A stretch of DNA of 64,000 nucleotides from Desulfitobacterium metallireducens DSM 15288. Its GTDB lineage: Bacteria > Bacillota > Desulfitobacteriia > Desulfitobacteriales > Desulfitobacteriaceae. The position numbers were made by a program, and so were the translations under genes. The stretch is from assembly GCF_000231405.2 (NCBI RefSeq), contig NZ_CP007032.1, positions 2,046,001-2,110,000 of the forward strand, given 5' to 3'. Each line of letters begins with the position of its first letter. The first letter of the stretch is position 1. This document shows, piece by piece, positions 1 to 64,000 of this stretch. Below the pieces are notes generated by a model that was not told the DNA's origin, did not search any database, and was given only the letters and a program-made list of their open reading frames with translations.

Positions 1-1438
1 GAATCCCTTGACCTACCGAACGGGGATAACGCAAAGCGACTGGTCCATCTTGGCATAGCGCCGTATAAAGCATATGTTGCAATTCGTTTTCATCCTTCGG
101 CGCCATAAAGGTTAAATTAGGAATGATTCGAAGGAAGGAGATATCAAAAACGCCATGATGCGTCGGCCCATCATCGCCTACCACACCAGCCCGGTCAATG
201 GCTAACACGACATTAGCATTTGGAAGACAAACATCATGAAGGACCTGATCATAGGCCCGTTGATAAAAGGTGGAGTAGATTGAAACGACCGGCTTCATCC
301 CACCAAAGGCCAAAGCTGAAGCAAAAGTGACCGCGTGTTGTTCTGCAATCCCCACATCGAAAAATCGGTCTGGAAAACGCTTACCAAAAAGGCTGAGCCC
401 AGTCCCCCCCGCCATCGCTGCTGTAATCGCCACGACTTTAGGATTCTCTTCCCCTATACGACACAACGTCTCTCCAAAGACTTGAGTAAACGTAGGGGTG
501 GTAGCTTTTTTCTTAAGCTCTCCAGTTTCCTTATCAAAAGGCCCTACACCGTGAAAAATATCCGGATTTTTCTCGGCGGGTAGGTATCCTTTACCTTTCT
601 TCGTAATGACATGGACGAGTACTGGCCCTTTCTTTTGTTTTGCCAGTTCTAATGTTTGCTCAATGAGAAGTTCGTCATGCCCATCAATTGGACCCAAATA
701 GGTAAATCCTAGTTCTTCAAATAAGAGACCTTGGACCAAAAGATATTTTAAGCTATCTTTGGCCTTTTCAGCGGCTTTCGCCATTTTATTCCCGATTCTG
801 GGAATCCGTTTTAAAATATTTTCAATTTCTTCTTTACTCTGGGCATAGCGAGGATCGGTCCTTAAGCGAGTAAGATAAGAAGACATCGCTCCTACATTGG
901 CAGAGATCGCCATTTCATTATCATTCAGTACGACAATTAAATTCGTGTTACTATGGCCTGCATGATTTAAGGCCTCGAAAGCCATTCCTCCAGTCATGGC
1001 ACCATCGCCAATCACGGCCACACAGAAAGATTTCTCTCCGAGAAGATCACGAGCTCTCGCGAATCCCACTGCCGCAGAAATAGAAGTGCTGGAATGACCC
1101 GTTTCAAAACAATCATGAGGACTTTCCGCGCGTTTTGGAAAACCAGAAAGTCCATGATGAAGACGCAGACTCTTGAATTCCTCCTGACGGCCGGTCAGAA
1201 GTTTATGGACATACGTCTGATGACCAACATCCCAGACAATCTTGTCAGTAGGCGTATTAAAAACGCGGTGAAGAGCAATAGTCAGCTCGACAACCCCTAA
1301 ATTTGGGGCTAAATGCCCACCATTTGTCGAAACGACATCAATCATTTCTTCCCGGATTTCCTGGGCGAGAACTTTGAGTTCCTGCGCATTCAGCGTTCGT
1401 AAATCTCGTGGCTGTTTAATCTTTTCGAGAATCCCCAT
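1..1438 (-). CDS. dxs: 1-deoxy-D-xylulose-5-phosphate synthase, 3' end cut by window edge
   Basis: Thiamine-diphosphate enzyme that condenses pyruvate with glyceraldehyde 3-phosphate, the first step of the MEP isoprenoid pathway. The visible 479 residues include the N-terminal [10 protein letters not shown] and [11 protein letters not shown] stretches, the GDGAMTGG cofactor-binding motif, the YLGPIDGHD segment, the catalytic-Glu region (VGIAEQHAV) and the start of the transketolase pyrimidine domain ([12 protein letters not shown]). The frame is open to base 1, so only the C-terminal part is missing. The ATG follows a strong GGGGGGAAGAG ribosome site inside the 3' end of the upstream membrane-protein gene (23 bp overlap). 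It is the last gene of an xseA-xseB-ispA run, a classical clostridial order that puts prenyl synthesis next to its precursor pathway. Confidence 0.97.
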
Positions 1439-2021
1439 TTCTCTTCCCCCCCTTTTTTTTCGTATCTGTAAAGGAATGACCTGTAATCTCCTCAATTTTC
1501 GCGATCAAAGCTCCTACTTTACTCATAATCTCATCCGCCTCATTGATCGCTAATGATTTTCCTAACGCTTTTCCTGTAATCGTCAAGGAAGCAACAAGGG
1601 CCAGTAAGAACGTATTCCAAAGAATTTCCTGATTTCCCAAAGAGGGATAAGAACGAATTAGATCAACCAAAATTGAAGCTGCCATCGCACCGCTTAGCGT
1701 CCCCGCGACATCACCAATAATATCGTTACAAAAATTGGCCACGAAATCCGCATTACGCAGCAGATAAACGGTTTGTTTTGCCCCCTGTACGCGATTAGCT
1801 GCTTTAGCATGATGCGGTTTTTCTATAGCAGCAGTCGCCGCTATCCCAATAATATCAAAGATAATACTGATCCCTATAATCATAAAAAGTAAGATCCACG
1901 CGACCCAAATCGAAGATTTTCTCATGAGAAGCTCTGAACCCAAACCTGCCAAGACCGCAATCGCGAAACTTAATATAAAGACAAAAGAAATCTTTTTCCA
2001 ACTTTTACGTTTTAGTGCCAA
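1416..2021 (-). CDS. uncharacterised multi-pass membrane protein
   Basis: A 201-residue protein with two N-terminal membrane segments (about residues 11-30 and 39-62), a central conserved-looking stretch ([16 protein letters not shown], then [22 protein letters not shown]), another hydrophobic segment near residue 140, and a charged lysine/arginine-rich tail. I do not recognise a named family with certainty. The start is probably TTG, about 11 nt after AGGAGG. It sits between the PAP2-like gene and dxs and overlaps dxs, so it is very likely cotranscribed with them. Its function is unknown; a link to isoprenoid or envelope metabolism is only suggested by position. Confidence 0.75.
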
Positions 2022-2055
2022 AAAGATGTGAACCTCCTCAATCTATAGCAACGAA

Positions 2056-2499
2056 CTAAGCGATAATTCCGACAATGATTCCGACGATAGCCCCTGCAAA
2101 GACTTCAAAGGGCGTATGTCCGATTAATTCTTTCAAACGCTCTTGCGAGAGGTCTGACATCTGCTCGTACAACCCCGATACAAGCTGATTAATCACTTCT
2201 GCCTGCTTTCCTGCCTCTCGACGTACACCCGCCGCATCATACATAACAATCATGGCGAGGACTGCTGCAACTGAAAAAATGGGTGAATCCCATCCATAAT
2301 ATTTTCCAATTCCTACAGATAACGCACAAACCGTCGCAGCATGTGAACTGGGAAATCCCCCTGAACTGATTAAGAAATATAAATCAAACGTGTGATGAAT
2401 CTTGAAGTTAATCAAAACCTTGATCACTTGAGCGACCAACCAAGCCGTGATCGCCGAAACTAAAACTTCATTTTGAAAAATTCCTGGATATATTGTCAT
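2056..2499 (-). CDS. divergent PAP2-family membrane protein (YuiD/DUF212-like)
   Basis: About 147 residues, membrane-embedded, with the two signatures of the divergent PAP2 family: GGFPSSHAA (phosphatase-like SH motif) and YDAAGVRREAGKQA. The C-terminus GHTPFEVFAGAIVG is also typical. The family is related to lipid phosphatases, but its substrate is not established. The ATG at 2499 is chosen because AGGTGG lies 3 nt upstream; a TTG 12 nt earlier would overlap the ispA stop. The gene follows ispA directly, so a role with polyprenyl phosphates is plausible but inferred. Confidence 0.88.
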   Translation of the reverse strand: MTIYPGIFQNEVLVSAITAWLVAQVIKVLINFKIHHTFDLYFLISSGGFPSSHAATVCALSVGIGKYYGWDSPIFSVAAVLAMIVMYDAAGVRREAGKQAEVINQLVSGLYEQMSDLSQERLKELIGHTPFEVFAGAIVGIIVGIIA

Positions 2500-2507
2500 A
2501 GTCCACC

Positions 2508-3374
2508 TCAATGCATGCGATCAGCAATGTAATCTGCTAAGGAATGTAAAAAATCAACAGATTGAGTAAAAACAGATAACGCTTCGTGGGCTTCTTTAAT
2601 CTTGACTGCAAGCTCTTCTTTCGCCCCGGCTAGACCGAGCAAAGAGGGATAGGTCGACTTTTCTTGTTCAAGATCACTTTGGGCGGGTTTTCCTAAAGTT
2701 GCGCTATCACCCTCAAGATCTAAGATATCATCTTTGATTTGGAAAGCAAGGCCAAGTGCCTGTGCATAGCGTGTTAACGCTTGAATCTGCGCCTCAGTTC
2801 CACCGCCTAAAATGCCTCCCATGCGAGCTGAAACTACAAGCATAGCGCCTGTTTTATGCTGATGAATCTGTTCAATTTCTCCAAGGGTTAAGGTTTTTCC
2901 TTCAGCTTCAAGATCTAATACTTGCCCTAAGACCATCCCTTCTGGTCCTGCTGCCTGAGCCACTTCCTGAATCACGCGCAATTGTCGCTCTGCATTCACG
3001 GGAAGCGGACGTGCGATCAATTCAAAGGCATAGGTTAAAAGGCCATCCCCTGCAAGGATTGCCTTTCCTTCACCAAATACCTTATGATTGGCTAACCGTC
3101 CCCTCCGGTAATCATCATTATCCATTGCAGGCAGATCATCGTGGATGAGAGAATACGTATGGATCAATTCTAAGGCACAGGCTGATGGCAAAATTGAATC
3201 AGCCTGCCCTCCCACCGCTTCGGCAGCAGCTAAGGCCAGCACGGGGCGAATCCGTTTCCCGCCACCTACCAGCGAATAGCGCATACTCTGCCCCATTGTT
3301 CCCTCATCCCAGGATAAACACTCTAAAAATGCATCTATTTTTTCAACATAGGACTCAAATGAGGTACGAAACAT
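2508..3374 (-). CDS. ispA: polyprenyl (farnesyl/geranylgeranyl) diphosphate synthase
   Basis: Head-to-tail prenyl transferase that extends DMAPP/GPP with IPP. Both aspartate-rich metal-binding motifs are present: DDLPAMDNDDYRRG (first DDxxxxD) and DDILD (second). The GGGKRIRP substrate-binding motif is also present. The length of 288 residues matches the short-chain IspA class. The start at 3374 is preferred because GGAAGGA precedes it at the end of xseB (7 nt after the xseB stop); the longer reading would run through xseB in another frame. Translationally coupled to xseB. Confidence 0.95.
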   Translation of the reverse strand: MFRTSFESYVEKIDAFLECLSWDEGTMGQSMRYSLVGGGKRIRPVLALAAAEAVGGQADSILPSACALELIHTYSLIHDDLPAMDNDDYRRGRLANHKVFGEGKAILAGDGLLTYAFELIARPLPVNAERQLRVIQEVAQAAGPEGMVLGQVLDLEAEGKTLTLGEIEQIHQHKTGAMLVVSARMGGILGGGTEAQIQALTRYAQALGLAFQIKDDILDLEGDSATLGKPAQSDLEQEKSTYPSLLGLAGAKEELAVKIKEAHEALSVFTQSVDFLHSLADYIADRMH

Positions 3375-3381
3375 GAAATGC

Positions 3382-3630
3382 TCATCCTTCCACTGCGAAA
3401 TCTGCCGGTCGAACTTCAAGTTCCCCATCCGGTCCTTCCAGCAGAATCTCCATCTGTTTTTCAGCATGGTCAAGTAAACCATTACAATGTTGAACCATTT
3501 CGATTCCTTGCCGGAATAAGTTCAAAGCCTCTTCCAAAGGAACCTCTTTTTGTTCGAGTTCCCGAACGATCTGCTCGAGCTGGCCGATCCCCTCTTCAAA
3601 CGTAATTCCTTTATCTTTCTTTTTAGCCAT
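3382..3630 (-). CDS. xseB: exodeoxyribonuclease VII small subunit
   Basis: 82 residues, mostly helical and acidic, with the family pattern TFEEGIGQLEQIVRELE followed by LEEALNLFRQGIEMVQHC. XseB subunits decorate the XseA catalytic chain in the single-strand-specific exonuclease. It starts 18 bp after the xseA stop behind AGGGGAT and sits in the usual xseA-xseB-ispA order. Confidence 0.95.
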   Translation of the reverse strand: MAKKKDKGITFEEGIGQLEQIVRELEQKEVPLEEALNLFRQGIEMVQHCNGLLDHAEKQMEILLEGPDGELEVRPADFAVEG

Positions 3631-3648
3631 TTATATCCCCTCTTTACA

Positions 3649-4857
3649 TTATCCTTCGCTTTCTTTTGTAAGAACCTGACAAGTCAGAGCGCCTTTGTTA
3701 AGGCGAACTTTGATATGATCCCCTGCATTAGCTTCGGTACTTGAACGGAGAAGTTTCCCCTCTGAAGAATATGTCAGCGAGTAACCTCTTCCTAGAATCG
3801 CCAAAGGACTAAGTAAATCGAGCTTTGTCGCCAATAATTTTAGTATACCATTTTTATCAGAAACAAATCTAGTCATCTCTTGTTGCAGGGCAGTACTGAC
3901 ATTATCCAATCGCTGGCGATTTTGTTCGATTCTCCACAATGGATTGAGCAACGGTCCACTGGCAGCTAGTCTATTGATTTTCTCTCTTTTTCGCCCGATT
4001 TGGGCTTTTATTCCCACTTGAAGACGAGCACTTAGATCTTCAACATCATGGCGTAATTCTTGAAAAATAGGAACGGCTAATTCCGCCGCGGCGGAAGGGG
4101 TTGGCGCCCGCATGTCGGCAACCATATCCGCAATCGTGACATCCGTTTCATGCCCGACAGCTGAAATAATCGGGATAGCAGAGTTCGCGATCGCGCGAGC
4201 CACTTCCTCCGTATTGAAGGCCCAAAGTTCTTCTAAGGAACCGCCCCCCCGACCGACGATCAGGACGTCAATTTGACCATAGCGATTTAAGCGTTCAATC
4301 GCTTGGGCCACTTCGCGAGGAGATTGTTCGCCCTGAACAGCTGCAGGCGCTAAAATCCAAGAAAGATGGGGATCACGGCGCCCCATTACTTTTAAAATAT
4401 CGCGAATTGCTGCTCCAGTTGGGCTTGTGACAATCCCCACCCGGCGCGGTATTCTGGGAATGGGCTTTTTACGCTCTGGATCAAAAAGTCCTTCCGCTGA
4501 TAAGCGTTGCTTTAATTGTTCAAACGCAAGATAGAGAGCACCAACACCACTCGGTTGCATTTCATCAACATAGAGTTGTACATTGCCATCGCGCTCGTAA
4601 ACTTTGACACTTCCCCTGAGCAAGACCTTCATCCCATCCTGCGGGATAAATTGAACTCGTTCAGCACGACTGCGAAACATCACGGCCTTGATACTTGAGG
4701 ATTGATCCTTCAAGGTAAAATACCAATGCCCTGACGGACGGTGATTCTTGTAATTGGAAAGTTCACCGCTCACCCAACAACTCACGAGCTCATCATTATC
4801 ACTTAGAGTACGACTAATTTCAGTGGTCAATTCTGCTACAGTCCAAATCTTCGGCAC
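3649..4857 (-). CDS. xseA: exodeoxyribonuclease VII large subunit
   Basis: Catalytic subunit of ExoVII, about 402 residues. An N-terminal OB-fold region (SCWVSGELSNYKNHRPSGHWYFTLKD) is followed by the nuclease core with RVGIVTSPTGAAIRDI, the RGGGSLEELWAFN motif and SAVGHETDVTIADMVADMRAPTPSAAAE. The rest is a long helical region. The start is probably GTG at 4857, which is 8 nt after GAGG; a GTG 9 nt earlier overlaps that Shine-Dalgarno and is less likely. Confidence 0.95.
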   Translation of the reverse strand: MPKIWTVAELTTEISRTLSDNDELVSCWVSGELSNYKNHRPSGHWYFTLKDQSSSIKAVMFRSRAERVQFIPQDGMKVLLRGSVKVYERDGNVQLYVDEMQPSGVGALYLAFEQLKQRLSAEGLFDPERKKPIPRIPRRVGIVTSPTGAAIRDILKVMGRRDPHLSWILAPAAVQGEQSPREVAQAIERLNRYGQIDVLIVGRGGGSLEELWAFNTEEVARAIANSAIPIISAVGHETDVTIADMVADMRAPTPSAAAELAVPIFQELRHDVEDLSARLQVGIKAQIGRKREKINRLAASGPLLNPLWRIEQNRQRLDNVSTALQQEMTRFVSDKNGILKLLATKLDLLSPLAILGRGYSLTYSSEGKLLRSSTEANAGDHIKVRLNKGALTCQVLTKESEG

Positions 4858-4878
4858 AAACTTCACCTCAGCTCATTA

Positions 4879-4898
4879 TCCCCCATGTCATTGGGGGA
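4879..4898 (-). terminator. GC-rich hairpin directly after the CorA stop codon
   Basis: The inverted repeat TCCCCCA/TGGGGGA with a 6-nt loop begins one base after the corA stop. It has no clear U-tract, so it may be a weak terminator, a processing signal or an mRNA-stabilising hairpin between corA and xseA. Confidence 0.45.
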
Positions 4899-5849
4899 CT
4901 AAAGCATATTTTTCTTCCATAAAATAAACGCACTCACACCGGCAATTCCTATCGCTGAGAACGAGACAATAGCAAACCCATACGGGTGTTGCATAAAGGG
5001 AACGTTCACATTCATCCCCCAGAAGCTAGCAATCATGGTTGGTACGGCAAGAATAATCGTCATCGACGCAAGAAATTTCATGACCATATTCAAATTATTG
5101 GAGATAATCGAGGCAAAAGCATCAGTCATACTACTTAAGATATTCGTATACATCTCAACCATTTGGATCGCCTGGTTATTCTCAATTATAACATCCTCAA
5201 GCAGGTCTTCATCCTCTTCATACATTTTGATTAAATGCCGAGCTTGGCTATTCGAACGCAAGCGAAGCAAACGATCCATCACCACTCCATTGGAGCGCAA
5301 GGAAGAGGTAAAGTACGTAAGACCTTTCTGAAGATCCATAAGCTGAAAAATTTCTTGGTTCTTAAGTGACTTGCGTAAATCGATTTCAATTTGATCTGTT
5401 CGTTTATTGATTTGTCGCAGGTATTTTAAAAAATAGGTTGCTGATTTATAAAGTATTTGAAAAATAAAGCGTGTCTTCTTTGCCGTATTGAAGCTTCGAC
5501 AACTTCCACGGCCAAATTCCGTGAGTACTGGATTTTCTCTTAAGCATACCGTAATGATATGATCTTCTGTTAAGATGATTCCCAAGGGTAAGGTGTCATA
5601 GTTCGTCTCATTAAACATTACCGGCATATCTGTGAGTATAAGTACTTGTTCTTCTTCAAGTTCAATCCGGGAGCGTTCTTCTTCATCAAGGGCCGCCTTT
5701 AAGAAATCCAGCGGCGCTCCAGTTGCCTCTGAAACCGCATTAAGTTCCTCGGTATCAGGATTTACGAGCTTAATCCAAGAGTTTTTAACCAGACCCGCTA
5801 AATCGAGTTCGAGGAAGTTCACCCCATCATTCTTAATAATCTTCAACAT
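4899..5849 (-). CDS. corA: CorA-family magnesium/divalent-metal transporter
   Basis: About 316 residues. A long soluble, helix-rich N-terminal part is followed by two C-terminal membrane segments, the first ending in the signature GMN (SFWGMNVNVPF) that forms the selectivity filter. The start at 5849 has AAAGGGGG upstream at good spacing; the longer reading adds 18 residues with no ribosome site. A hairpin follows the stop, and a terminator at about 6060 separates it from fchA, so it is probably transcribed on its own or with xseA. Confidence 0.93.
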   Translation of the reverse strand: MLKIIKNDGVNFLELDLAGLVKNSWIKLVNPDTEELNAVSEATGAPLDFLKAALDEEERSRIELEEEQVLILTDMPVMFNETNYDTLPLGIILTEDHIITVCLRENPVLTEFGRGSCRSFNTAKKTRFIFQILYKSATYFLKYLRQINKRTDQIEIDLRKSLKNQEIFQLMDLQKGLTYFTSSLRSNGVVMDRLLRLRSNSQARHLIKMYEEDEDLLEDVIIENNQAIQMVEMYTNILSSMTDAFASIISNNLNMVMKFLASMTIILAVPTMIASFWGMNVNVPFMQHPYGFAIVSFSAIGIAGVSAFILWKKNML

Positions 5850-6041
5850 TGGGTTTTCCCCCTTTAAGACAAACTGGACGCAAGCCCAATATACTCTATT
5901 CACAAGAGGGAGTCAATTCCTCAGTACTAAGCCCTATTTTCCGTAGATCTGATGATAGAGCTCTTGATATCTCAGATACTGCTATTGATAAAACTCCGCT
6001 TCAGTGGGTAAGGGCCACAAATCAACTCTACAAACTAACGC

Positions 6042-6081
6042 AAAAACTCCCCGTCCTCTTTTTTAAAGGTACAGGGAGTTT
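6042..6081 (-). terminator. rho-independent terminator of folD-fchA
   Basis: On the minus strand, AAACTCCC-TGTACC, an A-rich loop, then complementary GGACG-GGGAGTTTTT. Stem plus T-run lie 36 nt after the fchA stop. Confidence 0.75.
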
Positions 6082-6116
6082 ATTGTCTTCAATATTATAA
6101 CCCACTTATCATCAAT

Positions 6117-6752
6117 TTATAACCGGCTTTGAACCACCTGAACGGTTTCGGTCTTAATCTTATCCGCTTCTGTAAAGAGGCGTTCCCGTTCTGCTTTAAC
6201 GCGAGCTTGGTAGTCCGCATTCTTAACTTGGGGCAAATTAATATCGACACTGAACATTGCTGCCTTGAGCGCGCTTTCCCCTAAATAAGCAGCAACACCA
6301 ACATCACTAATTGCACCCTTATTGCCAATTGGAGCAAGCTCTTGAGCGAGTTTTAAGACTGCAAAACAGTTTTGGGCAATCCCCAACGGCGTATCAGTTG
6401 CGCCAACAAGTACCTCTTGAAGTTTTTCAGCACGTGACATTTTTTGCTCTTCCGTATCTTTGGGCAATTTAAGCACAGCCATGAAGTTCGAAAACTCAGC
6501 AATATCCTGACTCAGGCCTTTTTTTAAATCGTCGAGGAGGCGTTGTCCGCGTGCTAAAATGTCTTGAACTTGATGTTCCACATTCTTATATTTTTCTTTG
6601 CCTATTGTCAGATTCGCTACCATGCAGACCATGGACGCAGCTAACGCGCCGACATAAGCGGAAACACTTCCACCTCCAGGAGTCGGAGCTGAGCTAGCCC
6701 CTTGAGCCAAGAATTCAGAAGTCGTCCATTTCCAAACATCTTGTTCTGGCAT
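6117..6752 (-). CDS. fchA: cyclodeaminase/methenyltetrahydrofolate cyclohydrolase family protein
   Basis: 211-residue member of the formiminotransferase-cyclodeaminase family, with the N-terminal signature SSAPTPGGGSVSAYVGALAASM and the DTPLGIAQNCFAVL segment. In anaerobes this protein interconverts methenyl- and formyl-THF or deaminates formimino-THF. Its ATG overlaps the folD stop (TAATG), so the two C1-folate enzymes are translationally coupled. Which of the two activities dominates cannot be read from sequence. Confidence 0.9.
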   Translation of the reverse strand: MPEQDVWKWTTSEFLAQGASSAPTPGGGSVSAYVGALAASMVCMVANLTIGKEKYKNVEHQVQDILARGQRLLDDLKKGLSQDIAEFSNFMAVLKLPKDTEEQKMSRAEKLQEVLVGATDTPLGIAQNCFAVLKLAQELAPIGNKGAISDVGVAAYLGESALKAAMFSVDINLPQVKNADYQARVKAERERLFTEADKIKTETVQVVQSRL

Positions 6753-7603
6753 TAGCCATTCCTCCTTTGAAGAATAATTCCTTTCAGAATGTTTCGCATG
6801 ATAAGGGCCGTTGTTAGAGATCCTACACCTCCAGGAACAGGAGAAATCAAGCTTGCCTTTTCTTTAACCGCTTCAAAGTCAACATCGCCGCAAATTCCGT
6901 CCGGAGTTTCATTGATCCCTGCATCGACAACAATCGCACCAGACTTGACCATATCCCCTGTGATCAATTTAGCCCGACCTACCGCTGCAATCACAATGTC
7001 TGCCTGACGAGTAAAGGCCCCTAGATCTGGGGTTTTAGAGTGGCAAATTGTCACTGTTGCATTATGTTTAAGGATGAGGAATACGAGCGGCTTACCCACC
7101 GTTTCTCCCCGTCCCACAATCACAACATGTTTCCCTGCAATTTCTACGCCAGAACGCAACAGAATTTCAATACAGCTTTGAGGAGTCGCCGGGAATAGCC
7201 CTTCTTCCCCACTCAAAATATAACCACGGTTAATTGGATGTACGCCATCGACATCTTTATCTGGACGAACAGCAGCCATGACATTCTCTTTAGAGATATG
7301 TTTCGGCAACGGCAACTCAATCATGATTCCATGAATTTTCTCATTCGTATTCAATTGCTCGATAAGGGTCAGAACGTCTTTTTCCAGGCTATCAGCAGGC
7401 AGCGTATAGAGCTCAAACCCTATTCCTAAATTTTCACTGACCTTTTGCTTCGATTTTGCATAAACGACAGATGCGGGATCCTCTCCAACCAAAATGACCG
7501 CCAACTTAGGCTCTACACCCTGATCTTTCCATTCTTGGACTTCGCTCTTGATTTCCTCTTTCAAGACCTTCGCAATCGCTTTACCATCGAGTAACTCTGA
7601 CAA
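6752..7603 (-). CDS. folD: bifunctional methylenetetrahydrofolate dehydrogenase/cyclohydrolase
   Basis: About 283 residues. Catalytic YAKSK lysine motif, ELPLPKH, PDKDVDGVHPIN, the dinucleotide-binding VIVGRGETVGKP and the C-terminal SPVPGGVGSLTTALI are all present. The GRGETVGKP loop replaces the commoner GRSxxVGKP. No ATG fits the start. A TTG at 7603 has AGGGGAG about 8 nt upstream; a GTG at 7612 abuts the same Shine-Dalgarno and is less likely. It forms a two-gene C1-folate operon with fchA. Confidence 0.95.
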   Translation of the reverse strand: MSELLDGKAIAKVLKEEIKSEVQEWKDQGVEPKLAVILVGEDPASVVYAKSKQKVSENLGIGFELYTLPADSLEKDVLTLIEQLNTNEKIHGIMIELPLPKHISKENVMAAVRPDKDVDGVHPINRGYILSGEEGLFPATPQSCIEILLRSGVEIAGKHVVIVGRGETVGKPLVFLILKHNATVTICHSKTPDLGAFTRQADIVIAAVGRAKLITGDMVKSGAIVVDAGINETPDGICGDVDFEAVKEKASLISPVPGGVGSLTTALIMRNILKGIILQRRNG

Positions 7604-7721
7604 ACCCTTCACTCCCCTTTTGGTATGATGATATGTCTATCTCTATTATTCTCCGTTCATAAAACAACTCCTGTTGAATGAGCAGAAAATTAACAAAATT
7701 TTACTAAATTTAGTTAATTAC

Positions 7722-8345
7722 TTAATTGGCTAATTCGAATAATCCATTCTCCTTGTTGTAGATAAACACTTCACCCGTCTCAATAAGGTAATACCAGCCC
7801 CCGATTGTAAGCGTTCCTTGCGAAACTTTTTCACGAATAAACGGGTAAGTAAGAAGGTTCTTTAGCTGTTCCACAATGTTAACTTGCTCTGTCATCCATT
7901 CCCTTTTATCGACTTCTTCTACTGAAACCTCAGCTAGAACTTTTGTTTTAGCCTCGTATGCCAACTCTAACCATTTCTTGGTATGCGGAATTTCGTTTAA
8001 CACCTCATCCGATGCATATAACGACTTACACCCGCCACAGTTTGAATGCCCGCACACCACAATATTTTCTATTTCAAGAACATTGACGGCATATTCAATG
8101 GAAGAGGTTGTGGATAAATATTCCTCAGACTCATGATAGGGCGGCACAATGTTAGCAATGTTTCGAACAACAAATAACTCTCCAGGTAAAGTTTGCGTAA
8201 TTAGATTCGGAATAAGTCTCGAATCAGAACACCCAATAAATAAGGTATGTGGATTTTGTTCCTTACTTAACTGTCCGAATAGTTCTTTGTGTTCTTCAAA
8301 ATCGATTTCTCTAAATTTGATTAGTCCTTCTAAAAGCTTTTGCAT
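7722..8345 (-). CDS. beta-class carbonic anhydrase
   Basis: 207 residues. The zinc ligands and active site of the beta class are visible: GCSDSRLIP (Cys, Asp-Arg dyad) and CGHSNCGG (His, Cys). The enzyme hydrates CO2 to bicarbonate, which would feed the pyruvate carboxylase encoded near 25 kb. It has a good ribosome site (GGGGTGATAAAGTA-ATG) and stands alone between the accessory block and folD. A short AT-rich palindrome (ACTAAATTTAGT) lies just after the stop. Confidence 0.93.
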   Translation of the reverse strand: MQKLLEGLIKFREIDFEEHKELFGQLSKEQNPHTLFIGCSDSRLIPNLITQTLPGELFVVRNIANIVPPYHESEEYLSTTSSIEYAVNVLEIENIVVCGHSNCGGCKSLYASDEVLNEIPHTKKWLELAYEAKTKVLAEVSVEEVDKREWMTEQVNIVEQLKNLLTYPFIREKVSQGTLTIGGWYYLIETGEVFIYNKENGLFELAN

Positions 8346-8378
8346 TACTTTATCACCCCAAAATATTCAAAATCTAAT

Positions 8379-8990
8379 TTACTTTTTTGTGAATGGAATG
8401 AGTGCTGGAACTTTTTTTTGATACTCAATGTAGGTTAATCCAAATTGTTTGATGAGTTTTCTTTCCTCTAACTTGATTCCAATTAGAATATAGAGAGTTA
8501 GAACGAGATGAACAAGAATATCCACCCTTGTAGAATTTAGACTCCACATGAATACAAGAGTTGCTAAGTAAATTGGATGGCGCACCATACCTAGTAAACC
8601 CTTAGTATTGATTGTTATTGAAGGCGTATCATCCTTCTTCCCATATTCTCTGATCTGGCGAATACCCACGAATTCTAAGATGTCATAACTTAGCAAGGCC
8701 CATATAATCATGAAACCTGAGCCTATGAGTAAAATGGATTGTAGAATCGTCCAGGGTGGCGTAAATTTTATGACAACTTCATTGTCTAAGGATCTCGAAT
8801 ATTTCAGTAGAGTAATAAATAAGGTTAGCGAAAGAATGTTATACAAGAATCTATAATAGGCATAGTACCTTCCCATTACTCGACTAGCCCAATTTGAAAA
8901 ACGCAGATCAATAAGTATACTATGAATTAATGCGAATCCTATCCAAATCAAAATAACAATTAGATAATTCAATTTCTTCCTCCACATCAT
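8379..8990 (-). CDS. membrane-bound ICMT/NnrU-like methyltransferase family protein
   Basis: 203 residues with about five membrane segments. The C-terminal half carries the isoprenylcysteine/phospholipid methyltransferase pattern: GLLGMVRHPIYLA (RHP), then LEERKLIKQFGLTYIEYQKKVPALIPF. The family uses S-adenosylmethionine; the acceptor here is unknown. It begins with ATG-ATG after GGAAG. It marks the start of the more AT-rich accessory stretch. Confidence 0.8.
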   Translation of the reverse strand: MMWRKKLNYLIVILIWIGFALIHSILIDLRFSNWASRVMGRYYAYYRFLYNILSLTLFITLLKYSRSLDNEVVIKFTPPWTILQSILLIGSGFMIIWALLSYDILEFVGIRQIREYGKKDDTPSITINTKGLLGMVRHPIYLATLVFMWSLNSTRVDILVHLVLTLYILIGIKLEERKLIKQFGLTYIEYQKKVPALIPFTKK

Positions 8991-9027
8991 TAGACTTCCA
9001 TAGCATCATATCATATATGCCCAGACA

Positions 9028-9411
9028 TTACCGAAGCATCCCCTCGCTTATCTCATTATATCTTTCCTCAGCAGCCTTAATCGCATTGATACCTGTTTTG
9101 CATAGGACATTGATTCCTTTAACCATTGTCACAATATTAAACGCCTCGACCAATTCTTTCACGGTTAGTCCTGCTTCGATCGACGCTACAGCATGTGCCT
9201 TTGCACCACTGGCCTCATCATCTAACGCATCTAATATAGTGAAAATCAATTCTACTATCTTTCTAGGTAGTTCACCATCCTGAACTGATTTGCGCATTGT
9301 AAAGTAACCTTCCAAGGCATCTGGCGAATATCGCGATAAAACATCTGCAAAAGGAGGATCCCATTTAAGCTCCTCCCTGTAGTATTTAAGAATGTCTTGA
9401 TTCTTTTCCAT
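9028..9411 (-). CDS. carboxymuconolactone decarboxylase (CMD)-domain protein without the usual cysteines
   Basis: 127 residues, all-alpha, resembling CMD/AhpD-like proteins: SRYSPDALEGYFTMR near residue 30, then EASGAKAHAVASIEAGLTVKELVEAFNIVT. The CxxC of the AhpD peroxidase group is absent, so a thiol peroxidase role is unlikely. The upstream sequence GAGGCGATAGTAA-ATG is a fair ribosome site. Substrate unknown. Confidence 0.72.
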   Translation of the reverse strand: MEKNQDILKYYREELKWDPPFADVLSRYSPDALEGYFTMRKSVQDGELPRKIVELIFTILDALDDEASGAKAHAVASIEAGLTVKELVEAFNIVTMVKGINVLCKTGINAIKAAEERYNEISEGMLR

Positions 9412-9624
9412 TTACTATCGCCTCTAAATTCTAACTTTCCGCATAACTCCAAACCCAATCTCTTAACGGCCCAGGCTTCAGCTGATCTTGCAAAGTACAG
9501 ACAAGTTCGTCTATATAAATATTTTCAATTATCTTTAGTCTTGGAGGATATCGCATTGATAATAGCAATATAGAATAATAAAAACAAAAAATAGCATGCT
9601 CTGAAAAATGCGACACATAAAGTT

Positions 9625-9747
9625 CTATCTGCTTTCCGACTTATCATTACTCTTAAGCATTTCTTTAATCTCTTTTACATCTGAAGCAATCCTAAATACT
9701 TTATAGTAAACTATAAACAAGATAATTAGTATAAAGTAAATTTCCGT
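9625..9747 (-). CDS. possible small single-pass membrane protein with a non-standard start
   Basis: A 40-codon open frame reads as one hydrophobic helix (IYFILIILFIVYYKVF) followed by a charged tail (DVKEIKEMLKSNDKSES). A strong AAAGGGGG ribosome site lies 7 nt before an ACG codon at 9747; no ATG, GTG or TTG is available at the correct distance. It lies downstream of the HTH-membrane regulator gene, a place where small membrane proteins are often found. Translation is unproven. Confidence 0.4.
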   Translation of the reverse strand, partial: TEIYFILIILFIVYYKVFRIASDVKEIKEMLKSNDKSESR

Positions 9748-9856
9748 GAGGATTCCCCCTTTCAGATACTTTCAAATACATCATAATATCCTACGAATCT
9801 GTCATAACATTATATAAGCACCTAAAGACTTATGCTCATATGGAACTTACCCATCC

Positions 9857-10390
9857 TTATTGTTTCCTTACCATATTTTTAAATCTTATAAGAAGCAAAG
9901 CTAGACCAAAAATCAGGAAAACTGACAGTATCCAAAAAATTGCCATCAATCTATACTCTGAAATGAAAGCCCAAAAATTATATCCTAAAACATCCCCTCC
10001 ACCGTAGTAAGTTTTTGTTCCGTCTGGCATAACTTGAGATTTTGTAACATGAACTTTTATCATCGTGGAAAGTATCCATAGAAGAAGAATACCAACCGCC
10101 CCAATACTACCGATTATGATAGCTGTTATCTGTAGTACTTTCTTATGATAAATATTATTCTCTTTTACGGCAGGTATATCATTATCGCTTTGAAATTTAT
10201 CATTAAGCAAGTAATCAATAGACACTCCGAATACCTTGCTTAACTGAATGATATTATCTGTGTCTGGCAATGATTCACCAAGCTCCCACTTCGAAATGGC
10301 TTGTCTTGATACGGTAATTTGTGCCGCTAGTTGTTCCTGAGACATATTTTTTGATTTTCTTAGCATGTGTAGCTTTTCGGCAAAAGTCAG
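9857..10390 (-). CDS. XRE-family HTH regulator with C-terminal membrane segments
   Basis: About 177 residues. Residues 1-65 form a helix-turn-helix of the Cro/C1 type (MSQEQLAAQITVSRQAISKWELGESLPD, then LSKVFGVSIDYLL). Two membrane segments follow (ITAIIIGSIGAVGILLLWIL and FWILSVFLIFGLALLLI) with an extracytoplasmic loop between them. That layout suggests a membrane-tethered sensor-regulator. The perfect AGGAGG at 10399-10404 leaves a CTG at 10390 as the best-spaced start; the GTG at 10399 overlaps the Shine-Dalgarno. The upstream region has GGTTG...CAACC inverted repeats that could be operator sites. Confidence 0.82.
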   Translation of the reverse strand: MTFAEKLHMLRKSKNMSQEQLAAQITVSRQAISKWELGESLPDTDNIIQLSKVFGVSIDYLLNDKFQSDNDIPAVKENNIYHKKVLQITAIIIGSIGAVGILLLWILSTMIKVHVTKSQVMPDGTKTYYGGGDVLGYNFWAFISEYRLMAIFWILSVFLIFGLALLLIRFKNMVRKQ

Positions 10391-10613
10391 AAAGACCACC
10401 TCCTGTTTTGTTACTATTAGTTTAGTATTTTGTTTGGTTGCATTCTACCAACCAGACTTTGAACCTTCGCAACTAACAGTTGCAATCTTTTTTAATCTAC
10501 TTATTGCCATGGATTATATAATTGTCCTCACTTCACATTTTCCTACTAACGCGACAGAATATTTCAGATTCATTTTCAGCGCCATGGACGGTGTGGCCTT
10601 TGCACGATATGTC

Positions 10614-10690
10614 GTATAACGTTCCGCAGGTTCCCGCTGCGCCTTAACCACATTCATCTTTTCTAAGTGGCGGGAACGTGCTGTTTATAC
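10614..10690 (-). repeat. 77-bp palindromic cassette-boundary element, full copy 1
   Basis: Full-length copy 1 of the element described in the findings. Outer boxes GTATAAC and GTTTATAC, an inner stem of 11/12 complementary bases (10626-10637 with 10670-10681), and the shared central CTTAACCACATTCAT. It lies 33 nt after the lipoprotein gene stop. A short hairpin (ATTCC...GGAAT) fills the gap. Confidence 0.7.
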
Positions 10691-10722
10691 GGAGATTCCG
10701 TCTGGAATACCCAGATGAAACG

Positions 10723-11256
10723 TTACTCATCAATCTTCAGGCTACTCATTTTCCATTCACCATTAACCTGAGAATAGGTAACATTTAATGTATAAGTCCT
10801 ATCATCATATTTATTACCCGATAAATAACCTGCGTCATAAATTTCATATATCGAAGTATAATTATCTTTATCATCCTTCATGAATGTTCTTTGCCTTAAT
10901 CTCATTGACTTATCCGGAATAATAAATTCAAAACGCCCAACGCCCGCCTTTGTAATTACTTTCTTGTTCTCAATACGAATATTCGAATCCATGTTCTTTT
11001 GAGCAACTTCATAATCCCCTTTTATAAGGGCACTTAAGGTCTTATGTAAATGGTCATCCAAAATATTTCTTAGTTCGTAGAGTTCCTCGAGTTGGTTAAC
11101 CTTGTTATTTGTAGATTCGACTTGTTGTTGTAGTGATTCCATTTCAGTTTTCAGTTGAGTATTCTCCTTAATTAATTCAAAATTTTGATTACTACATCCG
11201 GCCAGAGTGATGATGCATATTAAAAATAACCCAAGCATCCTAACTTTTTTACCCAT
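10723..11256 (-). CDS. lipoprotein with coiled coil
   Basis: About 177 residues. Lipoprotein signal peptide (GKKVRMLGLFLICIITLAGC) with an LAGC lipobox, then a coiled-coil stretch (residues about 25-60) and a C-terminal NTF2-like-looking region with YTLNVTYSQVNGEWKMSSLKI. The start at 11256 has GGGAGG 8 nt upstream. No family recognised with confidence; it is presumably an outer-face protein. It stands as a single gene flanked by a palindromic element. Confidence 0.72.
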   Translation of the reverse strand: MGKKVRMLGLFLICIITLAGCSNQNFELIKENTQLKTEMESLQQQVESTNNKVNQLEELYELRNILDDHLHKTLSALIKGDYEVAQKNMDSNIRIENKKVITKAGVGRFEFIIPDKSMRLRQRTFMKDDKDNYTSIYEIYDAGYLSGNKYDDRTYTLNVTYSQVNGEWKMSSLKIDE

Positions 11257-11625
11257 CTTATCACCCTCCCGCATAAAATTTAACCCAGAACCTTCACACT
11301 ATAATTACTAGGAAGTTTCATATAACTCATCCATATGCCGCCACTTTGGCGGTATCCATGATAATGGAAAACTTACCATTACTTTCTGTATAAGTGAGTT
11401 ACAGGCTGGACTGTCCGAACGCTGTGAACGATTGCTAAAATCCGATCTTTGAGCGGATAAGCCCGTGCATAACTCTGCGACGGCTACCTTTTGTGAATCT
11501 ATAATTGTGCCTTGGACTTTAGATTAGAAAATTTGACACTATTCATAAGAACAAACCGCCCCACTTATTTATAGTCACAAAGCTAGTCTCCTTGTCCACG
11601 CATGGACGCGCGGAAATTCCACCGA
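11257..11625. other. gene-free stretch with several hairpins
   Basis: No open frame with a ribosome site is seen. The stretch contains short perfect stem-loops: CCGCC...GGCGG near 11338-11352, ATCCG...CGGAT near 11440-11458 and GTCC...GGAC near 11597-11614. The last lies just after the following methyltransferase gene stop and may be its terminator. A GTTATGC-containing segment near 11467-11480 faintly resembles the cassette element boundary box but does not align over its full length. Confidence 0.4.
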
Positions 11626-12252
11626 TTAAACTTTCCCAAAATCCATTCGTATTAACTCTTTCCCATTTGGCAGTAGGTAAGAATTTTTTTTGATGCACAC
11701 GAAACCAATCTTTAAAAATTTATTAAATAGATTTTCCGAATCAATATCATGGTGTATAGATATTAGGAGTTCTAAGGATGACGTCAATTTTGAATTACTC
11801 ACAAAATCATTATTGTTATTCTTCTGGATAACACAGGAGATTACATTAACGTTATCCTTATTGTTGCTTATTAGCTCTATAAATTTGTTCACTCCAATAT
11901 ATTCAATTATCAAATTGCAGATCATTATATTTGAATACGGCAGCAGGACATCGCTATTATTAAGATCACAACAGACCAATTCTAAAATACCGGTCAAATG
12001 AGGATACCTTTCCTTACACATATCAAGATATTGGCTATTAATGTCTAGTCCAAAAACCTTTTCTGTGCTAGAAATATCAATATGTTCAAGTCCATTTCCA
12101 CCGGCAACACCTAGAATTAAAACATTTGTATGGACATAGTTCTCGATCTGTTCTTCTGTAATGCTTTTTAAAGTTTGTAATTGATACAAACCATCAGATG
12201 ACATATGTGTCTCATATGTACTTAAGTCGATTTTCTCCCATGGATTATTCAT
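11626..12252 (-). CDS. class I SAM-dependent methyltransferase
   Basis: 208 residues. Glycine-rich SAM-binding motif VLILGVAGGNGLEH, then the acidic strand VFGLDINSQYLDMC and ELVCCDLNNSD. Very AT-rich compared with core genes of the window, which suggests acquisition. Good ribosome site (AAAGGGAGTAGTT-ATG). Substrate unknown. Confidence 0.82.
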   Translation of the reverse strand: MNNPWEKIDLSTYETHMSSDGLYQLQTLKSITEEQIENYVHTNVLILGVAGGNGLEHIDISSTEKVFGLDINSQYLDMCKERYPHLTGILELVCCDLNNSDVLLPYSNIMICNLIIEYIGVNKFIELISNNKDNVNVISCVIQKNNNNDFVSNSKLTSSLELLISIHHDIDSENLFNKFLKIGFVCIKKNSYLLPNGKELIRMDFGKV

Positions 12253-12297
12253 AACTACTCCCTTTAAACTAAGGCAAATATAATTTCCTATATAGCC

Positions 12298-12322
12298 TTG
12301 CTCCGCCCCAGGTACGGAGCAA
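12298..12322 (-). terminator. hairpin after GNAT gene
   Basis: Perfect 8-bp stem TTGCTCCG/CGGAGCAA with a 9-nt loop, 18 nt after the acetyltransferase stop. The trailing sequence has no long U-tract, so termination is plausible rather than certain. Confidence 0.5.
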
Positions 12323-12339
12323 AATAGAAATATTGTGAC

Positions 12340-12882
12340 TTAAATGTCTAAATAATATACTTTGTTCTCAAATTTTCTTAATCCATCAAAACTTTGATAA
12401 GTGCCATCTTTTATATAAACGAAGCCTACATGACGCATTACTGCCCCCGAAGCTGGATTTTCCTTTGCATGAGAGCAAATAAAGTGCTTAATCCCAACTT
12501 CATTTACTAAGAAATCCATTACACATTTTAAGGCTTCCGTAGCATATCCATGACCCCAGTACTTTTTGCCAATTGCATATCCTATTTCATATCTATTGGG
12601 TTCTTCAGCATTTATAAATGCTCCTATTGAGCCAATTGGTTCCTTAGTTTCTTTTAAAACTATTCCCCACTCATAACGCGACTTATCTTTAGAAATTTCT
12701 TCACATTCTTTCATCCATTGCTCAGTTACCCCAATATCAGTATGTACATTCCATCGCATAAATTTAGCTACTTCCTTATCACTAGTCCAGTTCTTAAAGA
12801 CGTTCGGTGCATCTTCAAGTTTTAGCCCTCGTAATATTAACCTTTCTGTCTCCAACAAAACAGTTCCTTTATGAATTAACAT
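12340..12882 (-). CDS. GNAT acetyltransferase (RimJ/RimL type)
   Basis: 180 residues starting LLETERLILRGLKLEDAPNVF, as in the RimJ/RimL/SpeG group. The acetyl-CoA-binding region is IGYAIGKKYWGHGYATEALKCVMDFL, and HAKENPASGAVMRHVGFVYIKDG closes the fold. Likely N-acetylates a protein N-terminus or a small amine; the acceptor cannot be read. AGGAGAAAACA-ATG start. Confidence 0.9.
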   Translation of the reverse strand: MLIHKGTVLLETERLILRGLKLEDAPNVFKNWTSDKEVAKFMRWNVHTDIGVTEQWMKECEEISKDKSRYEWGIVLKETKEPIGSIGAFINAEEPNRYEIGYAIGKKYWGHGYATEALKCVMDFLVNEVGIKHFICSHAKENPASGAVMRHVGFVYIKDGTYQSFDGLRKFENKVYYLDI

Positions 12883-12894
12883 TGTTTTCTCCTT

Positions 12895-13524
12895 TCAGAA
12901 CGTTTTCTCCACTGTTATGTATACATGATTGAAAATTGGCAAGCCATTATTCCACCATTTTGAGAAGTAGTCCTCGGTCATTGTTCTATTCCCTGGGAGT
13001 TCAGCATTTTCATCCTTTTCCCTACCAGAGTCGACGAAATACAACTCTGATTTTTCGTTATCATACCCTACAAGCGTCATGTAGTGTTACCAGAATAGTC
13101 CATTACCAACTAAAACAATAACTGGATCATTTCCTTGCACAAGTTTTGACTTTAATGAATTTATATCCCCTTTGTAAATAGCTGGTCTGAATCCTTGAGA
13201 TTGTATATAGGTTACTACTCCCTTTGGCAAAACATATCCCGATAACGGTATCTTATATGGAATTCTATCGTAAACCTCTGAACCTTTTGCTTTCTCGCCA
13301 AAGTTTCGTAGTACGAAAGCAGTAGAAAACGCCGCACACTGGTTTTTTCCCTGGAGCTCAAATCCAGTATTGATGGGCACATCGAATCTAGTTGGAAGGT
13401 TGATTGCTTTAAATTCGCTTGTCGGAAACGGTGATAAAATGTGAATTGACCCGAGAAGAAGAAAGCAGAATAAAAGAGCTAACAGTATCCACTTTCTTTT
13501 CAACTTTCTCTTATTAAACCCCAT
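12895..13524 (-). pseudogene. papain-like C39-type cysteine peptidase interrupted by an in-frame TAA
   Basis: One continuous frame encodes an N-terminal membrane anchor (KRKWILLALLFCFLLLGSIHIL), a catalytic-Cys segment (GKNQCAAFSTAFVLRNFG) and PVIVLVGNGLFW. It is then broken by TAA at 13087-13089 and continues as HYMTLVGYDNEKSELYFVDSG, which carries the expected catalytic His and a downstream Asp. Both halves stay in frame and look conserved, so the change is a single nonsense codon, not a frameshift. It could be a recent pseudogene, a sequencing error or a read-through gene. Starts after GGAGGTTGAT. Confidence 0.78.
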
Positions 13525-13546
13525 ATCAACCTCCGCAATTGTGATT

Positions 13547-13930
13547 TTAAATACGTCCTATATCATTTATGTTAACGCTTGTCTCTTCCCAGACATCCTG
13601 ATTGTTATCATCGTTAAAAGGTCGCAATGCCCATACACTTTTTCCGCTAGCAAGAACTGAAAATTCCAGATTAGAGGCCTTCTGGTCTCCGTTTTGAAAC
13701 TTTCCTTTTACAAAAACTATATACATCATCTCCTTAGTCACTTCCGTTTCTGTTCGTTTAACTGTAATTATCTGAGGCTTCGATTCACCATAAATTCGCG
13801 AAACTTTACTTATCGATTCTGTAGCCTCTTGTGAAATACCGCTTACAGGTCTATTCAATTCGCTCCCACATCCTGTGAGAATAATGGATAGTATGATGAT
13901 CATAACAATCGAAATTCTTTTGATCATCAT
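13547..13930 (-). CDS. small lipoprotein
   Basis: 127 residues with a lipoprotein signal peptide ending ILTGC (MMIKRISIVMIIILSIILTGC). The mature part is soluble and beta-rich in appearance (YIVFVKGKFQNGDQ, ASNLEFSVLASGKSVWALRPF). The second ATG (13927) is better spaced from GGGGAG. It precedes the broken peptidase gene by 22 bp and probably formed a two-gene unit with it. No family recognised. Confidence 0.72.
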   Translation of the reverse strand: MMIKRISIVMIIILSIILTGCGSELNRPVSGISQEATESISKVSRIYGESKPQIITVKRTETEVTKEMMYIVFVKGKFQNGDQKASNLEFSVLASGKSVWALRPFNDDNNQDVWEETSVNINDIGRI

Positions 13931-13985
13931 AGCTCCCCATTCCTAAACACCAAAATCATGATACTAAAAAATAGCCTATTAGCCA

Positions 13986-14032
13986 TTCCAACCCCTTGCA
14001 TCCTTATAAAGTACCAAGAATCTTTTTTTAGC
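13986..14032 (-). repeat. partial copy of the palindromic cassette-boundary element
   Basis: Shares CAACCCCTTGCATCCTTA and the following AGTnnnnnGAATCTTTT with the copy at 14717-14792. The first half of the element is not recognisable here. It lies 27 nt after the methyltransferase gene stop. Confidence 0.55.
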
Positions 14033-14058
14033 TGATGTCGGACGGCCCGTGACTAAAT

Positions 14059-14652
14059 CTACTTTTCACAACTAAAAAAGAAATACTCCCTGTTTTCGAT
14101 TGCAACATTTTTAAACCCACATTCTTTGCTGAGTTGATATAAAGTTTCATCAGTTGGAATGGGTTCTTTCTCTGGGATATAGCCAATTCTTCTATGATGT
14201 TCCTTAAGCCCTTCCCTTGTTCTGCTATGAGAAATAGTAAACTTCCCCCCAGCCTTTAAGTTTTTAAAGGCATTTAGAAAAACTCTACGTAGGTTGTCAA
14301 AGTGCGGAATGCTATTAAAAATAATTACATAGTCAAACTTTTTTTCAAGCAAAATATCCGCCTCAAAGTCAAGACATCGTACGTCAGTGTCAGGATACAA
14401 ATCTATGAACTCTTCCACCATCTTATCCGAAATGTCTATAGCAACATATTTGCAAAGCCCACGGTCCTTTAATAAGGCAAATAATATTCCGGTCCCTGCG
14501 GCAACATCCAAAACCGAATCTCCTTTACATATCTCTAATCTGTTGATCATTCTTTCGGCGATTTGATAGTTATGTGGATTAACCTTATTACTCCAGTTTT
14601 TTGCCCTCTCGTTAAAAAAAATCACTAATTCGGTTTTATTCTGAGAACCCAA
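14059..14652 (-). CDS. class I SAM-dependent methyltransferase
   Basis: 197 residues. The motif I region is VLDVAAGTGILFALLKDRG, followed by YVAIDISDKMVEEF, YDYVIIFNSIPHF-type motif II (FDYVIIFNSIPHF here) and LKAGGKFTISHSRTREGLKEHHR. Start is probably TTG with GAGGTGGAG upstream. Small-molecule substrate unknown. A partial palindromic element follows the gene. Confidence 0.88.
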   Translation of the reverse strand: MGSQNKTELVIFFNERAKNWSNKVNPHNYQIAERMINRLEICKGDSVLDVAAGTGILFALLKDRGLCKYVAIDISDKMVEEFIDLYPDTDVRCLDFEADILLEKKFDYVIIFNSIPHFDNLRRVFLNAFKNLKAGGKFTISHSRTREGLKEHHRRIGYIPEKEPIPTDETLYQLSKECGFKNVAIENREYFFFSCEK

Positions 14653-14716
14653 AATATCTCCACCTCACTCTCAAAACTTAGAATTATACCCAGCTTCGAT
14701 TACCCTCGTCCGGTTC

Positions 14717-14792
14717 AGGTAACGTCCCGAGTATTGCCAAAACGTCTCAACCCCTTGCATCCTTACAAAATGTCGGGAATCTTTTATTATAC
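14717..14792 (-). repeat. palindromic cassette-boundary element, full copy 2
   Basis: Full-length copy 2: outer GGTAAC and ATTATAC boxes, centre CTCAACCCCTTGCAT at the same offset (23 nt) from the left box as in the other two full copies, inner TCCCGA/TCGGGA pairing. It lies 53 nt after the GNAT gene stop. Confidence 0.65.
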
Positions 14793-14845
14793 GATGCCTC
14801 GGCAAAGATCTATCTCGAAAAAGCGTATTATCCTATTCGATGAGG

Positions 14846-15280
14846 TTAAAGGTACTTCTTAAATCCTCGAACTAAATCCACATTGTAACCAATTGCTTCA
14901 TAAAATTTATGTGCTCCCTTTCTATGTCCTGCGGACACAAGCATTGTATAATAACAATTTCTTGTCCGTCCTATTTTCTCAATTTCTTCCATTAGGCTTT
15001 CTCCAATTCCTCTGCCACGCCAAGTATTTTTCACTATTACATTTTCAATTACCATAAATGGCTGGCATTTTAGCACTAAATCAAGACAAATAATTCCCAT
15101 TATCGATCCAACTACTTCTTTGTCTTCTTTCGCTGTCAAGATTACGTAATTAGGATTAGACTCCATCAAATTAAAATTCTCTTTCATTTTTATAGGATCA
15201 GATTCTTCCCCACTTAGTTCTTTATAAAGTTGAGATAAAGATTCTAAGTCCTCAACTGTTGCATTTTGTAATGTTAGCAA
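14846..15280 (-). CDS. GNAT acetyltransferase
   Basis: 144 residues. Acetyl-CoA-binding segment VIVKNTWRGRGIGESLMEEIEKIG (R/Q-x-x-G-x-G) and AGHRKGAHKFYEAIGY near the end. Probably starts with TTG 8 nt after AAAGGGG. It begins 22 bp after the upstream methyltransferase stop, so the pair may be one transcript. Substrate unknown. Confidence 0.88.
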   Translation of the reverse strand: MLTLQNATVEDLESLSQLYKELSGEESDPIKMKENFNLMESNPNYVILTAKEDKEVVGSIMGIICLDLVLKCQPFMVIENVIVKNTWRGRGIGESLMEEIEKIGRTRNCYYTMLVSAGHRKGAHKFYEAIGYNVDLVRGFKKYL

Positions 15281-15302
15281 TGAATCTGCCCCTTTCTTGA
15301 GC

Positions 15303-15920
15303 TTAAACGATTTCCAAGACCCCTGCGCACGATGAAATCTGGGTATAAGTAGCGTTTAGCATTTTCTTTCTCATTTTTTCCATTATCTCATCAGCCACAA
15401 TATAGATCTCATCCTCATCCCAGCCTTTGGTATTGTCTTTACATTGTTTCATATCGTCCTTTGTTTGAAACGCTATGTCTGCAATAATAATATTTCCATT
15501 CTCTTCTAAGCTGTCTTTTAGTTGCGCAATAAAATCAATCTTCTTATTATCATCAAGATGATGAATTGCGTATGACGATATTATATAGTTGAATTTCATC
15601 TTCTTTAATTCAATGGGGAGACCATTTGTAAAGTCATGACACAAAAATTGTCCATTTGGCATATTTCGTCTAGCCAATTCCAACATTTTAGGTGAAAAAT
15701 CAATTCCATAGACTCCTACACCTTTGTTGTACAACTCTTTTGTCAGTAAGCCTGTTCCTACACCAATATCTAAAATCCTAGTCCCTTTGGACAAATCAAC
15801 ACAACGACTTACGAAAGAAAGCACTTCGTAATACCCCTCGAAAGGATAACCTTCACTTAATTTTGAAATTGACTCATCATATTCCCCAGCCCAATTATCA
15901 AACCCTTTACTATTTAACAT
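15303..15920 (-). CDS. class I SAM-dependent methyltransferase
   Basis: 205 residues: DNWAGEYDESI start, SAM motif ILDIGVGTGLLTKELYNKG, VYGIDFSPKMLELARRNMP, and YIISSYAIHHLDDNKK. Typical of small putative AdoMet-dependent methyltransferases of the YrrT kind. ATG with AAGGAG upstream. Followed closely by a GNAT gene. Confidence 0.9.
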   Translation of the reverse strand: MLNSKGFDNWAGEYDESISKLSEGYPFEGYYEVLSFVSRCVDLSKGTRILDIGVGTGLLTKELYNKGVGVYGIDFSPKMLELARRNMPNGQFLCHDFTNGLPIELKKMKFNYIISSYAIHHLDDNKKIDFIAQLKDSLEENGNIIIADIAFQTKDDMKQCKDNTKGWDEDEIYIVADEIMEKMRKKMLNATYTQISSCAGVLEIV

Positions 15921-15970
15921 CAGAATTCTCCTTAACCTAAATTAACATTAGCCCATTAGAATGACATACT

Positions 15971-16015
15971 CAAACCCTTAGCCACTATATTCCTGTATAT
16001 TCGGGAACAATAGTA
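15971..16015 (-). repeat. weak match to the palindromic cassette-boundary element
   Basis: CAAACCCTTAGCC...TTCGGGAACAATAGTA resembles the second half of the copies at 10.6 and 14.7 kb. The left box is missing. It could be chance. Confidence 0.3.
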
Positions 16016-16127
16016 AGCCTTTGTCTTTCGCCTCTATCCGCTAATTCATATCCGAAGAAAATTTGATCAATTTAGCACCCACGTGAGCCCAGCCTAATAG
16101 ATTCCGCCTCCAGTACCAAAGGTACAG

Positions 16128-16319
16128 GTGCAGTTTAACCAGAATGTCACTGGAGTTCCGCTTGGTGGTGTTAATGTCTTTGACCGAATAGTTCCTCCCG
16201 GTGCAACCCTTGTCAGTGAAGAAGATGGAAAGTTTATCTTTCCTTCTGGAGGTAATTGGGTTCTCTTTTTGACCTCTCCGGGGTCGATAGAAGTTTCTTT
16301 TTCAGCAATAGTAGCATAA
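16128..16319 (+). CDS. small plus-strand hypothetical protein or 3' remnant
   Basis: 63 residues from a GTG with AAAGG upstream. It is rich in Gly, Val, Pro and Phe (VTGVPLGGVNVF, PPGATLVSEEDGKFIFPSGGNW) and has the look of a beta-structured surface or structural protein tail. The frame is open a little further upstream (PPPVPKVQ) before tandem stops, so it may be the remnant of a longer gene. The only plausible plus-strand gene of the window; a bidirectional-looking terminator follows at about 16.4 kb. Family not recognised. Confidence 0.4.
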   Translation: MQFNQNVTGVPLGGVNVFDRIVPPGATLVSEEDGKFIFPSGGNWVLFLTSPGSIEVSFSAIVA

Positions 16320-16393
16320 GGCTGGTGGGAGGAAAAAACGAAGCACATCAAGTAATCCTCAATTAGGTATAAATATCATGTATTACCAGGCAT

Positions 16394-16427
16394 AAAAAAG
16401 CCTCCTAGACGAAAGGGGGTCTTTCTT
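16394..16427. terminator. bidirectional rho-independent terminator
   Basis: AAAAAAGCCTCC, a 9-nt loop, then GGGGG-TCTTTCTT. The stem with A-run on one side and T-run on the other could serve the plus-strand small gene and, less well, minus-strand transcription. Confidence 0.55.
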
Positions 16428-16485
16428 CCTGAGTTCCCCTAAGCAGAATAAATCACATAAGTATTCTCCGAAATCGGACGTTTCA

Positions 16486-16561
16486 CCTAACGTCTCGCAT
16501 TTTTCTGCAACGTCCTAACCATATTCATTTTGACAAAGTTATAGAAAAACGCTGTTAAAGA
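16486..16561 (-). repeat. palindromic cassette-boundary element, full copy 3
   Basis: Full-length copy 3: CCTAAC left box, CCTAACCATATTCAT centre at the same 23-nt offset, GTTAAAG right box. The inner stem (16497-16506 with 16543-16552) is 9/10 complementary with one G-U pair. Its sequence is quite different from the stem of copy 1. The element overlaps the stop codon of the GNAT gene that begins at 17037. Confidence 0.68.
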
Positions 16562-17037
16562 AACCTTTGTACTGGCCCAATCCAGTCTTCCTTCTGAATT
16601 TCCTCAAAGTCCCCTTGAGTGAAAGCATGTATAACTTTCCGCCAAAATGCTTGCGCAGGTCTATTTTCTTCTACCTCAGCAACTTCCCATACCCCTGAGA
16701 ACATATTAAATATCCGAAATGCTACCTCTCTTCCAACCCCTTGCTTTCGATATTTCTTCATTACGAAAAATTCCGCTATCGAATATATATAATCATTAAG
16801 ATCACTAACATAATAGCGACGTACTAATACAAATCCCGCAATATTCCCATCGATATAAATAAAGAAGGGATGCCTACCTTCTTCAGTCCAATATTGATCC
16901 AAATATTTATAACCATACAAACCATGACAATCAACGTCGTCAGGAATAAATTCAGTAAAGTCATATATATAAAGTTCTAATAGATTTCTTAATACTGATT
17001 TCTGCTCAATGGAAACAGCTTCTAACGCAATATTCAC
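16555..17037 (-). CDS. GNAT acetyltransferase
   Basis: About 160 residues. A central GFVLVRRYY strand and FFVMKKYRKQGVGREVAFRIFNMF acetyl-CoA loop are followed by VEENRPAQAFWRKVI. The start is best placed at GTG 17037, which is 8 nt after GGAGG; an upstream ATG-ATG lacks a ribosome site. The stop codon lies inside a palindromic element. Substrate unknown. Confidence 0.87.
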   Translation of the reverse strand: MNIALEAVSIEQKSVLRNLLELYIYDFTEFIPDDVDCHGLYGYKYLDQYWTEEGRHPFFIYIDGNIAGFVLVRRYYVSDLNDYIYSIAEFFVMKKYRKQGVGREVAFRIFNMFSGVWEVAEVEENRPAQAFWRKVIHAFTQGDFEEIQKEDWIGPVQRFL

Positions 17038-17088
17038 TGTTTTTTCCTCCAACATCATTTCTTCTATGATTTACCCTCATGCATATTC

Positions 17089-17574
17089 TCATATAGGCAA
17101 CTTAAATAAAGAAACATTTCTCCCTTTGATATTCGACGGCACTTCCTCGATATATTGAGCATTTATACTTTCATAGAAACCTTTTGCATTTGGATCTGAT
17201 AAAATATGTAAAAAGCCAATATTCCTTTCTCTACACAATCCCCTAGCAAAGAATATAAGTTCTGAACCTATTCTTCTCCCAATAAAAGATGGGTGTACAA
17301 AAATATGATCTAACCAAAAACCCTTTCTTATCAATAACTCTCCAGCCTGAAAGTCATTTTTCACTTCAACTATTGAAATAAAACCGATTGCCTTATCGTC
17401 AACATCGGCGACATAAACTTCATTCTCATTTATGTATTCTTCAGTGATCGTTAATTCGTCCTTCCAGATGTCGAAATACTCTTCGGGATATTTCCAATAC
17501 CGTTTTGCTGCAAAAGAAATTGATGTTAGTATATTACTTTCTTTACCCTCGGCACGCCTAATCAACATATTCAC
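17089..17574 (-). CDS. GNAT acetyltransferase
   Basis: 161 residues. GFISIVEVKNDF strand, then LDHIFVHPSFIGRRIGSELIFFA (acetyl-CoA loop) and SDPNAKGFYESINAQYIEEVPS. GTG or the ATG two codons later could be the start; GGGGTGGG precedes both. Substrate unknown. Confidence 0.87.
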   Translation of the reverse strand: MNMLIRRAEGKESNILTSISFAAKRYWKYPEEYFDIWKDELTITEEYINENEVYVADVDDKAIGFISIVEVKNDFQAGELLIRKGFWLDHIFVHPSFIGRRIGSELIFFARGLCRERNIGFLHILSDPNAKGFYESINAQYIEEVPSNIKGRNVSLFKLPI

Positions 17575-17641
17575 TTTCCCACCCCAAACTCTTCCTCTGG
17601 CATAAAACGATTCTTAAAATTATACCTAGTAGCGCTATTTT

Positions 17642-17680
17642 ACGTAACGTTCTGTGCATTTGCGACGCGTTTAACGTGAC
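17642..17680 (-). repeat. half copy of the palindromic cassette-boundary element
   Basis: ACGTAACGTTCTG...TGCGACG...TTAACG matches the left half of the element. It ends exactly where the GNAT gene stop codon begins (17681). Confidence 0.5.
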
Positions 17681-18217
17681 TTAGTCAATCTCTATTCCCA
17701 TATGAATGGAATCATAAAATTTTCCGTTAATAAAGAATTCACGGGAGATAGTTCCTTCGAATACAAAATTTAAGCTTTTATACAATTTCACGGCACGATT
17801 ATTGTCACTTCGAACCTTTAAATTTATTTTACGTATTATACGGGTTTCCTTCGCCCAATTGATCAAATATTTTATGAATTCCGTTCCAATTTCAAGTCCC
17901 CAGTATTCTTTTAATACTGTAATGCTAAACTCTCCTGTATGCATAATGCGTGGTCGATGACCCCCGGCAAATACCAATTGTCCAACTAGTTTTTCTTCAA
18001 TATAAGCACAAATCATAAGCTGGTTCTCTGATTTAGAAACCGCTTCTATAAATTCAGCTTCCTTGTCTGCGGTAATTCCAAACTCGCCCTCGCCAAACGT
18101 TAGATTTTCTGTCTCTTTACACACTTTATTAATGTAATCTATTATACGGGAGGCATCTTCTATTTTAGCCTTGCGTATCATAAGAGTTTGTCCATTTCTC
18201 AGTTGAAAATATTTCAT
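17681..18217 (-). CDS. GNAT acetyltransferase (RimL/SpeG type)
   Basis: 178 residues. FSITVLKEYWGLEIGTEFIKYLINWA is the acetyl-CoA region, followed by LKVRSDNNRAVKLYKSLNFVFEGTISREFFINGKF, which is characteristic of small-molecule or protein N-acetyltransferases of the YhhY/PhnO-like group. Good GAGGTAAAG-ATG start. First gene (in transcription order) of the accessory block. Confidence 0.9.
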   Translation of the reverse strand: MKYFQLRNGQTLMIRKAKIEDASRIIDYINKVCKETENLTFGEGEFGITADKEAEFIEAVSKSENQLMICAYIEEKLVGQLVFAGGHRPRIMHTGEFSITVLKEYWGLEIGTEFIKYLINWAKETRIIRKINLKVRSDNNRAVKLYKSLNFVFEGTISREFFINGKFYDSIHMGIEID

Positions 18218-18397
18218 CTTTACCTCACCCTTCTCAAAATGGAGTAGTAAGTGCTATAAAACATTTAAATAGCATAAAAATCATTAAATTAAATACTCTG
18301 ATATGGACATGTCATCTAAGGTATAATAATCATTAGAATATTTCGATACTTATTGTTAAGTTACCTTCAAATTACTCAAATTTTTTACATATTATTA

Positions 18398-18437
18398 CAA
18401 GGAAAAAACGACACCAGCTGGTGTCGTTTTTTCCTTG
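18398..18437 (-). terminator. 40-bp perfect palindrome, terminator of nfnAB
   Basis: CAAGGAAAAAACGACACCAG followed by its exact reverse complement, with no spacer. On the minus strand the T-run follows a GC-rich stem 40 nt after the nfnB stop. It would stop transcription from either direction. Confidence 0.85.
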
Positions 18438-18476
18438 TTTCTTTATCGTGTTTTAAAATCGGTTATAAACCATAAT

Positions 18477-19865
18477 TTATTTCTGCTTCAAATAATTATC
18501 CATTGCTGCAGCTGCTTTCTTTCCTGCGCCCATAGCGAGGATTACGGTGGCTGCACCAGTTACGATATCACCGCCGGCAAAAACGCCAGGAATCGAGGTT
18601 TCCATCGTCTCTTCATTGGCAACAATGTTACCGCGTTTGTTCAACTCTAATCCTTCAGTGGATTTCGTGACGAGCGGGTTAGGGCCTTGTCCAATTGCTA
18701 CAACGACAGTGTCAACAGGAAGTTCAAATTCTGAACCTTTAATTGGAATTGGCGAACGACGACCGGAAGCATCAGGCTCACCAAGTTCAAAACGCAAACA
18801 GGTTAAGGCACGAACACTGCCCTTCTCATCGCCTTCAATCGATACTGGGTTCGTAAGAAGTTGGAATTTGACGCCTTCTTCTTCAGCATGCTCCAGCTCT
18901 TCATGACGAGCCGGCATTTCTGCACGCGAACGACGATAAACAATGTAGACCTCTTCGGCTCCTAAGCGCAAAGCGGTGCGGGCAGAATCCATCGCAACAT
19001 TACCCGCGCCAAGAACAGCGACTCGTTTTCCTACTTTAACTGGAGTTGAGTATTCAGGGAACTTATATCCTTTCATCAAGTTCGTCCGAGTCAAGAACTC
19101 ATTAGCTGAATAAACACCATTTAAGTTCTCTCCAGGAATGTTCATGAAATACGGCAATCCTGCGCCTGTTCCAATAAATACTGAATCATAGCCATTAGCC
19201 ATCAATTCATGGACCGAAGTAACCTTCCCTACGACTTGGTTCGTCAGAATCTCAACGCCCATTTCTTTAAGATTACTAATCTCAGTTTGGACAACTTCTT
19301 TAGGAAGACGGAATTGAGGAATACCATACATTAAAACTCCGCCGGCAACATGTAACGCTTCAAAAACAGTGACCTTATGTCCTGCTTTAGCCAAATCTCC
19401 TGCACAAGCTAAGCCCGAGGGACCTGCTCCGATAATTGCCACGCGCTTACCTGTTGATTCTGGTTTTTCAAACTTCGGCGTTCCATTTTGTAATTCATAA
19501 TCAGCCACAAAACGTTCAAGACGTCCAATCGCTACTGATTCACCTTTGATCCCTAAGATACACTTCGATTCACATTGATTTTCTTGAGGGCAAACTCGGC
19601 CACAAACAGCCGGCAGGGAATTTTTAACTTTTAAAACTTGAGCTGCTCCCAAAAAATCAGATTCAGAAACCTTATGGATGAAATCGGGTATTAAAACATT
19701 AACAGGACAACCTTCACGGCATTTAGGATTTTTACATTGCAGGCAACGCCCGGCTTCTTCTACTGCCGTTTCTGGAGTGTACCCTAAAGCAACTTCTTCA
19801 AAGTTATGGGCACGCACATGCGGATCTTGACAAGGCATATCATGACGTGGAACTTTCAAAGCCAT
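18477..19865 (-). CDS. nfnB: NADPH-dependent oxidoreductase large subunit (NfnB/SudA/GltD-like)
   Basis: About 462 residues, the size of NfnB. The N-terminal CLQCKNPKCREGCPVN and CGRVCPQENQCESKC cysteine motifs bind two [4Fe-4S] clusters. A first FAD-binding GAGPSGLACAGDLAKAGH and a second nucleotide-binding GAGNVAMDSARTALRLGA follow, with the closing FAGGDIVTGAATVI. The ATG overlaps the nfnA stop (TAATG) and lies behind GGAGGGG. With NfnA it would form the electron-bifurcating transhydrogenase linking reduced ferredoxin, NADH and NADP. A sulfide dehydrogenase or glutamate synthase small-chain role is the alternative. Confidence 0.88.
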   Translation of the reverse strand: MALKVPRHDMPCQDPHVRAHNFEEVALGYTPETAVEEAGRCLQCKNPKCREGCPVNVLIPDFIHKVSESDFLGAAQVLKVKNSLPAVCGRVCPQENQCESKCILGIKGESVAIGRLERFVADYELQNGTPKFEKPESTGKRVAIIGAGPSGLACAGDLAKAGHKVTVFEALHVAGGVLMYGIPQFRLPKEVVQTEISNLKEMGVEILTNQVVGKVTSVHELMANGYDSVFIGTGAGLPYFMNIPGENLNGVYSANEFLTRTNLMKGYKFPEYSTPVKVGKRVAVLGAGNVAMDSARTALRLGAEEVYIVYRRSRAEMPARHEELEHAEEEGVKFQLLTNPVSIEGDEKGSVRALTCLRFELGEPDASGRRSPIPIKGSEFELPVDTVVVAIGQGPNPLVTKSTEGLELNKRGNIVANEETMETSIPGVFAGGDIVTGAATVILAMGAGKKAAAAMDNYLKQK

Positions 19866-20716
19866 TATTGTGCCCCTCCTTTCCCGCAATCACAGTTTTT
19901 ACCAATCTTTGCACGTTCTTCTTCATCTCTATAGAAAGCAAGACGTTTCATCGCCAGATCAAAATCGACTAAATGGCCATCAAATTCCGGTCCATCGACA
20001 CACGCAAATTTCGTTTCACCCCCGACGCTTATGCGGCAAGCACCACACATCCCTGTTCCGTCAACCATAATGGGGTTCATGCTGACAATCGTCTTAAGTC
20101 CTAACGGGCGAGTAAAATTAGCAACAGACTTCATCATGACAACCGGTCCAATTGCCCAAACGGCATCGACTTTAATTCCCTTTTGCAAAATAGAGTCTAA
20201 ACCGTTCGTAACAAAACCTTTAACGCCCTTGCTGCCATCATCTGTTGTTACGACAACTTCATCACTGATTGCACTCATTTCCTCTTCAAGAATGAGTATA
20301 TCAGCATTCTTTGCCCCGATCACGGAGATGACTTTATTTCCAGCTTCTTTTAAAGCGCGAGCAATCGGATAAACTGGAGCAACACCAAGTCCTCCACCAA
20401 TACATACGACAGTCCCATAATTCTCAATTTCAGAAGGCACACCAAGCGGGCCTACAAAATCTTGAAAATAGCTTCCTTCTTGCATTTCATTGATCATTGC
20501 CGAAGAATAGCCGACATCTTGAATAACTATGGTAATCGTACCCTTCTCCCGATTAAAATCCGTGACTGTTAGTGGGATTCGTTCCGATTTTTCATCCATA
20601 CGGACGATGACGAATTGACCTGGTTCGACTTTCTTAGCCACTGCTGGCGCCTCTACTTCCAAAAGAATAATGGAAGGTGCTGCAGCAAGCTGTCTTCTTT
20701 TCATTACCCGGTACAC
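19865..20716 (-). CDS. nfnA: ferredoxin-NADP reductase-like small subunit (NfnA/SudB)
   Basis: About 283 residues. FAD-binding region (GQFVIVRMDEKSERIPLTV), nucleotide-binding GGGLGVAPVYPIARALK, and four cysteines of a C-terminal [2Fe-2S] site (DGTGMCGACRISVGGETKFACVDGP). Size, motifs and order match the NfnA subunit. A GTG at 20716 has AAGGAGG 7 nt upstream; an earlier GTG is too close to it. Confidence 0.88.
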   Translation of the reverse strand: MYRVMKRRQLAAAPSIILLEVEAPAVAKKVEPGQFVIVRMDEKSERIPLTVTDFNREKGTITIVIQDVGYSSAMINEMQEGSYFQDFVGPLGVPSEIENYGTVVCIGGGLGVAPVYPIARALKEAGNKVISVIGAKNADILILEEEMSAISDEVVVTTDDGSKGVKGFVTNGLDSILQKGIKVDAVWAIGPVVMMKSVANFTRPLGLKTIVSMNPIMVDGTGMCGACRISVGGETKFACVDGPEFDGHLVDFDLAMKRLAFYRDEEERAKIGKNCDCGKGGAQ

Positions 20717-20890
20717 GAACACTCCTCCTTAAGAGTTAATCTAGAAAGATCTACTATCAACGCTCATATTATTCGAGATGAGAAAGCATATTTCCTGCTC
20801 TTTTCAAAAAAATAAAACAAGATTTTACATAGTGAAACAAAATGAGATTTAACCCCTATCCAAACATCATGGAGAAAGGACTTGGTAGAA

Positions 20891-20936
20891 AAAGAACCTC
20901 GCCAAAGATTAATTTTCATCTTAATCTTGCAAGGTT
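20891..20936 (-). terminator. terminator of the accC-nusB region transcript
   Basis: AACCTCGCCAAAGATTAA pairs with TTAATCTTGCAAGGTT around an 8-nt loop, with CTTTTTC following on the minus strand, 26 nt after the TsaD-like gene stop. Confidence 0.65.
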
Positions 20937-20961
20937 TCCTTTACATCTTAGTTCTCATTAT

Positions 20962-21918
20962 CTAAATTCGAGGTTTACTATTCATTCCTTGAGATGTCAA
21001 CAACGCAACGCCAATAGCTTGGTCACGACTCCATTCGGGTTCTGCCCAATAAAGTTGGGTTTTGCGTACTAGACGTCGAGCCAACTCTGCACGAATAAAT
21101 TGATTTGATGCGACTCCACCGACGATTAAACAATGTTTAATTCCCGTCTTTTCGATACCCGCTAGAATTAGCTTACCCATTGTTCTGGCGACACATCCCT
21201 CAACGGCCCGTGCCACTTGAGCAGACGGCGTATGCTGATCAATTAAACGCTGAGCTGCTGATTCAACTCCCGAAAAGCTGACTTCAAAGCCTCTCACTGC
21301 AGAGGGAAGAAGTGAAGCTGCTTCAGAATCTGCTCCCTGAGCTAAGTGTTCTAATTCCTTTCCTGCAGGAAAAGACAGTCCAAGGCGTACACCAATTCGA
21401 TCCACGAATTGGCCAGCATGTAAATCGGTTGTTCCACCGAGAAGTTCGATTTCGATTTTTCCTGGGTCCTTCTTTTCGACCCGCAATAACTCGGTTGTTC
21501 CTCCGGAAAGATGAACTGCTAAAAATTGAGTTTCAGTTAATCGTCCGGAGACGATGCCTGCAGCCAAATGTCCTTCTTGGTGACTTGTAAGATAAAGGGG
21601 AAGGCGTAATCCCGTCGCTAAGGAGGAGGCAACACAATAACCCGCAGTGAAAACCGGCATGTACGAACCCTCCACTGGACGAGGAGCCATACTTACCCCC
21701 ACACCGGCTAAATCTGACCATAAATCGGTAGGAATTTTCTCCACCAAGTGGGGTAGATTTTGGACATGTTGAAAAAAAGCCTCCGACTGGGCTAGTCCAC
21801 GCTCTCCAGTAGGGACATTGAGAACTTTGCGATCTTCCCAATGCAATAGAGCCTTTTCATCAACAACCGCTAAAGATGTGGTATAGGCACTCGTATCGAC
21901 TCCAAGATAATAAGGCAT
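20962..21918 (-). CDS. TsaD/Kae1-family paralogue
   Basis: 318 residues of the ASKHA-fold Kae1/TsaD family: N-terminal LGVDTSAYTTSLAVVD, metal-binding SHQEGHLAAG (HxxxH), HLSGGTTELL, FSGVESAAQRL, IVGGVASNQFIRA and SRDQAIGVALL. It differs from canonical TsaD in having GGTTE for GGHTxL and an altered RIGVRLGLSFPAGKELE segment. I read it as the short clostridial paralogue, not the essential t6A enzyme, which should be elsewhere. ATG overlaps the nusB stop (TAATG). Confidence 0.82.
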   Translation of the reverse strand: MPYYLGVDTSAYTTSLAVVDEKALLHWEDRKVLNVPTGERGLAQSEAFFQHVQNLPHLVEKIPTDLWSDLAGVGVSMAPRPVEGSYMPVFTAGYCVASSLATGLRLPLYLTSHQEGHLAAGIVSGRLTETQFLAVHLSGGTTELLRVEKKDPGKIEIELLGGTTDLHAGQFVDRIGVRLGLSFPAGKELEHLAQGADSEAASLLPSAVRGFEVSFSGVESAAQRLIDQHTPSAQVARAVEGCVARTMGKLILAGIEKTGIKHCLIVGGVASNQFIRAELARRLVRKTQLYWAEPEWSRDQAIGVALLTSQGMNSKPRI

Positions 21919-22343
21919 TAGTCTTTCTCTTCCATTTTCTGAACACTAGCTACGACTTTATCCAGTATTCCATTGATAAACTTACCTGATTCTGCACTTC
22001 CATAAAGCTTGGCAATTTCAATCGCTTCATTGAGCGTAACCCTTCCCGGAATTTCAGGGTGATAAAGAATTTCGTATGAGGCCAAACGCAAAAGATTCCG
22101 ATCGACATTCGCCATCCGTTTCAAGCCCCATCCTTCAGACAATCCACTCAGTTTTTCGTCAATTTGAGATTGATGCTCTAACGTCCCTGTTACGAGTTCT
22201 TGCGCAAAGGGAATACTCTGCTCCGGAACGGCAAATTCTTCAGCCCAATGACGAATCACTGTCTCAATATCGGACTTATCCCCATTTACATCCAGTTGAA
22301 ATAAAACTTGAAGCGCAGTCTCGCGCGCTAATCTCCGACTCAT
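21918..22343 (-). CDS. nusB: transcription antitermination factor NusB
   Basis: 141 residues. The N-terminal arginine-rich RRLARETALQVLFQLD RNA-binding segment, VTGTLEHQSQID and the C-terminal NEAIEIAKLYGSAESGKFINGILDK are all typical. NusB with NusE binds boxA of rRNA leaders. Good AGGAGG start. Confidence 0.96.
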   Translation of the reverse strand: MSRRLARETALQVLFQLDVNGDKSDIETVIRHWAEEFAVPEQSIPFAQELVTGTLEHQSQIDEKLSGLSEGWGLKRMANVDRNLLRLASYEILYHPEIPGRVTLNEAIEIAKLYGSAESGKFINGILDKVVASVQKMEEKD

Positions 22344-22354
22344 GTAATGTCCTC

Positions 22355-22597
22355 CTAATTAAAAAAACGATCTAACCAATCAAAAAGCTTTTTATTATCA
22401 TCCTGCCTTTTTCCGAGCAAAAAACCGATAATGACAAAGAGAAAAAGAACAAAGGTCTTCCAGAATCCGAGTAGAACCACGAATAGCCCTAGCAGAAAGC
22501 CTAAAATAGAGCCTATCAGTTTTCCAGGGTGTTCGTCAAGGAGCTTTAGGAAAAAAACGGTTAATTTATGAACGATTTCACTCCATAAGCTACTCAT
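22355..22597 (-). CDS. DUF2273-type small membrane protein
   Basis: 80 residues, two membrane helices (LIGSILGFLLGLFVVLLGFW, VLFLFVIIGFLLGKRQDD). This type of protein is found beside Asp23/AmaP genes and is thought to belong to the same envelope assembly. ATG overlaps the AmaP stop (ATGA). Confidence 0.85.
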   Translation of the reverse strand: MSSLWSEIVHKLTVFFLKLLDEHPGKLIGSILGFLLGLFVVLLGFWKTFVLFLFVIIGFLLGKRQDDNKKLFDWLDRFFN

Positions 22598-23112
22598 CTC
22601 ACGCGTAACTGGCGCGCAGGTTCTAAGCTGCGCACTAGCACTTTCACCTCAACAACTTTAATTCCTGTGTAAAGCTCCAGATCTTCCCTGATTTTAACCT
22701 GAAGCTGTTCAGTGGTTTCTGGAATAATGAATTCCGGGTTGAGTTGAGCATAAACTAAGACTTCCAAACCGTCTTCTCTCTGCCTCAGACTAGGTTGAAC
22801 TCGTAGTATACCCGGTAAAGATTGAGCACTCCGGACGATAATATCTTTCATCGCAGGTTCCGACATTCGAACTTCCCCAAGACGTGAAGGAATAAGGAAC
22901 GTCGACTCAGTGCGTTGCGAACGGGGTCTCAAAAAGGGTAAAATGCCTAAAGCCAAAAGACAGGCTGCAATAATGACATCTTTCCACGGATTAGCTTTCA
23001 TCCAGAATAAACCCCCCCTTAATATTTCATAGGGAAGATTCCAACCGCTCATAATGGCTAAAATCCATCCAGCCACAATCATGAAAAAAGCACCTACGAA
23101 GTAGGCTATCAC
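22594..23112 (-). CDS. amaP: alkaline shock response membrane anchor protein (AmaP-like)
   Basis: About 172 residues: two N-terminal membrane helices, then an Asp23-like soluble domain (RSAQSLPGILRVQPSLRQREDGLEVLVYAQL, LELYTGIKVVEVKVLV). In Staphylococcus AmaP tethers Asp23 to the membrane. The start is probably GTG at 23112, 8 nt after GAGG. Operon: asp23-amaP-DUF2273-nusB. Confidence 0.85.
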   Translation of the reverse strand: MIAYFVGAFFMIVAGWILAIMSGWNLPYEILRGGLFWMKANPWKDVIIAACLLALGILPFLRPRSQRTESTFLIPSRLGEVRMSEPAMKDIIVRSAQSLPGILRVQPSLRQREDGLEVLVYAQLNPEFIIPETTEQLQVKIREDLELYTGIKVVEVKVLVRSLEPARQLRVR

Positions 23113-23139
23113 AATTTTCACCTCTTTCAAACTTTTAAA

Positions 23140-23160
23140 CCCCCCTGGAATCCAGGGGGG
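23140..23160 (-). terminator. perfect C6/G6 hairpin between asp23 and amaP
   Basis: CCCCCCTGGA-A-TCCAGGGGGG, a 10-bp stem with a 1-nt apex, followed on the minus strand by TTTAAAAGTTT. It lies between two genes of one operon, so it is more likely a partial terminator or processing site that raises asp23 over amaP. Confidence 0.6.
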
Positions 23161-23172
23161 AAGCCTTTTGCT

Positions 23173-23577
23173 CTATTTTACGCGATTTTCATCTTCCTTA
23201 GTTTTGGGTTCAACAGGTGCGCGAAATTGAACACCTTGCACATGGACGTTTGTCTCCATCACTTTCAACCCGGTCATACTCTCGATTCCTTCTTTAACAG
23301 CTTCTTGCACGCGAAGTGCAACGCTTGGGATGGAAACACCGTACTCAACCGTGATGAAGAGATCTACAGCGGCTTCATGTTCACCGACTTCTACCTTGAC
23401 CCCTTTAGCCATATTTTTACCCCGGCTCAGCATAGAGGCGATATCGCCAACTAAGCCACTGCTCATGCCAGCCACTCCTTCGACTTCGGAAGCAGCGAGT
23501 CCTGCGATGATTTCCACCACTTCATCTGAAATCCGAATTGCACCTAAGGAATTTTGCACGGATAATTTTTCTTCCAT
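23173..23577 (-). CDS. asp23: Asp23/Gls24 family envelope stress protein
   Basis: 134 residues. Family core GAIRISDEVVEIIAGLAASEVEGVAGMSSG, VDLFITVEYGVSIPSVALRVQEAVKEGIESMTGLKVMETNVHVQGVQF. Cytoplasmic protein associated with the envelope, linked to alkaline and cell-wall stress. Good GAGGTGAAGAT-ATG start. Confidence 0.93.
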   Translation of the reverse strand: MEEKLSVQNSLGAIRISDEVVEIIAGLAASEVEGVAGMSSGLVGDIASMLSRGKNMAKGVKVEVGEHEAAVDLFITVEYGVSIPSVALRVQEAVKEGIESMTGLKVMETNVHVQGVQFRAPVEPKTKEDENRVK

Positions 23578-23666
23578 ATCTTCACCTCATAACCTTACTT
23601 ATCCTCATATGTTCTTTCATTATAACAAAAGTCGGATAAACTGGCAAAGGCATCATTGAGAAGGAA

Positions 23667-25013
23667 TTATTCTCCAAGCATTCGGCGTTGAATAAAGTTG
23701 GTATAAACTTCACCCCGACGGAAAAAGGCATTATCCAAAACTTTCAGATGGAACGGAATCGTCGTATGAATTCCTTCGATCACAAACTCCTCTAACGCGC
23801 GTTTCATTCTGTGGATCGCTTCCTCACGATCCTTACCCCATACAATCACTTTTCCAACCATAGAATCATAATAAGGAGGGATCGTATAGCCTTGATATAC
23901 TGCACTGTCCACTCGAACACCCGGTCCGCCAGGAACATGATAGTATTGAATCGTTCCTGGGGAAGGCATAAAATTCTTTTCTGTGTTTTCTGCATTAATA
24001 CGGCACTCAATCGCCCAACCCCGAACTTGAATATCCTCTTGTTGGAATGATAGCGGCTCCCCAGCTGCAATTCGAATTTGTTCTTTGAGTAGATCAACTC
24101 CAGTAACAAGTTCTGTAACCGGATGTTCAACCTGAATTCGGGTATTCATTTCAATGAAGTAAAATTGATTATGTTTATCGAGGAGAAATTCAATCGTACC
24201 TACACTGGAATAATTGGCCGCATTGACCGCTTTCACAGCCGCCTCTCCCATCGCTTGGCGTAATTCAGGCGTCATGGCTGAAGAAGGTGATTCCTCTAAG
24301 AGTTTTTGATGGCGACGTTGCATGGAGCAATCACGTTCTCCAAGATGAACAACGTTGCCAAATTTATCTGCAAGAATTTGAAATTCAATATGCCGTGGTT
24401 CCTCAACGTATTTTTCCAAATAAACTTCGGAATTTCCGAAAGCAGCTTGGGCCTCGGCCTGTGCCGCCTGCACGGATTTAACGAGTTCTTTCTCATTTTG
24501 AGCAACCCGCATCCCTTTTCCCCCGCCGCCAGCAGAAGCCTTAATCAGTACAGGGTAACCAATTTCATCTGCAATCTTGGCCGCGACTTCTAAATCAGTA
24601 ATGATTTCCTTCGAACCGGGAACAACTGGGACTCCTGCCTCAATCATCGTCTTGCGAGCTGTTGCTTTGTCTCCCATGGTTTCAATGGCATGCGGAGTAG
24701 GTCCAATAAACGTAATCCCACTCGACTCACAAATTTCTGCAAACCGCGCATTTTCTGATAAGAAGCCATAACCTGGATGAATCGCATCAACGCCGGTTAA
24801 TTCAGCCGCGCTAATAATATTCGGGATATTTAAATAGCTTTTCGCTGAGGCATTGGGTCCAATGCAAACCGCTTGATCTGCAGCCTTAACATGCAAAGCA
24901 TCCCGGTCCGCTTCAGAAAAGACCGCTACTGTCTCAATATTCATTTCCCGACAGGCCCGAATAATCCGCAGGGCAATTTCACCACGATTAGCAATCAGGA
25001 TTTTCTTAAACAT
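23667..25013 (-). CDS. accC: biotin carboxylase (AccC / pyruvate carboxylase subunit A type)
   Basis: 448 residues, full length. [31 protein letters not shown], the ATP-grasp GGGGKGMR loop, [16 protein letters not shown] and [17 protein letters not shown]-dependent carboxylation of biotin on BCCP. It follows a PycB-BCCP fusion, and no accA/accD genes are in the window, so it likely serves as the pyruvate carboxylase subunit, possibly shared with acetyl-CoA carboxylase. Confidence 0.95.
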
Positions 25014-25024
25014 ACCTCTTCACC

Positions 25025-25513
25025 CTATTTCTCAATGGCAAACAACGGTTGACCAAACTCCACCGGTTGCCCGTTTTCTACTAATACTTCAACGACTTTT
25101 CCTTCAACTTCAGCTTCAATCTCATTCATAAGTTTCATTGCTTCGATAATACAAACGGCTTGACCAAGCTTAACCGTTTGTCCTAATTCTACAAAAGAGG
25201 GCGCATCTGGAGCTGGCGTACGATAAAATGTCCCAACCATTGGAGATTTAATATATTCAAAATTTGTTTTAGCGCTTGTATCAGCACTTACGATTTCAAC
25301 TTTTCCTTGAGCCATTGGCGCAACTTGCGCTGGAGCGACAACCGGTGCTGGAGCTGTAACCGTAGCCATTGTAGGAACAGCTACCGTTTGAGATGTTGAA
25401 AATGCGCTTCCTTTCTTAATGGAAACCTTAACACCCTCGCTCTCTAAATTAACTTCGGCTATATCCGTTTCCCCTAAAAGCTTAATCAGTTCTTTAATTT
25501 CTTTTAAATTCAT
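25025..25513 (-). CDS. accB: possible separately translated biotin carboxyl carrier protein
   Basis: An in-frame ATG at 25513 lies 8 nt after a perfect AAGGAGG at 25522-25528. It would give a 162-residue protein with exactly the usual AccB N-terminus ([33 protein letters not shown]) and C-terminal lipoyl-like domain. A free BCCP could therefore be made from the fused gene. Read-through to the fusion is certain from sequence; internal initiation is inferred. Confidence 0.55.
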
Positions 25514-26899
25514 TTTTGAATCCTCCTTAGAATTTGCAGGTTTAAGCTCTACACCGCTTTTGGATCCACCCTTTTGTCTTTCCAGAAAGAACTTTTTAGC
25601 GACTTGCGGAAAGACAGCATAACTAAGAACATCTTCACGCGAGCGGGCCAGACCGGCACATTCGTTCTCTGCTTTTTCAAGACCAGGTAACAATTTGTCG
25701 GCAGGTCGTTCTGTTAAAGGAATTTCATCCCCAATAATCTTTTTCTGAATAAGAGGATCTACCTCAGCCGGCGGTTTGCCATACTGTCCTTTGACATAGG
25801 CTTTAACTTCCCCAGGAACTAATTTATATCGTTCCCCGCTGAGAACGTTTAATACTGCCTGTGTTCCCACAATCTGGCTGGTTGGGGTAACTAGAGGGGG
25901 ATATCCCAATTCTGCCCTAACTCGAGGTATTTCGTCAAGTACCTCATCAATCCGGTTTAAGGCCTTCTGCTCTTCTAACTGGGACACAAGATTCGAAATC
26001 ATGCCTCCAGGCACTTGGTGTTCGAAAACACGCATATCCGAAATCCTTGTAATTCCTCGTTCATAGCCACGCGCTTTGCGAATGCCCTCAAAATAATTGG
26101 CGATCTTAAAGAGATGAGGAATATTGATATCGGAAGCAAAATTATAATCTCCGAGTGCACGCACAACCGTTTCAACAGGGGGCTGACTTGCACCAAAAGC
26201 TAGGGGAACACTCGCTGTATCGATAACGTCCACTCCTGCCTCAGCCGCCTTGACATAAGCAATTGTGCCCATTCCTCCAATATAATGAGTATGAAGCTGA
26301 ATCATAACTCCCAGTTCATCTTTTAAAAGCTTGACCAATTTATACGCTTTTAAGGGGGTCAACAATCCTGCCATATCTTTGATACAAATAGAATCGGCAC
26401 CTAATTTAACGAGTTCTCGAGCCGTCTCCAAATAATGTTCAACCGTATGAACAGGACTTATGGTATACACTACAGAAGCCTGAACATGCGCACCTGCTTC
26501 TTTAGCGGCTTGAATCGGAACGACCATATTTCGAACATCATTTAATGCATCAAAAATACGTATTATATCGATCCCATTCTTAACACTCAACTGGATAAAT
26601 TCACGAACAACGTCATCCGGGTAATGTTGATAACCCACCAGAGATTGTCCTCTCAAAAGCATCTGTAGCGGTGTCTTCTTGACTTCACTCTTAATCAAGC
26701 GTAAACGTTCCCAAGGATCTTCTCCTAAGAATCGGAGACAGACATCGAAGGTTGCTCCTCCCCAGACCTCTAAGGAATGATATCCTGCATCGTCAAGCTC
26801 TCTAAGAATGGGTAACATATCCTCAGTACGCATCCGTGTTGCCCAAAGGCTCTGATGTCCATCGCGTAACGTTGTATCCGTAATTCCAATCTTCTTCAC
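25025..26899 (-). CDS. pyruvate carboxylase subunit B fused to biotin carboxyl carrier protein
   Basis: About 624 residues. Residues 1-460 are the carboxyltransferase: [18 protein letters not shown], the catalytic-lysine region [11 protein letters not shown] and the metal site [10 protein letters not shown] linker leads to a BCCP with AccB-like N-terminus ([13 protein letters not shown]), a Pro/Ala/Val hinge and the biotinylation site EAMKLMNE. The protein transfers carboxyl from biotin to pyruvate, giving oxaloacetate. The start is taken as GTG 26899, where the protein begins [13 protein letters not shown]; upstream TTG readings lack a ribosome site. The BCCP part also has its own start signal (see 25025-25513). 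It is transcribed from the strong promoter at 27066-27094. Confidence 0.9.
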
Positions 26900-27011
26900 T
26901 ACTCCATGGCCCCTCTCTCTTCTCTGAAATCGATTTTCCTTCAAGAGGATGGTTATTACTTTTCTTTCTACTTAAAAAATACGAATATTCCGTCTTCAAT
27001 GTTCTGAAAAT

Positions 27012-27032
27012 AAATGGGGTTATCCCCCATTT
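27012..27032 (-). promoter_or_regulatory. hairpin in the pycB leader, possible attenuator
   Basis: AAATGGGG/CCCCATTT with a 5-nt loop, followed on the minus strand by ATTTATTTTC. It lies between the promoter and the pycB start within a leader of about 160 nt. Confidence 0.5.
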
Positions 27033-27065
27033 GAGGAAAATCATTATTGCTTTAACGTATGTTTT

Positions 27066-27094
27066 ATTATATGAAACTTAAACGGCTTTTTCAA
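27066..27094 (-). promoter_or_regulatory. sigma-A promoter of the pycB-accC operon
   Basis: TTGAAA at 27094-27089, 17-nt spacer, TATAAT at 27071-27066. This is close to perfect consensus. Confidence 0.85.
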
Positions 27095-27142
27095 TAAAAC
27101 CTCATCAAGTATACAGTATAAATCCTTAAATACAGTTTAATC

Positions 27143-27186
27143 AAAAGCCCCCCATCATACACTTTTATCGTGAATCGGGAGGCTTA
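27143..27186 (-). terminator. terminator of the CheY-like gene
   Basis: AAAAGCCCCCC...GGGAGGCTT stem with the T-run TTTT on the minus strand, 19 nt after the stop. Confidence 0.75.
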
Positions 27187-27204
27187 TTTCTTCACACTTA
27201 ATTT

Positions 27205-27567
27205 CTAAGCTCGTAAATATTTATTTACAGTTTCCAAAAGTTTATTCGCTCGAAAAGGCTTAATTAAAAAGTCTGTCGCTCCCATTTCAATGGCTTTTTG
27301 CACCACTTTTTCCTGGGCTACAGCACTACACATAATAACCTTTGCTTGAGGATTGAGTGTTAAAATTTCTTGTAGCGTTTCTAACCCGTCTTTAATCGGC
27401 ATGGTGATGTCCAAAAAAGTTAAATCCGGCTTACACTCTTGAAAGAGTTCCACTGCCACCTGGCCATTTTCAGCTTCACATATTTCAATAGATTCTCGGC
27501 GAGATAAAATTTGCCGAATCATTAGCCTCATAAAAGTTGCATCATCAGCAACCAAAATTTTACTCAT
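27205..27567 (-). CDS. CheY-like single-domain response regulator
   Basis: 120 residues, receiver domain only. Acidic pair ADD near residue 8, phospho-acceptor Asp in TFLDITMP, Ser in place of Thr in VIMCSAVAQ and the conserved Lys of IKPFRANKL. No output domain, so it acts by protein contact. It lies after the spoIIIA operon with no kinase nearby; its partner is unknown. Confidence 0.92.
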   Translation of the reverse strand: MSKILVADDATFMRLMIRQILSRRESIEICEAENGQVAVELFQECKPDLTFLDITMPIKDGLETLQEILTLNPQAKVIMCSAVAQEKVVQKAIEMGATDFLIKPFRANKLLETVNKYLRA

Positions 27568-27675
27568 TTTTCTGGTGTCCTCTCTCGACCATAAACTCTC
27601 TATATTTAAATTTGTTCTAAGTTTATTTTAATTCGTTCTAAGTTTAAATAAATCCTGCAAGTTAAAATACTTATT

Positions 27676-28242
27676 TTATTTTCTTATTGAAATATTAATC
27701 CGGTCTAAACGAACAGGCGTAACCCGCATCGTAATATCCTGAATTATACTTATTTCATGAGGCGATAATGACGCAGCTAAGATAATGATATTAATACTAT
27801 CCGGTGCTAAATCAACAACTACATCCTGAAATCCTTTGATTTTCAACAAATTTTCGATTTCGTCTTCTTTGCTAATTCGGCTCGTGAGCTCAAGCCATTT
27901 CTGCTGAGCGTCTTCCTTTGTCTTCTCAATATTCGAATTTAGGACTGCCGCAAGCATTGTTTTTTCATCTTGACGAAGCTGGTCTCGCCGCAAGCGATAA
28001 TCCACAAAATAGTTCTCACCTCGCAATTCCGGTTTTACTACTTCTGTCGAGACTTGAATATTTTGGCTATCGATTACTCCATTGACCGCTAGCGTATTTT
28101 TTTCATCAATATGAGACGGTTGATGATCTGTAAAAATCCATCCTACTCCGATCAAGATACAAAGTAAGAGCAACAATCCACCTATACACCATCGAACCTT
28201 GTTTCTTAACATTTGTCTCGGTATCTGAATCAAAATCTTCAT
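27676..28242 (-). CDS. spoIIIAH: stage III sporulation protein AH
   Basis: 188 residues. One N-terminal membrane segment (WCIGGLLLLLCILIGVGWIF) and a C-terminal YscJ/FliF-like ring-building domain (EDEIENLLKIKGFQDVVVDLAPDSINIIILAASLSPHEISIIQDI). The mother-cell ring of the SpoIIIAH-SpoIIQ feeding channel. Last gene of the operon; ribosome site GGAAGGAG lies in the end of spoIIIAG. Confidence 0.93.
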   Translation of the reverse strand: MKILIQIPRQMLRNKVRWCIGGLLLLLCILIGVGWIFTDHQPSHIDEKNTLAVNGVIDSQNIQVSTEVVKPELRGENYFVDYRLRRDQLRQDEKTMLAAVLNSNIEKTKEDAQQKWLELTSRISKEDEIENLLKIKGFQDVVVDLAPDSINIIILAASLSPHEISIIQDITMRVTPVRLDRINISIRK

Positions 28243-28244
28243 TT

Positions 28245-28805
28245 TCAGACTCCTTCCATAGGTTGAACCGAGATTTTCTGAGTTGGAATATCTAATAGTG
28301 TTTTCACTGCATTATGAATATTTTCCCGGATATTTGGATCCTGTGCTCCTTCAGCAATAATCAACACCCCGGCAACGGTCGGACGTTCTTCCATAACGAT
28401 TACAGGTTGACTCGCTCCGTTAGGTATTACCAGTTGATTGTTCTCTGTGACCTCTGAGGACTCTCGTGTCCCCCCCGTTTTATCCGCTTCTTTGATTGTT
28501 TTTTTCGTTACACTTCCACTCATTGCGAACTCTGATTTAAGTGAGGTTGAGAGCGTAACTGAGACTTGAACTTTTCCAACGCCATTCATTTGCTGCAAAT
28601 TTTGAACGAGTTTATCTTCAAGATCTTTTTCTAAAAGATTAATTTGAGCGGATTCGTTATCTGTGTCTTGCACAGCGGGTTGTTGGGTTAGTTCCGTTCC
28701 TACATTGGAACTTCCATTGCTGGTCAGCATCAAGATGATGGCAACCGCAATGGCAGCTACAATGGTTACGAGGAACTTCGGGGATATTTCTTCGAAAAAC
28801 TTCAT
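28245..28805 (-). CDS. spoIIIAG: stage III sporulation protein AG
   Basis: About 186 residues: one membrane segment (FLVTIVAAIAVAIILML) and a ring-building domain (LEDKLVQNLQQMNGVGKVQVSVTLS ... RPTVAGVLIIAEGAQDPNIRENIHNAVKTLL). Forms the large ring of the channel. The second ATG (28805) fits GGAGG spacing best. Confidence 0.93.
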   Translation of the reverse strand: MKFFEEISPKFLVTIVAAIAVAIILMLTSNGSSNVGTELTQQPAVQDTDNESAQINLLEKDLEDKLVQNLQQMNGVGKVQVSVTLSTSLKSEFAMSGSVTKKTIKEADKTGGTRESSEVTENNQLVIPNGASQPVIVMEERPTVAGVLIIAEGAQDPNIRENIHNAVKTLLDIPTQKISVQPMEGV

Positions 28806-28842
28806 CAAGATCATCCTCCATCTTTTATAGGCAACTTATGCC

Positions 28843-29433
28843 TTATTTTTGAGTCACAAATATTTTATTCTGAGGGATTTGAAGAAACGTTGAGATTTTC
28901 TCTTTGATGGTCAGGTCTAGAGCAGATTGAGATTCAGGTTGAGACTTAATTTCATTCCCTTGATTCCCGATGGTGATCGGCGAAACGTTCTGCATCTCCG
29001 TTTTAGGTGAATTAAGCTGAATGTTAACCCGTTGCACTTGAGGTTGATCCACAAGTCCTGCATCAGAAGGCTCAAAAACGGCTTCAACCTTAACTTGATC
29101 CACACCTGAAATTCCAAGGACTAAGGCTTCGATCTGATTCTCGACGATCTGCTTGAACTGTTCTTGGACTGCATTCCTGCCGATATCAAGCCCATTGTTT
29201 CCTGCTAATACAGGAAGTTCTTGAGACCGGACTTCTGTCCAGGCTGGGATTGATGTACTCTGCGGAAGATGGAGCAGCGCGGTTAGGGGATCAAGCACTG
29301 CCGAAATAACAAAGAGCCCCATCACCAATTTTACAAACCCCTGCATGGATTTATTCGGAAGTAACATTTCTAAGACACTAGCCAGCAGAATGATAATGGC
29401 TAAATTCCGCACGAGTGTTTGTAAATTCTCCAA
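28843..29433 (-). CDS. spoIIIAF: stage III sporulation protein AF
   Basis: 196 residues. Two N-terminal membrane helices with LLPNKSMQGFVKLVMGLFVISAVLDPL typical of the family, then a soluble domain. Probable TTG start with AAGGAGG 6 nt upstream. Confidence 0.92.
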   Translation of the reverse strand: MENLQTLVRNLAIIILLASVLEMLLPNKSMQGFVKLVMGLFVISAVLDPLTALLHLPQSTSIPAWTEVRSQELPVLAGNNGLDIGRNAVQEQFKQIVENQIEALVLGISGVDQVKVEAVFEPSDAGLVDQPQVQRVNIQLNSPKTEMQNVSPITIGNQGNEIKSQPESQSALDLTIKEKISTFLQIPQNKIFVTQK

Positions 29434-29445
29434 TTTATCCCTCCT

Positions 29446-30714
29446 TTACCTCAGCATAACGGTTAAATTTCCTGAACCGACGACAATCGCGATGCTGATA
29501 AAGAACATAATCGCCACAGAAGCCACCGAGGCAAAAATATAGGTAAGGCTTTTAGACATATCTTGAAGACTATCAGAAAGCTCTTTTAACCCTAGAGGTT
29601 CGACTAAGGCCGCTGAAATTTTAAACACAAAAATCATCGCTGCAATCCGAACGGCCGGGCCTATACAGAGCAAAGCAATCGCTAAAACGCCAATAATTCC
29701 TAATGAATTTTTCAAAAGCAATCCTGAACTCGCCACGATTTCCACTGCATCTTTGAAGAACTTCCCGACAACCGGAATTAGATCCGCAGAATACTTTGCT
29801 GTCCTAAGTGTTACCCCATCCGCAACCCCACCGCTTAGCCCTTGAATCGTCATCACTCCGATAAATACGGTCATCAAGACCCCAATTCCCAACTTTCCTG
29901 TGAACTCAAATAAACTAGCAAGCTTACCGAGTTTAAAGTCACTGGAAATATTATTAAATAATTTAAGGACCGCCGTTAAAAAGAACAAGGGTAAAATAAC
30001 GGTTTTCATGAGAGTCGCTAACAAGGTTAAACTTCCAATCACCATCGGTTTAAATAACGCTGCTGTCGTTAAATTTCCCATAGCCATCAAAAGCGTCAGC
30101 ATGACCGGAAACAAGGTCTGCATGAAGCTCGTCATCTGATCAATCGCGTCTGTTGCGATCTCCAGGGTCTCTTGAAAAGCAGCAAGGGCTATGACCATCA
30201 GGACTAAGTAGCTTAAGCTCTTGACCATTTTTCCTATACTCTCGCTGCTAAAGGCGTTCTGAAGATTTTGAAGAACGGCAATCAAGACAGCTAATACGAG
30301 CAGTTTGCCCATAAGCGGGCCGCTTTTTAAAATTTCTTGACCTAAAAATGAAAGCAAACTACGCCCCAATTTTTGAGGGTCAAGACTCAATTTTCCTTCA
30401 CGCAAATCGTCAAACATTTGCCCGAGTGAGAAATTAGGTACAGAGGCTTGGACATCACGATCAATCTGCTCTAAAAACCCTCTAACCTGGCTTAAGTCAA
30501 TCTGTTTCTCTAAACCTTCAGCTTCCTGACTTTCTTGAGTACCTATAGTCCCCCTATTTGCGGCTAGGTCGCTGCTCGCCTCTGAGTTGATCTCGATTTT
30601 GATGCTAGTATCCTCAATTCCCGAAGGAGAACCATTTTCTGCCCAAACTACTCTAGGAGTTGTCCAACTCAAGATTAAAAAAAAGAGGACTCCCCATCCT
30701 AATAATCGCCGCAC
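29446..30714 (-). CDS. spoIIIAE: stage III sporulation protein AE
   Basis: About 422 residues. Signal peptide (LLGWGVLFFLILSWTTPRVVWA), a soluble acidic stretch, and about seven membrane helices. Polytopic core of the sporulation channel complex. GTG at 30714 is 8 nt after GAGG and places the signal peptide right at the N-terminus, so it is preferred over the upstream TTG that overlaps spoIIIAD. Confidence 0.93.
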   Translation of the reverse strand: MRRLLGWGVLFFLILSWTTPRVVWAENGSPSGIEDTSIKIEINSEASSDLAANRGTIGTQESQEAEGLEKQIDLSQVRGFLEQIDRDVQASVPNFSLGQMFDDLREGKLSLDPQKLGRSLLSFLGQEILKSGPLMGKLLVLAVLIAVLQNLQNAFSSESIGKMVKSLSYLVLMVIALAAFQETLEIATDAIDQMTSFMQTLFPVMLTLLMAMGNLTTAALFKPMVIGSLTLLATLMKTVILPLFFLTAVLKLFNNISSDFKLGKLASLFEFTGKLGIGVLMTVFIGVMTIQGLSGGVADGVTLRTAKYSADLIPVVGKFFKDAVEIVASSGLLLKNSLGIIGVLAIALLCIGPAVRIAAMIFVFKISAALVEPLGLKELSDSLQDMSKSLTYIFASVASVAIMFFISIAIVVGSGNLTVMLR

Positions 30715-30724
30715 GTTCTTCACC

Positions 30725-31114
30725 TCACGGAACAAGTCGCTTGATCGACTCGAGAATCGCTACAATAATGGGCATCGCCAAGACAAGAACTCCCACTTTC
30801 GCCGCCAGTTCAATTTTAGTCGCTAAAGCCTTCTGATCCGCATCACGGCAAATATCTGCCGCAAATTCGGCGAGGTAGGCTACCCCGACAATTTTTAAGA
30901 CGATGAACAAATAATAAGAACTGATATTCGCTTGATCAGCGAGACTTTGTAGGAGATCCACAATGATTTTGATTTTATCTAAGACCGCGACAAAAATAAT
31001 TGTCCCAGCCAAAATTGTCAACTGAAGGGCAAATTCATTCCGTTTTACTTCTTTCAAAACCGTGCCGATAATGGCCACAATCAAAGCCAACCCAACAATC
31101 TGCCATATTTCCAC
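30725..31114 (-). CDS. spoIIIAD: stage III sporulation protein AD
   Basis: 129 residues, four membrane helices, with VAYLAEFAADICRDADQKALATKIELAAKVGVL, a family hallmark shared with SpoIIIAC. GTG start after AGGGGGT. Confidence 0.94.
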   Translation of the reverse strand: MEIWQIVGLALIVAIIGTVLKEVKRNEFALQLTILAGTIIFVAVLDKIKIIVDLLQSLADQANISSYYLFIVLKIVGVAYLAEFAADICRDADQKALATKIELAAKVGVLVLAMPIIVAILESIKRLVP

Positions 31115-31125
31115 GTTCAGACCCC

Positions 31126-31323
31126 CTAGTACAGTTGAAATACACTCTTCACCAGACTAAACAAGTCTCCCACAGCCTGAACGACGATATATAAAACAAC
31201 CACCACCCCTGCCAAGACTGTCAATTGGCTGATCTCCCTACGGTTGGCCTGATCGAGAACCATGACCAAGATTCCAACTAATAATCCGATGCCTGCGATC
31301 TTCAAAACCATATCAAAAGACAT
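31126..31323 (-). CDS. spoIIIAC: stage III sporulation protein AC
   Basis: 65 residues, two membrane helices separated by DQANRREISQLT, as expected. Full length for the family; GAGGGGGAGAAAAG-ATG start. Confidence 0.94.
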   Translation of the reverse strand: MSFDMVLKIAGIGLLVGILVMVLDQANRREISQLTVLAGVVVVLYIVVQAVGDLFSLVKSVFQLY

Positions 31324-31341
31324 CTTTTCTCCCCCTCTTTC

Positions 31342-31851
31342 TTAAATCAAGAAGATGACTCCGGCAATCCCGCCCAGGAACCCCAGATAAGACCACATTT
31401 TCGCTTGTTTATCACACATAATCAGAGCCTGTTCCTGCACATCCCGAATTTGCTGTTTAACCAGTTCGAGCTGTTTATGTTGCTCTTGCCGATCAGATCG
31501 ACCGAGCCCTTTACCGACATTTTGGATGACCTGCCAATCCTCAGATTTAAGACAAAATCTCTTTTCTTGGATTCGGATAGTTTCGCTCCAGGCTGTGTTG
31601 GCACTTTCGCCCTCCTGGACTCTGCGCTCAAGTTCCGCAAAAAATACCTTCCAAGCACCCTCAGAACGGTGTTTAAGGAGTGCAAACGCCTCCGGCAAAG
31701 GTGTTCCTCCCCAAATAATTTCCGTGTCAAGGAGAGTCAGTGCTGTGATGAAGTCTCGCAATTCTACAGGCCGTTTTTTAATCCGTGCCGCCAAGTAAAG
31801 CCCTAGACTTCCACAACCCAGAATGAGAATGATCGAGGCTAAAATAACCAT
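31342..31851 (-). CDS. spoIIIAB: stage III sporulation protein AB
   Basis: About 169 residues, the usual length. N-terminal membrane helix (LASIILILGCGSLGLYLA), soluble helical middle (LRDFITALTLLDTEIIWGGTPLPEAFALL) and C-terminal membrane helix (YLGFLGGIAGVIFLI); GspF-like topology. ATG at 31851 with AAAGGGGAG is preferred over an upstream in-frame start that would overlap spoIIIAA. Confidence 0.94.
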   Translation of the reverse strand: MVILASIILILGCGSLGLYLAARIKKRPVELRDFITALTLLDTEIIWGGTPLPEAFALLKHRSEGAWKVFFAELERRVQEGESANTAWSETIRIQEKRFCLKSEDWQVIQNVGKGLGRSDRQEQHKQLELVKQQIRDVQEQALIMCDKQAKMWSYLGFLGGIAGVIFLI

Positions 31852-31870
31852 TCCGCTCTCCCCTTTCTTT

Positions 31871-32884
31871 TTAATCTCTTCGCAGTTCGAGCTGATTTTT
31901 GAGGTCAAAAATGGATTCCACTGTGCCAGGACCCTTACGCCGACTGAGTATAACTAACCGCTCGAAAACACCACTGGCAAAAAGTGCTTTAAGAACAGGC
32001 CGTTTTTTCGCTTCTTCCCCACTCTCGGCGTGAGCCGTACTAAGTACACTGACTCCGGTTCTTAGTGCGTCCAGCACGGCTTCAACGTCTTGAGGATGAC
32101 CCAGTTCGTCAACAGCAACGACACGTGGAGACATGGAACGAATCAACATACTCATCCCTATAGCCTTGGGACAACCATCAAGAATGTCCGTGCGGCAACC
32201 TAAATTATATGAAGGATGTCCCTGCCACATGCCCGCAATTTCTCCTCTTTCATCGACGACCCCAACTGTTTGGCCCTTTAAGGAAAGATTGGGTACCCCA
32301 TCACTTATACAACGGATCAGATCGCGAAGTAAGGTTGTCTTTCCCGCCCGTGGCGGAGAAAGGATAAGCGTATGATATAAAGACCCATCAGCACGGATTA
32401 AGCGAGGCAAAATTTGAGGGGCTTGCCCTGATATTTCTAAGGCCAAACGAATATTTAAGCCTGAGATATGCTTAAGATTTTGAACCATCCCTTGCTTTAA
32501 GGTAACCTCTCCAGTCACACCTACTCGATGTCCGCCAGGCAGTGTTATATAGCCTTGTCTGAGCTCATCTTCAGCTGCATAGAGTGAACTTTGGGTCATT
32601 CGCTCTAACGTTTGCATCAGATCCTCACGTTGGACATGATAAGCCTTTTCGCTCGATACAGACTTTCCCCAAGCATCGAGAAAGTACTCGCTATCCTTAC
32701 CCTGAAGCAGTAGCGGTTTGCTCGTGCGTAACCGTATCTCCTCAATTTCTGATAGAGGAAGACCTGTTGCTGCGGCAAAAATATCGCGTAAGGGATCACT
32801 TAACCACTTCACGATTGCTTCTAAGCGGTTCATTTTGTCTTCTTTTTCTGGATGGATAGAAACTAAACTATAACGTAACGACAC
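31871..32884 (-). CDS. spoIIIAA: stage III sporulation protein AA, secretion-type ATPase
   Basis: About 337 residues. Walker A SPPRAGKTTLLRDL, Walker B region PRVVAVDELGHPQDVEAVLDAL, and the family sequences EIRLRTSKPLLL and GYITLPGGHRVGVTGEV. Powers the SpoIIIA channel in the mother cell. Probable GTG start at 32884, 7 nt after AAAGGAGG. Confidence 0.95.
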   Translation of the reverse strand: MSLRYSLVSIHPEKEDKMNRLEAIVKWLSDPLRDIFAAATGLPLSEIEEIRLRTSKPLLLQGKDSEYFLDAWGKSVSSEKAYHVQREDLMQTLERMTQSSLYAAEDELRQGYITLPGGHRVGVTGEVTLKQGMVQNLKHISGLNIRLALEISGQAPQILPRLIRADGSLYHTLILSPPRAGKTTLLRDLIRCISDGVPNLSLKGQTVGVVDERGEIAGMWQGHPSYNLGCRTDILDGCPKAIGMSMLIRSMSPRVVAVDELGHPQDVEAVLDALRTGVSVLSTAHAESGEEAKKRPVLKALFASGVFERLVILSRRKGPGTVESIFDLKNQLELRRD

Positions 32885-32906
32885 ACTCTGTCCTCCTTTG
32901 TTAAAA

Positions 32907-32933
32907 GGTATGTCCCACACCTATAAATTAGAC
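32907..32933 (-). promoter_or_regulatory. possible sigma-E promoter of the spoIIIA operon
   Basis: CATACCTT resembles the sigma-E -10 (CATACAnT). GTCTAAT 14 nt upstream is a weak -35. It lies about 25 nt before the spoIIIAA start, where mother-cell control is expected from the family. Confidence 0.45.
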
Positions 32934-33100
32934 ATCCCCCTTGAAAAAACATGATTTAGCCATTAGTCATTAATAATTCATGAAATTTATTTGATTTCTA
33001 AGTCGAGTGTGTTCATATTTATTCCTTTACAGTAGAGCACTCCATCCTTTAATCTAGCGGTAGTTAAGTTAAATACTCTCAAGGTGAAATAAAGTTACAA

Positions 33101-33135
33101 AAAAAACAGCAGATATTAAAAATCTGCTGTTTTTT
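33101..33135 (-). terminator. terminator of the RNase J gene
   Basis: AAAAAACAGCAGAT/ATCTGCTGTTTTTT with a 7-nt loop, 51 nt after the rnj stop on the minus strand. Confidence 0.9.
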
Positions 33136-33186
33136 TGAGAAGAAATGACTCATTCCGTTTTTAACTCTAAAATAAAATCCTTAGTA

Positions 33187-34851
33187 TTACACTTGGAGTA
33201 AAACCGGTAATATCATTGGACGACGACGCGTTTTATCCCAGAAATAATTACTCAAGCTTTCATGGATCGCAGCTCTCATTACTCCCCATTCCCAACTTTC
33301 CTGTTTTAGTTGAACCTCAATAGCTACCGTCGCATTGTTTTTCGCTCCCTCGATCAAATCGTTGGCTTCTTTCATGAAGGTGAATCCACGAGAAATAATA
33401 TCCGGACCCGATACAATCGAATGGGGAACGCCCTTACCTCGGGTTAAGCCAACAACGACAACGACAACCCCATCTTTAGAGAGTTGTTTACGATCTCGAA
33501 GGACAATTTGTCCAACATCTCCGATTCCCAAGCCATCAACATACACGCTTCCTGCTTCAACTCTGTCCCCTATTTCCATTTTTTCCGGAGTTATCACAAC
33601 CCGCGTACCCAGTTGAGTAATGGGGATTTGCTTTTCCTCATAGCCCAGTGATTGACCAATCTTACGTAAAGCCACTTGGTGACGAACTTCTCCATGATGA
33701 GGAATCAAGAATTTGGGCCGGGTTAAACGAATCACGAGTTTAATCTCTTCTTGACACGCATGACCTGATACATGTACAAGCCCCATGTCTTTAGTCACAA
33801 CTTCTGCACCGATTTGATACAAATGATTGATCGTTCTCCCAATCAGCTTCTCATTTCCGGGAACAGGGGTTGCCGATATAATCACTGTATCCCCTGGGGC
33901 AACATTAACTTGACGATGATTTCCTGTGGCCATTCGTGTTAAAGCGGCAAACGGCTCTCCTTGACTCCCTGTTGTTAGCACTAATAAACGAGAATGTGAA
34001 AAATTATTAATCTCACCCACATCCACCAACATATCCTCTGCTGGCAAATGCAAGTATCCTAGCTCGTGTGCTGTTCTTACAACTTGTTCCATGCTTCGAC
34101 CCACAACACAAACTTTTCGCTTTAATTCCATGGCAGCATCAATCGCCTGCTGAATTCGATGCACATTTGAAGCAAACGTTGCCATGATAATTTTTCCCTC
34201 AGCACGGGCAAACCAATCCCTAAGGGTTTTCCCCACCACTCTTTCAGACATCGTCATCCCCGGGCGCTCCGCGTTAGTAGAATCACAGAGAAGCGCCAGC
34301 ACTCCCTCTTGACCCCATTCTGCTAGTTTACTCAAATCCATCTCATGCCCATCAATCGGCGTGTAATCGACCTTAAAATCTCCTGTATAAATTACCCGCC
34401 CAACAGGGCTCAATAAGGAATATCCTACAGCATCGGGAATGCTGTGAGTAACGCGAAATGCTTCCACTTCAAATTCGCCAGCCTGTACTGGTTTACCCGG
34501 CTCAAGCACCCGAAATAGAGAGTCCGGATACCCTCCACGTTCTTGAACTTTAGCACGAACTAACCCTATCGTCAGCTTAGTCGCATAGACGGGAACATTC
34601 AGTCTTGGCAAAATAAAAGGCAAGCCTCCAATATGATCCTCATGCCCATGAGTCACAAAGATACCCTTAATTTTATCCTTCCTTTTTTCTAGATAACTAA
34701 TATCAGGAATCACTAAATCAATTCCTAATAATTCATCATCCGGAAATTTTACCCCACCATCGATCACGACAATCGAATCTTCATATTCAAAAACAAGCAA
34801 GTTTTTCCCAATCTCACCTGTTCCACCCAAAGGAATAATATTTAGTTTCAT
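33187..34851 (-). CDS. rnj: ribonuclease J
   Basis: 554 residues, full length. Metallo-beta-lactamase zinc site THGHEDHIGGLPF, the beta-CASP region LCDSTNAERPGM and ATFASNVHRIQQAID, VSGHACQEEIKL and PHHGEVRH. 5'-3' exo- and endonuclease of mRNA decay. Its AGGAGG site lies inside a long hairpin with sequence upstream (34854-34915), which suggests control of translation or autoregulation. Confidence 0.96.
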   Translation of the reverse strand: MKLNIIPLGGTGEIGKNLLVFEYEDSIVVIDGGVKFPDDELLGIDLVIPDISYLEKRKDKIKGIFVTHGHEDHIGGLPFILPRLNVPVYATKLTIGLVRAKVQERGGYPDSLFRVLEPGKPVQAGEFEVEAFRVTHSIPDAVGYSLLSPVGRVIYTGDFKVDYTPIDGHEMDLSKLAEWGQEGVLALLCDSTNAERPGMTMSERVVGKTLRDWFARAEGKIIMATFASNVHRIQQAIDAAMELKRKVCVVGRSMEQVVRTAHELGYLHLPAEDMLVDVGEINNFSHSRLLVLTTGSQGEPFAALTRMATGNHRQVNVAPGDTVIISATPVPGNEKLIGRTINHLYQIGAEVVTKDMGLVHVSGHACQEEIKLVIRLTRPKFLIPHHGEVRHQVALRKIGQSLGYEEKQIPITQLGTRVVITPEKMEIGDRVEAGSVYVDGLGIGDVGQIVLRDRKQLSKDGVVVVVVGLTRGKGVPHSIVSGPDIISRGFTFMKEANDLIEGAKNNATVAIEVQLKQESWEWGVMRAAIHESLSNYFWDKTRRRPMILPVLLQV

Positions 34852-34853
34852 TA

Positions 34854-34915
34854 AAAAAACCTCCTCGAGAAGCGATCTAATTCATAGACAAAGCTTGCCC
34901 CGAAGGAGGTTTTTT
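34854..34915 (-). promoter_or_regulatory. hairpin that sequesters the rnj Shine-Dalgarno and ends efp
   Basis: AAAAAACCTCCT-CG (34854-34867 on the plus strand) pairs with CG-AAGGAGGTTTTTT (34901-34915). On the minus-strand RNA the upstream arm AAAAAACCUCC is an anti-Shine-Dalgarno and the downstream arm holds AGGAGG of rnj followed by a U7 tract. The same structure looks like a rho-independent terminator of efp. Confidence 0.7.
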
Positions 34916-34949
34916 AATTCGTTATACTATTATACTAAAAGCTTAATAA

Positions 34950-35507
34950 TTAAGCACGTTGCACATAGTTTCCTGTACGAGTATCGATGATTAGAACTTC
35001 ACCTTCATTGACAAAGAAAGGAACCTGTACAATCGCTCCTGTTTCCATCGTTGCCGGTTTTGACCCCCCGGTAGCCGTATCTCCTTTAACCCCAGGTTCC
35101 GTATGAGCTACAACTAATTGTACCGTATTGGGAATATCCACACCAATAACTGTTCCATTAAAGAAAAGGACCCCTAAATTCATATTTTCCTTAAGCCATT
35201 TAACACCGTCTCCGATTTGTTCTTCAGTCAGAGTGGTCTGTTCATAGCTTTCATTATCCATGACTGCGTAAAGCTCTCCATCTTTATAAAGGTATTGCAT
35301 ATCATGACGTTCAACATGAGCTGTTTCAACTTTTTCGCTGGCATTAAATTTTCGTTCAGTAACTCCACCCGTTTTTAAATTCTTAAGTTTCGTACGTACA
35401 AAGGCAGCACCTTTTCCTGGTTTAACATGTTGGAACTCAACAATTGAATAAACGTCACCATCAAGTTCAATCGTAAGACCCGTCTTAAAATCGCTAGTAG
35501 AAATCAT
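34950..35507 (-). CDS. efp: elongation factor P
   Basis: 185 residues, full length. Domain I loop [23 protein letters not shown] with the conserved lysine position, NESYEQTTL, and C-terminal [24 protein letters not shown]. Relieves ribosome stalling at polyproline. Efp after an M24 peptidase gene is a standard Firmicutes order. Confidence 0.97.
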
Positions 35508-35573
35508 AAAATCCTATTCCTCCTATATATATAATATCTTATATTAGCTTGTCCCAATCAAAAGCAAAAAATT

Positions 35574-36632
35574 TTACTCAATAATAATGAACTCCTTTGG
35601 CGCTTGTGTCAAGACCTCACAGCCATTTTCCGTAATTACAGCCATATCTTCGATACGAACGCCACCCCAATCAGGAATATAAATTCCAGGTTCAATCGTA
35701 ATGACCATACCTGGTTTCAGAATCCGTTCTTCCCGAAGATTTAAATTTGGTCCTTCATGAATGGCAAGGCCAACTGAATGTCCTAAACCATGTCCAAAAT
35801 ATTCACCATAACCAGCCTCTGCAATGATGCCTCGTGCAACTGCATCGACTTCTCTCCCTGAGATTCCCGGTTTAAGTGCTGCAATTCCAGCCTTTTGAGC
35901 GCGTAGTACAATCTCATAAATTTCATGCTGTTTTTCTGTCGGTTCACCAAAACAAATCGTTCGTGTAATATCAGAACAATAACCTTGGTAAATTGCGCCA
36001 AAATCCATTGTCAAGAAGTCACCCGGTTGAACTTTTTTCGGGCTTGCTACGCCGTGAGGCATTGAGGAGCGTAATCCAGATGCCACAATGAAGTCAAAAG
36101 AGGCCCCACTCGCACCATTACGACGCATCGCGAATTCGAGTTCCAAGGCAATCTCTTCTTCAGTTTGTCCCACTTCAACAAACTGAAGAATATGGGCAAA
36201 AGCATCATCAGCAAGCTTAACCGCTTGACGAATTTTCTCCAGTTCCTCCACATCTTTAAGTGAACGCAGTTCTGCTAAAAGCTTGGACTGAGGAACCAGC
36301 TCTACTTGAGGAAGTGATTCTTTCAGATCCAAATAGTCCGCATAGGTCGTGTACTCTTCTTCGAAACCGACTCTAGCCGCCTTTTGAGCCAATTCTGTAA
36401 GAGAAGAATACATATTTGTGATCTTAACCACCTGAAAATCAGGAGCTTGCGCAGTGGCTTGTTGTATGTAACGAAAATCCGTAAGTAAATAGGCTTTTTC
36501 AAGTGTAATGAGTAACATTGCACTTGTTCCAGTAAAACCACTCATATAGCGACGATTTTCCGGTGAGGCGAGGATAAAAGCATCTAACTTTTCCTCCTGC
36601 ATTTTCAAGCGAATTCTTTCTAATCGACTCAT
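35574..36632 (-). CDS. M24 family aminopeptidase (Xaa-Pro peptidase-like)
   Basis: 352 residues: creatinase N-domain (SRLERIRLKMQEEKLDAFILASPENRRYMSGFTG) and pita-bread metallopeptidase with ligands in TMDFGAIYQGYCSDITRT (two Asp), GHGLGHSVGLAIHEGP (His), TIEPGIYIPD (Glu) and GGVRIEDMAV (Glu). Releases residues N-terminal to proline; YqhT-like by context with efp. Good AAAGGGG start. Confidence 0.93.
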   Translation of the reverse strand: MSRLERIRLKMQEEKLDAFILASPENRRYMSGFTGTSAMLLITLEKAYLLTDFRYIQQATAQAPDFQVVKITNMYSSLTELAQKAARVGFEEEYTTYADYLDLKESLPQVELVPQSKLLAELRSLKDVEELEKIRQAVKLADDAFAHILQFVEVGQTEEEIALELEFAMRRNGASGASFDFIVASGLRSSMPHGVASPKKVQPGDFLTMDFGAIYQGYCSDITRTICFGEPTEKQHEIYEIVLRAQKAGIAALKPGISGREVDAVARGIIAEAGYGEYFGHGLGHSVGLAIHEGPNLNLREERILKPGMVITIEPGIYIPDWGGVRIEDMAVITENGCEVLTQAPKEFIIIE

Positions 36633-36714
36633 GCCATTTACCCCTTTCCTAACACAACAAATTTTATCATAAATTTTCCGCTACGACTAGTTTCCCTTCA
36701 TTTTTGGCAATTAA

Positions 36715-36751
36715 TAAGCCGGATGAGAATTTAACTCAACCGACTTGCTTA
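36715..36751 (-). terminator. terminator after the LysM gene / pilus locus 1
   Basis: TAAG-CCGG-TGAG pairs with CTCA-aCCG-aCTT around an A/T loop, 11 nt after the LysM gene stop; followed by ATTAATTG, so the U-tract is poor. Confidence 0.5.
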
Positions 36752-36761
36752 ATCCTTCACT

Positions 36762-37472
36762 TTACTTGCGAAATATCTGCGGACGCATCTGGCGAATATC
36801 AAAACCGAGTTCTTGTGTCCGCGTTAGCGGATTTTGCATAGGTTGGCTTTGCTCACCATATAACCCCATCTGACCTGTCGGAGCAAAAGAAGTATTAGGA
36901 CCGAATTGACTGGATGGAACAGATTCATTGGACTGACTTTGTTGAGTTGTTGTTCCGCTGATACCTGGGCTTTGGCCAAAAGATAAATTTGCAGTCCCCG
37001 AGGATGGCTTCGCGGAAGGTGCAGTCGCGGATACCGTTGTTCCTCCCCCTTCGCTCATCAAACGAGGAGAATGCACAATATCGACATTACTCAGCATAAT
37101 TTGAACTTCGCACGGACCGTGTTCACCTTGGGGCTGTATTTTACGAATCTCTGTCCGTGGAACAATCAAATGGATTTCATGAGGAACTCTACTTTCCCCA
37201 ATCCGCTTAATTCGAAAGCGAACCCCTTCAATTTCCATTTCTACATCATCCATCTTATCTCCAGCATACTGATTTCCCTTGTCAACACTTATTTCAGCAT
37301 ACTGTTCATGAGCATTGGAACTTTTGAGTTCCGGCAGAACAATCTTTTGACCAATCTGGAGCGTCAAAGGATTTATTCCAGGGTTCGCAAGCATCCATTC
37401 TTCACAGGTTCCGCCAAGTCGTTGAGCAAGACGGAAATAATCATCTCCACGCTGGATTACGTAATCAGGCAT
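36762..37472 (-). CDS. LysM-domain protein with low-complexity tail
   Basis: 236 residues. Residues 3-50 are a LysM fold (YVIQRGDDYFRLAQRLGGTCEEWMLANPGINPLTLQIGQKIVLP). A middle domain follows (VEMEIEGVRFRIKRIGESRVPHEIHLIVPRTEIRK), then a Ser/Gly/Gln/Pro-rich tail of about 100 residues. No signal peptide is visible. Such proteins occur in spore coats (SafA-like) and at the cell wall. It follows pilO by 26 bp and may be an added part of pilus locus 1 or a spore protein. Confidence 0.8.
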   Translation of the reverse strand: MPDYVIQRGDDYFRLAQRLGGTCEEWMLANPGINPLTLQIGQKIVLPELKSSNAHEQYAEISVDKGNQYAGDKMDDVEMEIEGVRFRIKRIGESRVPHEIHLIVPRTEIRKIQPQGEHGPCEVQIMLSNVDIVHSPRLMSEGGGTTVSATAPSAKPSSGTANLSFGQSPGISGTTTQQSQSNESVPSSQFGPNTSFAPTGQMGLYGEQSQPMQNPLTRTQELGFDIRQMRPQIFRK

Positions 37473-37498
37473 TAAGTTCGCCCCCTCTCCCTTCCATA

Positions 37499-38002
37499 TT
37501 ATGGTGAATCAGGTTTGTCAGGTTCATAAAAATAAACTTTTAGAACTGACTCCCCGCCTTCGGGGTTAAGCCGAACCTCCTGAATCTGAATCGCTTGATC
37601 GGAATTATTTTCAAGATGCTGAAAAGCAGTTTCAATCCCGCTCCAACTTCCCGCTAATTTAAAATGAAACAAAGCATAACTTAATCTTCTGGGTTGATCT
37701 GAACTTATTGAATCCTTGCTCTCATTCTCAATCCGGTCTAAATTGACCGAAAGCACTTGGACATTTTCCTCCTTAAAAAATCTTTGGCATTCTTCAATTG
37801 TCGTTGGAAGATCCATTAGAGTAGGAAACATGACTTGCTGAATTTCAGGACGTTGGAGTTCCACTTGCGCTTGCCAATACTTTCTCTCAACGTTTAACTC
37901 CTGATTCTTATCATGGATCGGATAATAGATCAGACCCATCAAGAAAAGAGCCCCACCCACAATTACCAGATATTTTAGACGATGATATTCTATCCCTAGC
38001 AC
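37499..38002 (-). CDS. pilO: PilO-like type IV pilus inner-membrane protein
   Basis: 167 residues: one N-terminal membrane helix (YLVIVGGALFLMGLIYYPI), coiled coil, then a ferredoxin-like PilO domain (PTTIEECQRFFKEENVQVLSVNLDRI, FHFKLAGSWSGIETAFQHLENN). GTG start with GAGGTGA, overlapping the upstream gene end region. Part of the PilMNO alignment complex of locus 1. Confidence 0.82.
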   Translation of the reverse strand: MLGIEYHRLKYLVIVGGALFLMGLIYYPIHDKNQELNVERKYWQAQVELQRPEIQQVMFPTLMDLPTTIEECQRFFKEENVQVLSVNLDRIENESKDSISSDQPRRLSYALFHFKLAGSWSGIETAFQHLENNSDQAIQIQEVRLNPEGGESVLKVYFYEPDKPDSP

Positions 38003-38006
38003 GCTC

Positions 38007-39413
38007 TCACCTCACAGCAGTTACCGTGAAATTGATCACGGAAGGCGCTTCTTGACGGTATTCATGGAGATGAACCTGTCTCCAATCTTGATCTTGTAGA
38101 TCCATCAGGAATTGTTCAAATTGGCCAGCCTTCAAAGCCGTACCTTGCAGGGTAAGTACCGATTCTTTATACTCCAGATGCTCGAAGCTTATCCCGTCAC
38201 CTACAAGGTCTCGAAGTGAAATCAGAGAAGTTGTAATTCCCCTGCTCGACCCTTTTGCTTCCTTCCATTCGTTCACTAAGTAAGTCTGGCTTTGTTGCTG
38301 AGCCTGTTGGGTTTCAACATTTGTTTTCAGGTCATCAACTTCCGCTTGCAAGACTTTCTGTTGATTCTTCCCCTGAACCCACAGACCCAAACTACTGAGA
38401 AGAATACTTAATATAAGGCCTGCAACTATCCATTTTTGATGACTTTCTCTTTTCTTCAGAAGATATTCAGAGAGAAGATTGATGTTTTGAGTCTTACCTT
38501 TCTGACCCCTACCGAGCACCAACCCTAGACAAGGCAAGCACGGAAGAATCGACTGGGGAAGACTTTTTCTCCAAGGCCATGTCTCCACTAATTGTTCAAG
38601 TGATGAAATCTCAGTCAGCTGATTCAGACCAGGTAGTTTTGCATCCATTAAACTTTGGGCAAAAAATAATACGCTTCTCTGTCCACTTGTAAATATTCGA
38701 TGAATAGGGGTTTCAGTATTTATCAATCTAAAAATACGAGCAATTTCATCAATCCATTCCTGAGGATCACTTCCCGAAGAAACTGGAAAGAATCGAGTCA
38801 TCTCCGGAAGGATTCCATGATACAAGAGGATTTGAATTCCACCCTTCGTTTCACTAAAATATAAATAACGTTCCTGAGGTTGAAGATTTAAGGCATTCCC
38901 CATGGCAGTCACCGAAAATTCAACGGTAATTGGTTTAAAACCCGCTCCCCTCAATGTTTGGAGCATACTCTCTAGTACAGATCGCCGTGTTGCACCTAAG
39001 GTAACCCTCATTCTATTTAGCTTCTTATTCTCCTCAGTCAAAGCATACCCGATCACTTGATTATCTTGGGGAATTGGTGTTTCTTCCTTGGCCAGATACT
39101 GGATGGCCGCCTCACGAAACTTTGGATCAATCCAAGGAAGAGGATATTCCCGAATAAATCCATTTACTAGCGGGATTGCTAACCGAATTGGTGTATTAAC
39201 GGGAATTTTATGGGCTTGACGAATCTCATTTAGAAGTTCGGTTAACATTTCGCTCTGAACTTGGCCTTGTTCAAGCCATCCTCCGGGAATCGAACGCGAG
39301 TCAAACTTGACCTGATTCAGGTTAACAAGCTTACCCCGCTTCGATTCTGAAATATAGACGAGAAGATGCAATTCCCGCTCACACAGCTCGAGGCAAACCT
39401 GCAATCCGGACAT
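38007..39413 (-). CDS. PilM-PilN fusion, pilus assembly ATPase-like/inner-membrane protein
   Basis: 468 residues. The N-terminal 310 residues have the actin-like PilM layout. A charged stretch, one membrane helix (WIVAGLILSILLSSLGLWV, about residue 325-345), a coiled coil and a PilN-like domain (LISLRDLVGDGISFEHLEYKESVLTLQGTALKAGQFEQFLMDLQ) follow. In locus 2 the same functions are on two separate genes, so this looks like a gene fusion. Starts after AAAGGAG. Confidence 0.78.
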   Translation of the reverse strand: MSGLQVCLELCERELHLLVYISESKRGKLVNLNQVKFDSRSIPGGWLEQGQVQSEMLTELLNEIRQAHKIPVNTPIRLAIPLVNGFIREYPLPWIDPKFREAAIQYLAKEETPIPQDNQVIGYALTEENKKLNRMRVTLGATRRSVLESMLQTLRGAGFKPITVEFSVTAMGNALNLQPQERYLYFSETKGGIQILLYHGILPEMTRFFPVSSGSDPQEWIDEIARIFRLINTETPIHRIFTSGQRSVLFFAQSLMDAKLPGLNQLTEISSLEQLVETWPWRKSLPQSILPCLPCLGLVLGRGQKGKTQNINLLSEYLLKKRESHQKWIVAGLILSILLSSLGLWVQGKNQQKVLQAEVDDLKTNVETQQAQQQSQTYLVNEWKEAKGSSRGITTSLISLRDLVGDGISFEHLEYKESVLTLQGTALKAGQFEQFLMDLQDQDWRQVHLHEYRQEAPSVINFTVTAVR

Positions 39414-39437
39414 AAACTCGCTCCTTTCAGTCTGTTT

Positions 39438-40202
39438 CTAGAAAAGGGTCAAGTACGCTTGGATCAGACAATCTCCGCCAAATAGGGTTGCATAGGCTCC
39501 GAGTACGAGAAACGGGCCAAAAGGGATCTGTGCCCGAAATTCCCTGCCTCGAATAACCATCCAAAGTAGCCCGATAATAGAGCCAATCAAACTCGCGATA
39601 AAAAGAGCAAGCAGGATGTTAGGAAATCCCAGAAATGCACCCATACCCGCAATCAATTTGACATCTCCTAACCCCATCCCTTGTGGATAAATCTTAGCGA
39701 TTAACCAGAAAGCACCTCCTGCCCCGATCGCTGAAGCAAGACTTTCTCCTCCAGAAAGTCCCATCGGAAGAAAAAAAGAAGACCCAATTCCAATCGTAAG
39801 GAGAGGGAGTGTTAAAACATCCGGTAAGCGCATGGTATCCCAATCAATGAGGGCTAAGGCTAAAAGGACAGCCAACAGGATAAAATGAAGCCCAAGCACA
39901 GGAAGAGGCTCCGCAGGGTTTCTCCATGCCCACAAGAAGAACAAGAGACCTGTCAGCAATTCTACCCCTGGATATCGCCAGGATATTTTGGTGCCACAGG
40001 AATGGCACTGCCCACGAAGTGCAATAAAACTCAAGACGGGAACAAGCTCCCAAGCTTTTAGGGCATGGTTACATTGAGTACAGTGAGAGCCGGGTTTTAC
40101 GATAGATTCCCCACGAGGTACACGATAAATAACAACGTTTAAAAAGCTTCCGATGATAAGTCCAAAGATTCCCCAAAACAGGCTCATAATAATCTCGTCC
40201 AC
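39438..40202 (-). CDS. pilD: type IV prepilin peptidase / N-methyltransferase
   Basis: About 254 residues, polytopic. N-terminal GLIIGSFLNVVIYRVPRGESIV, two CxxC pairs of the zinc/methylase domain (CTQCNHALKAWELVPVLSF, CHSCGTKISWRYPGVELLTG), and the aspartate-protease sites ALIDWDTMRLPD and GMGLGDVKLIAGMGAFLG. Cleaves prepilins after Gly and methylates the new N-terminus. The only such enzyme in the window, so it probably serves both pilus loci. GTG 40202 follows AGAGGT. Confidence 0.95.
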   Translation of the reverse strand: MDEIIMSLFWGIFGLIIGSFLNVVIYRVPRGESIVKPGSHCTQCNHALKAWELVPVLSFIALRGQCHSCGTKISWRYPGVELLTGLLFFLWAWRNPAEPLPVLGLHFILLAVLLALALIDWDTMRLPDVLTLPLLTIGIGSSFFLPMGLSGGESLASAIGAGGAFWLIAKIYPQGMGLGDVKLIAGMGAFLGFPNILLALFIASLIGSIIGLLWMVIRGREFRAQIPFGPFLVLGAYATLFGGDCLIQAYLTLF

Positions 40203-40253
40203 AATTCTTACCTCTAATATTATCATTTAATACATTCTTACTTTAGGTAAAGT

Positions 40254-40742
40254 TTAATTACTTGAAGTCCAGAGTATGTCAGCTAAAGTTGGATCGTAGG
40301 CCCGCACCTCAGCCCCTAATCCATCTGTCGCAAGATAAATCATAATTAAATTCGTAGGAGTTGGCGAAGCAGGTATCAATCCATCTGTACCCAGAGTTGA
40401 TACTCCAAATCCTTTGTTAGCATCGTCTGTTTTCTGTTGCGTTGTCGCTATATCGAGTTTAGCGACATATTTCGGAATGAAATTAGCAGCTGTTACCTTA
40501 CCCGCGGTCGCGGAAAACTCCGTGGTCGTCGGTTTAGGATAGATTCCATTTTCCGCCTGATAACGATCTAAGGCAGCTTTTACTTGGTAAGCTGTAGCAA
40601 TATCGGCATTTCTACGGGCTGTTTCTGAACTCGAACTAATCTTGGGTATAGTGATCGCTGCCAATACAGAAATAATGACAACCACCATCAGGACTTCAAC
40701 CAAGGTAAATCCTTCATGTTTAATCTTCGAGCATTTAACCAT
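40254..40742 (-). CDS. type IV pilin / GspG-like major prepilin of locus 1
   Basis: About 162 residues. Prepilin leader KHEG, cleavage before FTLVEVLMVVVIISVLAAITIPKI with Glu at +5, then KAALDRYQAENGIYPKP as in GspG/PulG. It lies between pilC and pilD. The second ATG has GGAGG upstream. Confidence 0.9.
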   Translation of the reverse strand: MVKCSKIKHEGFTLVEVLMVVVIISVLAAITIPKISSSSETARRNADIATAYQVKAALDRYQAENGIYPKPTTTEFSATAGKVTAANFIPKYVAKLDIATTQQKTDDANKGFGVSTLGTDGLIPASPTPTNLIMIYLATDGLGAEVRAYDPTLADILWTSSN

Positions 40743-40760
40743 TTCTCCGTCCTCCATTTT

Positions 40761-41990
40761 CTATTGGATTTTCGTTCCTACCTCAAAAACAGGCATCATC
40801 ACTCCAATAGCTATAGCTCCAATGATTGCTGCAATTCCAATAACTAAGATTGGACCTAAGATCGACGTTAATCGTTCCATTTTTTCTTCTAAATCCTGGC
40901 GCAATATCTTTGCTAAATGGTGAAGGATCGTACTCAATTGACCAGACTCCTCTCCTATTGCCCAGAGCAGATCAACATCAGGAGGAAAAAATGAATCCGA
41001 TTGAAATATCATCGAGAGGCGTCTTCCTTCACGAGTCGCGCGCGTTAATTCCCGAATTTTCTCTTTCATCACAGGTAAGCGCACCGTTTCTTGAGCAAGG
41101 CTTAAAGCATCCGCAAGAGGAATACCAGCCTCCATCAATGTTCCAAGTATCCTGAAAAACTGAACTTGGTCACTTTGTCTATAAAGTGAGCCCCACAGAG
41201 GAATTCGCTCCAAAAATTTGAGACCTTTACCTCTCCATTCTTTGGCATACTTCAGACGTAAAAAACATAGTCCCCCCAAAATACTGATAAATAACAAGCT
41301 AAGGCTGAGAGGGATCCAGCGAGCAACCGTAAAAATGACTTGAGTCATAAGTGGCAAAGTACTATCTAAATTGCTTAAAACCTGTTCATAAACCGGTAAA
41401 ACAAATAGGCTAAGCGCAAAAACAACGCCAAGTGCGAGAATGAAGAGAAAACTAGGATAGGCCAACGCTCCCTTAATCTTACGCTGGAACTTGTACTCCT
41501 CTTCCAAATCACTCGCCAGCTGAGTTAATATTCCCGGTAATTTTCCAGCTTGCTCACCTGCCCGAATCAAGGCCCTTATGACTGGAGTGGGGGGTGGATT
41601 AACGTCATTCAAAGCCTCTGAAAGCTCTAATCCAGCTTCAATATTTGCTTTAACCTCTGCCCAATTCGTTTGCCTACCTATTCTTGCTTTTCTTCGCCCT
41701 TGAATAGACATCAAGTCAAGAGCGGAAGTAATGGGAATTCCCGCTTCGAGAAGCATTCCTAAACGTTGGCTCAAATCTGTCCAAAATCGGAGAGAATTTT
41801 GTCGCAAATCAAAAGCTTGAAGCGCAGAAAGGATCTCACTCAGACCTTGAGAAGAACGAATCAAAATGGGGTAATATCCTTCATGATATAAACGTCGTCG
41901 GATCTCTGCTAGACCCGTCCCCTGCCAGGTTCCTTGAATGATTCGGCCTTCAGCATCAGCCGCCTTCCAGAAATATTCTCGAACCTTCAT
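40761..41990 (-). CDS. pilC: type IV pilus inner-membrane platform protein PilC (locus 1)
   Basis: 409 residues, two GspF domains: WTDLSQRLGMLLEAGIPITSALDLM and FFRILGTLMEAGIPLADALSLAQET; ALIRAGEQAGKLPGILTQLA and LLWAIGEESGQLSTILHHLA; three membrane helices. Full length. Confidence 0.94.
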   Translation of the reverse strand: MKVREYFWKAADAEGRIIQGTWQGTGLAEIRRRLYHEGYYPILIRSSQGLSEILSALQAFDLRQNSLRFWTDLSQRLGMLLEAGIPITSALDLMSIQGRRKARIGRQTNWAEVKANIEAGLELSEALNDVNPPPTPVIRALIRAGEQAGKLPGILTQLASDLEEEYKFQRKIKGALAYPSFLFILALGVVFALSLFVLPVYEQVLSNLDSTLPLMTQVIFTVARWIPLSLSLLFISILGGLCFLRLKYAKEWRGKGLKFLERIPLWGSLYRQSDQVQFFRILGTLMEAGIPLADALSLAQETVRLPVMKEKIRELTRATREGRRLSMIFQSDSFFPPDVDLLWAIGEESGQLSTILHHLAKILRQDLEEKMERLTSILGPILVIGIAAIIGAIAIGVMMPVFEVGTKIQ

Positions 41991-42021
41991 CCCACCGACT
42001 CCTCTTTAAAACACGTTCTCT

Positions 42022-43059
42022 TTAACGTCCCAGCACCTGTAACTTTTCTTGTACTACCTCTGGTGAAATCAATCCTTGTCTGACTAAATCTTGGAGGCCT
42101 CTTTCCATAGACTGCATACCCTGCTTTCCCCCCGTTTGGATCACGGTGGGAAGTTGGTGGGTTTTTCCTTCGCGGATTAAATTTCGGGCGCCTTGAGTAA
42201 CCCTCAAAATTTCAAAAGCTGCAACTCGACCTTGTTTATCTGCCCGTGGCAAGAGTTGCTGAGCTAAAACTCCCTGGAGCACCGCCGCTAACTGAACCCG
42301 AATTTGTTGTTGTTGATAAGGAGGAAAAACATCAATCATCCGATCAACAGCCTGTGTCGCATCATTGGTATGGAGCGTACTAAAAACCAAGTGTCCTGTT
42401 TCAGCCGCGGTCACCGCTGTGCTTATAGTCTCTAAATCCCGCATTTCCCCGACGAGAATCACGTCCGGATCCTGACGCAAAACAGAACGAAGTGCATTAG
42501 CAAAGGAAAGCGTATCATTTCCAATCTCGCGCTGATTAACTAAACTTAAGCGATGCTGGTGGAGATATTCAATCGGATCCTCAATCGTCACAATATGAGC
42601 AGAGCGCGTCCGGTTAATATAATCAATCAGCGAGGCCAAAGTTGTCGACTTACCACTTCCCGTCGGGCCTGTCACTAATACTAAACCTTTTTCAAGTTTT
42701 GCTAACTCTATACAAACCGATGGTAAACCTAAACTTTCGGGTGAAGGGACTGTAAACGGAATAATCCGAATGACAACAGCAACCGAACCTCGTTGCCGAA
42801 AGGCATTCACCCGAAAACGTCCTACTCCGGACAGACTATACGAAAAATCGAGTTCACCCATTTCCAAAAAGCGTTGTGCTTGAGTCTCATTCATCAAAGA
42901 ATGGGCAAATTGATCCAGCTCTTGACGAGATAATTTTTCTTCCCCAATGCGCGTTAAAACCCCATCAATTCGGAGAACTGGAGGACTTTCAACTGCCAAA
43001 TGAATATCTGATGCTTTATGTTCTACTGCTAATTGAAGTAACGACTCAATATTTAACAT
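42022..43059 (-). CDS. pilT: twitching motility (retraction) ATPase PilT
   Basis: 345 residues. LLQLAVEHKASDIHLAVESPPVLRIDG N-domain, Walker A TGPTGSGKSTTLASLIDYIN, IEDPIEYLH, and Walker B/His box RQDPDVILVGEMRDLETISTAVTAAETGHLVFSTLHTNDA. The only PilT in the window; suggests that locus 1 builds retractile pili. Confidence 0.95.
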   Translation of the reverse strand: MLNIESLLQLAVEHKASDIHLAVESPPVLRIDGVLTRIGEEKLSRQELDQFAHSLMNETQAQRFLEMGELDFSYSLSGVGRFRVNAFRQRGSVAVVIRIIPFTVPSPESLGLPSVCIELAKLEKGLVLVTGPTGSGKSTTLASLIDYINRTRSAHIVTIEDPIEYLHQHRLSLVNQREIGNDTLSFANALRSVLRQDPDVILVGEMRDLETISTAVTAAETGHLVFSTLHTNDATQAVDRMIDVFPPYQQQQIRVQLAAVLQGVLAQQLLPRADKQGRVAAFEILRVTQGARNLIREGKTHQLPTVIQTGGKQGMQSMERGLQDLVRQGLISPEVVQEKLQVLGR

Positions 43060-43084
43060 TTACTACACCTCTCTGGTTTAAGGT

Positions 43085-43147
43085 AAAGAAAACCCGACTT
43101 TCGCCGAGCCTTAGCGAGAAACGAAAGTCGCTGGTTGCACTTATGCT
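43085..43147. repeat. dispersed palindromic repeat, copy A
   Basis: Begins AAAGAAAACCC, contains CGACTTTCG...CGAAAGTCG (9-bp stem) and TTAGCGA, ends TTGCACTTATGC. A related copy lies at 46877-46935. It lies between pilB and pilT. Confidence 0.6.
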
Positions 43148-43178
43148 ATCTGCCCCAAACTTATACTTTCTGTTAGTG

Positions 43179-44990
43179 CTAGACACCCGTTGATGAGCTC
43201 CAGACTTCTTCCCATGTTGTTAACCCTTTTCTAACCTTATCTAATCCGTCTTGATACAAAGGGATCATTCCTGAACTTAAGGCAGCTCGTTCAAGCTCAA
43301 GCGCACTCTGCCGAGCTAAAACCAAATTTTTAATCGTCGAATCATAGTGTAATAATTCATGAATTCCAATTCTCCCTGAATATCCAGTTCCCCGGCAATG
43401 AGGGCAACCCTTCGCTTGAAAAATCTCTTCAAAGGTTTCACTCAACCCTAATGAATCCCGTTCAACCTTGCTTAAAGTATGAGGCTCTTTGCATTTCTCA
43501 CACAATTTTCGGACTAAACGTTGAGAAAGTACGCCCCGAATCGCGCCCCCTAATAAATAAGGCTCAATCCCCATATCCATTAACCGAGTCAACGCTTCAG
43601 CCGCAGTATTCGTATGTAGCGTCGAGAGAACCAAGTGTCCCGTTAAGGCTGCTGCAATCGCAATCCGCGCAGTCTCTTCATCCCGTATTTCCCCAATCAT
43701 AATCACATCTGGATCTTGTCTTAGAATCGCTCTTAAGCCCTTGGCAAATGTTAAACCAATGCGGGGTTGAACTTGAACATGAACAACTCCAGGCAAGCGG
43801 TATTCTACAGGATCTTCAATCGAAACGATGTTCAATTTCTCTGAAGCTAATTCTCGCAAAAGAGCATAGAGTGTTGTCGTTTTGCCACTGCCCGTCGGCC
43901 CCACAACAAGAATAATTCCATGAGGTTGTTTAAGTAGAAGTCGCATCTTTTCTTCAACTTCAATCCTCATTCCCAACTGTTGCAGCGTTCGCTGAGCTGT
44001 ATCCGGATTCAATAACCGGACAACGACTTTTTCTCCATAGACTGTTGGCAAAGAGGCGAGCCTTAAATCAATCCAGTTGCCAGCCACCGTTAATTCAGTT
44101 CTTCCATCTTGAGGTAAGCGTTTTTCCGCAACATCCATACGAGCCATCACTTTTAAGCGAGCAATCACATTCCGAGCAACTTCTAAAGGAAATTTCTGTC
44201 GTGTCTCTAAACGTCCATCGATCCGGTAACGCACAATAAATTGATCTTCACGCGGTTCCCAATGCACATCACTAGCCCCGAGAGAAACTGCTTCTATTAG
44301 CAGGGAATCAACCAACCGTACAGTTGGCGCATCATCTTCCAAGTTTTCCATGCGTTCAAAAACGGAGGGTTCCTGATTTAAAGCGTCTTTTTGACTCGAC
44401 GCTAATTGGGCAACCGAATTTTCAACCGTCACATATTTACGAATTGCTGCCTCAATCTCATTCTGATCAGCAAGGAAGGGTTCAATTTGATATCCTGTCA
44501 AAACTCGGATATTATCTATAACCTGCAGATTACCCGGATCCGCCATCGCAACCTGTAAGCGATTTTCTTGAAGCTTAAGAGGGATCAACAGGTATCGTCG
44601 AGTCATTTCCTCTTGAATCAATTTGACCATAACCGGGTCAATTTCGACTTCGGTCAATTTAATCCAAGGAACACCTAGATAAGAACCCAACGCTTCGAGC
44701 ATTTCCTCACGTTCTAGGAAACCTTCCCGAACCATACATTCACCCAAACGTTCATGGGACAACTGTTGGCTTTTTAACGCTTGCGAAAGTTGACTTGAGT
44801 CAATTCTGCTGTGGTCGAGTAAGAACTTGCCGAAGCCTCCCTCCCCCAAATAGGGTTCTTTTCTTTCTCTAACTCCTAATTCAACGCATTCCCAAGGCTT
44901 TTGTTTCTTTTGATTATACCAGTCTTTAATACTCAATACAGTTCTCGTGTAACTTACTGATAGATTTCCTGATATTGTGACACTACCCAT
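43179..44990 (-). CDS. pilB: type IV pilus assembly ATPase PilB/GspE (locus 1)
   Basis: Up to 603 residues. MshEN-type N-domain (LLDHSRIDSSQLSQALKSQQL), then AVSLGASDVHWEPRED, Walker A VVGPTGSGKTTTLYALL, IEDPVEYR, RQDPDVIMIGEIRDEETARIA, TGHLVLSTLHTN and the four-Cys zinc site CEKCKEP...CPHCRGTGYSGR. The N-terminal start is unclear: the ATG at 44990 overlaps the upstream gene by 37 bp and has no strong ribosome site; a downstream TTG is possible. Confidence 0.94.
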   Translation of the reverse strand: MGSVTISGNLSVSYTRTVLSIKDWYNQKKQKPWECVELGVRERKEPYLGEGGFGKFLLDHSRIDSSQLSQALKSQQLSHERLGECMVREGFLEREEMLEALGSYLGVPWIKLTEVEIDPVMVKLIQEEMTRRYLLIPLKLQENRLQVAMADPGNLQVIDNIRVLTGYQIEPFLADQNEIEAAIRKYVTVENSVAQLASSQKDALNQEPSVFERMENLEDDAPTVRLVDSLLIEAVSLGASDVHWEPREDQFIVRYRIDGRLETRQKFPLEVARNVIARLKVMARMDVAEKRLPQDGRTELTVAGNWIDLRLASLPTVYGEKVVVRLLNPDTAQRTLQQLGMRIEVEEKMRLLLKQPHGIILVVGPTGSGKTTTLYALLRELASEKLNIVSIEDPVEYRLPGVVHVQVQPRIGLTFAKGLRAILRQDPDVIMIGEIRDEETARIAIAAALTGHLVLSTLHTNTAAEALTRLMDMGIEPYLLGGAIRGVLSQRLVRKLCEKCKEPHTLSKVERDSLGLSETFEEIFQAKGCPHCRGTGYSGRIGIHELLHYDSTIKNLVLARQSALELERAALSSGMIPLYQDGLDKVRKGLTTWEEVWSSSTGV

Positions 44991-45460
44991 CGATTTTGAT
45001 CCAGGGGATCCAAGGATAAGAAAACCTGAATCTTGCGGCGGGCTACACCCTGTTGAGCGTCAGAAGTTACCCAATACCCCCCTTCTCCTACCGTGACATC
45101 AATAACTGCTGTTCCTTCTCCAATTGTGCGTTTACCCCCAGTGAACAAAGGGTTCTTAATCAGCTCTGATTTTGCCCACTCTAGTCCACCCTCTGAAGTA
45201 TAAACGGCTTGACGACTCAGCGCCTCCCTTTTGGCCATCCGATTTTCCGATTGAGCTTTCAAATACGCTTCTAACCCAAACGCGGAGAAGGTAGCAAAAA
45301 GGAGAAGAATAAGAACCGTTGCAAATCCTTTGTCGAGAGATCTTAAGGATGAGGTGGAAGATACGTCCGTTGACGGCTTGTCCCCTTCCAGTTCACCGTT
45401 TGATGACCGACTTGGGCTTGAAGTGTCACTGTCCACAATCCAGCCTCTCCCTTCGTACAA
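44954..45460 (-). CDS. PilX/GspK-like minor pilin without Glu5
   Basis: The mature-like part starts at DKGFATVLILLLFATFSAFGLEAY, with Gly before Phe as for prepilin cleavage but no Glu at position 5. Minor pilins of the tip-capping GspK/PilX type share that trait. The rest has YTSEGGLEWAKSELIKNP, the usual post-helix motif. The 5' part reads across the end of the upstream gene, so the true start is probably near 45,370; no clear ATG, GTG or TTG is there. Confidence 0.75.
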   Translation of the reverse strand: MYEGRGWIVDSDTSSPSRSSNGELEGDKPSTDVSSTSSLRSLDKGFATVLILLLFATFSAFGLEAYLKAQSENRMAKREALSRQAVYTSEGGLEWAKSELIKNPLFTGGKRTIGEGTAVIDVTVGEGGYWVTSDAQQGVARRKIQVFLSLDPLDQNRWVVSQYQEIYQ

Positions 45461-45864
45461 TTCCAGCTGATCACTCGACTGGCAACTGGATTAGCTACGC
45501 CAATATGTTCTATATACAAATCCTTAATCCCATCATAATCTTTATCTGCGAGGTAGTAAGCATCCTGACTTGCTCCCTGTCCCCATGGTAAGACACGAAG
45601 ATTCCCCTTATTATCCCATTCGACAGTCTGAGCTCCTCGAATCGCATCGAGAACAGTTCGTCCTGCATTCAAAACGGCGAAATGAGCTTCCATTCGATCT
45701 TTAACTTCTTGGGTAACTCGCCACTGGTCCGTAAACAAGCGCAAGGAAAAGGCTAAAATAATACCTATCACTGTTAGGCTTACCAACACCTCAACAAGTG
45801 TAAATCCCCCCTCCCTAAATTTCTGGTTTAGTCTCTCTGCTCTATCCATCGGCTTTATTGGCAC
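45343..45864 (-). CDS. PilW-like minor prepilin (locus 1)
   Basis: 173 residues. Leader KFREGG, then FTLVEVLVSLTVIGIILAFSLRLF with Glu5. The soluble domain has INAGR-type (LNAGRTVLDAIRGAQTVEW) and LADKDYDGIKDLYIEHI. Start GTG 45864 or ATG 45849. It overlaps the next gene reading. Confidence 0.83.
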   Translation of the reverse strand: MPIKPMDRAERLNQKFREGGFTLVEVLVSLTVIGIILAFSLRLFTDQWRVTQEVKDRMEAHFAVLNAGRTVLDAIRGAQTVEWDNKGNLRVLPWGQGASQDAYYLADKDYDGIKDLYIEHIGVANPVASRVISWNCTKGEAGLWTVTLQAQVGHQTVNWKGTSRQRTYLPPHP

Positions 45865-45869
45865 TCCTT

Positions 45870-46262
45870 CTACTGCAGGTAATATAACGTGGTTATGTCA
45901 TATATCGATAAGTGATCTTTTTTAGGCCAGCTCACTTGAGTCGTGACTTTCAAAAGGACATTTTCCAACTCCCATTCGGAGAAAATACTCCATTGGAATC
46001 CATTTTCTGAGCCTTGTATCTTACCCCCAGGGATGCATTTCCCTTCTGCAAAATTATCAGGCCATGACTGAGTAGAAAGCTGTTCCATTAAGTTCTGAGC
46101 CAAATTAGCCGCTTCCGTCGTGGCTAAAGCCTCTCGAGAATTTTGAATTGCCCCTTCAGTTAATCCATAGAGAGCTGCAAAACTCATGGTTAATAGGAAG
46201 ATGGCGATAAGTGCATCAATTAAGACAAACCCGTACTCTTCGTGCTTTCTTCTAATGACCAT
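45870..46262 (-). CDS. PilV-like minor prepilin (locus 1)
   Basis: 130 residues. Leader RRKHEEYG then FVLIDALIAIFLLTMSFAAL; position 5 is Asp in place of Glu, an unusual but conservative change. LAQNLMEQLSTQSWP follows the helix, as in PilV. Starts next to the stop of the upstream pilin gene. Confidence 0.8.
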   Translation of the reverse strand: MVIRRKHEEYGFVLIDALIAIFLLTMSFAALYGLTEGAIQNSREALATTEAANLAQNLMEQLSTQSWPDNFAEGKCIPGGKIQGSENGFQWSIFSEWELENVLLKVTTQVSWPKKDHLSIYDITTLYYLQ

Positions 46263-46265
46263 TGC

Positions 46266-46604
46266 TCAAATCCCCACTCTTCCTTGTGAATCCAAAGTAT
46301 ACGATCGGCCATCTGGCTGAGTAGGAAGTTTGTCTAAGTATGGGCCTCGCCAGCCATGAACTTCAGGAGGTAAAGTCAACAAATCTTCCAGGCGACTCGG
46401 GAAACTCCCCGTATCCAACCGATAAAGTTCAACTGCCCCCTCGATTCTTAGCTGATTAGCTTGCTGAACTTGTTTGTTAGACGAAAGTATTGCTGAACCA
46501 TATTTCGGGACAACCTGAGCCATAATCATTCCTAAAATCGCGAGGGCTAATAATACTTCAAGTAGCGTAAAACCAAAGGAACCCGCTTTAGTAACTCTCC
46601 TCAC
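46266..46604 (-). CDS. GspG-like short prepilin (locus 1)
   Basis: 112 residues. Leader KAGSFG, FTLLEVLLALAILGMIMAQVVPKYG with Glu5, and the GspG-like tail (VELYRLDTGSFPSRLEDLLTLPPEVHGWRGPYLDKLPTQPDGRSYTLDSQGRVGI), which includes the short pseudopilin signature. GTG start. First gene of pilus locus 1. Confidence 0.87.
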   Translation of the reverse strand: MRRVTKAGSFGFTLLEVLLALAILGMIMAQVVPKYGSAILSSNKQVQQANQLRIEGAVELYRLDTGSFPSRLEDLLTLPPEVHGWRGPYLDKLPTQPDGRSYTLDSQGRVGI

Positions 46605-46615
46605 TTTTTACGACT

Positions 46616-46729
46616 TCACCCCCTGTTACTCCATTGTTTCAGAAACGACTCCTGTGGCACGTTGCCATTCCGGAATACCCCTCATTATTCGACGTCAGCT
46701 TCATCATTACTGGCAATCGCGCCTTTCAT
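46616..46729 (-). other. possible leader peptide or protein remnant upstream of pilus locus 1
   Basis: An ATG opens a 14-codon peptide (MKGAIASNDEADVE) ended by tandem TAA-TGA. The same frame then continues 21 codons (GVFRNGNVPQESFLKQWSNRG) to another stop. The sequence looks coding rather than random, but no family is recognised. The rest of 46605-46977 holds a repeat and a terminator but no gene. Confidence 0.3.
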
Positions 46730-46876
46730 TCTCTTATATTTTACTATTCTAGCTCCCCCTTCTCTTTTTCCTCTATGTCCTGGTCCCTTTCGACATAATT
46801 TGTCTTAATCTTTGAACATAAGTGATACAACCCAGTTATAATACATATTTTTTAGCTAATGTTATTCCGTGTCGAT

Positions 46877-46935
46877 AAAGAAAACCCACCTTATGCAGCA
46901 TTTAGCGAAGCGGAAGCGCTGTTTTGCACATAATA
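46877..46935. repeat. dispersed palindromic repeat, copy B
   Basis: AAAGAAAACCC...TTAGCGAAGCGGAAGCGCTG...TTGCACATAATA, related to copy A at 43085-43147. It lies immediately downstream of the aroB terminator on the minus strand. Confidence 0.6.
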
Positions 46936-46957
46936 AAAAGCCGCCCTTACGGCGGCT
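46935..46957 (-). terminator. terminator of the shikimate operon
   Basis: On the minus strand AGCCGCC-GTAA-GGGCGGCTTTTT, 21 nt after the aroB stop. Confidence 0.88.
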
Positions 46958-46977
46958 ATCACGATCTCCATATATCT

Positions 46978-48060
46978 CTACTTTATTATGACTTTGTTCC
47001 AAGCCTGAAGAATTTCTTCATCACAGGCATCCCGTACGACTAAAGCATGGCCAATCTTATCCGGAAGAATGAGAACCTTTTGGCCCTTTTGATTTTTCTT
47101 GTCCGCTTCCATCAGATGAAGTAAAATTTCAGGATCTTTACCCTGGATCTGGATGGGTAATCCTAAGCCTTTGACTAAATCCAAAATTCGCTTAACCTCT
47201 GCTGAAGTGATTAAACCTCGTGCTTCTGCCAGATAAGTAGCAGCGATCATGCCGATACTTACCCCTTTCCCATGAGAAATTCCTTGATAAGCAGCCTCCG
47301 TCTCTAGGGCATGCCCGAAACTATGCCCTAAATTCAGAAGCATCCGCTGTCCTTTTTCCTTCTCATCTTCCATCACAACCCTGACTTTGACTTGCAGCGA
47401 GCGTGAAGTTAGTTCCTGATAAATCTCAGGAATCCTATCTATAATTTTCTGTTGATTAGTTTCTAAAAAGGAAAAGAGCGCAGCATCACCAAGCACGGCA
47501 TGTTTAACCGTCTCAGCCAAACCATTTAGCACTTCTTCCCACGGAAGTGTTTCCAACGTTGAAAAGTCTGTCCACACAACAAGCGGGGGATAAAATGCAC
47601 CTAAAAGGTTCTTGCCAGAGGGATGATTGACCGCTGTTTTGCCACCAATGCTACTATCGACTTGAGCCAGTAAGGTAGTCGGAATTTGAACAAAACGAAT
47701 ACCTCGCATATACACGCTGGCAAAGAATCCGGCAAGATCACCAATAACCCCGCCTCCGAGGGCAAGAACCACACTATGGCGATCTGCACCGCAAGCCACT
47801 GCTTCAGAAGTTAACTTGCTCAGCCGTTCCAGGGATTTTTCCTCTTCCCCAGGAGGAACAACTAAAACATCACATTGAAAAGCGGAAAATCCATTAATCA
47901 AACGTTCTAGATAGTGTTCCTTGACTCGGGGATGCGTCACAATAAGTAGGTGTTCTATCCCACCGAGTTCTTTTTCTAAGTAGGCACCTAAATCTTCGAG
48001 ACCTACTCCGAGAAAGATAGAGTAGGGTCGAGAGGAAGTCACCTCAAGCTTTTGTTTCAT
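46978..48060 (-). CDS. aroB: 3-dehydroquinate synthase
   Basis: About 360 residues. NAD-binding ALGGGVIGDLAGFFASVYMRGIRFVQIPTTLLAQVDSSIGGKTAVNH, and metal ligands in NLGHSFGHALE and SHGKGVSIGM. Converts DAHP to 3-dehydroquinate. ATG at 48060 with GGGAGA; it overlaps the end of aroK by 17 bp. Confidence 0.96.
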   Translation of the reverse strand: MKQKLEVTSSRPYSIFLGVGLEDLGAYLEKELGGIEHLLIVTHPRVKEHYLERLINGFSAFQCDVLVVPPGEEEKSLERLSKLTSEAVACGADRHSVVLALGGGVIGDLAGFFASVYMRGIRFVQIPTTLLAQVDSSIGGKTAVNHPSGKNLLGAFYPPLVVWTDFSTLETLPWEEVLNGLAETVKHAVLGDAALFSFLETNQQKIIDRIPEIYQELTSRSLQVKVRVVMEDEKEKGQRMLLNLGHSFGHALETEAAYQGISHGKGVSIGMIAATYLAEARGLITSAEVKRILDLVKGLGLPIQIQGKDPEILLHLMEADKKNQKGQKVLILPDKIGHALVVRDACDEEILQAWNKVIIK

Positions 48061-48571
48061 CTTCAATTCTCCCCTCGATCTTACCCAATATCTCATTAGC
48101 GACCTCATCAATATCGAGTTCTGTTGTGTCAATAATAAGATCCGCTTGATTATAAATAGGTTGCCTTGAGAGCCAGAGTTTTTGGGCCTCATCCCGCCCT
48201 TCTCTCAAAAGCGGCCGGTCATTTTTACCGCCAATACGGTCGAGAATAGTGTCAATCGGGGCATATAAAGAAATAATAATTCCGATCTCTGTGAAAGCCT
48301 CCCAGTTTTCCGGATTCAAGGGGGTTCCTCCCCCTGTTGCAATGACCATCTTCTTACGTTCCTTTAAGCGCTTCACCAAAACGGTTTCTTCAGAACGAAA
48401 TCGCGTTTCTCCATGCTTTCGAAATATTTCCGAGACGCTCGTCCCACTTATTTCTTCGATCGCTAAATCAGTATCGAGAAAATCCCAACCCAAATGTTTA
48501 GCTAACCTTTTCCCCACAGAAGTCTTCCCTGTCCCCATAAATCCAATCAATACGATGTTTTCTATCTTCAC
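48044..48571 (-). CDS. aroK: shikimate kinase
   Basis: About 175 residues. P-loop LIGFMGTGKTSVGKRLA, DTDLAIEE, ATGGGTPLNPENW, and the lid region GKNDRPLLREGRDEA. Phosphorylates shikimate with ATP. GTG at 48571 is the likely start (AGTGGGGATGAAGAC upstream); longer readings run into aroC. Confidence 0.95.
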   Translation of the reverse strand: MKIENIVLIGFMGTGKTSVGKRLAKHLGWDFLDTDLAIEEISGTSVSEIFRKHGETRFRSEETVLVKRLKERKKMVIATGGGTPLNPENWEAFTEIGIIISLYAPIDTILDRIGGKNDRPLLREGRDEAQKLWLSRQPIYNQADLIIDTTELDIDEVANEILGKIEGRIEDETKA

Positions 48572-48597
48572 GTCTTCATCCCCACTCTCAGCAAACT

Positions 48598-49749
48598 TTA
48601 CTGTGCCTTCAAATATTCGAGGTACTCTTGCCAAGCCCTTTTTAATTCGTACATCGTATCTGATGGAAATTTTTCCAAAACGGCTTGGGCAATTTCCCAA
48701 GCGATCACATGTTCTAAGACGGTAAGCGCAGCCGGCACAGCACAAATATCGCTTCGTTCAATACTCGCTTGGACTTCCGCTTTTGTTTCCAAGTTTACGG
48801 TTTGTAATGGATGATAAAGGGTCGGGATGGGCTTCATTGCAACTTGAACAATCACAGGTTCACCATTGGTCATTCCGCCTTCAATTCCCCCTGCATTGTT
48901 CTGATTTCGCTTATACCCTTCACCCGAATGATATACGATCGGGTCGTGAACCTCAGAACCAAAGCGCTTTGCTGTCTCAAATCCTAAGCCAAAGGAAACC
49001 CCTTTCATGGCCTGTACGGACAAGATGGCATGGGCTAATCTTCCGTCTAATTTACGATCCCACTGAACATAGGAACCAAGTCCTGCTGGCAGGTTCAAAA
49101 CCTGAATCTCTAATATTCCTCCCAAAGATTCTCCTAAACGTCTTGCCTCACTTAGCTGTTCGTTTAAACGTTGCTCTCCCTCAACATCTCCGACTTTCCA
49201 TTCAGACTGGAATACACGCTCCCATTCTTGTGCCGTATTCTTCCACTGTAAGTCCACAGCTCCCACTGAGATAACACGGCCGCGAATTTCCACCCCTAAG
49301 TCTGTCAATAACTGACGCGATAAATTTCCCACGGCTACCCGTATCGCTGTCTCGCGTGCACTCGCCCGTTCTAAAACATTACGGATCTCCATCCGATATT
49401 TAAGCGTTCCTGTCAAATCCGCATGTCCTGGACGCGGTGCAATTACTTTTTTACTCTCCCAATCGACATCTTTACCTGAAGTCATCACGCTTTCCCAGTT
49501 CGCCCAATCTCGGTTTCTCACTTCTAAAGCCACAGGAGCTCCTGTCGTTACTTCTCCGCGAACACCCGCCGTAATGACTACTTCGTCTTGTTCGATCTTC
49601 ATCCTTCCGCCTCGTCCTGGACCCTTTTGTCTATCCTGGAGGGCTCTGTCAATTTCCAGCTTGGAAAGGGTTAAACCAGAGGGTAATCCTTCCACAATCC
49701 CGGTCAATTTAGGTCCATGCGATTCTCCTGCTGTTAAGTAGCGTAACAT
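48598..49749 (-). CDS. aroC: chorismate synthase
   Basis: About 383 residues. LRYLTAGESHGPKLTGIVEGLPSGL, RQKGPGRGGRMKIE, PGHADLTG, ERASARETA and NNAGGIEGGMTNGEPV are family signatures; SDICAVPAALTVLE closes. FMN-dependent conversion of EPSP to chorismate. ATG 49749 behind GGAGGAAAAAG. Confidence 0.97.
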   Translation of the reverse strand: MLRYLTAGESHGPKLTGIVEGLPSGLTLSKLEIDRALQDRQKGPGRGGRMKIEQDEVVITAGVRGEVTTGAPVALEVRNRDWANWESVMTSGKDVDWESKKVIAPRPGHADLTGTLKYRMEIRNVLERASARETAIRVAVGNLSRQLLTDLGVEIRGRVISVGAVDLQWKNTAQEWERVFQSEWKVGDVEGEQRLNEQLSEARRLGESLGGILEIQVLNLPAGLGSYVQWDRKLDGRLAHAILSVQAMKGVSFGLGFETAKRFGSEVHDPIVYHSGEGYKRNQNNAGGIEGGMTNGEPVIVQVAMKPIPTLYHPLQTVNLETKAEVQASIERSDICAVPAALTVLEHVIAWEIAQAVLEKFPSDTMYELKRAWQEYLEYLKAQ

Positions 49750-49768
49750 GACTTTTTCCTCCACTCTC

Positions 49769-50206
49769 TTATTTAACAATTTCTTCACGAACCCTGGCTG
49801 TTACGGGCATCATGATCACATTTCTTGTTAGTTTACCCGCTTTTAAACTAATCGTTCCCCCCATACTTGGGTAGCCCGGTGCATAAAACCTAATATCAGT
49901 CGGAGCATTTACGATAATGACTCCCTTTGGTAAATAAACATCCTTAACCCTTTTACCTTCGCGTATAATCCGGTAAAAGCCCTGTGTATAAAAAAATTCG
50001 ACCTCATACCACGTGCGCTCAGATAGCGCTGCCTGGCGAGTATCCCGTAATTCTTGGGTGAGTTGGGTTGAGGCCAGCGCTAAATTCCGTTCATTCTGTT
50101 GGACCGGTAGCTTAACTAACAAAACGAAGCCTGCACCGGAAAGAAGGGTAAGAACGAGAAGTAACTCGATGAGTGTATACCCTGTACTCGAGCGTCTAGC
50201 CATCAT
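49769..50206 (-). CDS. GspH-like prepilin inside the shikimate operon
   Basis: 145 residues. Leader ARRSSTG then YTLIELLLVLTLLSGAGFVLL with Glu5 and Tyr at +1. LALASTQLTQELRDTRQAALSERTWYEVEFF is the GspH-type continuation. Ribosome site GGGGGGCTT before ATG-ATG. It lies 9 bp after aroE and 19 bp before aroC, so it must be cotranscribed with amino-acid genes. Confidence 0.85.
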   Translation of the reverse strand: MMARRSSTGYTLIELLLVLTLLSGAGFVLLVKLPVQQNERNLALASTQLTQELRDTRQAALSERTWYEVEFFYTQGFYRIIREGKRVKDVYLPKGVIIVNAPTDIRFYAPGYPSMGGTISLKAGKLTRNVIMMPVTARVREEIVK

Positions 50207-50215
50207 AAGCCCCCC

Positions 50216-51046
50216 CTATTCTTTGTTTGGAAGCGCCTCAAACAATCCTTTTTTCATTCCCGCGACTGGAGCTTGTCCTCCAAACCAAAATTCCCAAGCT
50301 AAAGCGCCTTGATAAAGAAGCATTCCCACTCCATTTAATGTACGGCACCCCAGTTCCCTTGCTTCTCGCAGAAAGGGAGTTTCCCAGGGATTAAAAATGA
50401 TATCAACGACCCAAGTTTCGGGGAAAATTCCTCGGAGAGAAAAGGGATACTGCTCCTGCTTTAAACCAAGGGACGTCGTTTGAACCAGCAATTGAGCCGA
50501 GTTAAGCCAGTCGCCAGCCTCCCACGGCTTGACAACTGCATCCCCGCCTTGACTCTTAATTAAGTCAACAAGCTGTTGAGCACGTTCCGGAGTCCGATTT
50601 AAAACAGTAATTTTCACGTCATAGGGTATGAGAGCCATTGCAATTCCTTTCGCAGCTCCACCTGCTCCAAGGATGACCACTTCCATGCCTTTCTCTATCT
50701 TCATCTCATCTTGAAGCGAACGAACAAAGCCATTGCCATCCGTATTATGACCGAGCAATCGTCCATCCTCAGCGACTTTAACGGTATTTACCGCTCCCGC
50801 TTGCAAGGCTTCAGGAGTCAACTCATCGAGGAAAGGAATAATCTGTTCTTTAAAGGGGACTGTAACATTCCAGCCTGAAAATCCCAGAGCCTTCAACCCC
50901 TGAACGGCTTGGGACAAATCACCCGATTCAATCTGGAAACGTAAATAATCAGCTTCTACGCCAAGCTCTCGATATCCGCCTCGATGCATTGCTGGAGAGA
51001 GGGAATGCGCAACAGGATTCCCGATGACCGCAAAATGTTTTTCCAA
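50216..51046 (-). CDS. aroE: shikimate dehydrogenase
   Basis: 276 residues. VIGNPVAHSLSPAMHRGGY substrate site, NVTVPFKEQIIPFLDEL with catalytic Lys, HNTDGNGFV, NADP-binding GAGGAAKGIAMALI, and NGVGMLLYQGALAWEFWFG. Probable TTG start after AAGGG. Confidence 0.96.
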   Translation of the reverse strand: MEKHFAVIGNPVAHSLSPAMHRGGYRELGVEADYLRFQIESGDLSQAVQGLKALGFSGWNVTVPFKEQIIPFLDELTPEALQAGAVNTVKVAEDGRLLGHNTDGNGFVRSLQDEMKIEKGMEVVILGAGGAAKGIAMALIPYDVKITVLNRTPERAQQLVDLIKSQGGDAVVKPWEAGDWLNSAQLLVQTTSLGLKQEQYPFSLRGIFPETWVVDIIFNPWETPFLREARELGCRTLNGVGMLLYQGALAWEFWFGGQAPVAGMKKGLFEALPNKE

Positions 51047-51094
51047 AATCCCTTCACCTTTCTATTTCATAAACATCTTCACAAGGGTTTAACA

Positions 51095-51121
51095 AAACGG
51101 AATGGTTACCCATTCCGTTTC
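51095..51121 (-). terminator. terminator of the yqeG-type gene
   Basis: AAACGGAATGG/CCATTCCGTTT with a 4-nt loop, 42 nt after the stop codon. Confidence 0.75.
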
Positions 51122-51162
51122 TGATCATTATTGTACTCAAATCAAAACCAGTCGTATTCTAA

Positions 51163-51693
51163 TCAGTGGGCTTTAGGGCTATGCGGTTTGGCATTTGCAA
51201 ATCGTTTCATCAGCCAGATCATGACACGTTCTACTCTGCGCATCACACGTGTACCAAAATATTCTCGTTCACTGATCGGTAGAACAAGAATTGTCGAGAG
51301 TCCTAAACGGTTTCCTCCCATAATATCCGTAAAGAGTTGATCGCCTATGACCACAGTGTCCTCTTTTCCCGTTCCTAAAATCTCCATACCCGCTCGAAAA
51401 GCCCGCCGACGCGGCTTAGTCGCCCGAAAAACAAACGGAATTCCTAATCGTTCGGCAACGACTGCAACTCGTTGCTTCTTTTTATTATTGGAGACGACAC
51501 ACGCTTTAATCTCCGCAGCCTGTAATTTCTCAAACCACGCCACGACTTTAGGACCGACCTCTAAGTCATTCCAAGGAGTCATGGTATTATCTAAATCAAT
51601 GATCAGTCCATGAATTCCATGCTGGACTAATCGTTCAATGGATATGCTATCCAAAGAATTTGCTTGAAAGGTAGGCGTAAATAGTTCGAACAT
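51163..51693 (-). CDS. YqeG family HAD IIIA-type phosphatase
   Basis: About 176 residues. HAD motif I LIIDLDNTMTPWND, motif II ACVVSNNKK, Lys in RATKPRRRAFRAG and motif III VVIGDQLFTDIMGGNRLG. Usually next to aroE in clostridia. ATG 51693 with GGGGGG; substrate not known with certainty. Confidence 0.92.
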   Translation of the reverse strand: MFELFTPTFQANSLDSISIERLVQHGIHGLIIDLDNTMTPWNDLEVGPKVVAWFEKLQAAEIKACVVSNNKKKQRVAVVAERLGIPFVFRATKPRRRAFRAGMEILGTGKEDTVVIGDQLFTDIMGGNRLGLSTILVLPISEREYFGTRVMRRVERVMIWLMKRFANAKPHSPKAH

Positions 51694-51903
51694 GATACCC
51701 CCCAAAGTTGCCAGTTTTTACTTATTATATCTTAGCACTTGAGCTGGAGCAAGCTTCCTATCCTTCTCTAGTCTAATTTTCCCCGCCCGTCTGTGATTTA
51801 CAGCAAGGCACTATTTCTTCATGGCCCTCTTTTATTCCTTCTTTTTCATCTGATAAAACTTTTCTTGCTGAAAATTCGATTAACTATTATTATAGTCCCT
51901 TAA

Positions 51904-51945
51904 AAAATAGGGAGTACCTCGAAACTAAGTTTCAAGATACCCCCT
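51904..51945 (-). terminator. terminator of the flavoprotein gene
   Basis: GGGGGTATCTTGAAAC/GTTTCGAGGTACTCCC (minus strand) followed by TATTTTTT, 36 nt after the stop. No gene is visible in the rest of 51694-51980. Confidence 0.85.
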
Positions 51946-51980
51946 TCAGGGAATCTAAATCGGATGAAATATCCCTCCAA

Positions 51981-52823
51981 CTATTCCTTGTGAGGAATAA
52001 GCCAGGTATCGTTTCCTTTATAAGGATCACGAACAAGGGCCAACTCTTTGCGCCGGGAAATGAATTCCTGAACTTTCCCCCGAAGCCAACCCTGGAAGTG
52101 TTCTTTTAGATGCTCTTTTTCAAAGGGGTTTTTAGACTCTCCATAGACCCACTTAAGCCCTTTCTCCTCAGGGTATAGAGTAGCCGTTTGACCACAAATG
52201 GAGCAGACTGCTTTCGCAGGCTCTGGAAATTTCCAAATCTCAGACCGACATGTTGGGCATTCGCCGTTTTTAGCGGATCGAGCTTCTCCAAACAACGCAT
52301 GACCCATTTCCCTAGCTCTGGCTAAAGCCTCAGGATTGGAAACACCTTCACCCGGTAAAGCGCCAAAGAACATATGGCTATCTTTCAGATTAAGTCCCAT
52401 AAACTGAACCATTGCAGTGAGGGCTGATAACGTATATCCCTGCCAGCCTTCGATACCATAGGTCGCAATAACAACACAGGGTTTACCCCATAAATCATCA
52501 ATATGTTGAACCATAGCAATCATACGATCCGCCCATACTTTGGTCACACCAGCAGGTCCTAGAACATAGTCAGGGGCAGATAAAATAATTGCATCTGCAG
52601 CTTTTATCTTTTCTAGTAGAAAATACATGTCATCATTTAGAGGACATTGTTTACCAGGAATTAAACACGTGTAACAAGCACGGCAGAGTTCCAAATTAAG
52701 ATCAGCTAATCTGATGAGTTCTAACTCACAATCGTCTCCAGCCGCTCTTGATACTTCTTTAGTAAGAATCTCTCCATTTGCAAGCTTACGTTGGGACGCC
52801 ACAATACCAAGAATCTTCTTCAT
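51981..52823 (-). CDS. NADPH-dependent FMN reductase / iron-sulfur flavoprotein-like protein with C-terminal zinc ribbon
   Basis: 280 residues. Flavodoxin-like N-terminal KKILGIVASQRKLANGEILTKEVSRAA, a cysteine cluster CRACYTCLIPGKQCPLNDDM that matches the compact iron-sulfur motif of Isf proteins, and FMN-binding SAPDYVLGPAGVTKVWADR. After residue about 180 a four-Cys ribbon (CPTCRSEIWKFPEPAKAVCSICGQTA) and a helical tail are added. Presumably an electron carrier or reductase; partner unknown. AAGGGGAGCAG-ATG. Confidence 0.85.
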   Translation of the reverse strand: MKKILGIVASQRKLANGEILTKEVSRAAGDDCELELIRLADLNLELCRACYTCLIPGKQCPLNDDMYFLLEKIKAADAIILSAPDYVLGPAGVTKVWADRMIAMVQHIDDLWGKPCVVIATYGIEGWQGYTLSALTAMVQFMGLNLKDSHMFFGALPGEGVSNPEALARAREMGHALFGEARSAKNGECPTCRSEIWKFPEPAKAVCSICGQTATLYPEEKGLKWVYGESKNPFEKEHLKEHFQGWLRGKVQEFISRRKELALVRDPYKGNDTWLIPHKE

Positions 52824-52972
52824 CTGCTCCCCTTCTTTCTAGCCTATTAAGTTTTTATATGGAATATACAGAAAATTCATTCCATTTAAGTTTAATTAAT
52901 TTTATAGTTTCCGTCAATATGTAATATTTTTGCATACATCAAGCAATCGAGATTTCGCATTCGTAAAACGAA

Positions 52973-53004
52973 GAAGTCAACCTAGCATACACCAGGCTGA
53001 CTTC
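52973..53004 (-). terminator. terminator of sigK
   Basis: GAAGTCAGCCTGG/CTAGGTTGACTTC (minus) with TTC-G-TTTT, just 6 nt after the sigK stop. Confidence 0.8.
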
Positions 53005-53009
53005 TTTCT

Positions 53010-53762
53010 TCATTGGTTCTTTGGATTATGATCTTCCATCTCTATCATAAGCTTTTGAATCGCTTTCTTTTCTATTCTTGAAACATAAGAACGGGATATT
53101 CCTAAGGCTTTAGCGATTTCGCGTTGAGTTCGTCGCGGATTATTCATGAGTCCGTAGCGAAGCTCAAGCACTAACCGTTCCCGCCGTGTCAATTTTTTTA
53201 CTTTTTCGAGCAACGCTCGCTGTTCAAATTCGTTTTCTACTTTATCTGAAATGGCTTCCCCTTGCGAGGCCAAGACATCCATTAACGAAATCTCATTGCC
53301 TTCCTTATCTACTCCGATAGGATCATAGATGGAAACTTCACCGCGTGACTTCTTTAAGCTGCGCAAATGCATCAAAATTTCATTTTCTATACACCTTGCG
53401 GCATAGGTCGCCAATTTCGTGCCTTTCCCAGGATCGAAGGTATCTATCCCTTTAATTAAGCCTATCGTCCCTATTGAGATCAAATCATCACTATCTTCCC
53501 CTGTTCCATCAAATTTCTTAACAAGATGGGCTACTAAGCGAAGATTGTGCTCAACGAGTTCATTCCGAGCATGCTCGACCTGCCTTAAATCCTTAACTCC
53601 ACACTCTGAATTTTTACTCGCTCGCAAGATTTGCAAATACCGAGATTCGTCCGCTTCACTCAAAGGCTGGGGAAATGCATTATTATTGATATACGATACT
53701 AGAAGGGTTACCCCTTTAAGCACAGATAAAGCAATACTGACCGCTAAGATTTCCGTCAACAT
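53010..53762 (-). CDS. sigK: sporulation sigma factor SigK
   Basis: 250 residues. A hydrophobic N-terminal pro-sequence ([31 protein letters not shown]), region 2 ([13 protein letters not shown]-like [56 protein letters not shown]) and region 4 HTH ([38 protein letters not shown]). Late mother-cell sigma factor. The gene is intact, not split by a skin element. The sequence upstream (AATTT, 12 nt, CATAGAAAT) weakly resembles a sigma-E promoter. Confidence 0.93.
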
Positions 53763-53845
53763 GTCATCCCACCCCTTTCGCGCCTTGTTTTAATTTCTAT
53801 GCACGAAAAGGGGAAATTCTGCTTATCCCAATTATTGAATATATA

Positions 53846-54532
53846 TTATTCTTTGTTTGGGTTTGGAGTTACCGTAGTGGGAGGGATAATCGTAAGAATG
53901 GATTTTTGTGTGGCCTTCGCATCTGCAGCTGGGCTAAACAATTTGGGGATTGAATCAATTCCAAATGCAACACTCATAAAGTGGGGTTTTAGCTTTAGTT
54001 CTTTCGCCCCAAGCCGGGCAAAAGCTTGGAGTTTAAGATCTGCTTTCAAGCCTGTATCTTGAGCCTTGAAACTCACGCTGCGTAAGACCAATGCATCCGA
54101 ACTATTTTGCAATTCGTTAATCATGTCCATTATATCTTTAGAACTCCCTAAAGCCGAAAAAGATAATCCAATAACCGAATACAACTCTTTCGTCTCAAGT
54201 TTATCAAAAGATAAACTTTCACTCACCAAATTATGACGTTTTAACGTTGTATAGATATTATACACTAGTACTGGCTTATCTAACGTGCTGGGCAACGTCT
54301 TAGCTATTCTAGCCAGTTCTACTTCCTGAGTTTGTATTTCTTTATTCAACATATATGGATTAGCTGAATACGTCGATAATTGAGTATATTCTTCTTGTTT
54401 TGAAGTGATTTCACTTTGTTTATTTTTTATACTAGCAAGCTGGGGTTGCAACAGGTAGGTAACATAAGCAAAACTTAGGCCGAACACAATCAATCCAATC
54501 AAAAAAGCGATTTGCAACTTTTCTTTTCTCAA
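53846..54532 (-). CDS. pilO: PilO-like protein (locus 2)
   Basis: 228 residues: membrane helix (LQIAFLIGLIVFGLSFAYVTYLLQP), coiled coil, PilO domain (VLVYNIYTTLKRHNLVSESLSF, LSFSALGSSKDIMDMINELQNSSDALVLRSVSFKAQ). Pro/Thr-rich end. TTG start after GGGTGAT. Last gene of pilus locus 2. Confidence 0.8.
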   Translation of the reverse strand: MRKEKLQIAFLIGLIVFGLSFAYVTYLLQPQLASIKNKQSEITSKQEEYTQLSTYSANPYMLNKEIQTQEVELARIAKTLPSTLDKPVLVYNIYTTLKRHNLVSESLSFDKLETKELYSVIGLSFSALGSSKDIMDMINELQNSSDALVLRSVSFKAQDTGLKADLKLQAFARLGAKELKLKPHFMSVAFGIDSIPKLFSPAADAKATQKSILTIIPPTTVTPNPNKE

Positions 54533-54549
54533 GTATTATCACCCACTTA

Positions 54550-55101
54550 TCATTTCGCCTCTGCGAATTTTAGGGTCAGACTTAGGGTCTGCGGCTTATC
54601 TTGAAGTGAAACAGTGTTTATATCGATCGATTGAAACAATCCGGAATCTCGTAGGCTTACCCATAAACGCAATACATCAATGGGGGTGACGATATTTATA
54701 CTGACCTGAAAGCTTTTATCCTCCTGAATGTTAAGTGAACTAATCGTTGTATCACTCGGTAAAAGTGGCATCAACTTTAGAAACACATCATCAGGATTCA
54801 GTTTGCTTTGGTTATAAATTAAGAGAACTTGATTCCCCTCATCAACCTGCTTTTTTAATTGATTTAACTGGTTAACGTTCTGCTTTTCTACACTAAAGCC
54901 TGAAATCCGAGTGTCTAATTGAAGGATATCTCGATCGAGTTTATAAGCATAGAGCCACGGCGAACTGGCAAGGAAAGCAATGAGAAGGACTCCCCCCACA
55001 TAAAGTATAAATAATTTCGAGGTGGCGTAAATTGAACGACCGGAAGCCTTGAACCTTTCAGCTTCCCATCTAGCCAGGAAATCCAATTGATTTTTTACCA
55101 C
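54550..55101 (-). CDS. pilN: PilN-like protein (locus 2)
   Basis: 183 residues: one membrane helix (LFILYVGGVLLIAFLASSPWLYAY), coiled coil and a ferredoxin-like C-domain (KLMPLLPSDTTISSLNIQEDKSFQVSINIVTPIDVLRLWVSLRDSGLFQSIDI). GTG start with GGAGG. Between pilM and pilO. Confidence 0.82.
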   Translation of the reverse strand: MVKNQLDFLARWEAERFKASGRSIYATSKLFILYVGGVLLIAFLASSPWLYAYKLDRDILQLDTRISGFSVEKQNVNQLNQLKKQVDEGNQVLLIYNQSKLNPDDVFLKLMPLLPSDTTISSLNIQEDKSFQVSINIVTPIDVLRLWVSLRDSGLFQSIDINTVSLQDKPQTLSLTLKFAEAK

Positions 55102-55104
55102 GTC

Positions 55105-56070
55105 TTAATCCTCCCGCAAAGCCAATCCTATTAAGCCCCCTAGCAGGCTAGAATTCAGATTAAGCTGAGAAACTTTTTTTGAAAACTTCAGCTTCAACCC
55201 TTTCGGATAAGCAATTTGAGTTGGAAGTTCTAGGTTCGTACGAAATACTTTATCAATATCCCTAAGTTTAGCGTACTCTCCAGTAATATAAATCATATCT
55301 ACATTTTTCCCAAAATGTCTGCTAGTAAAAAAGGTTAAAAATTCTTCTAGGTTTCGCATGACTGGAAAAAAAGTGTTTTCAAGCCCCTCTAGATAAGTAG
55401 AATCATACGAAAGCTCTGAGTCCTTGGAATCTTCAATTAATCGAACCAGTTCTTTTGAATCGAAGTAGACTTCAGAAAAGAGGAAAAACACACCCTGTTC
55501 CAGAATAACGATCTCCGCACGCTGGCCTGATAAATTCAGGATAACATAATCTGATGAATCTGATCGAGCATATAACCTGGATAAACACTCGAATTGGACA
55601 TCGACTACTTTCGGTCTTAGTTTAGCTTCCTGCAACACTGACATTTGTGCATTCCAAAAATCTCTTGGAACAGCTGTTAAAAGGACTTTGTAGCATTTTT
55701 GTCCTTCTTCTTCAACCTCGTTCAACACGCGATAATCGATGATATAATCAGCAACATTCAATGTAAAGTACTGCTCTACCTGTTCAGTAAAAAGTACCTC
55801 AAGAAGTCTTTTCTTCATCACCGGAACAGTGATGATTCGGGTAATCACCCCAGGGCAGGAAAAAGATAGCCCAAAATCCCTTGTGGAAATCCAATTTTTC
55901 TTAAAAAATTGTTTTAACTCTTGAGCAGATTCCGAAACAACACTATCCGCTGCTTTTTTCAAGTCAAAAGAATACGCTTTTTCTATTTTTACTTTTAAGC
56001 CATTAGTACGGATTTTAGCAATCAGCCAATGCTGATCTGTCACCGTTGCCACCCATCTCGTTCTTGTCAC
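55105..56070 (-). CDS. pilM: PilM-like actin-fold protein (locus 2)
   Basis: 321 residues. FGLSFSCPGVITRIITVPVMKKRLLEVLFTEQVEQYFTLNVADYIIDYRVL, LTAVPRDFWNAQMSVLQEAKLRPKVVDVQFECLSRL, YVILNLSGQRAEIVIL and MIYITGEYAKLRDID follow the PilM pattern. Cytoplasmic partner of PilN. GTG start after GGGAGAACTGTA. Confidence 0.85.
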   Translation of the reverse strand: MTRTRWVATVTDQHWLIAKIRTNGLKVKIEKAYSFDLKKAADSVVSESAQELKQFFKKNWISTRDFGLSFSCPGVITRIITVPVMKKRLLEVLFTEQVEQYFTLNVADYIIDYRVLNEVEEEGQKCYKVLLTAVPRDFWNAQMSVLQEAKLRPKVVDVQFECLSRLYARSDSSDYVILNLSGQRAEIVILEQGVFFLFSEVYFDSKELVRLIEDSKDSELSYDSTYLEGLENTFFPVMRNLEEFLTFFTSRHFGKNVDMIYITGEYAKLRDIDKVFRTNLELPTQIAYPKGLKLKFSKKVSQLNLNSSLLGGLIGLALRED

Positions 56071-56098
56071 TACAGTTCTCCCTTTATTGAATCTTTCG

Positions 56099-57814
56099 TT
56101 ATTCAGGGGTTTCTACTTCCCAAAGAGAACCTTCCTTAGTCGGAGGATTATTTACAATCTGCCCCCAAGTTAAAGTTCCCGGTACAGTCAAGAAATACGT
56201 TGGATAACCCGCTGGGGCTAAAATCTTTACAGCATCGGTTGAATCCCAATTTATAGGATATATTGAAGCCTTGCCATTTATAAAAACGGTTTGAACATTT
56301 GATCCTAAATTATCCTTTAATACCACATCATCCAGCAGCCATTGAGTTACTTTGCTTGTTGAATCCTCTGTATTTAAAACCCAATAGCCATTGTGATATT
56401 TTTCGACATAAATATTCACATTTCCTGTAGTACTGTAAAAATAATTATCCTCTGCTCTGATCATTCCACGATACAAGTTATTGGGATCAATCACCTTACC
56501 ACTCTCATCTAAAACAACAGCTCTTGCCGTCGCAGCAAGTTTAATCTCTTTATCATTATACGTAAAATAAGGGTCGAGTTTTAGTTGAAAGTTGTTAAAT
56601 TCATTTTGAGTTATCAATGTATTTTTTAAGGTAACTTTAAGGGTTGCCCGCATTGATGGGCTGTCTGAGCCCGTATTTAAGAAAACTTCGATATCATATA
56701 GGTTAGGATCTAATTCTCCACTGTTAGACGTAAAGGTAATGCCCCAATGGTCAGGGTTGTAAAATCCTGTAGTCAAAGAGGTATCCCAATCATAATCCGC
56801 TAACTCATCATTCCTATCTCGCATTTGCAAAGCAACATTAATAATCATCGGTTCACCGATATATCCCCAGGTTGAGTTGACCGGTCCCGTATCTGATCTA
56901 ATATTTAGCCTGGGAAGGGCCACTCCCCCTGAATCTAAAGGAACCACAGCGAGATGATCCGGCTCCCCTCCGAGGACTGTGAGATTTGTGTTATTCGTCG
57001 CTAAGACAGCCGTATTAGATTGATAATTTGCTGTAATCCCGATCGTACCCTGTGCTATCCCCTTAAAAGTACCCACAGGTTCTATACCTTTTGCTATCGC
57101 CGAATTACCACTGTACCACGTCCAGTCAGTAGGTTGTGTAGTTATTTCACACTCAGGCTCCGTATCAATATTGAATAATTTAGCTGTAAATTGAATAGAT
57201 TCATCAATTTTTACCGTTGGATCTTTCGGAGAGATATCCACCCTTAGACGGGGAGTTGGTTTTATCTCTGGATTCGTTGGATCATATGCAATCGGAGCAT
57301 TCAATACAGTCATACTCGTCTGACCCGTTATGAACTTTGAATTGTTTGACTCTATTTTTAAATACCAGGTTGATGATGAAGGAATTATTACTCGAATTGG
57401 AAGACTAACCCCATAGTTGATCGAATCCGGTTTGAACGTTACAGAATCAACAGAATTACCAATAAGTTCATTACCCTTAAGATCATATTGTTTTTTAGTC
57501 ACATCATCTATAAGCGTAAAGCTAAACGTCGTGGTTCCATCGACTGTGGCGATATTGGAGTCTAGATATTCCTGCTTTTTAGAATTTGGAGATGTCACAA
57601 ATAAATTGATATAGAAAGCAATATTCGCATAATGTTGTGACGAGATAATAATCTCATCATTTCTATCTGAAATGAAAGTACCCGTATCCTGAATACGTAC
57701 TCCCCTCTCACCTTTATCCACACCATCATTGCCAACAGCAAGGGAAATACCCGTAACTCCCAAAAGTAAAGTAACAATAATTATGAAAATTATATATTTA
57801 TGATTTCTCAACAT
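56099..57814 (-). CDS. large secreted Ig-like protein within pilus locus 2
   Basis: 571 residues. N-terminal signal peptide (YIIFIIIVTLLLGVTGISLAVG), then beta-rich sequence. Residues about 195-280 resemble a bacterial Ig-like (Big_2) repeat: PTVKIDESIQFTAKLFN...TWYSGNSAIAKG...GTFKGIAQGTIGITANY. No pilin motif. The ATG overlaps the upstream pilX-like gene, and ATG is preceded by GGGGAGG, so it is a genuine operon member. Likely an adhesin, pilus-tip or envelope protein; family not recognised beyond the Ig-like segment. Confidence 0.8.
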   Translation of the reverse strand: MLRNHKYIIFIIIVTLLLGVTGISLAVGNDGVDKGERGVRIQDTGTFISDRNDEIIISSQHYANIAFYINLFVTSPNSKKQEYLDSNIATVDGTTTFSFTLIDDVTKKQYDLKGNELIGNSVDSVTFKPDSINYGVSLPIRVIIPSSSTWYLKIESNNSKFITGQTSMTVLNAPIAYDPTNPEIKPTPRLRVDISPKDPTVKIDESIQFTAKLFNIDTEPECEITTQPTDWTWYSGNSAIAKGIEPVGTFKGIAQGTIGITANYQSNTAVLATNNTNLTVLGGEPDHLAVVPLDSGGVALPRLNIRSDTGPVNSTWGYIGEPMIINVALQMRDRNDELADYDWDTSLTTGFYNPDHWGITFTSNSGELDPNLYDIEVFLNTGSDSPSMRATLKVTLKNTLITQNEFNNFQLKLDPYFTYNDKEIKLAATARAVVLDESGKVIDPNNLYRGMIRAEDNYFYSTTGNVNIYVEKYHNGYWVLNTEDSTSKVTQWLLDDVVLKDNLGSNVQTVFINGKASIYPINWDSTDAVKILAPAGYPTYFLTVPGTLTWGQIVNNPPTKEGSLWEVETPE

Positions 57815-58340
57815 TCATACCTCCCCTCTCAAAAATTTCAGAAAGGATTTTGCTTAGTTCTTCTCTATACGGCAGGGTAAACGTATATTGTTTTTGAATA
57901 GTCCGTTTAATCCCAGAACGGTCGGGATAATATCCCGTGCTTTTAACCGTAATAATATAGGTTGCCGAAACGATAGACTCAATTGGCGGATCATCGGATC
58001 GGGCAACCTCCAGCTCAGCTTTATCAACCGTCACCGTAACATCAAAATCTCCTACTAACCCTAAGGGGTTGGTTTGACTAGCATTTGTGGTGTAATGAAC
58101 GGTATCAAAGGGTGAATATGTAGGCAGCTTTTCAGCATGCTTTGAGTTCACATCCGTCTTAACCATGGCAATTCCATAATTTGCACCTGCTTCGGCTAGA
58201 TAATAAGCACGAAGTCCTTGCTCCTCAGACGTTTCCAGCCGGTGATTATAATTGACAATGCTAAACATAATTCCCGAGATCATTAAAAACACCATAATTG
58301 CTATTACTGAAGTGAGTAAAGCCGATCCCCTGTCTCGCAT
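57798..58340 (-). CDS. PilX-like minor pilin without Glu5 (locus 2)
   Basis: 180 residues. MRDRG then SALLTSVIAIMVFLMISGIMFSIV; position 5 is Thr, not Glu. LRAYYLAEAGANYGIAMVKTDV after the helix is the PilX/GspK hallmark. AGGAGTAAGAAA-ATG. Confidence 0.82.
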   Translation of the reverse strand: MRDRGSALLTSVIAIMVFLMISGIMFSIVNYNHRLETSEEQGLRAYYLAEAGANYGIAMVKTDVNSKHAEKLPTYSPFDTVHYTTNASQTNPLGLVGDFDVTVTVDKAELEVARSDDPPIESIVSATYIITVKSTGYYPDRSGIKRTIQKQYTFTLPYREELSKILSEIFERGGMNVEKS

Positions 58341-58359
58341 TTTCTTACTCCTCTACTCT

Positions 58360-58920
58360 TTAATATAAACGCGACCAGGATATAAGTTGAAACTCATCTT
58401 TTGTTTGTGGGTCTATCGTAACAATGGTTATTTTGATGAGATGAGAGTTAATTACTCCTCCATCAGTTACCCCTTCTAGCGTTATCGTTTTTATCTTATC
58501 TGCAATTAAGTATTCGTTATGATTAGAAGTAGATTCAATCCACTCGCCAAGCTTTAAACTGCTATCGTTAACATCGAAATAGATTTCCCGTGGTAATTCT
58601 TGATCAGGACCACTCAGGTTAGGATTAATATCAATAACACAATGTTCAACATCCTTATTTGGCGGATCATAATACACCTTAAAAACTTTATTATCGCTAA
58701 TGACGTCAAAATAAGTAGCCTTATGCAATCTGATCTCATCTAGAATATTCATCATTGCCACTCTAGCATTTTTTTCAAGTTCATTCTGCCGAGTGACAGA
58801 GTTGAGCAAATGAATTTGGCTCGTCATCAACTGAGATATATACAGCATTAAAACGCCAAAAATTGAAATGGCAATAGCCATCTCCAAGAGCGTGAACCCT
58901 TGCTCGGATTTTTTTCTCAT
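58360..58920 (-). CDS. PilW-like prepilin (locus 2)
   Basis: 186 residues. RKKSEQG then FTLLEMAIAISIFGVLMLYISQL with Glu5; RNELEKNARVAMMNILDEIRL is the PilW helix pattern. ATG overlaps the upstream stop (ATGA). Confidence 0.87.
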   Translation of the reverse strand: MRKKSEQGFTLLEMAIAISIFGVLMLYISQLMTSQIHLLNSVTRQNELEKNARVAMMNILDEIRLHKATYFDVISDNKVFKVYYDPPNKDVEHCVIDINPNLSGPDQELPREIYFDVNDSSLKLGEWIESTSNHNEYLIADKIKTITLEGVTDGGVINSHLIKITIVTIDPQTKDEFQLISWSRLY

Positions 58921-59261
58921 GGTATAGCCCTCACCCTCAAGGTTTTGAGCACGACATTATCGATCTCGGGCTTAGAACTGTTAACGGTAATGGTCACGGT
59001 CTCAAGATAATCGTTTGGCGTAAGATCACTAACTGCAGATTCAACGTTAATTCCCTCTACAGGGGTACTGATTACACTTCCCTGCTCTAGATAATATTCC
59101 ATCTGGCCTGCTGCTATAAAAAACATCTGTTGGCGAATCTCGTGCTGGGTCTTATATTTAAAGACATACTTATAACCACTAAAAATAAACCCAGTCCCTA
59201 TCATGAGAATGGTTAGAGCAAGTACTACCTCCAATAAAGTCATACCCTTGTCTTTGCCCAT
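58917..59261 (-). CDS. PilV-like prepilin (locus 2)
   Basis: About 114 residues from the ATG at 59261: GKDKG, then MTLLEVVLALTILMIGTGFIFSGY with Met at +1 and Glu5. A GTG 27 nt earlier is the alternative. It overlaps the following pilin by 4 bp. Confidence 0.82.
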   Translation of the reverse strand: MGKDKGMTLLEVVLALTILMIGTGFIFSGYKYVFKYKTQHEIRQQMFFIAAGQMEYYLEQGSVISTPVEGINVESAVSDLTPNDYLETVTITVNSSKPEIDNVVLKTLRVRAIP

Positions 59262-59280
59262 ACACGAACTCACCTGCCTA

Positions 59281-59799
59281 TTACCCACTGATCGTTACTT
59301 TTCCTGTTACAGATTCAACAAGAATCTCAATCTTGGCTCTCGATGCATTTGTCAATACCACTTTAGCCTCACCAGACCTAACAAAACCCCTTAGATCATA
59401 TTTAATTCCTTCATCCGTATCCGTAGAATCAGGAATAGGTATTGTCGTTACTAACCCAACACTTTTATAAGGTAATAAATCTGGATCGGTCGTATTGACA
59501 GAAACAAACCTCACGCCTGTATCAAACTGGGCTGCTTCGCCAAGAGAATTCCCATTCTTATCAATCACTTCCACCGAATTCGCGGTGAGCTTAACATAGA
59601 CATCCTCACGTCTGTCCATAGCCAACTGCTGCGCGTGTCCTAAGCGTTCGGTAACGGCCTCCGCGGAAGATTGAAGCCTATACTGATCTTTGACTGCGCC
59701 ATACTTTGGAGCTGTGACCAAAGCTAGGATTCCTACTAATGCAATCACAATCATCAGCTCTATTAAGGTAAATCCCTTATCCCTCTGACGAAGACTCAT
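59281..59799 (-). CDS. GspH-like prepilin (locus 2)
   Basis: 172 residues. RQRDKG then FTLIELMIVIALVGILALVTAPKYG with Glu5; SSAEAVTERLGHAQQLAMDRREDVYVKL is the GspH-type continuation. AAGGTGGAAGA-ATG. Confidence 0.88.
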   Translation of the reverse strand: MSLRQRDKGFTLIELMIVIALVGILALVTAPKYGAVKDQYRLQSSAEAVTERLGHAQQLAMDRREDVYVKLTANSVEVIDKNGNSLGEAAQFDTGVRFVSVNTTDPDLLPYKSVGLVTTIPIPDSTDTDEGIKYDLRGFVRSGEAKVVLTNASRAKIEILVESVTGKVTISG

Positions 59800-59822
59800 T
59801 CTTCCACCTTCGAATCGTCTGC

Positions 59823-61028
59823 TTATTTCAAATTCGTTGACATACTAAATATCGGGAGAGCAATGGCAATAATTAACCCTCCAGCGACGATGCCAATGAT
59901 AAGCGTAAAAATAGGCTCCACTAAGGCAACCATCTTGGATATCCCAAGTTCCACTTTCTTGTCATAACTATTAGCCACTTCTGACATCAATTCCTCAAGT
60001 CTTCCCGTTTCTTCCCCAATGGAAATCATCTGAATAATCATTGGGTCGAAAAATTTTTCCTGTCCGAAAGCTTGAGCTAGGGTTTCCCCATTGATAATTC
60101 GTTCTCTGGCACTAACAATTGCATGACTGGGCACTTGATTACCAACAATTCTCTCCATCGAATTTAAAATAGGGACAATAGGGATAGCAGAATGAAGAAA
60201 AAGAGCTAGTGTTCGTGAAAATCGGGCAAGAATAACATTTTTAAGATTATTCCCGAATACAGGGATGCGAAATAGCACAGCATCTAAATAATATCGCACC
60301 GTAGGTATTTTAGATCCTTTGGTCATAAGTAGAATAAAAGCAATCACTCCAACCCATAAATATAGTCCATTTTGATTAATGAAGTTGGATATATCTATAA
60401 TGGCTTGGGTAATTGCCGGTAAGCTTTGCCCAGTCCCTGCCATCATACCCGTAAGTTCAGGCAGCATAAATTTCATAAAGAAAATCACTAAGCCAATTAA
60501 AACGAAAGTGAGGATCACAGGGTAGACCGCTGCGCTGGAGATCTTTTTCCGGATAAAGTTTTCCCGTTCATAGTATTCCGCCATGCTCACGAGCACCGTA
60601 TCAAGATTTCCGCTTTCCTCACCCACAGCGACGAGATTAATTAACAGTTCCGGTAAAGCACCTTCAGTCTCGCGCATCGCTGTCGAGAGAGAATCCCCAC
60701 GGCTAACTCCACGATTGAGAATTCCAAGTACGTTTTTCAATTTTTTATCTTCCATTTGGGACTGAAGAATTTCGATACCCCTGACAAGATTAGCGCCAGA
60801 TCGAATCATCATCGCCAATTGGCTACAAAATGCAGAAATGGATTCGTAATTGACCTTTCTTTGAAAACTTCGACCTAAAGCATTAGCCAGCGCACCTTTT
60901 TCCTTAAGGGTAATCAATTGCCATGCGTTTCCGGAAATTATTCGGAGAGCGGCCTCTCGATCTGCTGCTTCCAAAGTTCCTTCTTGCAAGGCCATTTTTT
61001 CATTAATTACGACATAGCTATACTGCAT
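59823..61028 (-). CDS. pilC: type IV pilus inner-membrane platform protein PilC (locus 2)
   Basis: 401 residues, two GspF domains (FCSQLAMMIRSGANLVRGIEIL; FSRTLALFLHSAIPIVPILNSM), VAVGEESGNLDTVLVSMAEYYE and MISIGEETGRLEELMSEVANSYD, three membrane helices. Clearly diverged from the locus 1 copy. Confidence 0.93.
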   Translation of the reverse strand: MQYSYVVINEKMALQEGTLEAADREAALRIISGNAWQLITLKEKGALANALGRSFQRKVNYESISAFCSQLAMMIRSGANLVRGIEILQSQMEDKKLKNVLGILNRGVSRGDSLSTAMRETEGALPELLINLVAVGEESGNLDTVLVSMAEYYERENFIRKKISSAAVYPVILTFVLIGLVIFFMKFMLPELTGMMAGTGQSLPAITQAIIDISNFINQNGLYLWVGVIAFILLMTKGSKIPTVRYYLDAVLFRIPVFGNNLKNVILARFSRTLALFLHSAIPIVPILNSMERIVGNQVPSHAIVSARERIINGETLAQAFGQEKFFDPMIIQMISIGEETGRLEELMSEVANSYDKKVELGISKMVALVEPIFTLIIGIVAGGLIIAIALPIFSMSTNLK

Positions 61029-61083
61029 TCAGTCTCACCTCTTGGTCCCTATTATATCATAGAACCCAAACTTCATAATTTCT

Positions 61084-62805
61084 TCACTCGTCGACAAACG
61101 CTACCCTCAAGAGTTCATCAACCGTGCTAATTCCTGCTAACACTTTCGTCGCTGCAGCTTTTTGTAGCGTATTCATGCTTTGCGAAACAGCATACTCCCG
61201 TAGCTCATCCGCCGTTGCCCGGTTGTCAATCAACTGTCGATGTCCTGCTTGGAGTGACATGAATTCAAAGATAGCAATCCGCCCTTTATAACCGCTACCA
61301 TGACAGGCATTACATCCCATCCCTTTTTTGAGCGTTAAATTCTCATATTCTGGGATTCCCAATAATCTCTTTTCATTATTGTTTGCTTGATATTCTTTGA
61401 CACAATTGGGACATATCTTACGAATCAGCCGTTGAGATACAACCCCAATCAAAGAGGCTGAAATGAGAAACGGTTCAATATCCATATCGACCAAGCGCGT
61501 AATGGCACTGGCTGCATCATTGGTATGAATGGTCGATAACACCAAGTGTCCAGTTAAGGCCGCGCGAATTGCTATTTCAGCTGTTTCATTATCTCGCATT
61601 TCCCCGACCATAATAATATCAGGGTCTTGGCGCAAAATTGATCTTAACCCATTTGCGAAGGTCAAGCCAGCCTTAGTATTAACCTGTGTCTGATTGACTC
61701 CTTGAAAATTATACTCGACCGGATCTTCCAGCGTAATAATATTTTTTTCCTCTGTATTCAATTGGTTCAACATCGTGTAAAGGGTCGTCGTTTTTCCGCT
61801 TCCTGTAGGTCCTGTAACAAGAATGATCCCATACGCTTTAGAAATCAGGTCATCAAACAATTCAAGGTCATGCCCCTCGATCCCCAGAGCTTCTTTATCT
61901 AGCACAACTGCGGACTTGTCCAAGATACGCATCACTACTTTTTCCCCATACATCGTGGGCATGATCGAAACACGCAAGTCAATAAACCGGTTACCCACCA
62001 TGTAAGCTATCCGTCCATCCTGGGGTAATCGCTTCTCCGCGATATTTAAATTCGCCATAATCTTGATCCGACTTACGACAGGTGCTGCCATATTATTCGG
62101 GACACGCATGATTTCGCGCAAAACGCCATCGATTCGAAAGCGTACCCGCATTTCCTCTTCCATAGGCTCTATATGAATATCACTGGTCACATTACTTACT
62201 GCATTTTCAATAATCGTATTCAGAAAGCGAATGATCGGAGTCGCTTCATCTTCTTCCTCAGCTCGAACGAACGAGTTAACCGTCGCCACGTCCCCTTGGG
62301 AAGCCGCCGCGACCTGAGACATCCCCGTTTGCCTAACGAAATCGCGAGCCGCCTTAGCTGCTTCGCTTTTTCCGTAGTACCGGTCAATTGCTCGAGAGAT
62401 ATCCACAGCTTTGGCAAGAACCGGACGAACGATCATCCCCGCAGCTAAGCGTAAATCATCGAGTGCATAATAATCGGTCGGATCATTCATCGCCACCATT
62501 AAAGCACCATTGGCTAGGTCAACTGGTACCACATTATATTTCCGGATGACCGATTCAGGGAGTAAATTGAGTATTTTCTCTTGAACCACAATCCGGCTCA
62601 AATCAATGGTCGTTAAACCCAGCTGTCTCTGCATTGTGTGGAGAATATTCTCTTCTGTAACTAGTCCTTGGTTAATCAAGACTTCACCAAGCCTCAATCC
62701 CAGGGACTTCTGCGCAGTTAAAGCTTCTTCTAACTGTTGGGGCGTGATCAACCCTCCAGCAATCAGGATTTCTCCGAGTCGCTTGCGTTCTGTTTTCAGA
62801 GCCAT
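61084..62805 (-). CDS. pilB: type IV pilus assembly ATPase PilB (locus 2)
   Basis: 573 residues: MshEN N-domain (LGEILIAGGLITPQQLEEALTAQKSLGLRLGEVLINQGLV), NVTSDIHIEPMEEE, Walker A VTGPTGSGKTTTLYTML, LEDPVEYNF, RQDPDIIMVGEMRDNETAEIA, TGHLVLSTIHTNDA and zinc-site cysteines CPNC...CNACHGSGYKGR. Good ribosome site. Confidence 0.95.
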   Translation of the reverse strand: MALKTERKRLGEILIAGGLITPQQLEEALTAQKSLGLRLGEVLINQGLVTEENILHTMQRQLGLTTIDLSRIVVQEKILNLLPESVIRKYNVVPVDLANGALMVAMNDPTDYYALDDLRLAAGMIVRPVLAKAVDISRAIDRYYGKSEAAKAARDFVRQTGMSQVAAASQGDVATVNSFVRAEEEDEATPIIRFLNTIIENAVSNVTSDIHIEPMEEEMRVRFRIDGVLREIMRVPNNMAAPVVSRIKIMANLNIAEKRLPQDGRIAYMVGNRFIDLRVSIMPTMYGEKVVMRILDKSAVVLDKEALGIEGHDLELFDDLISKAYGIILVTGPTGSGKTTTLYTMLNQLNTEEKNIITLEDPVEYNFQGVNQTQVNTKAGLTFANGLRSILRQDPDIIMVGEMRDNETAEIAIRAALTGHLVLSTIHTNDAASAITRLVDMDIEPFLISASLIGVVSQRLIRKICPNCVKEYQANNNEKRLLGIPEYENLTLKKGMGCNACHGSGYKGRIAIFEFMSLQAGHRQLIDNRATADELREYAVSQSMNTLQKAAATKVLAGISTVDELLRVAFVDE

Positions 62806-62855
62806 GTGTGGGTGCTCCTTTCGGAAAATGTTGTGTCATGTGATGAAGATAGATG

Positions 62856-62888
62856 AAAAAAGAGTGTTTTGGTAAACACCCTTTTTTG
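62856..62888 (-). terminator. terminator between pilA and pilB
   Basis: GGGTGTTT-ACC-AAAACACTC-TTTTTT on the minus strand, 20 nt after the pilA stop and 51 nt before pilB. Partial termination here would give far more pilin than machinery. Confidence 0.85.
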
Positions 62889-62907
62889 ATATAATAATTT
62901 TTATTTT

Positions 62908-63426
62908 CTATCGACTAACTGGTTGTACAAGGTCAGATATGGATTTCCCATTTTCATCACACCCATATACTTTATACGAAATGCCATCAGCTTGTAAGAT
63001 GGCAACTACAGCACCTTTATATCCAGCTTGAAATGTAGTAGAAGGTACGGTTGCTGTTGAAGGAAGAACATATACTGCCGCCGTAGGATTAGATGTTAAA
63101 TCCACTGTATTGCTAACTCCTGATGCAGTAGTAACAATAGGGTTTTTCATGTCCCCATCGACAAATGTACCATTACCAAATTGAGCTTGTAATTTTGTGT
63201 CAGCACTATCACTAGATTTAAGTGCAGAAATTGCTGTAGTTACAGATCGAAAATTCGTCTGAACCCCAGCCAACTTAGCATCTGTCTTTACGCTTCCAAA
63301 CTTTGGCACCAACACAACAGCCAAAATCCCGATAACTGCGATAACAATCATAAGTTCAATCAAGGTAAACCCACTGTCTTTTCTGCGTTTAACCATTCTT
63401 TGGACATCGCCTTTAATTTTGTCCAT
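62908..63426 (-). CDS. pilA: type IV major pilin PilA (locus 2)
   Basis: 172 residues. Leader VKRRKDSG then FTLIELMIVIAVIGILAVVLVPKFG with Glu5, NFRSVTTAISALKS. The Ala/Thr/Val-rich C-domain is typical of a major pilin with small side chains. GGGGGAGCGAAATC-ATG. It has its own promoter and terminator, so it is probably the main fibre subunit. Confidence 0.93.
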   Translation of the reverse strand: MDKIKGDVQRMVKRRKDSGFTLIELMIVIAVIGILAVVLVPKFGSVKTDAKLAGVQTNFRSVTTAISALKSSDSADTKLQAQFGNGTFVDGDMKNPIVTTASGVSNTVDLTSNPTAAVYVLPSTATVPSTTFQAGYKGAVVAILQADGISYKVYGCDENGKSISDLVQPVSR

Positions 63427-63579
63427 GATTTCGCTCCCCCTATGTTCCTTTATTCACTTAGTTTCTGGAGATGAGATCTATGTGACGCGAACTATATTCT
63501 GTATCTCTGTATTATTTTCTTAAAAATCAGACTTTCTCCAAATTTAGGACTATAGACCTATTGACTCTTCTCATCCCAG
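63427..63579 (-). promoter_or_regulatory. long structured 5' leader of pilA
   Basis: About 150 nt between promoter and start. TGGGATGAGA near the 5' end (63578-63569) pairs with TCTCATCTCCA (63476-63466), closing a domain of about 110 nt. No known riboswitch core, including the c-di-GMP types, is recognised. Confidence 0.45.
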
Positions 63580-63584
63580 GCTTC

Positions 63585-63613
63585 ATTCTACAGGATTCGC
63601 TTTAAAATTTCAA
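63585..63613 (-). promoter_or_regulatory. sigma-A promoter of pilA
   Basis: TTGAAA (63613-63608), 17-nt spacer, TAGAAT (63590-63585). Confidence 0.82.
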
Positions 63614-63679
63614 TCCTATTTAAAATAATTTTAAGAAAATTGGTTAAAATTTATTTTTTTGATTATAACCGAAAATATG

Positions 63680-63922
63680 CTATCTTTCTTCTTTTAGAAA
63701 TTCTACTCCTAATCCCATTTTCTCCACAGCTTGACGTAAGTCCGGCCAAGTATCTTGAGTGGCTTGAAATAAGACTTCCCCTGTAACTTTATCCAAGGTC
63801 GTTACCACCCCAAGATGACCTAATCCTTCCACAAGTTTAACGAGCATTTGGATTTCAGAACGGGGTGCACGGGCTTTGACGAGTTTATCCGAGTCTGAAA
63901 AAGGAATAATTCGTTCTGACAT
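63680..63922 (-). CDS. DUF4911-type small protein
   Basis: 80 residues: LVKARAPRSEIQMLVKLVEGLGHLGVVTTLDKVTGEVLFQATQDTWPDLRQAVEKMG, one compact alpha-beta domain, no membrane segment. The family is conserved in clostridia with unknown function. It starts ATG after GGAAGGAAG. Confidence 0.8.
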   Translation of the reverse strand: MSERIIPFSDSDKLVKARAPRSEIQMLVKLVEGLGHLGVVTTLDKVTGEVLFQATQDTWPDLRQAVEKMGLGVEFLKEER

Positions 63923-63959
63923 GGACTTCCTTCCTCTTTTCCTTTTATACTTTATCGAC

Positions 63960-64000
63960 TTATTTCTTCACTTTAGGTTTTCTCAGGATACTGAATTCAG
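63960..64000 (-). CDS. possible C-terminal end of a gene entering from outside the window
   Basis: The minus-strand frame ends ...SILRKPKVKK followed by TAA at 63962-63960, close to the ribosome site of the DUF4911 gene. Only 12 codons are visible, so identity cannot be given. Confidence 0.3.
   Translation of the reverse strand, partial: EFSILRKPKVKK

Follow-up and report, generated by a model that had tools for sequence, protein, structure and literature searches.

In the window, the 64,000-nt stretch of DNA analysed here, the gene for elongation factor P (efp) and a gene for an RNase J family ribonuclease (rnj) are both encoded on the minus strand, in head-to-tail order with 98 nt between them. 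An earlier note on this DNA had placed a hairpin between the two genes, with correct coordinates, and had read the AGGAGG of rnj and the U7 that trails it as its 3' arm, which is borne out by the sequence and by the computed fold of the minus strand. The features of the locus, in the order in which they are transcribed, are the following.

34950 to 35507, minus strand: efp, elongation factor P, 185 aa, the upstream gene (open reading frame; NCBIfam PRK00529 and TIGR00038 above cut-off)
34916 to 34920, minus strand: predicted -35 box GAATT of a sigma-F/G type promoter (matrix trained on sigG promoters; conserved spacing of its 'AT')
34905 to 34915, minus strand: 5' arm of the hairpin, AAAAAACCTCC, within the 15-nt promoter spacer at 34901 to 34915 (sequence and fold)
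34891 to 34900, minus strand: predicted -10 element GGGCAAGCTT, of the GGnnAnAHTR type (invariant G1, G2, A5 and T9; sigG -10 matrix)
34885, minus strand: predicted transcription start, an A 6 nt past the -10 element (from the sequence; A at an equal distance in 25 of 28 loci)
34860 to 34865, minus strand: Shine-Dalgarno sequence (SD) AGGAGG of rnj, the core of the 3' arm (sequence; all four G of GGnGG kept in every one of the 28 loci)
34853 to 34859, minus strand: U7 tract, probable tail of the efp terminator and spacer between the SD and the start of rnj (sequence; at least 6 T in 10 nt in 28 of 28 loci)
33187 to 34851, minus strand: rnj, RNase J family beta-CASP ribonuclease, 554 aa, the efp-linked paralog (open reading frame; TIGR00649 above cut-off; Pfam RNase_J_b_CASP and RNase_J_C)

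Read 5' to 3' on the minus strand, the hairpin (34918 to 34849) consists of the AAAAAACCTCC arm, an imperfectly paired top of about 40 nt and then GAGGAGGTTTTTTTAATG, with a stem of about 15 bp and with 8 nt between the SD and the AUG of rnj. The minus-strand fold of positions 34845 to 34949 has an energy of -29.6 kcal/mol, against -17.4 kcal/mol (sd 3.2) for shuffled sequences (z -3.81; none of 200 shuffles as good). As expected for an inverted repeat, the plus strand of this stretch likewise folds stably (z -3.32; matched by 2 of 200 shuffles). By fold and sequence, a G+C-containing stem is followed by a U-tract, as in an intrinsic terminator, and the hairpin is probably the terminator of efp. 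It was not listed by a consensus terminator scan with a loop limit of 8 nt, and a scan for sigma-A type promoters listed no minus-strand site between efp and rnj. Rfam gave no match at gathering score in the window stretch or in six related loci, the only weak overlap at the window hairpin being Phe_leader (23.7 bits against a gathering score of 55).

The SD of rnj is deeply buried in RNA that reads through from efp. Its computed probability of being unpaired is 0.0009 (median of 237 genes sampled from this genome, 0.376), and rnj ranks eighth of 1001 genes for SD burial in the 1.66 Mb of this genome that were covered.

Conservation of the hairpin

A protein search in 100 related genomes recovered rnj orthologs in 28 genomes of the family at 72-100% identity (window included), while the next matches stand at 54% identity. 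Synteny places efp directly upstream of rnj in all 28 loci, with 77-240 nt between the efp stop codon and the aligned rnj start. In every one of these loci the SD lies within the 3' arm of the hairpin, the U-tract is kept after GGAGG, and the SD is buried in the stem of the upstream-derived RNA, with an unpaired probability of at most 0.003. The presence of the hairpin in all 28 loci and the rank of rnj for SD burial together mean that it is not due to chance. The aligned first residue of rnj is not a start codon in at least 20 of the 28 loci, where the real start, as judged by eye, is an AUG, UUG or GUG right behind the U-tract.

Conservation of the pairing, which the earlier note had proposed as a check, was upheld for pairing as a whole and not for the number of covarying pairs. 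Among 27 distinct rows, standard pairs make up 84.2% of pair cells, a share that falls to 47-69% once the partner is displaced by 1-3 columns, and 15 cells are changed on both sides against a shuffle mean of 5.1 (0 of 500 shuffles as high). The same rows contain five pairs with a double-sided change, which is not above shuffles (105 of 500 reach 5), and the count of further pair types is likewise not above shuffles (72 of 500 reach it). RNAalifold on the MAFFT alignment kept five SD/anti-SD pairs only, with no double-sided change; the SD side cannot vary. In the anti-SD arm, C20 and T21 are invariant and the remaining C positions vary from C to U only, with pairing kept; above and below the SD, pairs have changed on both sides in places, and the top of the hairpin is variable in size and pairing among loci.

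Two of the 28 loci depart from the common gene start. In genome G016 (L028) the rnj frame is interrupted near its N-terminus (match from residue 36, three TGA), pointing to a pseudogene or a sequence error, and the extrapolated start lies one base off, which fits the interrupted frame. In genome G007 (L004:3151-3277, minus strand) a 19-codon frame starts at the AUG that follows the U-tract and, by eye, overlaps the aligned rnj AUG at its end; it may be an upstream frame or encode a leader peptide. In RNase J genes of greater distance (class f4, L032-L040), the open frames extend further at the N-terminus, and no such hairpin was seen at the aligned start.

Promoter-like positions and computed release of the SD

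The consensus for sigma-F and sigma-G consists of a -35 of GnATR, a spacer of about 15 nt and a -10 of GGnnAnAHTR. In the alignment of all 28 rows (window-row numbering), the columns that are fixed besides the SD, the anti-SD arm and the U-tract are A15, G28, G29, A32, T36 and A43, and A10 and T11 are found in 27 rows, the remaining row having a gap. When taken without gaps, the decamer keeps GG, A5 and T9 (GGnnAnnnT) in 28 of 28 loci. The 'AT' of the -35 lies 15 nt before the -10 in 26 loci and 14 nt before it in L004 and L026, and an A occupies the sixth base after the -10 in 25, the aligned A being 3 nt off in L009 and 8 nt off in L012 and L020. Promoter positions leave the fixed A15, which lies in the spacer, unexplained. 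The bases fixed outside the SD, anti-SD and U-tract appear mostly to spell a forespore sigma-F/G promoter and its start point. These counts leave out L360 (Paradesulfitobacterium ferrireducens), which shares its site with L020 and possibly its species, and two further matches beside it at 24% identity. For C. difficile, the available part of one report associates a G before the -10 with sigma-F and an A after the -10 with sigma-G (PMC3789822).

So as not to depend on a general consensus, we used the sigG promoters of the same genomes as a reference. Boxes of the form GAATA-N15-GGGCATACTC or close variants were found in 23 of 24 sigG loci, with the pattern GAATA (once GCATA)-N15-GGGnATA(A/C)T(C/T), and the window's own rnj site reads GAATT-N15-GGGCAAGCTT. 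Under a matrix trained on 7 distinct sigG boxes only, the full rnj site of the window scores 11.8 bits; among 798,800 background positions of this genome a fraction of 3.1e-5 attain that score, as do 2 of 100 shuffled intergenic regions. With the -10 matrix alone, the hairpin decamer is the best in its own intergenic region at 27 of 28 loci, window included. The -10 of the window is without the consensus A at position 7 and the purine at position 10, and its -35 is without the R. Genus g7, the source of 21 of the 28 loci, mostly has ACATG as its -35, and full sites score weakly there: the best full-site score is reached by 12 to 82 of 100 shuffles in 19 of these 21 loci, compared with 0 to 5 of 100 outside g7, and the best full site lies elsewhere in L009, L010, L011, L015, L017, L019 and L021. 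The case for a promoter in g7 is one of conservation and of the -10. With these deviations, at the window's site and in g7, the layout of a sigma-F/sigma-G promoter is present in the sequence. The genome itself is of a sporulating kind, encoding SASP, SpoIIR, GPR and SigG; a hand score based on a general consensus gave no consistent sigma-F site in GPR and SASP leaders.

RNA starting at the predicted promoter would be without the 5' arm, so that its SD should be freer than in read-through RNA. The computed folds agree in 28 of 28 loci, with a median unpaired probability of 0.328 and values above 0.3 in 15 (for L001, L002, L012, L020 and L028 the -10 was set one base downstream and the assumed start shifted by one base). 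In the window's own genome, where the 5' arm would be absent from promoter RNA as elsewhere, the release is small (0.000 to 0.042), because a short CUUC..GGAG leftover hairpin, recognised by eye, remains; exposure is also low in L002 (0.059), L003 (0.014) and L021 (0.094). Among the sigG leaders of the same genomes (24 fetched, 21 scored), 12 combine a read-through value below 0.05 with a more than 5-fold release. As a second positive control we took the spoIIR leaders, of which 25 were fetched and 18 retained, 2 being too short and 5 falling below the promoter score. The strict burial cut was passed by none of the 18, although in several of them (L218, L220, L225, L227, L233, L235, L240, and L222 of the window's genome) exposure is lower in read-through RNA than in promoter RNA.

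Related hairpins and alternative explanations

A covariance model built from the rnj hairpin was searched in genomes of the order and of the phylum, and gave matches in 44 of 73 genomes (E up to 0.01) and in 34 of 398 genomes (E up to 1e-4), respectively. It often matches both strands and is therefore not specific, and several of the inspected matches resemble ordinary bidirectional terminators. A conserved hairpin was found in eleven f3 genomes, followed by a gene that by eye starts with TTG just past the U-tract, and also in G019, of the same family, with an ambiguous gene start; two of the proteins behind it were scanned (L088 and L104) and both contain the Cell Wall Hydrolase domain Hydrolase_2. 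In L052 (G000:C1:2748758-2748810, minus strand), L086-L091, L094-L098 and L104, a secreted cell wall hydrolase gene has its SD buried by this second conserved hairpin, of the form AAAATCAC...GGGAAAG..TAG...GAGGTGATTT. The gene upstream of the hairpin differs between the window's genome, where the copy was recognised by eye, and f3. SpoIID-like genes lie behind model matches in three loci from three other families of the phylum (L154, L160 and L163; one Pfam-scanned, two by eye), the SD-burying hairpins being placed between an S4-domain-like gene, identified by eye, and the SpoIID-like gene. The 5' halves of the hydrolase and SpoIID-like hairpins contain sigma-F/G-shaped sites that score 2.1 to 9.2 bits, L098 having a different best site, and these low to middling scores make the sites leads only. 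In L114 and L101 (genomes G005 and G034), where no efp-linked rnj is present, a hairpin follows efp whose top by eye resembles that of the rnj hairpin, which suggests either loss of rnj or an older efp terminator.

Some of these matches bear on a simpler reading, that the element is no more than the efp terminator, its 3' arm having been recruited as the SD of rnj, with low constitutive expression of rnj by leak and no developmental promoter. Hairpins that follow efp in relatives without rnj at that place (L114, L119, L121) agree with it, as do ordinary-looking terminators with CCTCC/GGAGG stems that score with the model (L092, L099, L100, L102, L103). However, read-through RNA would be almost untranslatable, so that leak would be a poor source of rnj, and the fixed AT, GG/A/T and A positions would be left without explanation; we consider this reading unlikely.

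The earlier note had further suggested that RNase J itself could cut or bind the hairpin and so regulate its own gene; in a broader form of this model, another RNase such as RNase III would do so, with feedback on rnj. Autoregulation via the own mRNA is known for other RNases, for example RNase Y (available part of PMC10303841), and a double-strand RNase would find a stem of sufficient length. At least 25 of the 28 genomes encode another RNase J of about 48-51% identity, whose leaders in the seven genomes covered (the window's own, five others from the family and one from the order) have the SD unpaired at 0.07-0.63, none of them comparably buried. Similar hairpins precede genes that do not encode RNases, no further RNase gene lies behind any inspected model match, and the element is not one that RNase genes share to the exclusion of unrelated genes. 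The conservation of the loop, moreover, is explained by promoter positions. Feedback by an RNase thus found no support in these comparisons and seems to us quite improbable. More improbable still is a ligand- or protein-responsive riboregulator, with a riboswitch-like terminator and SD platform and the loop as its sensor: although conservation of GGGGCAAA, on the 5' side, exceeds that of the strand it pairs with, there is no Rfam match at gathering score, the hairpin top is of variable size and pairing, and by eye no conserved alternative fold or antiterminator was seen upstream of the hairpin, where the intergenic region is as short as 77 nt.

A proposed gate for rnj and its known counterparts

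The reading that we favour, and hold to be likely, is that a forespore-type promoter for rnj is nested in the efp terminator hairpin, that the hairpin blocks leaky expression of rnj, and that this RNase J is specific to sporulation. The hairpin before rnj would then probably be a two-way gate, and the start signal within it looks built to switch RNase J on in the developing spore only. A sigma-F promoter, possibly also used by sigma-G, would occupy the 5' half of the hairpin. In vegetative cells, most efp transcripts would stop at the hairpin, and those that read through would carry both arms, so that the rnj SD would be buried and no RNase J would be made from them. In the forespore, RNA polymerase loaded with the sigma factor would recognise the two promoter boxes on either side of the 5' arm and initiate at 34885, in the loop, giving a leader of about 34 nt without the 5' arm and with an exposed SD. 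The efp-linked RNase J would thus be a sporulation-specific second copy. We infer termination, promoter use, the compartment and the role of the enzyme in spores from what was seen directly, namely the hairpin, its conservation, the burial of the SD by computed fold and the promoter-like fixed positions. The proposal of the earlier note that one hairpin serves two roles is retained for the burial of the SD and, given the U-tract in all 28 loci, for the likely terminator of efp, and it is given up for regulation by RNase J; the open state of the hairpin, which it had assumed to let both transcription and translation proceed, may not be needed, because transcription could start past the 5' arm.

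Under the nested-promoter reading, an apparent riboregulator becomes a developmental gate in which spacer, arm, terminator and SD use the same few bases. It predicts that a second RNase J in this family is made in the forespore, which, if true, bears on the clearance or storage of spore mRNA. An RNase J is listed among proteins extracted from Moorella spores in the available part of PMC8745062. The locus also serves as a warning that conserved SD-burying hairpins in spore-formers may be disguised promoters, and suggests a route to new sporulation genes from sequence alone.

Buried SDs were surveyed in the same 1.66 Mb of the window's genome, with 987 of the 1001 genes in the motif test after 14 identical copies were dropped. 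The list of most buried SDs and the control list contained 30 genes each, and 20 were scanned from each, rnj not counted. Sporulation families were found in 4 of the 20 top genes vs 0 of the 20 controls (YlmC/YmxH and SigF above their cut-offs, BofA and YqfC below). Enrichment of buried-SD genes in nested -10 motifs was not significant, with p values of 0.07-0.59 for single motifs and 0.19-0.32 for either motif, apart from 0.018 at the loosest cut. The third most buried SD of the 1001 genes (L175:6700-6801, plus strand) precedes the gene of a protein that is GH18-like by eye and has no NCBIfam match; its loop contains CATAAACT, which is like a sigma-E -10. In L339:5365-5465 (minus strand), the hairpin that contains the SD of a D-Ala-D-Ala carboxypeptidase-like gene has at its 5' arm GGAAATACTA, which fully matches the -10 consensus of sigma-F, and in RNA starting past this decamer the SD is 0.85 unpaired. 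It is a tentative idea, to which we give somewhat less than an even chance, that in this order of spore-formers sporulation-sigma promoters are commonly nested in SD-burying, terminator-like hairpins as a key in its lock, and that one of them marks a forespore-specific RNase J, implying that an RNA-decay enzyme is loaded into the spore.

Among known systems, riboswitch expression platforms exist that act on transcription and translation at once. The rnj hairpin is like such platforms in that one terminator-like hairpin buries the SD, and differs from them in that neither an aptamer nor an alternative fold was found and in that the bypass would be by a promoter and not by refolding. In a search that reached few subscription journals, we found no literature that ties RNase J to a forespore promoter or that describes terminator-nested forespore promoters.

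A closer counterpart is sigG (spoIIIG) of B. subtilis, for which, according to the available part of PMC5942855, a large hairpin is predicted to block translation of read-through from the spoIIG promoter. The same source states that this hairpin cannot form in RNA from sigG's own promoter, and that a small RBS hairpin is kept, damping translation 2-4 fold. As far as this account goes, the likeness lies in a gene behind another transcription unit with its SD in the 3' arm, and in a forespore promoter whose RNA cannot form the hairpin, which for rnj is a prediction. The sigG genes of the genomes analysed here have the same promoter type and burial signature as rnj. By the same account, the rnj case differs in that the gene is an RNase J paralog and not a sigma factor, that the upstream gene is the housekeeping efp, and that the hairpin ends in a U-tract and is therefore probably also a terminator. 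In phage T4, early long RNAs hide the SD of gene e (lysozyme; PMC3014915) and of I-TevI (PMC2988022), and RNAs from late promoters, which are without the 5' part of the structure, are translated, as the available parts of both reports describe. From what is described there, T4 and rnj share a long RNA that hides the SD and an RNA from a later promoter (predicted here) that is without the 5' part; T4 uses a phage late sigma factor, whereas rnj is predicted to use a sporulation sigma factor, and no terminator role is described for the T4 hairpins in the available parts of PMC3014915 and PMC2988022. By mechanism, the arrangement proposed for rnj is of the sigG and T4 type, with a probable terminator in addition.
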